Positions 1 through 22,928 of a DNA stretch of 22,928 nucleotides are shown piece by piece. A program made the position numbers and the translations under genes. Position 1 is the stretch's first letter; the number at the start of each line of letters is the position of its first letter. The notes below the pieces were generated by a model. The model was given only the letters and a program-made list of their open reading frames with translations, was not told where the DNA came from and did no database searches. The stretch is from a virus, in the IMG/VR virus record IMGVR_UViG_3300030116_005575, positions 1 to 22,928 of that record. One strand, given 5' to 3'.

Positions 1-99
1 CCGACTCTGACGACAACGGCTAGTGCAGTTGATGTTCTTGCCTACTATGTGGAAAGCTCGACCCGTATTACGGTCACCTCGCTGCTGAACGTGTCATGA
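1..99 (+). CDS. C-terminal end of an upstream phage structural protein (partial)
   Basis: An open frame enters from the left edge and ends at a TGA whose last bases overlap the ATG of the next gene (ATGA, 96-99), so the two are probably translationally coupled. Only the last 32 residues are visible; they are rich in Thr, Val and Ser and end in TSLLNVS, a beta-rich tail of the kind seen at the end of phage tail-fibre and tail-tip proteins. Its place directly before a large fibre gene supports a structural role. The protein cannot be identified from this fragment. Confidence 0.7.
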   Translation, partial: PTLTTTASAVDVLAYYVESSTRITVTSLLNVS

Positions 100-2978
100 G
101 TATTCCTGGAAGTGCAAGCCCGCTGTTTTTTACGGCGGCTGTTGATGCTGCAGCTGCAGGACCGATTAAAAGCGTTCGATTTAATTCAGGAGACTCCGCA
201 TATCTCAATCGCACTCCGTCATCTGCAGGTTCAAATACGACCTGGACGCTTTCAACGTGGGTAAAAAAAACCGGAAACGATAATCATATTTTTGGTGCGG
301 GCGCTGGAAACACTCCAGGACGTTTTGGCTTTGGTTTTAACGGTTCTGACAAGATTTTTGCATTTATAATTGCATCTAACAGTACAGTTTTTTCAATTAC
401 AACTGATGCTGTCTTCCGTGATCCCAGTGCGTGGTATCACCTAGTTTTGATAGCAGATACTGGGAACAGCACCCAAGCTGATCGTTTTAAGATCTATGTA
501 AATGGTGTTCTTCAGTCCGTAAGTGGCACATTGATGCCCTCAAGTCAAAACACTTTTGTAAACACAACGGCAGCTCATACGTTTGGCCGCCGTTCATATA
601 CCGCTAGCGATTACTTCAACGGGTATCTTGCATCTACTATTTTGGTCGATGGCACGGCTAAAGATGAAACTGATTTTGGAGCGTTTGACGATAACGGCAT
701 CTGGCAAGCTGCAGCCTATAGCGGGTCATTTGGAACGAACGGATTCCATCTTTTCGACTTTGCCAATGAAAGCGGGATCGGCAATGATTCCAGCGGGAAT
801 GACAATGACTTTACGGTAAATAATCTAACCAGTGAAGGTGGCTCTAAGATTCGCACTACGGAGCTAAGCGTGAACCATGCTTCCGGTGTTATTTCGCTGC
901 CAGGCAATGCTTTTGATTCAACGTACATTTCAGCCAGAATTAACACAAGCACATTTGCAGTTACTAACACGGCTTGGCTAGGGTCTTACGCTAATGGATA
1001 TGCTGAAGCGAGGTGGATACCTGTCGGAGGGTATGCAGTAACTAGCTCTTTAAGAGTTTATTTTGGCGTTTATAGTAATGCTGCAGCTAGCTCAACTCTT
1101 ACGGTTACATACACTGATACCACTACAGAATCAAGCTCGCAATTTACGTCTGGCAACAATAACTGGATGACTTTGTTCACCGCAAGTAATGCTGCAGGCA
1201 AGACGATTCAAAAGATCGAGATAAGCAACCCAAGCGCTACAAATGTTCAATTTGGCGGCTTTGTCGTTGATGATCAGATTGTTGAAACTTCAAATATAGA
1301 CACTGACGTTCTGTTTGACGTACCAACAAACGGTACGCAGTCAGACACCGGTGCGGGCGGAGAAGTCAGCGGCAACTACTGCACATTCAACCCTTTAAAT
1401 GAGCTTACAGGCGGGTATAACTTTGCTCTTAGCGATGGCAACCTAGAGGCTACTAACGGCGGTGACGCGCCCGGAACTATGGCTTTTGGTTCTGGTAAAA
1501 AGTATTTCGAGTTGACAGTCAAATCTGCAAGCAGTTTTTCTCAAGGGTACTACGGCATTGTTAATATCGCTGATCATATAAGACCTAGAGCTTGGGCTAC
1601 ATCCCAAATAGCAGCTTTGAGGGATTCTGGGTCACTTTACGGTGATGGCAGTACAGGTTCTGCTCCAGCTGCAACACAAGTGGGTGACGTTTATGGTTTT
1701 GCTGTTGACGTAGATAATCAAAAACTATTTATCTCCGTAAATGGAACTTATCTGAATAGTGCTGACCCTGCTAGCGGTACGGGTGCAAGTTTTACTGGAC
1801 GTGATTTCTCAAATTACGCACCGTTAGCGTCTATTGTTGCAGGCAACAGCCAAACCATTGTTCTTAATGCAGGACAGCGGCCGTTCAACACGGCTGCGCC
1901 ATCAGGCTTCCAAGCCCATTGCACAACAAACCTGTCGACCCCGACGATTGCCGATGGTTCGGATTATTTTGACGCTGTTTTGTATTCCGGCTCCGGTTCA
2001 GGAAGTGGCAGTCAAACAATCAGTGGTCTTTCATTTAGCCCAGATTTTACATGGCTGAAGTCTCGATCTAGTGCCTTGCATCACAGACTTTTTGACACAG
2101 TTCAAGGTCCAAGCAGCGCCTTATCATCTAACCTAAATGGCAGCAGCGATGACTTGTCGTCAATATTCAGTTTTACCAATGATGGCTTTACTGTAACTGA
2201 TGACTCTAACGTTGCCTACAATCGCAGCGGCAGAACCTATGTGGGGTGGAACTGGGACGCCGGATCTTCAACGGCCAGCAACACTGACGGTGACGTAACC
2301 TCTTCCGTTAGAGCAAATCAAACTGCTGGATTTTCGATTGTTAAATGGACCGCACCAACATGGAACGGTGGTCCTCAATCAGTGGGTCATGGTTTGAACG
2401 CTGCCCCATCGTTTATTATGGCTAAAGTCATAAACGACTCTGGTAGCTGGTACTGCTATCACAAAAGCCTTGACGCTTCTAACCCACAAGATAAATATAT
2501 TTCATTAAATGATAGTAGTGCTGTAGCTACTCTTGCTGATTCTTGGGGTACATCTGCTCCTAGTAGTACAACTTTTGGTGATCGTCAACTTGGCTGGAGT
2601 GACGGTAAAAATGTAATTGCCTTCTGCATGTCACCTGTTTCAGGCTATAGCGCGTTTGGTTCGTATATAGGCAACGCAAGCACTGATGGTCCGTTTGTGT
2701 ATACAGGTTTTAGAGTGAAATGGCTTATGGCCCGGAGCGTAGGTACTACCGCTAATTGGCTCATAACTGACGCAGCAAGAAGCCCTAACAACGTTGTTGA
2801 TAAATTAATAGCGGCAAATACAAGCAGTGCCGAGGATACATATACGCAGGTCGATTTTCTTTCCAATGGTTTTAAAATTAAAAATACTGCACCATTTATG
2901 AATGCCAGTGGCTACCAGCATATATACATCGCATTCGCTCAAAATCCGTTCCAAGCTAATGGCGGGCTTGCTCGTTAA
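96..2978 (+). CDS. Tail-fibre / receptor-binding protein with LamG- and SPRY-like domains
   Basis: This 960-residue protein is the largest in the window and is probably an adhesin that contacts the host surface. About residues 22-235 look like a LamG/concanavalin-like jelly roll (VRFNSGDSAYL at the start, FKIYVNGVLQ, TILVDG). About 465-610 look SPRY-like (KKYFELTVKS, YGFAVDVDNQKLFISVNGTY). From about 640 the protein carries three imperfect repeats built around 'Phe/Trp-x-x-x-Lys/Arg ... Asp' strands, starting near residues 649 (PDFTWLKSRS), 770 (PSFIMAKVIND) and 873 (VKWLMARSVG); this resembles the C-terminal DUF7483-type region of marine phage fibres. It ends in YIAFAQNPF plus a short tail, a common ending in that group. 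The start overlaps the previous stop by four bases. The domain assignments are by eye; a structural adhesin is the safest reading. Confidence 0.85.
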   Translation: MSIPGSASPLFFTAAVDAAAAGPIKSVRFNSGDSAYLNRTPSSAGSNTTWTLSTWVKKTGNDNHIFGAGAGNTPGRFGFGFNGSDKIFAFIIASNSTVFSITTDAVFRDPSAWYHLVLIADTGNSTQADRFKIYVNGVLQSVSGTLMPSSQNTFVNTTAAHTFGRRSYTASDYFNGYLASTILVDGTAKDETDFGAFDDNGIWQAAAYSGSFGTNGFHLFDFANESGIGNDSSGNDNDFTVNNLTSEGGSKIRTTELSVNHASGVISLPGNAFDSTYISARINTSTFAVTNTAWLGSYANGYAEARWIPVGGYAVTSSLRVYFGVYSNAAASSTLTVTYTDTTTESSSQFTSGNNNWMTLFTASNAAGKTIQKIEISNPSATNVQFGGFVVDDQIVETSNIDTDVLFDVPTNGTQSDTGAGGEVSGNYCTFNPLNELTGGYNFALSDGNLEATNGGDAPGTMAFGSGKKYFELTVKSASSFSQGYYGIVNIADHIRPRAWATSQIAALRDSGSLYGDGSTGSAPAATQVGDVYGFAVDVDNQKLFISVNGTYLNSADPASGTGASFTGRDFSNYAPLASIVAGNSQTIVLNAGQRPFNTAAPSGFQAHCTTNLSTPTIADGSDYFDAVLYSGSGSGSGSQTISGLSFSPDFTWLKSRSSALHHRLFDTVQGPSSALSSNLNGSSDDLSSIFSFTNDGFTVTDDSNVAYNRSGRTYVGWNWDAGSSTASNTDGDVTSSVRANQTAGFSIVKWTAPTWNGGPQSVGHGLNAAPSFIMAKVINDSGSWYCYHKSLDASNPQDKYISLNDSSAVATLADSWGTSAPSSTTFGDRQLGWSDGKNVIAFCMSPVSGYSAFGSYIGNASTDGPFVYTGFRVKWLMARSVGTTANWLITDAARSPNNVVDKLIAANTSSAEDTYTQVDFLSNGFKIKNTAPFMNASGYQHIYIAFAQNPFQANGGLAR

Positions 2979-3001
2979 ACTCACCTCATCGGTCCAGAAC
3001 C

Positions 3002-3511
3002 ATGCCCTACAAACTTGGTGATCGCACGCTGTCTCTCGATGTTCCTTGGGAGCACAACGACGTTCAGTATCCAGCCAACTGGTTGCGACTGAGCACAGCG
3101 CAAGATCGTGCCGAGCTTGGCATTGTTTGGGAAAACGCTGGGGCGACCTGGAACCAAAAGTTCTATTGGGGTTACGACGCTGACGGCAACCTGATCCCTA
3201 AGACCTACACCGATCTAAAAACCCTTTGGATCGCCAATACCAAAGAAACAGCAAACAAGCTGTTGCAGCCCTCTGATTGGCGCGTCATCAAGGCCAAAGA
3301 ACGTGGCACCACGATGAACGCTGATTGGAAGACCTGGCGTCAAACCATCCGCACTGAGTGTGGAACGATGGTGACTGCCATCGAAGCAACAGCTGATGTT
3401 GGCGACACAGCGCCTCATGCAGACTTTGGTCGCGTCGAGGCTTTGCAGCAGTACATCGAGGGTGGCACTTATAACGTCTGGACTGCTGACCCTGACAACG
3501 CTGCAGAATGA
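3002..3511 (+). CDS. Probable tail-fibre assembly / fibre-associated protein
   Basis: This 169-residue soluble protein lies 23 bases after the large fibre gene. The N-terminal half has a short sheet-like segment (MPYKLGDRTLSLDVPW ... YPANWLRLS), and the C-terminal half is helical with KLLQPSDWRVIKAKERG and WKTWRQTIRTECG. The 'LxxSDWRxxKAxE ... W..WRQxIR' arrangement resembles the C-terminal part of Caudo_TAP and DUF4376-type fibre assembly proteins. In phages this family acts as a chaperone or cap for the neighbouring fibre, which fits the gene order. I see no catalytic motif. The stop overlaps the start of the next small gene (ATGA). Family membership is inferred from pattern only. Confidence 0.7.
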   Translation: MPYKLGDRTLSLDVPWEHNDVQYPANWLRLSTAQDRAELGIVWENAGATWNQKFYWGYDADGNLIPKTYTDLKTLWIANTKETANKLLQPSDWRVIKAKERGTTMNADWKTWRQTIRTECGTMVTAIEATADVGDTAPHADFGRVEALQQYIEGGTYNVWTADPDNAAE

Positions 3512-3594
3512 TTGGTATTACAGCCCTGATGCTTGCACTGCTGATGGGCTATAGCCTGTTGGCGATCAACCCCCGTGATGATGCAACGTCCTGA
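3508..3594 (+). CDS. Tiny 28-residue membrane peptide
   Basis: ATGA overlap with the preceding stop gives a 28-codon frame starting MIGITALMLALLMGYSLLA and ending in a polar tail, NPRDDATS. The first 20 residues would form one transmembrane helix. The next gene starts inside its last codons. The coupling on both sides and the clean hydrophobic/polar layout argue that it is translated, but it is short enough that chance cannot be excluded. It could be a small holin-like or membrane accessory peptide; the function is unknown. Confidence 0.45.
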   Translation: MIGITALMLALLMGYSLLAINPRDDATS

Positions 3595-3760
3595 CCCCAT
3601 GATCCCCTGCAAGCCTGGTGCGGAGGATGTGGAAGCGATGAATAATCGCCAAGCATGGATGAACGAGCTGTATATGTACGACGGTCGCGATAAGCGTGAC
3701 CATCCAATGCATGGTCTATTCACTGGTCTGGCCAAGAAGTACCAGCAGTTTGCGGGCTGA
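3578..3760 (+). CDS. Small hypothetical protein (60 residues)
   Basis: The frame starts at tandem ATG codons (3578 and 3581; a GTG at 3575 is also in frame), overlaps the membrane peptide by 17 bases, and ends at a TGA sharing its last base with the ATG of the next gene. The product is soluble and mixed-charge, with MIPCKPGAEDVEAMNNR, a Tyr/Asp-rich middle (NELYMYDGRDKRDHP) and a C-terminal GLAKKYQQFAG. I do not recognise a domain. Tight coupling on both sides and a protein-like composition support a real gene of the fibre-proximal late cluster. Confidence 0.65.
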   Translation: MMQRPDPMIPCKPGAEDVEAMNNRQAWMNELYMYDGRDKRDHPMHGLFTGLAKKYQQFAG

Positions 3761-3885
3761 TGGCGAAGTCACTTAATGGGGACACTTTTATTCCCAGCAA
3801 GCCCAAGAAAACCAGACAGGGGAATGGATCACATTCAAAACCGTCCCATGGACGAAAGAAGTATCGTGGCCAAGGAAAACGTTAA
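3760..3885 (+). CDS. Very basic 41-residue cyanophage-type protein
   Basis: The ATG shares a base with the previous stop (TGATG). The product begins MAKSLNGDTFIPSKPKKTRQ and ends KKYRGQGKR. It is Lys/Arg/Ser/Gly-rich with no hydrophobic core, so it is probably disordered and nucleic-acid- or virion-associated. The opening 'MAKSLNGxTFxPSKPKKTRQG' resembles, from memory, a small conserved hypothetical protein of T4-like and other cyanophages, one of the clues to a cyanobacterial host here. No function is known to me. Confidence 0.75.
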   Translation: MAKSLNGDTFIPSKPKKTRQGNGSHSKPSHGRKKYRGQGKR

Positions 3886-3896
3886 TCCTCTTTCCA

Positions 3897-4259
3897 ATGA
3901 TCAAAACTCTCATTGCGAGTGGTGTCGCCGTTTCAGCAGCTGCGCTGGCATCTCCTGCTCTCGCAGACGTGTATGTGAACCCTGAGTTCAATGGCGGCGC
4001 TTATGGCGACGACTGGCTTGGTGGAACGCTGAACCTTGATGTTGGTTTTGAAGGCGGTTCTGGTGCCTACAGCTATTACATCCAGGGTGGTCCTGCAATC
4101 GTCATGCCTGACGGTGAAGATCAAGAGCTGGAACTTGCTGGTAAGTTTGGCGGTTCTGTCGCTGTTGCCGAAAACGTCTCTGTTTATGGAGAGCTGAGCG
4201 GCATGACTGGCGATGAGCTTTCGATTGGAACGAAAGTTGGTATGAAGTACGGCTTCTGA
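3897..4259 (+). CDS. Exported beta-barrel-like protein with signal peptide
   Basis: This 120-residue protein has a clear signal peptide: MIK, a hydrophobic stretch (TLIASGVAVSAAALASP) and an ALA-D cleavage site near residue 23. The mature part alternates polar and hydrophobic residues with many Gly, Tyr and Asp (GGAYGDDWLGGTLNLDVGFE, YSYYIQGGPAIV, GTKVGMKYGF) and ends in Phe, the usual last residue of outer-membrane barrels. About eight short strands fit, consistent with a small porin-like barrel or a periplasmic beta protein. Similar short exported proteins occur in marine cyanophages, where their role is unknown. It is the last gene before a strong rightward terminator. Confidence 0.75.
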   Translation: MIKTLIASGVAVSAAALASPALADVYVNPEFNGGAYGDDWLGGTLNLDVGFEGGSGAYSYYIQGGPAIVMPDGEDQELELAGKFGGSVAVAENVSVYGELSGMTGDELSIGTKVGMKYGF

Positions 4260-4298
4260 GCTATAACAAGCTCAGCTTCCTCACACGTTGCTGCAATG

Positions 4299-4325
4299 GG
4301 CTCCCGAAAGGGGGCCTTTTGTTTT
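4299..4325 (+). terminator. Rho-independent terminator after the beta-barrel gene
   Basis: A stem of GGCTCCC (4299-4305) pairs with GGGGGCC (4310-4316), including one U-G pair, around a GAAA tetraloop. It is followed by the T-rich run TTTTGTTTT. It lies 40 bases after the stop at 4259 and would end the rightward late transcript. Confidence 0.85.
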
Positions 4326-4338
4326 ACCCAAGGCCATC

Positions 4339-4575
4339 ATGCAAAAACTTTTTAACGTGATGTCCGTCGCATCCTTTTTGATGTCAGGCGGCATGGTGAT
4401 TGGATCGGTGATGCTTTACACGCGCATCCCATCATTGACCAAGCATTACATCAGTGAGCTGAAGGTTGAGCTGACTGAGATGATCACCGAGATGGTGCCT
4501 GGTCAGATTGATGAGGTCATGCCAGAGCTGCCGACAACTACGGGTCCAGCCGTTCCAATCAAGTCACCATTTTAG
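4339..4575 (+). CDS. Small membrane-anchored protein (78 residues)
   Basis: I chose the ATG at 4339 because the frame upstream runs back through the terminator. Residues 7-28 form one hydrophobic segment (VMSVASFLMSGGMVIGSVML), followed by an amphipathic acidic helix rich in Glu and Met (ISELKVELTEMITEMVPGQ) and a Pro-rich end. The layout suggests an N-terminal membrane anchor with a cytoplasmic or periplasmic coiled segment. It resembles, from memory, a short conserved hypothetical protein of cyanophages. The last 17 bases overlap the end of the leftward gene 4559-4873, a tail-to-tail arrangement. No function is assigned. Confidence 0.75.
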   Translation: MQKLFNVMSVASFLMSGGMVIGSVMLYTRIPSLTKHYISELKVELTEMITEMVPGQIDEVMPELPTTTGPAVPIKSPF

Positions 4576-4873
4576 TGTTGGCGGTTGGATCGTCGTCATG
4601 AGCTTCAGGCCCGAAGCCTTCAGCCTTGATTTTTGCCATATCAAGTTCTGGCGCGGGTGTTTGCGGTTTCTCGTCAAACGACGCAAGCCAATCGCGTAGG
4701 GCGTCACCAGTTGGCGTACCTTTTGGCCATTTGACCCACTTGAGGATTGCTTTTGGGTCGGTAAATGGTCTGGCAGTTTTGCCAGACATACAGGTATATA
4801 CGATTGGCGGTCCTTCTCTTCTGCGGTTACGTTCTATCCAGAGCTGACCTGCTGTAAACCGTTCTGATTTCAT
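4559..4873 (-). CDS. Hypothetical protein, cyanophage-type
   Basis: This 104-residue soluble leftward protein has N-terminal MKSERFTAGQLWIERNRRRE, a central CMSGKTARPFTDPKAILKWV, then WPKGTPTGDALRDWLASF and an acidic Pro-rich tail. It has a protein-like composition with conserved-looking Trp and Gly, but I recognise no named domain. Its start codon shares the four bases CATG (4871-4874) with the start of the rightward gene at 4872, so the two are divergent with overlapping initiation codons. Its end overlaps the rightward gene ending at 4575. Being flanked by opposite-strand genes, it is a single-gene leftward unit. Confidence 0.65.
   Translation of the reverse strand: MKSERFTAGQLWIERNRRREGPPIVYTCMSGKTARPFTDPKAILKWVKWPKGTPTGDALRDWLASFDEKPQTPAPELDMAKIKAEGFGPEAHDDDPTANTKMVT
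4768..4787. other. Perfect 8-bp hairpin inside a coding region
   Basis: GTCTGGCA (4768-4775) and TGCCAGAC (4780-4787) form a perfect stem with a four-base GTTT loop. It sits in the first third of the leftward gene 4559-4873, over its MSGKTA codons. No T-run follows on either strand, so it is not a standard terminator. It may act as an RNA structure or protein site, or be chance. Confidence 0.4.
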
Positions 4874-5648
4874 GCCAGAGATTCCTGAGATCGGGGTAAA
4901 GGCAATCAGCGTTCCAATGATCTCTGTAGGTCAGCCGATACCACCACCTGTTTTACCAGCAGCACCGCCAGTTACGTCTACGCGGTTTCCAGTTATTGAT
5001 ATGCCTGGTTGTGTGCGGGCCAGGATTGCTGTTGGCAATGGAACGGAAACGTTTGAAGAGGATCCACGCGGCAACGTGACGCTATGCACTGGAGCGGTGC
5101 CTGTTTTTGAAGCGCCAGATTACAGGCCAAGAGATTTCACTTGGGTTTCGCCGCCAAAGGCAGACATAAAAAAGCCGGAGGTTGCAAGTCCGGCTCAGGA
5201 AACGCACTCTCTTCCGCCAGGTGACAAGCCTGACACGTCAAGTTTGGCAAAAGACCCACCTTGTCCGCCATTTGGAGCGAAAGAAATCGGATCCTTTAAC
5301 AAATTAGGGACAAAGGTTCTTGCCGGTTATGAGCTGCAGGATGGCAAGTGCGTAAAGCTTTGGGACTCTGTGCCGGTTAGGCAGGTCGTCAACAACTATG
5401 TGCCTGACGCTGGGCCAACAGTGTCGATTGCACTGACTGCTGCATTTGCGACGACTGTGGCGATCTTTGCCAAGCCGATTGCGTCACTACTGCAGAAGCT
5501 GGCTAAGCCCTTGACCAAGAAGGTGGTGAAGAAGATCAATCAGAAGCTTGGCCGTAAGGTAAAACCGGAATCTTTACAGCAGCGGCGGGTGATTCAGCGT
5601 CACCGGAATCAAGCCATTCGCGATCTAAGGCGGGCTTTGGGTAAATGA
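4872..5648 (+). CDS. Proline-rich membrane protein with C-terminal basic tail
   Basis: This 258-residue protein has three parts. Residues 1-125 are Pro-rich and low in helix (PIPPPVLPAAPPVTSTRFPV). About 130-170 carry a conserved-looking block, PPCPPFGAKEIGSFNKLGTK followed by YELQDGKCVKLWDSVPV, with Cys residues that could pair. About 180-205 form a transmembrane helix (VSIALTAAFATTVAIFAKPI), followed by a strongly basic tail (KKVVKKINQKLGRK, RALGK). I recognise no enzyme motif; a virion- or membrane-associated role is possible. The last 113 bases overlap the end of the leftward gene 5536-6306, and a leftward terminator-like hairpin lies inside the gene at 5168-5195. Confidence 0.75.
   Translation: MPEIPEIGVKAISVPMISVGQPIPPPVLPAAPPVTSTRFPVIDMPGCVRARIAVGNGTETFEEDPRGNVTLCTGAVPVFEAPDYRPRDFTWVSPPKADIKKPEVASPAQETHSLPPGDKPDTSSLAKDPPCPPFGAKEIGSFNKLGTKVLAGYELQDGKCVKLWDSVPVRQVVNNYVPDAGPTVSIALTAAFATTVAIFAKPIASLLQKLAKPLTKKVVKKINQKLGRKVKPESLQQRRVIQRHRNQAIRDLRRALGK
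5168..5195 (-). terminator. Leftward terminator embedded in the rightward gene
   Basis: Read leftward, AGCCGGA (5195-5189) pairs with TCCGGCT (5179-5173) around a nine-base loop and runs directly into six T (5173-5168). This is a canonical intrinsic terminator on the - strand. It would end the leftward operon whose last stop is at 5536, before the transcript reaches the gene at 4559-4873, although it is located within the coding sequence of 4872-5648. Confidence 0.65.
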
Positions 5649-6306
5649 TCTCGTGAGTGTGCTGTTCTGTTGGAACGGGCTTGAGGACTACATCAGCGCA
5701 GATGGGAAAAAACGGCGAATCTTTGGCAAACCCATAACCGCCTTTTATGGCTTCAGCGCAAGCCTTGAGCCGCCCCATCTCGTAGTTGAGTCGCTTATCG
5801 GCTAGAGATTGCTCGTAAAGCGCGATTTGTTTTTTAGCTGCCTGCTTGCAAAGTTCAATCGGTCCACGATCCAGAGGGATGGAGAAGGTGGCTGTGATGC
5901 CAAAGTTATTGCTGAAGTTCTGGCGGTAGCCTGTGCGCTGCGGCTTGTAATACAGGACTTTGCCAGGGTTATCTGGAACGCCATCGGGGCCGTCAATGCC
6001 TGTTTCTGGGTCGATTAGGCCAAAGTTGTCGCTGTTGTCGTAGACCGGCTCTTGATAATACTGATTGTTTGGATCGCCAAAAGAATGCGTCGTAGACGCA
6101 AAGGGGGAGATGTTTAGCGTTGCTGAGTCACACTGGATTGCAGATCCATAGCTGTGCTTCATGTACTGCCCCGGAGTGATCTGAACCGCTTGGTTGACCA
6201 CTGAGCCACTGCTGTTTGAAACGGGTGATGCAGTTGCACTGACTTGTGCTGCTGCTGGAGCGGTGTAGAGCAGGCTGAGCAGCAGAGCAGAGGCTGTTGC
6301 TCTCAT
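5536..6306 (-). CDS. Secreted hypothetical protein, last gene of leftward operon
   Basis: This 256-residue protein starts with a signal peptide (MRATASALLLSLLYTAPAAA, cleavage before Q21). The mature part is Ser/Asn/Pro-rich at first (SVSATASPVSNSSG-like beta sequence), then has NNFGITATFSIPLDRGPIE, a helical Lys/Leu region around 155-190 (LCKQAAKKQIALYEQSLADK) with several Cys, and a tail ending KIPVLPYGQASD. It is probably exported to the periplasm or cell surface; I recognise no catalytic motif. It overlaps the preceding operon gene by four bases (ATGA). Its last 113 bases are also coding on the other strand, so both C-termini are constrained. Proteins of this general type occur in marine cyanophages with unknown role. 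Confidence 0.8.
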   Translation of the reverse strand: MRATASALLLSLLYTAPAAAQVSATASPVSNSSGSVVNQAVQITPGQYMKHSYGSAIQCDSATLNISPFASTTHSFGDPNNQYYQEPVYDNSDNFGLIDPETGIDGPDGVPDNPGKVLYYKPQRTGYRQNFSNNFGITATFSIPLDRGPIELCKQAAKKQIALYEQSLADKRLNYEMGRLKACAEAIKGGYGFAKDSPFFPICADVVLKPVPTEQHTHEIIYPKPALDREWLDSGDAESPAAAVKIPVLPYGQASD

Positions 6307-6689
6307 TGGCTAAACGTGCTGGTGGAGTCAATGACTGTTTCAGTAATGGTCTCGCGGTCAATTATGACTTTTTCAATTAGGCCAGGCGTGTTCAGCGTTT
6401 CAACGAACTGGAACGCAGCACCTGGGACTGACTGTTTCCAGCTGGAGCGGCTGGAGAGGTTGATCTTATTACCGCTAATTGATGGGCTAACGATTCCGCT
6501 TGTTGGTTCGACGCCAGTACCGCTAACGGTGTACTCAAAGCCACTGCGGTAGGACTCCGAGACGATCGACTCTTTAACAATCGTTTTGGACTCAGTGTGA
6601 GACGACACTACGCCTTGACTGAAGTTGGGCACGACTGGAACGGCCATTGCTGATGATGGCAACAACAGCAGAACGATTAGCCGTTTCAC
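6303..6689 (-). CDS. Secreted hypothetical protein (GTG start)
   Basis: This 128-residue protein begins at a GTG overlapping the previous stop as GTGA. Its signal peptide is M-KRLIVLLLLPSSAMA with cleavage before VPVVPNFSQG. The mature chain is a Ser/Thr-rich beta sequence (SGFEYTVSGTGVEP, SISGNKINLSSRSSWKQ, GAAFQFVETLNTPGLIEKV) and ends in TETVIDSTSTFSQ. The 'SGTGVxxT' segment is shared with the upstream gene (YSISGTGVDTSVTAGG), so the two may be distant paralogues. It is probably exported and may be a surface or virion component. I know no named domain. Confidence 0.78.
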   Translation of the reverse strand: MKRLIVLLLLPSSAMAVPVVPNFSQGVVSSHTESKTIVKESIVSESYRSGFEYTVSGTGVEPTSGIVSPSISGNKINLSSRSSWKQSVPGAAFQFVETLNTPGLIEKVIIDRETITETVIDSTSTFSQ

Positions 6690-7192
6690 CGGGTTGTCAG
6701 CTCAGTAATGACTTGACCGATAGCCGTTGTATTGGCTCCACCAGGCGAGATTGTGACAGCGCCTGCCGTACTGATGGTGCCAGCCAAACCAGTATTAACG
6801 CCTGCGGCTGTGCTGGTGACATCACCAAAGGCTGGAACGGCACCAACAGTTGGAGCTGACGTTGGAACGGTGTCGCCTTGGGTGTAGCTGGTTGCAAAGC
6901 TGAAAGCGTTACCAGCAGTCTTTTGGGTTGCGTCTGGAATCGTGATGGCATTGACGCCATTAGTTGCAGCTCCCAAGCCGCCAAGAGCATCGCTGGTGGT
7001 TGAGCCACCTGCAGTCACGCTGGTGTCCACTCCGGTTCCGCTGATGCTGTAACTGTTTCCAACCCTGATGGCGCGTGTGGACGCTCCACCGACATCGAGT
7101 TGTACTGAGCTTTGGATTTTGTGGGTTAAATCAGCACGAGCAGGCAAAGCGGCTGCCAATGTGATGCCCAGTACCAAAAGTGAGCGGTTCAT
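6686..7192 (-). CDS. Secreted Gly/Thr/Ala-rich hypothetical protein
   Basis: This 168-residue protein has a signal peptide, MNRSLLVLGITLAAALPARA, before DLTHKIQSSVQL. The mature part is low-complexity and beta-like, rich in Gly, Thr, Ala and Val (STTSDALGGLGAATNGVNAI, AGTISTAGAVTISPGGANTT) with hardly any charge. This suggests an extended or stacked beta structure, as in surface or fibre-like proteins. It carries the same 'YSISGTGVDTS' type motif as its downstream neighbour. Four-base overlaps link it to the genes on both sides, so it is one member of a coupled four-gene leftward operon. Function is unknown. Confidence 0.78.
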   Translation of the reverse strand: MNRSLLVLGITLAAALPARADLTHKIQSSVQLDVGGASTRAIRVGNSYSISGTGVDTSVTAGGSTTSDALGGLGAATNGVNAITIPDATQKTAGNAFSFATSYTQGDTVPTSAPTVGAVPAFGDVTSTAAGVNTGLAGTISTAGAVTISPGGANTTAIGQVITELTTR

Positions 7193-7455
7193 TTGATGCC
7201 AGCTTTGGTGTCTTTGTTATCGACAATAGTCGGCTTCTTATTTCCATTGCCGTTGGACTTACGTTCGATGCCAAACGAGGCCATTGCACCCGTCAAAAGT
7301 GACGCCACGAACGTATTGTCCATTTTCATCTGAGGGAAGATGCCCAGATAGGACGCGGTGAGCAGTGCAGCGCTCCAAGTCAAGACCAAAGCCTTGACGA
7401 TGTCTGCCATTGAGACGCCTTCCTTTTCGTGCTGATCTTCTGGGTTGGAGGCCAT
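7189..7455 (-). CDS. Small membrane protein, first gene of leftward operon
   Basis: This 88-residue protein has a charged N-terminus (MASNPEDQHEKEG), one hydrophobic segment at about 18-40 (IVKALVLTWSAALLTASYLG) and a second shorter one at about 48-63 (FVASLLTGAMASFGI), ending in a polar Lys/Asn tail. Two membrane spans with a basic tail and a length under 100 residues resemble a small holin, and its operon partners are exported proteins, but no family signature proves this. It resembles, from memory, a conserved small membrane protein of cyanophages. It leads the operon, which continues through ATGA-type overlaps. Confidence 0.75.
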   Translation of the reverse strand: MASNPEDQHEKEGVSMADIVKALVLTWSAALLTASYLGIFPQMKMDNTFVASLLTGAMASFGIERKSNGNGNKKPTIVDNKDTKAGIK

Positions 7456-7497
7456 AGCAGAACAGAGCTACTGTTACAGGGTAACTAGGTCAATCCA

Positions 7498-7671
7498 ATG
7501 CTTCTAGTTCTTAAGCCTCTGGTCATGACGATGTGGCGCTCCAGAGCGTTCAAAGAGTTGATCATTGCGATGTTGGAGCGGATCGTTACTCGCACCGACA
7601 ACGATTTGGATGATCTTGCGGTCAAGCATCTGAAGGATTTGCTGTTGCCTGACACGAGAGTTGAAAAGTAG
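7498..7671 (+). CDS. Small helical hypothetical protein (57 residues)
   Basis: The frame starts at ATG 7498 and ends at a TAG abutting the GTG of the next gene. The product opens MLLVLKPLVMTMWRSRAFKE, continues with an amphipathic helix and DLDDLAVKHLKDLLLP, and ends VEK. The pattern 'hydrophobic start, Trp-(K/R)-S-R, T-D-N-D-x-D-D-L-A-V' resembles, from memory, a short conserved protein of cyanophages and cyanobacteria. It may associate with the membrane through its N-terminal helix. Because it abuts the peptidase gene, the two are probably co-expressed. Function is unknown. Confidence 0.72.
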   Translation: MLLVLKPLVMTMWRSRAFKELIIAMLERIVTRTDNDLDDLAVKHLKDLLLPDTRVEK

Positions 7672-8421
7672 GTGGCGTCCGGCATTATCCAGTTGACCTT
7701 GCTGCTGCTAGCCATGGGTCTTGCCCTACTGCCGTTTTTCCAGTTCTTTCGTGGCACGCCCCACCAGCTGGCTGCAATTAAACAACTTGAGGAGTCAATG
7801 CCAGCGGAGCTACTGGAGGAGCACGAAGCTGATTGGTTTCAGGCGTGGAAGGAGAGTGGATATGACCAGCAGATCTTCATGCCTTACTTCAAGCAGCTCG
7901 ACAACAAGACTGGAACGGGATACCGCGAGTGTTTCAGCTCAGCGGCTGCGATGGTGGCAGCGTTTTACAAGAAGGTGCGTACAGATGATGAGTACAACGA
8001 GATCCGCGCCAAATATGGGGACACCACGTCAGTAGAGGCTCAGCTGGCAGCGTTACGCAGCCTGGGTCTGGAAGCTGAGTTTCGGAAAGATGGTGACGCT
8101 GACATGGTGGAGCTTGAGATTGAAGCTGGCAGACCAGTGCTGGTGGGCTGGTTGCACGCCGGAAACATGCTTTTAGGCGAACCACCAATGTGCAATGGCT
8201 TGGGCTGCGGGCATTGGAGTGTGATCAGTGGTTACGCAGGCAAGAACAGCAACGATCCAGAGTGGATCATGCAAGATCCTCGTGGCTACCCAGAAATGGA
8301 GAAAGGTGGGCATAGCAACCCGCATCTGGGACGCAACGTTCGAGTAAGGCAGGCTGCGTTCTATCAGCGTTGGCAATCTGAAGGTCCAAGAACTGGTTGG
8401 GTGATTCTCGTCAACGAGTGA
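7672..8421 (+). CDS. Membrane-anchored C39-like (papain-fold) cysteine peptidase
   Basis: This 249-residue protein starts at GTG, with no gap after the previous stop. Residues 4-26 form a signal-anchor helix (GIIQLTLLLLAMGLALLPFF). The rest fits a C39-type papain fold: catalytic Cys87 in GYRECFSSAAAM, His181 in GCGHWSVISGY and Asp202 in MQDPRGYPE, in the expected order. A helical block VEAQLAALRSLGLEAEF and 'GRPVLVGWLHAG' also match the fold. C39-like peptidases cleave peptides or act on precursor proteins; in phages they are suspected in envelope or virion processing. Here it could be a periplasm-facing peptidase or a lysis aid. The triad is seen in the sequence; substrate and role are inference. 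Confidence 0.8.
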   Translation: MASGIIQLTLLLLAMGLALLPFFQFFRGTPHQLAAIKQLEESMPAELLEEHEADWFQAWKESGYDQQIFMPYFKQLDNKTGTGYRECFSSAAAMVAAFYKKVRTDDEYNEIRAKYGDTTSVEAQLAALRSLGLEAEFRKDGDADMVELEIEAGRPVLVGWLHAGNMLLGEPPMCNGLGCGHWSVISGYAGKNSNDPEWIMQDPRGYPEMEKGGHSNPHLGRNVRVRQAAFYQRWQSEGPRTGWVILVNE

Positions 8422-8474
8422 TCGACATACAGGAAAACGCTGCTTACCATTCCAAAAAGTACACTCTGTAACAA

Positions 8475-8690
8475 ATGGGCTGGGCAGACTGGATGGTCGT
8501 CAACCAGAGCCTTGAGGAAGAGCTGGAGCTGGAGCGCAACGTGCGAGATGTTCAGGGCTGCACTGATGGGGACGCCTTGAAAGCGTTATGCGTGTCTTTG
8601 GTGCGGACCAACTGGCATCAGGCCAAGCTGCTGAAGCAAGCAGTAAGTCACATTGGTGCGTTGGACGCATCGATAGCCTGCTCTGACTGA
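8475..8690 (+). CDS. Small helical hypothetical protein
   Basis: This 71-residue protein begins MGWADWMVVNQSLEEELELE, followed by ERNVRDVQG and LVRTNWHQAKLLKQAVSHIG. It is nearly all helical and acidic at its start. It resembles, from memory, a short cyanophage protein with the pattern 'M-G-W-x-D-W ... L-x-L-E-R-x-V-R-D'. I see no motif for an enzyme; it may be a coiled-coil partner or regulator. No strong ribosome binding site lies before the ATG. Its last 43 bases overlap the end of the leftward gene 8648-8947. Confidence 0.68.
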   Translation: MGWADWMVVNQSLEEELELERNVRDVQGCTDGDALKALCVSLVRTNWHQAKLLKQAVSHIGALDASIACSD

Positions 8691-8947
8691 GACTCCAGCG
8701 GTTTGGGCTTTAGTCCACGGCCAATAAGTCTTGCATTGACCCCACGTTGGTAGTTATCGCGATCCTTGCTGGATGCTTCTTGGTAGGCATAGTCGCCCCA
8801 GGCTCTCTCTAGATACTGGTAAACGATTTCACGCATCCAGGCCGCAGGTTTTTTGTTTTGCAGCTTTGCATCAGCCAGGAACATCTGACCACGGTGCTCG
8901 TCTAGTAAAACCTGAACGTAGACGCGGCTGCCGTGATTAGATCCCAT
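8648..8947 (-). CDS. Ribbon-helix-helix-like regulator candidate
   Basis: This 99-residue protein has an N-terminal strand, SRVYVQVLLDEH, followed by a helix (RGQMFLADAKLQ) and a second helix with 'KPAAWMREIVYQYLERA'. This strand-helix-helix order within the first 55 residues fits the ribbon-helix-helix DNA-binding fold, whose members usually repress their own promoters. The rest is a polar C-terminal region. A short inverted repeat (8949-8966) lies directly upstream of the start codon over an AT-rich block that could be its -10 region, as expected for autoregulation. The fold is inferred from pattern; the target is unknown. Confidence 0.65.
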   Translation of the reverse strand: MGSNHGSRVYVQVLLDEHRGQMFLADAKLQNKKPAAWMREIVYQYLERAWGDYAYQEASSKDRDNYQRGVNARLIGRGLKPKPLESQSEQAIDASNAPM

Positions 8948-8948
8948 G

Positions 8949-8966
8949 GCCTAGTATTTAATAGGC
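8949..8966. promoter_or_regulatory. Operator-like inverted repeat before the RHH-like gene
   Basis: GCCTA (8949-8953) and TAGGC (8962-8966) are perfect inverted arms around an eight-base AT-rich centre. The repeat begins two bases upstream of the leftward start codon at 8947, and its centre (TTAAATAC read leftward) could hold the -10 element. Autorepression by the downstream product is an inference. Confidence 0.4.
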
Positions 8967-8971
8967 TAATG

Positions 8972-9181
8972 TTACCACGTAATAGAATTATCGACCTTCT
9001 TTTTCCAAGCAGTTGCCTGAGCAGAGCGGGCCGTGGTGCGTTGGCGACGAGAGCCCTGCCTGACTTCTCTAGCTCCCTCTAAGAACATTGCAGCCCTTTG
9101 TAGGTCAGCTGTTGTAGCCAGTTGAATCGCTTTTTGAAGACGTTCCATGATGATCTGACGCCCCGATTTCGGTTGCGGCAT
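8972..9181 (-). CDS. Small basic hypothetical protein
   Basis: This 69-residue frame starts at ATG 9181 (an in-frame TTG at 9199 is less likely). The product begins MPQPKSGRQIIMERLQKAIQ, has an Ala/Leu-rich helix (TTADLQRAAMFLEGAREV), then a basic segment with Arg, Gln and Thr, and ends DNSITW. The basic patch could bind nucleic acid. I do not recognise a family. It lies upstream of the RHH-like gene on the same strand with a 24-base gap. Confidence 0.5.
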   Translation of the reverse strand: MPQPKSGRQIIMERLQKAIQLATTADLQRAAMFLEGAREVRQGSRRQRTTARSAQATAWKKKVDNSITW

Positions 9182-9277
9182 GATCCATCGCACCAGCAAG
9201 TGTTTGGTGGAACGTTAGCGCGTAAGATTCAGTTAGCACAATCCATTCGTTTTGATGACGAAAGATCTGTACATTCA

Positions 9278-9532
9278 TTAATCCTTGTTGAACAAGTAGT
9301 GCAGTCTCTTGAATTCATGAATGGGTGTTGCTGTTAGGATGCAGACTTCAACATTGCAGGACAAAGCGTTAATAACTTGTCGCTCCATGTAGTCCATGTT
9401 GGACTCATAAGTAACTTGTTCAACACTTAAGGGTTTGTTGTCAAGATCAAATGAAGTGAAGCGAGTTATTGCCAACGGGCAGTGTTCGTCGCTGATTTGA
9501 CAGTATTGAAGATTAACGGATCTAGTCGCCAT
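9278..9532 (-). CDS. Hypothetical protein overlapping the MKEIKTY-type RHH gene
   Basis: This 84-residue frame from ATG 9532 overlaps the previous gene's end by 11 bases, a coupling typical of this phage. The product is MATRSVNLQYCQISDEHCP, a beta-like middle (RFTSFDLDNKPLSVEQV), then MERQVINALSCNVEVCILTA and a C-terminal FNKD. It contains four Cys but no paired CxxC motif. No family is recognised. Strand, overlap and protein-like composition support it; the absence of any recognised family lowers certainty. Confidence 0.45.
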   Translation of the reverse strand: MATRSVNLQYCQISDEHCPLAITRFTSFDLDNKPLSVEQVTYESNMDYMERQVINALSCNVEVCILTATPIHEFKRLHYLFNKD

Positions 9533-9785
9533 TCCTTGAGCTGAAGAGTTCGTTGAAGACAGTGGCGACAAGGCTTTCAGCCTGCTGCCTATCCAGACCA
9601 TAGCTGGACCGACGACGCACCTTCGTAACAGCTTTATGAAAATCACTGGTTGTAAGCCCTAGGTGATTGGGTGGTTGCATGAGGCGTTCACGAATCAATT
9701 CAGATCGGTGAATACCTTTTTCTTTAGCTTCGATGGAGAGCCGATCGGCCAGCTCTTCAGGAAGGTAGGTTTTGATTTCTTTCAT
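9522..9785 (-). CDS. Ribbon-helix-helix (CopG/MetJ-like) DNA-binding protein
   Basis: This 87-residue protein begins MKEIKTYLPEELADRLSIEA, an almost ideal RHH opening: strand EIKTYLPEE, helix 1 to about residue 24 (DRLSIEAKEKGI), turn, and helix 2 HRSELIRERLMQ. The remaining half (LTTSDFHKAVTKVRR, then GLDRQQAESLVATVFNELF) is helical and resembles the C-terminal extension of small cyanobacterial RHH proteins I know from memory. RHH proteins bind operators as dimers of dimers and often regulate their own operon or act as antitoxins. No toxin-like gene is obvious beside it; the overlapping 9278-9532 product is the only candidate partner. Confidence 0.75.
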   Translation of the reverse strand: MKEIKTYLPEELADRLSIEAKEKGIHRSELIRERLMQPPNHLGLTTSDFHKAVTKVRRRSSYGLDRQQAESLVATVFNELFSSRNGD

Positions 9786-9794
9786 GGGGGGATG

Positions 9795-9938
9795 TTACTT
9801 ACGCCTCTTAGGTTTCTTTTTCCTTTGAGACGGTTTGATACGCGGTTTGTCAGGTTTGGACGCGATGCGAGCGAGAGTCTCGTGGTAGCCAGGTGGTTCT
9901 GGGACGCCTGAGCGCTCCAAGATCTTGGTCCAGTTCAT
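9795..9938 (-). CDS. Small basic protein (47 residues)
   Basis: A short frame from ATG 9938 encodes MNWTKILERSGVPEPPGYHE, a helical ARIASKPDKPR segment and a very basic tail ending KKKPKRRK. The 'M-x-W-x-x-I-L-E-R-x-G-V-P-E-P-P-G' opening resembles, from memory, small cyanophage hypotheticals. The tail suggests nucleic-acid contact. It lies between the primase-helicase gene (stop 10032) and the RHH gene (start 9785), on the same strand, and so probably in the same leftward transcript. Confidence 0.65.
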   Translation of the reverse strand: MNWTKILERSGVPEPPGYHETLARIASKPDKPRIKPSQRKKKPKRRK

Positions 9939-9957
9939 CTCTCACACGCGTATAGAT

Positions 9958-10127
9958 GTCCAGAGTGTCCAGGGCGCTCCAAAATGCAGTGATAGCAATG
10001 GATTAGACCCTGGACAGTAGGGGTGGACAGGTTAGATGTGTCCAGCCTCTTCGCTAGAAAGCTCAATCTCAACCGCTCCATCAAACAGACCCTGGACACC
10101 TTTGCTTTGTCCAGGGGTAGTGTCCAG
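9958..10127. repeat. Cluster of TGTCCAG / CTGGACA repeats
   Basis: TGTCCAG occurs at 9958, 9966, 10039, 10108 and 10121, and its complement CTGGACA at 10010 and 10092: seven copies in 170 bp, where chance predicts about 0.02. TGTCCAGGG (9966-9974) and CCCTGGACA (10008-10016) form perfect nine-base inverted arms. The cluster spans the gap after the primase-helicase stop and the last codons of that gene, its C-terminal tail. It could be an iteron-type or protein-binding region. Confidence 0.6.
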
Positions 10128-12311
10128 AGGTAGATCCCGCTCCAGGACTGGATTTATTGGAACGGTGGACACTTTCTTTCCCTCTCCACGTGCGAGGACA
10201 GCAGTCCAAGTCTTAGTTTGAGAGCCCTTTGGAACGTCAGAGACAATCAAGCCGCGTTTCTCCAGCCGTTGGAGCGATTTCTGGATTGCAGCTGGCTTGC
10301 CATTAATCAGGTTGTCGCAGACAAGGTCGTCTTTGGTGCGGGACTCGGGGTAGACGACACGGAGTTTTTGCAGGACGCGATCAGTGACAGAAGCGGGAGA
10401 GGTGTTGGTCTCGTCTACCTCGGGGGTGAAGTCAGAGATGGTGAAGCTGAGGTCGTCCTGCATCTGCATGACCAGTTGGGTGCCCATCCGTCCAGAGCGT
10501 GACTTCTCGATGGTGATGAGGCGGCTATGAGCGCCTACAACGCCTCTCTCTTCGTCTGTGGGCTTACGGAGCGCCCAGGTCTCGTCTACGGCGTCTCTAA
10601 TGGCTGAGGTGCCTCTGAAGCCACCATTCTTGTTGGCGTGGTGAACGATGAGGATGGTGGCCTTGGGGAAGAGGACACCGTTGTTCTTGGTCAGCCAGTA
10701 CAGCGGTGTGGCGAAGTCAGACTTGTTTTCATCAAAGGCTCGACCACCGGAGCAGCCAATCAGCGAGTCAATAACGACCAGCTTTGGCTTGTGCTTCTTC
10801 ATCAGCTTGATGAACTGGGCATAGCGCTGAAGCTGCCAGTCCGTCTGAATCATGCTGTCTTTGGTGATGGGGAAGTCCACCTCTTGCAGCTGTTCCTTAA
10901 GCTGAACGAGCGGCTGATCGCCATTCAGGAGAACAACTGGTCCTTGTTGCACTGGAACGTGATTTCCACGGACAACAAAGGGCTTGCCGGTTGCGATGTG
11001 CTTAGCAAGAGCCCAGGCGGACATGGATTTACCGTCACCACCAGCGCCGTAGATCAGGACAACGGAAGGGTGAGGCAGGACATCAGGGATGAGGTATTCA
11101 CGCTCGGTTTCAGTCTCCATCAACTCCTGAATGCTCATGATGTCCTTGGACTCTTCAAACGAGATCTGATCAACGATCAGCTTTTCGAGAGCAGTTTGGT
11201 CTCTGTAACCCGCTTGCAGAGCAAGGGTATTGAGCTTGTAGTTGACCTCTGCGGGGTTATCAAGCTCAAGGATCTTTTTGGCACGGCGGATGACTTCATC
11301 GAAATCGAGAGTGGCCTGCCGAATCTCTTGAACTTTCTTCTCTTCAGCGGCCTTTACGATCTTTTTTGTGTCTTCCGAAAATCGGTGCCTCTCTGGGTCA
11401 GCACGATCTGCCATCCAGATGAGGGTGCCTAGACCGACTCCAGAGCCTTTGAACGAGTACCAGGGCTCTTCGCATGGGTTCTCGTTATCAGCCCATTCAG
11501 AGGCGAAGTCAGCGTCCTCTGCGGACCAGGCTGACCAAAGAACAAGACCGTGATCGTTCGGCAGTGCCGAGTGGATCGCCATCCCGACTTTGACCCAGTG
11601 ATCACGAGAGCCTTTGCCACGGGGAGGGATGACCTTGAGGCAGTCCTGAATGATCTGAGCAACCTCGTCTTGAGTTCGATCAGTGAAATCAAGGTCGCGT
11701 TTGATCATTGCTTTGGGCGGCTGTTTCATTTCCGCCAGCAACCAGTCTGGAGCCTGAGGAATATCTGTCAGATCTCCTTCTAGTTCGTATTGCCCTGGAA
11801 CGGAGACTTTGCCACCGGGGTAAGCGCCATAGATGACGCCTTGGCGATGGGAGTTCCAGAGGATCTCGTAATCTGCATCGCCCAGACCACGACCTTCTAC
11901 TTGAGACCAGAGTTCTTCTGGGACGCGGAAGATGTATTTCGCGGCGTTGGCCTTAGTGGACGTGACGCAAGGGGCGTGGTGGAGCGTCTGACCGTGCTGC
12001 TTAAGGAGACGCTTGAGGTTGCGGTCTACGTCAAGGATGACGATGCCATTGCCACGGATACCTGTGAAGACGCCTACGGCTTTGAGGTCTGGGTTGCGCT
12101 TGACCGCGAGGGCAACGTCTGCCGGAGTGAACTTGTCGTCAAAGGAATCTTCCAGGGGATTTTTGCCGGTAGCAGGGCGACCGGACTTCATGCGAGCCCC
12201 TTTGGCGTAGATGGGCGCGTAGACAAGGCCCTCGGGGAGATCGTTGACGAACTGGTTGAAGTTCATGTAGTATTTGAAACGAGTAGGACACATCCCGGAA
12301 GGCCCATTCAT
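10032..12311 (-). CDS. Bifunctional primase-polymerase / RecA-fold helicase
   Basis: This 759-residue replication protein would prime and unwind DNA at the phage fork. About residues 20-195 form a Prim-Pol-type domain: VFTGIRGNGIVILDVDRN (acidic pair D94/D96) and NSHRQGVIYGAYPGG. About 215-305 look like PriCT-2 (IPPRGKGSRDHWVKVGMAIH, with WSAWS). About 405-630 form an AAA_25/RecA-like ATPase: Walker A GAGGDGKS at 422-429, Walker B LVVIDSL at 511-517, and IVHHANKNGGFRGTSAIRD. About 640-705 form a winged-helix-like C-terminus, then a low-complexity tail. Met16 (position 12266) is an equally likely start because it matches the usual N-terminus of such proteins. It is divergent from the SSB-like gene across a 127-base promoter region. 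Confidence 0.88.
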   Translation of the reverse strand: MNGPSGMCPTRFKYYMNFNQFVNDLPEGLVYAPIYAKGARMKSGRPATGKNPLEDSFDDKFTPADVALAVKRNPDLKAVGVFTGIRGNGIVILDVDRNLKRLLKQHGQTLHHAPCVTSTKANAAKYIFRVPEELWSQVEGRGLGDADYEILWNSHRQGVIYGAYPGGKVSVPGQYELEGDLTDIPQAPDWLLAEMKQPPKAMIKRDLDFTDRTQDEVAQIIQDCLKVIPPRGKGSRDHWVKVGMAIHSALPNDHGLVLWSAWSAEDADFASEWADNENPCEEPWYSFKGSGVGLGTLIWMADRADPERHRFSEDTKKIVKAAEEKKVQEIRQATLDFDEVIRRAKKILELDNPAEVNYKLNTLALQAGYRDQTALEKLIVDQISFEESKDIMSIQELMETETEREYLIPDVLPHPSVVLIYGAGGDGKSMSAWALAKHIATGKPFVVRGNHVPVQQGPVVLLNGDQPLVQLKEQLQEVDFPITKDSMIQTDWQLQRYAQFIKLMKKHKPKLVVIDSLIGCSGGRAFDENKSDFATPLYWLTKNNGVLFPKATILIVHHANKNGGFRGTSAIRDAVDETWALRKPTDEERGVVGAHSRLITIEKSRSGRMGTQLVMQMQDDLSFTISDFTPEVDETNTSPASVTDRVLQKLRVVYPESRTKDDLVCDNLINGKPAAIQKSLQRLEKRGLIVSDVPKGSQTKTWTAVLARGEGKKVSTVPINPVLERDLPLDTTPGQSKGVQGLFDGAVEIELSSEEAGHI

Positions 12312-12340
12312 CGTTGGGGTTTTCCGGGATCTTTTTTATA

Positions 12341-12380
12341 CTAGCTTATCTTGACAGGTTAGCTAGCAAGCACTAGCTTA
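12341..12380. promoter_or_regulatory. Divergent promoter/operator region of the replication module
   Basis: CTAGCTTA (12341-12348) recurs at 12373-12380, and TTAGCTAG (12359-12366) is a nearly inverted copy, giving three related half-sites in 40 bp. A consensus TTGACA (12351-12356) followed after 17 bases by TAGCTT (12374-12379) could be the rightward promoter for 12439. A TATAAA-like block read leftward near 12334-12341 could serve the primase-helicase gene. Half-sites overlapping the promoter suggest a repressor. Confidence 0.5.
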
Positions 12381-12438
12381 CTGGAGCGTCAACCGACGCG
12401 AATACTCCAAAAGGAAACTCCAACAGGAAAATCCATTC

Positions 12439-13044
12439 ATGAAGCTCTCCGCAACATTTCTCGACACAATCGAGAAGGAAAACGAAGGTGGTTCTTCAAA
12501 AGAGAACTATTTGCGTTACACAAAGCTGGCGCAAGGTAAGCCTGCAAACTTTGCATTGCTTGAGCAAGACCCGCTCTGCTACTGGCTTGTCTGGGGCGAA
12601 ACGTCTGATGGCAGCTCCATGAAGCCATTCAGGTTCTTAGAAAAGCCCAGCGATGAAGACATCAAGCTTGAGCTGGGCAATGAGTACACCCAAATGCTCA
12701 ACTTTGACAAGACTGCATTGCGTAAGCCTGTCGAATGTTTGACCTGGCCGGTGTATAACTGGGATCTAAATCAGGTCCAAGTTCTTGAGGTTGCTCACAT
12801 CTCTTTGAGCCGCCAATTTGCTAAATATGGCTTGAACAAAAAGTACAGCAAGAATCTGCTGGACTGGGACTTCGAGCTGAGCAAGATTCAAGCTGATATG
12901 ACCCGTTATGAGCTGTTGATCGTTCCCCGTGACGAAGACGAGCATGACGAAGGTCAGATGGCCAAGGATTGGAGGGCTACTGAAAAGGCTGGTTTCGACC
13001 TGAGCCGGATTGTCGGCGGTGGCGACCCATTCAGCGAAGGCTGA
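12439..13044 (+). CDS. Probable single-stranded-DNA-binding protein
   Basis: This 201-residue soluble protein has an OB-like beta-rich middle (NFALLEQDPLCYWLVWG, AALRKPVECLTWPVYNW-type strands, QVQVLEVAHISLS), a helix (QFAKYGLNKKYSKNLLDWDF), then acidic DEDEHDEG and a C-terminus GGGDPFSEG. An acidic region with a terminal Asp-Pro-Phe is a mark of SSB proteins, whose tail recruits partner enzymes. The leading position before two nucleases and opposite the primase-helicase fits. A GGAAAA ribosome site precedes the ATG, and a strong terminator follows. The SSB call is an inference from layout and tail; no OB family is proven. Confidence 0.6.
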   Translation: MKLSATFLDTIEKENEGGSSKENYLRYTKLAQGKPANFALLEQDPLCYWLVWGETSDGSSMKPFRFLEKPSDEDIKLELGNEYTQMLNFDKTALRKPVECLTWPVYNWDLNQVQVLEVAHISLSRQFAKYGLNKKYSKNLLDWDFELSKIQADMTRYELLIVPRDEDEHDEGQMAKDWRATEKAGFDLSRIVGGGDPFSEG

Positions 13045-13053
13045 TGTTGGAGC

Positions 13054-13082
13054 GGGGGCCTTGCGCCCCCTCTTTTGTTTTT
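13054..13082 (+). terminator. Rho-independent terminator after the SSB-like gene
   Basis: GGGGGC (13054-13059) pairs with GCCCCC (13065-13070) around a CTTGC loop, followed by TCTTTTGTTTTT. It begins ten bases after the stop at 13044, so the SSB-like gene can be expressed largely alone, with partial read-through to the nuclease genes. Confidence 0.88.
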
Positions 13083-13098
13083 TCACGCCACAACTGAC

Positions 13099-13776
13099 AT
13101 GCCAGCACAGGCAATCCAGACCGTATATAGCAAGCATCTTTTCCGTTCAAGGCTTGAGGCTCGCTACGCAGTTTTTTTCGACGCTTTGGGATGGGATTGG
13201 CAGTATGAGCCAGAAGGTTTTGACCTGTCAGTCAATGGATATTATTTGCCAGATTTTTTCGTAACTCCTACGCCTTGGTGCCATTGGCCGACTGGACCGT
13301 TTTGGCTTGAGGTAAAGGCTGACGCTAAAAAAACAAGCCGTCTGGAGCGGGAAAGGCTACAAGAGCTTTGCTGTGAAACGCAGTTGTGGGGGTTTATGGG
13401 ATGTCATAAGGATTTAAAGAGGGATCATCGAGAGAACAGTTATTTTCTCGGAGCCTCTATAGAGCCCTACGAATTGTTGACCGGAAGTTATTTTCCTTAC
13501 AAAAAATATAAATCACCACAGGAAAGAAATGTCAAAGATTTTCATACCGGAGATGTTTGGGAGGAAGAGTGCAAGTGGATGGGAATTGATAGCACGCCCA
13601 GCGGTCTTCTATTTGAATTAGTGGAAGCGGCTCAAGAGGTTGCGCTCAAGGCAAGATTTGAGCATGGTGAAACTCCTCGTATGACTAGGCGGATAATTAC
13701 CCTCCGAGATGAACAGAGAAGGCGCGGTCCAGCGCTAAAAAAACGTTTCGATGCAAATCGACTTTTTCGCCCGTGA
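13099..13776 (+). CDS. PD-(D/E)XK family endonuclease
   Basis: This 225-residue protein is read from ATG 13099; the earlier in-frame ATG at 13075 lies in the terminator T-run and is rejected. The N-terminal third shows the nuclease core: Glu20 in FRSRLEARYAVFFDALG, Asp52 in YYLPDFFV and Glu71-x-Lys73 in FWLEVKA, the order E...D...ExK. The 'FRSRLEARWA.FFD.LG..W.YEPE' pattern is common in phage and bacterial restriction-fold nucleases of unknown target. The C-terminal half is basic and may bind DNA. It lies in the recombination cluster. It could act in DNA processing, resolution or host DNA degradation; specificity is unknown. Confidence 0.75.
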   Translation: MPAQAIQTVYSKHLFRSRLEARYAVFFDALGWDWQYEPEGFDLSVNGYYLPDFFVTPTPWCHWPTGPFWLEVKADAKKTSRLERERLQELCCETQLWGFMGCHKDLKRDHRENSYFLGASIEPYELLTGSYFPYKKYKSPQERNVKDFHTGDVWEEECKWMGIDSTPSGLLFELVEAAQEVALKARFEHGETPRMTRRIITLRDEQRRRGPALKKRFDANRLFRP

Positions 13777-13825
13777 CTTGACCATTACCGATTTACAGGT
13801 ACATTACTTTTGGGGAGGAGTGTCT

Positions 13826-13987
13826 ATGGAACCGCCCGAGGCAATTACGACATTCATGGAAGACGGGTGCGTCTCTGTAACTGTCGGACATTTGACTGGG
13901 GTGGTTTCTAGCGCCCACCTAGTAGAGCCCAAGGAAAATCAGCTCCGTCAAAGGTGGCTGGAAGAAAACGCCATTCATGACGACTAA
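13826..13987 (+). CDS. Small hypothetical protein with strong ribosome site
   Basis: I chose ATG 13826 because GGGGAGGAG lies five bases before it; an upstream in-frame ATG at 13751 overlaps the nuclease gene and lacks such a site. The 53-residue product is MEPPEAITTFMEDGCVSVTV, GHLTGVVSSAHLVEPKENQL and a Gln/Arg/Glu tail, a small beta-type protein. The stop overlaps the next gene's start by 11 bases. No domain is recognised. Confidence 0.65.
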   Translation: MEPPEAITTFMEDGCVSVTVGHLTGVVSSAHLVEPKENQLRQRWLEENAIHDD

Positions 13988-14798
13988 AGCTGATCCGCAG
14001 AACATTTTGGCTTCGCTGCGTAACTGGCAGCTGGAGCAAGACAACTCAGGTCCATTCAGGGTTTACAGGGATCAACATGGGCAGATTTACCATTCAGTTA
14101 CCCATATCCTGAAGAACACAGCCCCTCAATCACAGAAGGATGCATTGGAGCGTTGGTCACAGCGAGCTGGCAGTGCTCTGGAGCGTGACCTTGCTTGTAA
14201 CCGTGGCACCGTTGCTCACGAGCATTGTGAATATGTTCTTAAGACCGCAGCCAAGTTGGCTCGACAGAGTGCAAATAAGAAGGGGTCATGGAAGGTCTGG
14301 GATGATGGATTGGCTCGACCTCCAAAAGCAATCACCAGCTGGGCACTCAAGAAAGCGAATGAAGGGTCACCGAAAGTGGCGTGGCCAGCCCGTGAGTACG
14401 CCAGAGGTTTATCCGACTGGTTGGTGAGTGGCACGGTAACGGCCATTCATGCCAGTGAGTTCAGTGTTAGCAGTGACGAAGGATTTGCTGGAACGGCAGA
14501 CGCTCTGATTGACACACCACTGGGATTGACGATCTGCGACTTCAAGACGACCAGCCGTGGGACTGACAAGCCAGAAGCGTGGCTGAAGGATCACCAGGAC
14601 CAGCTCGGTGCTTACAGTCTGGCGTTACGAGAACGAGCTGGGATTCGGGTTGACGCTGGAGCGGTAGTGATTGCGAAACCGGATGGCAATGTCCAGCTGC
14701 GGATGCTGTCTGAGTTGGAGATGAGAGGTTGTGAGGCTAGGTGGACGGAACGGAACAACTTGTATAAGGAAATGTTGCTAAGCGGAGAAGTGATGTAA
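13977..14798 (+). CDS. RecB/Cas4-like PD-(D/E)XK exonuclease
   Basis: This 273-residue protein carries the motifs of RecB-type phage exonucleases: His81 in RGTVAHEHCE, Asp175 in FAGTADALIDTP, Asp188-x-Lys190 in ICDFKTTSRG, and the QxxxY-like QLGAYSLAL (Gln209, Tyr213). Proteins of this kind chew DNA ends to leave 3' overhangs for single-strand annealing or help process replication intermediates. Two genes upstream is a restriction-fold nuclease, and further upstream the SSB-like protein, so a phage-encoded recombination set is likely. The N-terminal 'IYHSVTHILKNTAPQ' and the metal-site residues are complete, so it should be active. Confidence 0.85.
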   Translation: MTTKADPQNILASLRNWQLEQDNSGPFRVYRDQHGQIYHSVTHILKNTAPQSQKDALERWSQRAGSALERDLACNRGTVAHEHCEYVLKTAAKLARQSANKKGSWKVWDDGLARPPKAITSWALKKANEGSPKVAWPAREYARGLSDWLVSGTVTAIHASEFSVSSDEGFAGTADALIDTPLGLTICDFKTTSRGTDKPEAWLKDHQDQLGAYSLALRERAGIRVDAGAVVIAKPDGNVQLRMLSELEMRGCEARWTERNNLYKEMLLSGEVM

Positions 14799-14864
14799 GC
14801 TGGGTTCGGACGAAAGAAGCTCAGCGGTGTCTTAGTCCCTTGTGAAGTGAACCTTTAGCGGGGT

Positions 14865-15110
14865 TTGACTGATCACGAAGACAACGGGTTTCAGCCCGGT
14901 GTCTTCACCTGCCTGTTTTCAATGATGGAAGAAGCGTTCGATCTGTTGTATCGCGGCAAATGCAACGTTTGTGTTGCAGCAGAAAAAGCAGGCGTCTCAC
15001 CGGAAGAGATGAAACGCCTGTTCAGGGGTTATGTATCGGAGCGTCCGATCAATGTGAACGATCCGGATGTGTGGCTTGGAGACGTGGAGCTAAGCTGGCC
15101 CTGGGCTTAG
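14865..15110 (+). CDS. Small cyanophage-type hypothetical protein
   Basis: The frame is open from TTG 14865 (81 residues); ATG 14922 would give a 62-residue form beginning MMEEAFDLLYRGKCNVCVAA, and neither start has a clear ribosome site. The core, NVCVAAEKAGVSPEEMKRLF, is a helix-turn-helix-like segment, followed by RGYVSERPIN and WLGDVELSWPWA. It resembles, from memory, a conserved small cyanophage protein. The 'AEKAGVSPEEMKRLFRGYV' segment could bind DNA. The gene contains a leftward terminator-like hairpin at 14983-15020. Confidence 0.72.
   Translation: MTDHEDNGFQPGVFTCLFSMMEEAFDLLYRGKCNVCVAAEKAGVSPEEMKRLFRGYVSERPINVNDPDVWLGDVELSWPWA
14983..15020 (-). terminator. Possible leftward terminator inside a rightward gene
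   Basis: Read leftward, CAGGCGT (15020-15014) pairs with ACGCCTG (14995-14989), an inner GAGA/TCTC pair strengthens the stem, and one C is followed by five T (14987-14983). It lies 125 bases past the last stop (15145) of the leftward operon. The larger loop makes it weaker than the example at 5168-5195. Confidence 0.4.
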
Positions 15111-15144
15111 TCAGCAGGGAGAGCATCTATAAAGGCAATAGTGA

Positions 15145-15345
15145 TCATGGTTCGGTGCGTTCCTCCATGGCTCGACGTTCGTAGTAACGCTTGAGGCGAA
15201 GGCAGTCGTTGGCTTTAACAAAGTTCCCCCAGTCCTCAAAGATGGCAGCCCTAGCTGCTTCATAACGGATAGCAGGAGGTAGGAGATCTGTTGGAACGCG
15301 AGACCCTTCCCGAGAGTTCTTGTTGCCGTTGAGGATGCTGCTCAT
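15145..15345 (-). CDS. Small hypothetical protein, end of leftward operon
   Basis: This 66-residue product is MSSILNGNKNSREGSRVPTD, a helical PPAIRYEAARAAIFEDWGNF, then KANDCLRLKRYYERR and a charged tail. It is likely helical and soluble. No family is recognised. It overlaps the preceding gene by four bases (ATGA), the pattern throughout this operon. Confidence 0.6.
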   Translation of the reverse strand: MSSILNGNKNSREGSRVPTDLLPPAIRYEAARAAIFEDWGNFVKANDCLRLKRYYERRAMEERTEP

Positions 15346-15629
15346 AAGTTGTACTTCCGGTTGTACGCGGCAGTGTGCATCTCATCGAGAGTGACAGGAG
15401 GTTCACCACCTGAGTCATCCCAAAGGTATTGGGGCGTCGGGTCAAAATCCAGCTCATTCTCTAACTGAGGAATAATTTCATCCTCCAAGAGCATTCTCAT
15501 GGAAGTTGTGAGGTGTTGATCCATTATGTGAAGCCTGTCCTCGCGAGCGATAACACCTTTAAGGATGTTAAGAGCGCGTTCGATCTTTTTCGATTCGGGC
15601 TCTTGGATCGGTCGATAGTGATAGTTCAT
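15342..15629 (-). CDS. Hypothetical acidic protein
   Basis: This 95-residue protein has MNYHYRPIQEPESKKIERAL, a helix ILKGVIAREDRLHIMDQHL and an acidic middle (LLEDEIIPQLENELDFDPT), ending EMHTAAYNRKYNL. It is predicted helical, with no membrane segment or catalytic motif. Overlaps of four bases join it to both neighbours. Unknown function; it may be a small early modulator of the host, a common role for such genes in phages. Confidence 0.65.
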   Translation of the reverse strand: MNYHYRPIQEPESKKIERALNILKGVIAREDRLHIMDQHLTTSMRMLLEDEIIPQLENELDFDPTPQYLWDDSGGEPPVTLDEMHTAAYNRKYNL

Positions 15630-15793
15630 TTCAGGTTACGGTTGCGCTCTGCGGGGTCTGGAATGGAGCGGTCTAGCTCTTCCTGTTCCTGAAGCCACTC
15701 CATCATTTCGATTTCTGCTTCAGTGGGCGGCCAGGGATCTTGATACTCAGAGGGCAGCAGATCTCTGGGATCATCGTTGCGGATGGTTGTCAT
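15626..15793 (-). CDS. Small acidic hypothetical protein
   Basis: This 55-residue protein is read from ATG 15793; the frame extends further upstream as a Ser/Pro-rich stretch that overlaps the previous gene more deeply, so the internal Met is preferred. The product MTTIRNDDPRDLLPSEYQDP continues with WPPTEAEIEMMEWLQEQEEL and ends ERNRNLK. It is acidic and Pro-rich, then helical. It overlaps the gene before it by 23 bases and the gene after it by four. No family is known to me. Confidence 0.55.
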   Translation of the reverse strand: MTTIRNDDPRDLLPSEYQDPWPPTEAEIEMMEWLQEQEELDRSIPDPAERNRNLK

Positions 15794-15959
15794 GGTTATC
15801 GACGAAGGATTGGATGCGACGTTGGATGGAGCGGAGGATGAAGGAACGGCGGCAGTTGTTCCACCCGGCGTGTTCAAGAAAATCCAACTCCCAATCGATT
15901 GAATCGATCAGGAGCGAATAGTCATGAACAGACAAGTCAGGATGCGACGGCTTGTTCAT
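15771..15959 (-). CDS. Small hypothetical protein
   Basis: This 62-residue product from ATG 15959 is MNKPSHPDLSVHDYSLLIDS followed by IDWELDFLEHAGWNNCRRSF and a basic helical end (ILRSIQRRIQSF). An upstream in-frame Met at 16040 would overlap the neighbouring gene by over 100 bases and is rejected. The mix of an acidic first half and a basic second half suggests a folded helical unit. Function is unknown. Confidence 0.55.
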   Translation of the reverse strand: MNKPSHPDLSVHDYSLLIDSIDWELDFLEHAGWNNCRRSFILRSIQRRIQSFVDNHDNHPQR

Positions 15960-16335
15960 GTTCTGCCAGGCAATGCGGGCATGTTGGAGCGACCAGGGGC
16001 TTCTGGGTGACCATGGCAACAGCGAGCATGGCTGCGACACGATGGGGCGGTTGATCCTGTGAGAAGGGCATCACCTGATCGTTGCCGAACTCATCCATAA
16101 CGACTAACCCCTCGGTGAGAACCACCACAAGGGTGTCTTTGGCACGTTTGAAGGAAACGCGAGAGCGGCGTAGGTTGAGCTGACAGAACATGACACCGAT
16201 GCCTTGTTCTGGGTGTGGATCGGTGAATTCCACCCCGAAGTTGTAGCCGAGGTTTAAGTCGGCATACTCCAGGGCACCTTCTAGGGTGTGGATAAACTCC
16301 CGGACGTTATCGGACAGGGGGGGAAGGCTGGTCAT
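15937..16335 (-). CDS. Hypothetical protein (132 residues)
   Basis: This soluble protein begins MTSLPPLSDNVREFIHTLEG, has a beta-rich centre (LGYNFGVEFTDPH, GVMFCQLNLRRSRVSFKRAK, TLVVVLTEGLVVMDEFGND), then VAAMLAVAMVTQKPLVAP and a C-terminal CPHCLAEHE, whose CxxC with His could bind zinc. It overlaps the previous gene by four bases and the next by 23. No family is recognised. Confidence 0.65.
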   Translation of the reverse strand: MTSLPPLSDNVREFIHTLEGALEYADLNLGYNFGVEFTDPHPEQGIGVMFCQLNLRRSRVSFKRAKDTLVVVLTEGLVVMDEFGNDQVMPFSQDQPPHRVAAMLAVAMVTQKPLVAPTCPHCLAEHEQAVAS

Positions 16336-16655
16336 CGTTTTTTGCTGACAAGTTTGAGTGAGATTTCGACGAGTTTGTCTGGAACGGAATCTGGATCAGA
16401 CAGGAAGCGGATCATGGTGTCCGCTGCCAGGTCTTGGATCTTGTCGTTTTTCTCGTACCGCTTGGTGTTTCGTTCCCAATCGGGATCGAGAGAGCGTTCG
16501 TAGTGTCGAACGTATTTGTAAGCGGTACGTTCACCGATTCCATGTTTTTCCTGGAGGTACTTAACCATGCCAGGGCAATCGTCTTCGTCATAGATCTCTT
16601 CAAGAGTTTTGAGAGATTCGTCGAAGATGGCTTGTTGTTCCGGTGAGCGGGGCAT
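16332..16655 (-). CDS. Helix-turn-helix-like DNA-binding candidate
   Basis: This 107-residue protein is read from ATG 16655. A TTG four codons upstream lies within the palindrome at 16654-16668 and is unlikely. The segment MVKYLQEKHGIGERTAYKYV fits a helix-turn-helix (helix, Gly turn, helix ending in an aromatic), flanked by acidic and charged helices (TLEEIYDEDDCPG; DKIQDLAADTMIRFL). The HTH could make it a repressor; small-terminase-like proteins can look similar, but a better terminase candidate lies at 19779. The perfect palindrome over its own start codon is what one expects for autoregulation. Confidence 0.6.
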   Translation of the reverse strand: MPRSPEQQAIFDESLKTLEEIYDEDDCPGMVKYLQEKHGIGERTAYKYVRHYERSLDPDWERNTKRYEKNDKIQDLAADTMIRFLSDPDSVPDKLVEISLKLVSKKR

Positions 16656-16668
16656 TGCACAGTGCAAT
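16654..16668. promoter_or_regulatory. Perfect 15-bp palindrome over a start codon
   Basis: ATTGCAC (16654-16660), a central A, and GTGCAAT (16662-16668) form a perfect inverted repeat. It covers two of the three start-codon bases of the helix-turn-helix gene (start 16655) and the short gap after the ParB-like gene. It is a good operator candidate for an autoregulator, and could also fold in RNA to block initiation. Confidence 0.5.
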
Positions 16669-16678
16669 TTGCAAGGTT

Positions 16679-17545
16679 TCAGTCTTGGAAGTGATCTTCA
16701 AAAGGGTTGTAGTCATAAGCCAGCACTTTGCCGGGGCCATCTAGCTCGAAGTAAATCCACAGCAGACGGGTCAGTTCTCTGTAGTTATCCATCTTTGGAG
16801 AGCGCACTTTCTTGCGTGCTGGAGCGTCTTTGTACCAACGCTTAGCGGTCATCTCCTCCAGGGTGGTGAGTTTCTGCTCTTCGTTTTTGAAGGGCTTGCC
16901 GTAGGTGGCGATATAGCTCCAGCGGCGGAGATCCGAGACCCTGGTGGGAAAAGCTCTGATGGCGGTGATAACAGCAGCAGCTACATCAGCAGCAGGGCTC
17001 TTGCCAAAACCATGAGGCTTGCCCTTGCTGCACAGCGGACCATTAGCCCACAGGTAAAGGTATTGCTTCCATTCGTCCCGCACATCTTTGGCGTACTTCA
17101 TAAATGGATCAGTCCAGGCTGAATCAGAGGAGTGACCCTTTGCTGTGAATGGAACGGATAAGATTTTCAGGATCTCGAATTCCTTAGATGTAACTCGTTC
17201 TTTGTAGTTGGCGAAGTAACGGTCAGAGGGAGTACGTCTTGCACCAGTGTCCATGAGGATGAGAGGCACACGATCAGGCAAGCCCCGCTTTACACAAATG
17301 TTGTAAGTTTTGCCGGTTTCGACGATGGCACTCAAGGTGTGCTGACCGTTGATGAGCTTGCCATTTTCATCGAACATGATGTCATTCACATGAGGACAAA
17401 AGTCCTCTTTTAACATCTCACGAATCAACATCCTGACCTTGTTTGGGTTGATGTCGCGTTGAAGCTCGTGGTTCTTGCTTAAGAAGGTTTCAGCCTTTGC
17501 AGGCGTGATCTGGTCATAGCTGACCGAGACGTTGCTGTTGCCCAT
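16679..17545 (-). CDS. ParB-like domain protein
   Basis: This 288-residue protein has an N-terminal ParB/sulfiredoxin-like region: ITPAKAETFLSKNHELQR, KVRMLIREMLKEDF, and NGQHTLSAIVETG at 66-78, a variant of the 'G-x-H/NGQHRL' box, followed by ILMDTGARRTPSD. ParB-like proteins in phages act as DNA-binding regulators, nucleases or CTP-using partition factors; the variant box leaves activity uncertain. The C-terminal 170 residues are helical and basic with many aromatic residues (WKQYLYLWANGP, RRWSYIATYG). It is the first gene of the long leftward operon, behind a promoter candidate at 17606-17633, and so a likely early gene. Confidence 0.65.
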   Translation of the reverse strand: MGNSNVSVSYDQITPAKAETFLSKNHELQRDINPNKVRMLIREMLKEDFCPHVNDIMFDENGKLINGQHTLSAIVETGKTYNICVKRGLPDRVPLILMDTGARRTPSDRYFANYKERVTSKEFEILKILSVPFTAKGHSSDSAWTDPFMKYAKDVRDEWKQYLYLWANGPLCSKGKPHGFGKSPAADVAAAVITAIRAFPTRVSDLRRWSYIATYGKPFKNEEQKLTTLEEMTAKRWYKDAPARKKVRSPKMDNYRELTRLLWIYFELDGPGKVLAYDYNPFEDHFQD

Positions 17546-17605
17546 TGGAACGGGGAGTGAGTAGGAAATCGCTAGCCGTGGTGTTACCCATGACTATCGA
17601 GTAAT

Positions 17606-17633
17606 AGATTATCCCTTATGTGGTGTGCGTCAA
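17606..17633 (-). promoter_or_regulatory. Leftward sigma70-like promoter candidate
   Basis: Read leftward, TTGACG (17633-17628) and TAATCT (17611-17606) are separated by 16 bases and lie about 60 bases before the ParB-like start codon. The -10 match is weak. The 169-base gap between divergent genes (17546-17714) holds no other clear signal. Confidence 0.4.
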
Positions 17634-17714
17634 GCCGATTCATGTCACCATTCACACAGATCCGCCAATCAAGCTTTGGAAATCCCCAATCATCGCGTGG
17701 AACGGGTGGACGAG

Positions 17715-17873
17715 ATGACCATCAGCTACATCCTGCGGGCGATCCAGGCTTACGCCACCACGGCTGAGGGGCGGCAGGACTCCTTAGGGGACGACCTGTA
17801 CCAACGCATCGCCTATGAGGCTGTGAAGCGGGTAAGGGTAGACGGTGCAGCCCTTACCCTGTTCAGCTCCTAA
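17715..17873 (+). CDS. Small rightward hypothetical protein
   Basis: This 52-residue protein is read from ATG 17715; the frame is open upstream but poor in protein-like sequence. The product begins MTISYILRAIQAYATTAEGR and continues QDSLGDDLYQRIAYEAVKRV to a short tail. It is helical, with a likely two-helix fold. It is the only rightward gene between 15.1 and 20.2 kb. Its stop overlaps the stop of the leftward gene that ends at 17870 (shared CTAA), and a strong hairpin lies inside its last codons. Confidence 0.6.
   Translation: MTISYILRAIQAYATTAEGRQDSLGDDLYQRIAYEAVKRVRVDGAALTLFSS
17830..17859. terminator. Strong bidirectional hairpin before convergent stop codons
   Basis: GGGTAAGGG (17830-17838) and CCCTTACCC (17851-17859) form a perfect nine-base stem with a 12-base loop, 11 bases before the overlapping stops of the two convergent genes. 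No T-run follows, so it is not a textbook intrinsic terminator. It may slow or end transcription from both sides or protect the message. Confidence 0.45.
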
Positions 17874-18160
17874 TCTCGCCGGTTGAAATGGTTCTGAGGT
17901 TCAAAGCTCATGGCCCGGCAGATTCGGTCGTAGGCGGCGGCTGGCACGTTGGAGTAACACCAGCGCTCAATGGCAACCATCACGGCATACTCCGCCCGCA
18001 TGTTGGTGTAAGCGTCGATATGTTTGCCGGTGCTGTAATGGTTCAGCCCGGCAGCCGTGGCGAAGCGGTCAAACCGCCTCGCGTGCTCCTTAGCGATCTT
18101 CAGACATTTTCTGATGTCGCCGTCGGTGCTTTGGTACGTTGCGATGAAATGTTCAGACAT
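17870..18160 (-). CDS. Hypothetical protein
   Basis: This 96-residue protein starts at ATG 18160, sharing a base with the previous stop (TGATG); a GTG at 18163 is also possible. It begins MSEHFIATYQSTDGDIRKCL, has a helical KIAKEHARRFDRFATAAGLN, then EYAVMVAIERWCYSNVP and ends FEPQNHFNRRD. It is Arg- and His-rich and soluble. I recognise no family. It ends tail to tail with the rightward gene at 17715-17873. Confidence 0.62.
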   Translation of the reverse strand: MSEHFIATYQSTDGDIRKCLKIAKEHARRFDRFATAAGLNHYSTGKHIDAYTNMRAEYAVMVAIERWCYSNVPAAAYDRICRAMSFEPQNHFNRRD

Positions 18161-18537
18161 CACCCCATGCTCCGGTGCTTGATGGCGTAACCTCCAACGC
18201 TGTCTGGTTTGCCATTCCGCATCGAGTGCGGCTCAGGCGTACCGTCAGGCCATAGCGCCATGCCCAAGCTGTAGACAGCATTAAACGCCATGTCCATGCC
18301 GCAGCCTTGGGTCTTCAATGCCTCCCGCTTGGTGTCGTAGGTGTACCCAAGCGCCGTACACATCAGCGCAGTCAGTCGGTGCGGCTGGTTATTCTGAATT
18401 AGGTAGAAATCAAACCAGCGGGTCATCCCGCTGGCTGAAGTCCCACGCCATACGCTGAACACATGCTCTCCCGGTTTGATCCAGTCGCGCAACATGTCGA
18501 GTGCTTCGGCGGCTTCTTTTTTGCTGGTTCGGGTCAT
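18160..18537 (-). CDS. Hypothetical protein (125 residues)
   Basis: It is read from ATG 18537, which overlaps the preceding short gene's stop as ATGA; the longer upstream frame is a shadow of that gene. The product MTRTSKKEAAEALDMLRDWI is followed by GEHVFSVWRGTSASGMTRWF, which looks like a beta-helix unit with a conserved-looking 'R-G-T-S-x-S-G-M-T-R' loop, then FYLIQNNQPHRLTALMCTAL and a Gly-rich tail. The loop could be a ligand site. I cannot name the family. Confidence 0.62.
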   Translation of the reverse strand: MTRTSKKEAAEALDMLRDWIKPGEHVFSVWRGTSASGMTRWFDFYLIQNNQPHRLTALMCTALGYTYDTKREALKTQGCGMDMAFNAVYSLGMALWPDGTPEPHSMRNGKPDSVGGYAIKHRSMG

Positions 18538-18668
18538 CGGATGGCACGGATACGATCGAACAAATCGTAAATTTGATCGCTGGTTAATAAGACTTTTTTG
18601 CCGGTCTTGTCGGTGAACATCAGGGGAACCCCAGGGATCACCGGCTGATTCTCTCCCCACTGCGCCAT
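18534..18668 (-). CDS. Tiny hypothetical protein (44 residues)
   Basis: ATG 18668 opens a 44-residue frame, MAQWGENQPVIPGVPLMFTD then KTGKKVLLTSDQIYDLFDRI and RAIR. The stop overlaps the next start (ATGA). It reads as a short beta-then-helix polypeptide. The overlap makes a real gene more likely than chance; function is unknown. Confidence 0.55.
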   Translation of the reverse strand: MAQWGENQPVIPGVPLMFTDKTGKKVLLTSDQIYDLFDRIRAIR

Positions 18669-18706
18669 GGCACAAGTGAGGAACAGTGCTTCGTTTGAAG
18701 TTAATT

Positions 18707-18952
18707 TCACAGAATGGCTCCGTTGGTTTCGCTTAGGTCGTCCCAGATTCCACCGGCATCGATCACCGCGTCTCGTTCTGTCTCGAACGGTCCCACGGCA
18801 TCACCATCCGGCAAACAACCGGGGAAGCACGGCCACCAATACCAGCCGGGCTCAACTTCCTTACCAGTAAGGGTCAAGCCTTTGATGTCGTAAAAGACCT
18901 CCAGCGAGCCGTAGCCGGTGCCGGAGTCGCTGGCGAATTCGTAGTAACTCAT
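18707..18952 (-). CDS. Hypothetical protein with aromatic, Cys- and Pro-rich core
   Basis: This 81-residue protein is read from ATG 18952 (GGTGG ribosome site upstream). It begins MSYYEFASDSGTGYGSLEVF, has GWYWWPCFPGCLPDGDAVGP and ends DDLSETNGAIL. The 'W-Y-W-W-P-C-F-P-G-C-L-P-D-G' stretch is a striking compact motif, and 'GPFETERDAVIDAG' resembles tails of other small phage proteins. It overlaps the preceding gene by four bases. No function is known to me. Confidence 0.65.
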   Translation of the reverse strand: MSYYEFASDSGTGYGSLEVFYDIKGLTLTGKEVEPGWYWWPCFPGCLPDGDAVGPFETERDAVIDAGGIWDDLSETNGAIL

Positions 18953-19125
18953 CGCGCCACCACCTTGTGAACTTGGGTTCCGCTGTGCTGGATCGGTTGA
19001 TCCGCAAGCGTGTTCAGGGCAAAACCCCAAACAATCGCAACGCCAGCAGTCGCCAGCACGATGCCGACGATCTCCTCAAGCCTGCAATGCCACAAGATGT
19101 GGTCGGTTTCGTAGCGCTTGTTCAT
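18949..19125 (-). CDS. Small single-span membrane protein
   Basis: This 58-residue protein is read from ATG 19125; the much longer upstream frame is rich in Gln, Arg and Thr and is not protein-like. It begins MNKRYETDHILWHCRLEEI and has one transmembrane segment (VGIVLATAGVAIVWGFALN) at about 20-40, followed by a polar tail with His. It is a probable inner-membrane protein, cytoplasm-side first. The stop overlaps the next start (ATGA). Confidence 0.6.
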   Translation of the reverse strand: MNKRYETDHILWHCRLEEIVGIVLATAGVAIVWGFALNTLADQPIQHSGTQVHKVVAR

Positions 19126-19250
19126 CGTCTTAATAGGTTGGGTCGTTTGTCTTGCTTGACCGCCACCGCGTGGCTGTCGTTTGGAGTGAGACAGCAGCCG
19201 GAGAGCGTTGGGAGTCGCCCGGGTCGGCTGCTGCTGGGTCGTTTTTGGTG

Positions 19251-19442
19251 TCAGCTGTCGGCAGCCTGAAGTGTGCGCTTCTGGATCGTCTCGCGCAGCT
19301 GTTCCCAGCCTTGGGCGCTGAGCCAGATGTGCAGTGTGTCGCCGTTTTCGTTGGTGATGCTGAGCAGTGAGCCCACTTGGTTCACTCGAACGTCTGTGTC
19401 GTCGAGATGGACTGTTAGCTGCTGTTGCGTTTTGGTGCGCAT
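19251..19442 (-). CDS. Small beta-type hypothetical protein, first of a leftward operon
   Basis: This 63-residue product, MRTKTQQQLTVHLDDTDVRV, continues with QVGSLLSITNENGDTLHIWL and a helix SAQGWEQLRETIQKRTLQ. It appears to be a beta sheet ending in one helix. It is the first gene behind the best leftward promoter of the window (19492-19521). No family is recognised; it may be an early host-takeover peptide. Confidence 0.6.
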   Translation of the reverse strand: MRTKTQQQLTVHLDDTDVRVNQVGSLLSITNENGDTLHIWLSAQGWEQLRETIQKRTLQAADS

Positions 19443-19491
19443 TGGTTCGTTGGAGTAGGACGGATGGGCAGGGCTTCCCCTTTCCCATTGA

Positions 19492-19521
19492 ATAATAGTC
19501 TATTCCCTGCCGTTTTGTCTA
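19492..19521 (-). promoter_or_regulatory. Leftward sigma70-like promoter
   Basis: Read leftward, TAGACA (19521-19516) and TATTAT (19497-19492) are 18 bases apart, each differing from the bacterial consensus by one base. It lies 50 bases before the start codon at 19442 and faces the 19251-19442 gene and the genes beyond it. It is the closest match to a host-type promoter that I see in the window. Confidence 0.6.
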
Positions 19522-19531
19522 GTAGTTAATC

Positions 19532-19560
19532 GCCATTCACGCGAAAGGCCATTCACGCGA
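19532..19560. repeat. 13-bp tandem direct repeat
   Basis: GCCATTCACGCGA occurs at 19532-19544 and again at 19548-19560, a spacing of 16 bases, just upstream of the promoter at 19492-19521 when read leftward. The position suits an activator or repressor binding as a dimer. Confidence 0.55.
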
Positions 19561-19724
19561 GGGAAGCCAGCCGACCCGCTCTCCTGCTGTTTCGCCTGCG
19601 ATCGGTTTCGCCTACCATCCGCGCCGCTAAACCGTCAAGCGATCGGGGGCAGTATTGCAAAATGTAACTTTTGTTCACGGTCGCGAGGAACCTGCACATA
19701 TATCCGCTGAACAGTCGATTAAGT

Positions 19725-19751
19725 AATAAAAAAGCCCCCAAAGGAGGGGGC
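19725..19751 (-). terminator. Leftward rho-independent terminator after the small terminase gene
   Basis: Read leftward, GCCCCC (19751-19746) pairs with GGGGGC (19739-19734) around a TCCTTT loop, followed by TTTTTTATT. It lies 27 bases past the stop at 19779 and ends the small-terminase transcript. Confidence 0.85.
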
Positions 19752-19778
19752 GGTGGTCTGAAGTTATGAGCGTGGGGA

Positions 19779-20165
19779 TCAGTCGCCCTTATCTTCGATG
19801 GAGATCTTAAGTTCCGGCGCTTGGATGTTGACGGTCTCGACGGACTCACCAATGACGCGGCCAATCGAATCAAGCACTTGGCTTGCGGTTTGCAGTTGCC
19901 CCTTCTTCAGAGCCTGATGAAACAGCTTGGTGCGCATGTGCTGCAGACGAGCGAGCATGTTGTCGCGGTCTGCTTGCCAGTCTTCATCAACGAGCTTTTT
20001 AACTTCTGCCCAATCGCGCCACGCCGTTTTAAGGGAAACTTGTTCTTTTTCCTTATGTTCATACACAAGCGCACGAGCGGACAACCCGTCTAATTGCCGT
20101 CGATAGAGCCGCCTAATGCGATCCTCTTTAGCTTGCGTGGAACGATCTGTCAGAGGCTCGGGCAT
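19779..20165 (-). CDS. Probable terminase small subunit
   Basis: This 128-residue protein is read from ATG 20165. The N-terminal half has a helix-turn-helix-like region (RIRRLYRRQLDGLSARALV, then LKTAWRDWAEVKKLV), followed by a coiled-coil helix (WQADRDNMLARLQHMRTKLF) and a C-terminal EDKGD, a layout common to terminase small subunits. These recognise the packaging site and hand the DNA to the large subunit. The large subunit gene starts 98 bases away in the opposite direction. The role is inferred from layout and position; another small DNA-binding protein is possible. A terminator follows the gene. Confidence 0.65.
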   Translation of the reverse strand: MPEPLTDRSTQAKEDRIRRLYRRQLDGLSARALVYEHKEKEQVSLKTAWRDWAEVKKLVDEDWQADRDNMLARLQHMRTKLFHQALKKGQLQTASQVLDSIGRVIGESVETVNIQAPELKISIEDKGD

Positions 20166-20263
20166 TAACCTATCGACCTTTTTCCAGATAATAACCTCCT
20201 GCAAGCCCTTCTGGCACGGTAGAAGGGGGGTAGGGGGTCAAAAAAGCAGTTAATGTTTGCGGT

Positions 20264-21517
20264 ATGGCTGTAAAAACAGAACCCATCAACCTTCGATGGG
20301 CACAGGGTCAAATTTATTCAAGTGAAAAGCGTTTCCGTGTCTTGGTTGCAGGCCGCAGATTCGGCAAGTCGTACCTCTCTTGTGTTGAGCTGGTGCGTGG
20401 AGCGATCGAACGTCCTGGTGAGACGTTCTTTTATTGCGCTCCGACGTACCGAATGGCGAAAGATATCGCGTGGAGAGCGTTAAAAAAGCTAGTTCCGAAG
20501 GTTTGGATCCACAGTAAGAACGAAACCGACCTCAGGATTGAGCTAATTAACGGTTCAACTATTGAATTGAAGGGCACCGAGAACGCAATGGCGTTGCGTG
20601 GCCGCAGTTTGAGCGGTGTGGTGCTGGATGAGGCTGCATTTATGGATTCAGAGGTTTGGTTTGAGGTAATTCGACCTGCTTTAGCGGATAAGGAGGGATG
20701 GGCGTTGTTTATTTCGACGCCAGACGGTACAGCTAGTTGGTTTTATGACTTGTGGTGCTATGTCCCAGAGGACGAAACCGGAGATTGGCAGCGATGGTGC
20801 TACACAACGATTGAAGGCGGAAACGTCAGCAAGCAAGAGGTCGAAGCAGCCCGCGCTCAGCTTGATTCGCGCACGTTCCGCCAGGAATTTGAAGCGTCCT
20901 TCGAGAACCTAACTGGCCTAGTCGCGGTCAGTTTCTCTGACGACAACATTTCGACGGAAGCCAAGGACATTTCGATCCAACCGTTGTTGCTGGGCGTTGA
21001 CTTCAACGTGGATCCAATGTCCGGCATCTGTGCAGTCAAAGATCAGGACACGTTATATGTGTTTGACGAAATCATGCTGACTGGCGGGGCCACCACCTGG
21101 GATTTTGCGGAAGAAGTTACCCGTAGGTATGGCGTGGATCGTCGGGTTATTGCGTGTCCTGACCCAACAGGCGGTGCCAGGAAGACAAGCGGTGTGGGCG
21201 TAACGGACCACGCAATCCTCAGGCGCAGTGGTTTTACGGTTCAGAGCCCCAGATCGCCGTGGAAAATCCGAGACAAGATCACAGCGGTCAACACGGGCCT
21301 AATGGATGCTGCTGGAACGCGAAGGGTCAAGATTCACCCGAGGTGCAAGGAGCTGATCAAGTCGTTACGGACGCTGACCTATGCCCCTGGCACGGGCCTT
21401 CCTAACAAAAATCTGGGAGTAGACCATGCGTTCGACGCTTTCGGGTATCTTGTGCTGCAGCAGTTCAACTTGGCCAAGCCTGAGGCCATGGGGACTACGA
21501 CATACCGCCTGTATTAA
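20264..21517 (+). CDS. terL: Terminase large subunit
   Basis: This 417-residue motor-nuclease would pull DNA into the capsid and cut it. Walker A is AGRRFGKS at 29-36, Walker B is VVLDE at 119-123 with catalytic Glu123, and the coupling motif STP is at 151-153. The nuclease domain has three acidic sites: Asp246 in LLLGVDFNVD, Asp300 in CPDPTG, and Asp387/Asp391 in GVDHAFDAFGY. The length and motif order fit a complete terminase large subunit. It is followed two bases later by the zinc-ribbon gene. The start ATG has no obvious ribosome site, but no better in-frame start exists. Confidence 0.95.
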   Translation: MAVKTEPINLRWAQGQIYSSEKRFRVLVAGRRFGKSYLSCVELVRGAIERPGETFFYCAPTYRMAKDIAWRALKKLVPKVWIHSKNETDLRIELINGSTIELKGTENAMALRGRSLSGVVLDEAAFMDSEVWFEVIRPALADKEGWALFISTPDGTASWFYDLWCYVPEDETGDWQRWCYTTIEGGNVSKQEVEAARAQLDSRTFRQEFEASFENLTGLVAVSFSDDNISTEAKDISIQPLLLGVDFNVDPMSGICAVKDQDTLYVFDEIMLTGGATTWDFAEEVTRRYGVDRRVIACPDPTGGARKTSGVGVTDHAILRRSGFTVQSPRSPWKIRDKITAVNTGLMDAAGTRRVKIHPRCKELIKSLRTLTYAPGTGLPNKNLGVDHAFDAFGYLVLQQFNLAKPEAMGTTTYRLY

Positions 21518-21519
21518 GG

Positions 21520-21774
21520 ATGTTTCGTCCATTGAACGCACCGCGTTGTCCAAAATGTGATTCGGAAAACACCCGCGTGTTGGGGCGATATACGTCACAG
21601 GAGGGGGACTCAGTGCGAGATCGTGTTTGCCGCGACTGTGCCCATCGTTGGAGGACGTTGCAGCCACCTGAGGAGGTGTTGGACCCGTCAATCGTGGTGA
21701 AATTTCACGGGTGGAAATCACTTAAGAACCGCAGACGCCAAGTAACGCTGGAATACGCAACCAAGGCCCGTTAA
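21520..21774 (+). CDS. Zinc-ribbon protein (NrdR-like N-terminal domain)
   Basis: This 84-residue protein has CPKCDSENTRVLGRYTSQ followed by RDRVCRDCAHRWRTLQPPEE, the two CxxC knuckles of a zinc ribbon that resembles the start of NrdR, the regulator of ribonucleotide reductase. The rest lacks the ATP-cone of NrdR, so this is not a full NrdR but a short ribbon with a basic tail (KSLKNRRRQVTLEYATKAR). It may be a small transcription regulator or a DNA-bound helper of packaging. It lies two bases after the large terminase gene. Confidence 0.78.
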   Translation: MFRPLNAPRCPKCDSENTRVLGRYTSQEGDSVRDRVCRDCAHRWRTLQPPEEVLDPSIVVKFHGWKSLKNRRRQVTLEYATKAR

Positions 21775-21803
21775 ACTAGGGCTATCCCCATTGCTTAGTT
21801 GTC

Positions 21804-21905
21804 ATGCCTGGTCATTACGGAGCCGGTGGCAAGAAGAAGCCCAACGGCAAGAAGAAGGGTATGAAGAAGGGCAGCAAAAAGATGCGGTGCAGCTGTGGCA
21901 AGTGA
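21804..21905 (+). CDS. Tiny very basic peptide (33 residues)
   Basis: The ATG opens a 33-codon frame, MPGHYGAGGKKKPNGKKKGM then KKGSKKMRCSCGK, of which over a third of residues are Lys. It resembles small Lys-rich virion-associated peptides of marine phages. The stop overlaps the GTG start of the next gene by 11 bases. It could condense DNA or serve as a virion decoration; this is an inference from composition only. Confidence 0.6.
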   Translation: MPGHYGAGGKKKPNGKKKGMKKGSKKMRCSCGK

Positions 21906-22095
21906 AAACGTCCCAACCAACAAGGCGCTTTATGCTCGCGTAAAGGCTGAAGCCAAGCGCAAGTTCGCGGTTTATCCGAGTGCGTATGCGAATGCGTGGC
22001 TGGTACGCGAATATAAGAAGCGTGGTGGCACTTATCGGAAAGCAACCAGTGGCGGAACGAAAAAAACCACGAAAACCCGCAAAACCAAAAAGTAA
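21895..22095 (+). CDS. N-terminal half of a DUF5872-like protein (possibly frameshifted)
   Basis: This 66-residue frame starts at GTG 21895 and reads VPTNKALYARVKAEAKRKFA, YPSAYANAWLVREYKKRGGTY and a Lys/Thr tail. The 'LYxxVKxExKxKF..YPSAYANxWLVxEYKKRGGTY' pattern matches the first part of DUF5872-type proteins of cyanophages and large algal viruses, from memory. Those proteins continue with a 'RWFxEKWVD' part that here lies in the next frame at 22049-22351. A run of seven A (22060-22066) is near the switch, so a one-base insertion or programmed slippage may separate two halves of one gene. Confidence 0.65.
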   Translation: MASENVPTNKALYARVKAEAKRKFAVYPSAYANAWLVREYKKRGGTYRKATSGGTKKTTKTRKTKK

Positions 22096-22351
22096 AGGCC
22101 GTGGTGGCCTTGGCCGATGGTTTGACGAGAAATGGGTCGATATAAAGACCGGGAAGCCTTGTGGCCGCTCCAAAGGCGAAGACAGGGCTTATCCAGCGTG
22201 CAGACCATCACGCAGGGTGTCAGATAAGACGCCAAAAACCACAAAAGAAATGAGCCCAGCAGAAAAGGCTCGTTTTAAGAAAGAAAAAACAGGGTCAAAG
22301 AAGATTTCTTATCAACATCGACGGCGAAAGGCGAAAAAGAAGAAATCTTGA
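22049..22351 (+). CDS. C-terminal half of the DUF5872-like protein
   Basis: The frame is open from GTG 22049, which has GGAAAG seven bases upstream, and gives 100 residues. Its core is GRGGLGRWFDEKWVDIKTGK followed by PCGRSKGEDRAYPACRPSR, then SDKTPKTTKEMSPAEKARFK and a very basic end. The 'LxxWFxEKWVDxKTGKPCGR...YPACRPS' block is typical of the second part of DUF5872-like proteins. A 47-base overlap with the previous frame and the matching domain halves support either two genes by fission or one shifted gene. The Lys-rich tail suggests DNA contact. Function is unknown. Confidence 0.65.
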   Translation: MAERKKPRKPAKPKSKGRGGLGRWFDEKWVDIKTGKPCGRSKGEDRAYPACRPSRRVSDKTPKTTKEMSPAEKARFKKEKTGSKKISYQHRRRKAKKKKS

Positions 22352-22364
22352 GATGGCTTGTGGG

Positions 22365-22393
22365 TTGCGAACGGTTAGAATCGGTCGTATAGA
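22365..22393 (+). promoter_or_regulatory. Rightward promoter candidate before the tail-tube gene
   Basis: TTGCGA (22365-22370) and TATAGA (22388-22393) are 17 bases apart, and the start codon at 22412 follows 19 bases later. Each hexamer matches four of the six consensus bases, so it is a moderate candidate. Confidence 0.35.
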
Positions 22394-22411
22394 CCCTTCC
22401 TATGTCTAATC

Positions 22412-22834
22412 ATGGCCATCCTTCGCGGAGAGCAAGGTGCGGTCCAGTTTGATGCTGCTGGTTCTTCCAACGCAACCATTGTTGGCACTCGTAGCTGGAC
22501 GCTGAACATCACCAAAGACACGTTGGACGTTACCGATCACGGTGACACCTTTCGTTCTTTTGTCGGCAGTCTGATCTCAGGTTCTGGCACTGTTGAACTG
22601 GTGTACGACCCTGATGCAACAGGTCAGGCAGCGTTTATCGAAGACGTAGTCACGGCCAACGACACTGCTGACGCTACGTTTGAGCTATTTACGACTGGCA
22701 CCACCAGTGGCAGTGATGCCGTAAGTTTTGCAGGCATTATTACCAGCATGGACATCAGTTCTACTGTCGGTGATCTGGTTGTTGCCACCTGCAACTTCGT
22801 TACCAGCGGCACCATCACCTCTAACCTTCAGTAA
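22412..22834 (+). CDS. Major tail tube-like protein
   Basis: This 140-residue beta-rich protein begins MAILRGEQGAVQFDAAGSSN, continues VGTRSWTLNITKDTLDVTDH and GDTFRSFVGSLISGSGTVEL, and ends STVGDLVVATCNFVTSGTIT. The 'RSWTLNITKDTLDVTDHGDTFRSFVGSLISGSG' pattern, written here in two parts, matches tail-tube (Phage_TTP-like) proteins of siphophages, which stack as hexameric rings around the tape measure. It implies a long non-contractile tail, though myophage tubes share the fold. A small gene (22846) follows directly. Confidence 0.75.
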   Translation: MAILRGEQGAVQFDAAGSSNATIVGTRSWTLNITKDTLDVTDHGDTFRSFVGSLISGSGTVELVYDPDATGQAAFIEDVVTANDTADATFELFTTGTTSGSDAVSFAGIITSMDISSTVGDLVVATCNFVTSGTITSNLQ

Positions 22835-22845
22835 GGGTTAGGACG

Positions 22846-22928
22846 ATGGCAGAGCGCAAAAAGCGTAAGCGTGGTCCCAACCTTAGTGTTGGCCGTGGCG
22901 AGAAGCTGCCTGCTAGTAAAGGTGCTGG
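22846..22928 (+). CDS. Start of a small basic protein, DUF6321-like (partial)
   Basis: The ATG at 22846 opens a frame that runs off the right edge. The visible 27 residues start MAERKKRKRGPNLSVGRGEK and continue to LPASKGAG. The 'GEKLPASKGAGL' type motif is typical of small DUF6321-like proteins of cyanophages and algal viruses, which often accompany DUF5872-like proteins such as the one at 21895-22351. Assignment from the N-terminus only. Confidence 0.6.
   Translation, partial: MAERKKRKRGPNLSVGRGEKLPASKGA

Follow-up and report, generated by a model that had tools for sequence, protein, structure and literature searches.

A cluster of short repeats overlapping the 3′ end of a primase-helicase gene is very probably, judging from comparative sequence analysis, the site at which DNA copying starts in a group of marine cyanobacterial viruses. 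We examined this cluster in a 22.9-kb virus fragment from IMG/VR (IMGVR_UViG_3300030116_005575, whose full 22,928 nucleotides are called the window below) and in relatives carrying a homologous primase. It is likely that the repeats form the iteron array of a phage origin overlapping the 3′ end of its own initiator gene, and that the primase-helicase itself reads the iterons. The preliminary description of the window had proposed an origin or a replication control site here; an iteron origin is the best supported reading, owing to site positions kept among relatives and to a protein residue that tracks the repeat sequence, while the expectation of a GC-skew switch failed and the RHH protein is not a universal partner. 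A limited literature search found no description of this phage origin.

The genes of the window include those for a terminase, a tail fibre, an exonuclease and a cyanophage outer-membrane-like protein. Because the kin of the latter are almost confined to Synechococcus and Prochlorococcus phages, the host is probably a marine picocyanobacterium. Positions 7672-8421 encode a predicted C39/C70-like (papain-fold) cysteine peptidase of 249 amino acids. Rfam and tRNA searches returned zero matches, and a Rho-independent terminator was looked for and not found. Cyanophage S-2L was discarded as a model: its terminase is 44% identical, but its PrimPol has no profile match and it lacks such iterons.

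Organization of the repeat cluster

The main features of the locus, in positions of the window, are the following.

9522..9785, minus strand: small RHH/CopG-like protein (Pfam)
9947..9959, minus strand: conserved ACATCTATACGCG between the last iterons and the next start codon, kept in the iteron classes near the window
9957..10171, no strand: proposed replication origin, two inverted iteron modules (> 44 < 13 < 16 >), with equal spacing across iteron classes
9957..9963, plus strand: iteron TGTCCAG, exact copy, conserved in the clade
9966..9972, plus strand: iteron TGTCCAG, exact copy
10010..10016, minus strand: iteron TGTCCAG, exact copy
10023..10029, minus strand: variant iteron TGTCCAC, its place taken by a regular iteron in the CA and CC classes
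10039..10045, plus strand: iteron TGTCCAG within the last primase codons, exact copy
10092..10098, minus strand: iteron TGTCCAG in the primase coding tail, arm of a 9-base inverted repeat, exact copy
10108..10114, plus strand: iteron TGTCCAG in the primase coding tail, opposite arm of the 9-base inverted repeat, exact copy
10121..10127, plus strand: iteron TGTCCAG in the primase coding tail, exact copy
10165..10171, minus strand: variant iteron TGTCCAC, at the place (-137) of a regular iteron in the CA and CC classes
10032..12311, minus strand: primase-helicase gene, 759 amino acids, with Prim-Pol (AEP), PriCT-2, RecA-type AAA_25 helicase and C-terminal winged helix (Pfam), its product the proposed replication initiator
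10185..10403, minus strand: C-terminal winged-helix DNA-binding domain, amino acids 637-709 (AlphaFold2, H1-H2-H3-wing)
10281..10283, minus strand: codon of Q677, called residue X here, a recognition-helix residue tracking the iteron class (column association and model)

TGTCCAG occurs eight times in the window, and the seven TGTCCAG/CTGGACA copies first noticed in the cluster were all recovered, at 9957-10127; in 200,000 random placements, seven of eight copies were never so close together. The perfect nine-base inverted arms lie at 10090-10098 and 10108-10116. The placement beside the end of the primase-helicase gene holds as well, the interval in fact overlapping the last part of the gene (stop at 10032).

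The layout is clearest in the relative L021, where the sites relative to the primase stop are -137>, -92<, -79<, -63>, -11<, +4>, +17> and +61<, and that of L087 and L037 is nearly the same. All these places are present in the window, two of them as TGTCCAC. The array thus consists of a four-site module (> 44 < 13 < 16 >) and an inverted copy of it, an arrangement common to AG, CA and CC loci, the classes being named here by the last two bases of the repeat. Spacings of 43-45, 13, 15-16 and 28-29 recur throughout the 205 loci compared.

A GC-skew change had also been anticipated, its absence in relatives being named as evidence against the reading. Neither the window nor any of four whole relatives has a switch at the cluster, cumulative skew being monotonic in all five, and the sign of the skew differs between clades. 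GC skew was therefore dropped as an origin signal, and the case for an origin consequently rests on other evidence.

Concerted change of the repeats among relatives

An initial primase scan returned 65 loci. Later scans, based on alignment and on divergent members, brought several hundred records with many contigs repeated among them, and the set used comprises 205 distinct homologous loci, of which 190 were classed and 15 have weak repeats. Two relatives (L127 and L128) are on contigs binned to bacterial MAGs, one of a proteobacterium and one of Microbacteriaceae; these are probably mis-binned phage contigs.

All clades read closely have short repeats near the 3′ end of the primase gene, and the last two bases of these repeats differ by clade: the classes are TGTCCAG, TGTCCCA, TGTCCCC, TGTCCAC, TGTCCTA and TGTCCCT. 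Endings agree within a locus, a mean of 75% of TGTCC cores sharing one two-base ending. The expectation that the repeats would be kept while the coding tail varies is borne out for their position, with coding tail and repeat sequence both changing. Exact TGTCCAG is indeed missing from many relatives that keep the primase, which had been named as evidence against an origin, but a concerted variant stands in its place. Such concerted replacement is stronger evidence than plain conservation. Within the AG clade (n = 30 loci), conservation of third codon positions is 100% within iterons and 77% across the domain-coding part, and therefore selection acts on the DNA.

Mixed TGTCCTA/TGTCCCA arrays were seen in four loci (L119, L121, L125 and L273) with near-identical winged helices; those of L119 and L125 differ at two positions, one of them adjoining residue X. 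A specificity shift under way is possible in these arrays.

A recognition-helix residue tracks the iteron class

A full-length structure model of the primase-helicase matches the DnaB and RSF1010 RepA helicases. The winged-helix domain was modelled with AlphaFold2 from 46 sequences (mean pLDDT 79, about 90 in helices), and MarR-type winged helices were the best Foldseek matches of the predicted domain. Q677 corresponds to residue 46 of the domain model, within the predicted recognition helix (residues 42-55), where it precedes an invariant Lys. Three relatives (L056, L065 and L066) carry an insertion of ~19 residues (TPFTPAK.ADPGPLLHSVLC) directly after this helix, and their iterons are still TGTCCCA.

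The identity of residue X follows the last two bases of the iteron. Of the 63 loci with A at iteron position 6 (AG and AC classes), 59 have Gln or His. Arg accounts for 79 of the 83 loci of the CA class and for all five of the TA class (84 in total, the TA class comprising few loci), and Lys for all 39 CC and CT loci. The rule is broken in eight of the 190 classed loci (L160, L196, L290, L310, L295, L197, L201 and L202). Contacts of Arg or Lys with G and of Gln with A are usual protein-DNA chemistry. Among 559 alignment columns, that of residue X ranks first for iteron class and for the last base, and third for position 6, behind two columns in the tail encoded by iterons. The other high-ranking columns lie mostly in this same iteron-encoded tail.

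On a tree of 86 primase bodies built with the winged-helix domain left out, 17 class changes are needed. Independent pairs on this tree, small in number (six and three), agree in all six cases for CC/CT with Lys (p = 0.03) and in all three for A6 with Gln/His (p = 0.25, the minimum for three pairs), with none opposed. Near-minimal contrasts point the same way: L191 and L192 have helices alike except at X (R to Q) and one distal position, and their iterons change from CA to AC, while in the pairs L146/L148 and L167/L169 X changes from R to K and the iterons from CA to CC.

Polarity of the TGGARCG motif

A second motif, TGGARCG, has 59 copies in the window where 6.5 would be expected (~9-fold), a count reached in none of 100 shuffles; 46 of them are on the plus strand and 13 on the minus strand. 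Excess and strand polarity extend over the whole window and to its relatives. The reversed copies in the cluster are the following.

9913..9919, minus strand: reversed TGGAGCG, exact copy
9975..9981, minus strand: reversed TGGAGCG in the 44-bp gap of one module, exact copy
10074..10080, minus strand: reversed TGGAGCG at the centre between the modules, with a matching place in L087, L037 and L113
10138..10144, minus strand: reversed TGGAGCG in the 44-bp gap of the other module, exact copy

These four and the forward copies at 10158, 10230 and 10270 are exactly as first described; the total of reversed copies had been given as eleven and is thirteen. Polarity had been said to return to plus left of about 9.2 kb. 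It is mixed down to ~7 kb, with reversed copies at 7082, 7371 and 7537, and mostly plus beyond. The run of five reversed copies that includes 9381 has p = 0.013 under shuffled orientations, so that the reversal is only modestly unusual when judged in the window alone.

The relatives make the local reversal firm. Over 71 loci, the density of reversed copies is 4.37 per kb up to 250 bp from the primase stop and 0.35 per kb elsewhere, and in the window clade and in the distant clades alike, equal-sized random sites never gathered as many (0 of 2000 draws). Within 300 bp of the repeats, reversed and main copies are nearer to 1:1 than to a full flip. For the distant clades, tests of the excess of reversed over main-orientation copies give weak results in single genomes (combined p 0.24). 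Across 16 whole or near-whole relatives one orientation prevails, the bias being strongest for ~10 kb on the side of the repeats where the primase gene lies; the peak of reversed copies is at the repeats themselves.

The reversal could be unrelated to the origin and reflect codon use or a host Chi-like motif, and in coding regions of either strand TGGARCG does favour one frame (Gly-Thr/Ala, or Val/Ala-Pro on the other strand). We consider this unlikely. Plus-strand copies are about equally frequent in plus-strand genes (18) and minus-strand genes (20), on which ground codon use was rejected as the source of the polarity. A host-driven motif was rejected on the basis of five other cyanophages checked, which have no comparable excess, and of two MAG bins holding relatives, where TGGARCG is ~1.5-fold over control in one and without excess in the other. 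Reversed copies moreover gather at the origin in both clade groups.

TGGARCG may instead be a candidate priming motif of the PrimPol, a role that would jointly account for its polarity, its clustering at the origin and its phage specificity. NrS-1 PrimPol recognizes the template motif TTTGGTTA, and pRN1 ORF904 recognizes GTG (PMC8718748). The NrS-1 enzyme is likewise a phage PrimPol with a helix-bundle domain and a helicase part, the priming motif proposed here being a candidate; a profile of 47 relatives matched no PDB chain at E 0.001, and thus gave no sequence kinship to NrS-1 polymerase. As a tentative proposal, TGGARCG could be the template recognition site of the PrimPol: replication would proceed mainly in one direction, its fork leaving the iterons by way of the primase gene, and copies all along the genome would mark the lagging-strand template. 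The leading strand would then be primed from the reversed copies at the origin. Helicases would be loaded without directional preference by the dyad-symmetric iterons, and direction would come from the polar motif. If this is true, the genome holds two codes for one enzyme, iterons for the winged helix and priming sites for the PrimPol part.

Other readings of the repeats

The repeats might be operators for a transcriptional regulator, either the RHH protein or the primase as a mere autorepressor, rather than an origin. They do lie just upstream of the next small gene, beside the conserved ACATCTATACGCG, and the RHH gene is nearby. We nevertheless find this reading quite improbable. RHH homologues were detected in 80 of 188 loci and in none of the 20 TGTCCAC loci, and the RHH protein, at first put forward as a possible iteron partner, is thus not universal and was dropped as the iteron binder. 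In distant clades the array lies wholly within the primase coding tail, ~80-320 bp before the stop; the residue that tracks the iterons is in the primase; and eight sites in two inverted modules exceed the usual operator.

It is very improbable that the association of residue X with the iterons reflects only physical linkage, that is, one inherited or recombined block without specific recognition. Residue X and the iterons do lie within ~350 bp, and the locus L114 combines a CA-type primase body with a CC-type domain and repeats. In the near-minimal contrasts the recognition helix is altered at X and at few other positions; separate clades show the same pairing of residue and bases, and columns nearer to the repeats rank below X for class. 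L114 and L115, whose primase bodies group with the TGTCCCA clade and whose domain and iterons are of the TGTCCCC kind, are likely a natural swap of domain and repeats as a module. Since the winged-helix domain and the repeats adjoin, joint recombination could contribute part of the association.

A cruciform or stem-loop of the inverted repeats, as proposed for pRN1, where a stem-loop lies downstream of the PrimPol-helicase-winged-helix gene (PMC4234260), with the concerted changes as compensatory pairing, is very improbable as the functional element: in two classes folding of the strand is more stable than that of shuffled sequences (z -3.1 and -3.4), but pairing partners are unlike between them, same-orientation copies, which cannot pair with one another, change too, and the recognition-helix residue tracks the iteron sequence.

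Proposed mechanism and significance

In the iteron-origin reading, the primase-helicase would bind TGTCCNN iterons via its C-terminal winged helix, as the covariation suggests, the last two bases being read with the help of residue 677. The two inverted four-site modules may then load helicase rings on the DNA, as their geometry and the SaPI Rep parallel suggest, and the PrimPol domain of the same polypeptide would prime synthesis. Because the binding domain and its sites adjoin, specificity could evolve through point changes or be exchanged with both as a single unit.

Sites, geometry and a candidate specificity residue were thus read off natural variation in ~200 viral loci, and with these in hand the question of origin recognition is reduced to a small binding experiment. 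The locus offers a probable case of an origin nested in the coding sequence of its own initiator, and a rule for locating origins in uncultured phages.

Comparison with known initiators

The closest functional parallel is the SaPI Rep/ori of staphylococcal islands (also SCCmec Cch2), likewise an initiator helicase with a C-terminal dsDNA-binding domain, here predicted, and short iterons directly downstream of the initiator gene. In the phage the array overlaps the last coding bases and runs past the stop, or lies wholly inside the gene; the helicase has a DnaB/RepA RecA-type fold (Pfam AAA_25), not a DUF927 or D5/Primase_Cterm helicase; PrimPol and helicase share one polypeptide, and the carrier is a phage. 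SaPI-type origins have an AT-rich core between iteron sets. None is found here, the AT fraction across the array being ~0.46-0.5 with no AT-rich unwinding element. The phage module would appear to work like SaPI Rep/ori and is not filed as a SaPI-type member, because the helicase type differs and the AT-rich core is absent.

By domain order (AEP, PriCT-1/2, RepA/DnaB helicase and C-terminal winged helix), the protein fits the PrimQH-type PrimPols of the PrimPol-PV1 supergroup. In the part of the source available for that type (PMC5862659), the winged helix is suggested to take part in origin recognition and no sites are given, whereas sites and a tracking residue are identified here.

In the PLE satellites of Vibrio cholerae, the DNA-binding domain of RepA and the origin covary and are swapped as a module, and the origin iterons are targeted by a phage nuclease (PMC8263062). 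PLE RepA has a RepA_N domain, ~30-bp semi-palindromic iterons and a separate intergenic origin, in contrast to the 7-mers and point-level shifts described here. The present loci offer a set of naturally occurring changes of specificity in a replication initiator, to be compared with PLE RepA and its origin-targeting nuclease (PMC8263062).

The pRN1 replicon also joins PrimPol, helicase and winged helix in one protein, ORF904, with an origin just downstream of the gene (PMC4234260). The helicase there is SF3 and the origin a stem-loop without iterons, against a RecA-type helicase here. RSF1010 RepA-RepB′-RepC likewise combines iteron recognition, a RepA-fold hexameric helicase and a dedicated primase, distributed over three separate proteins where the phage has one.
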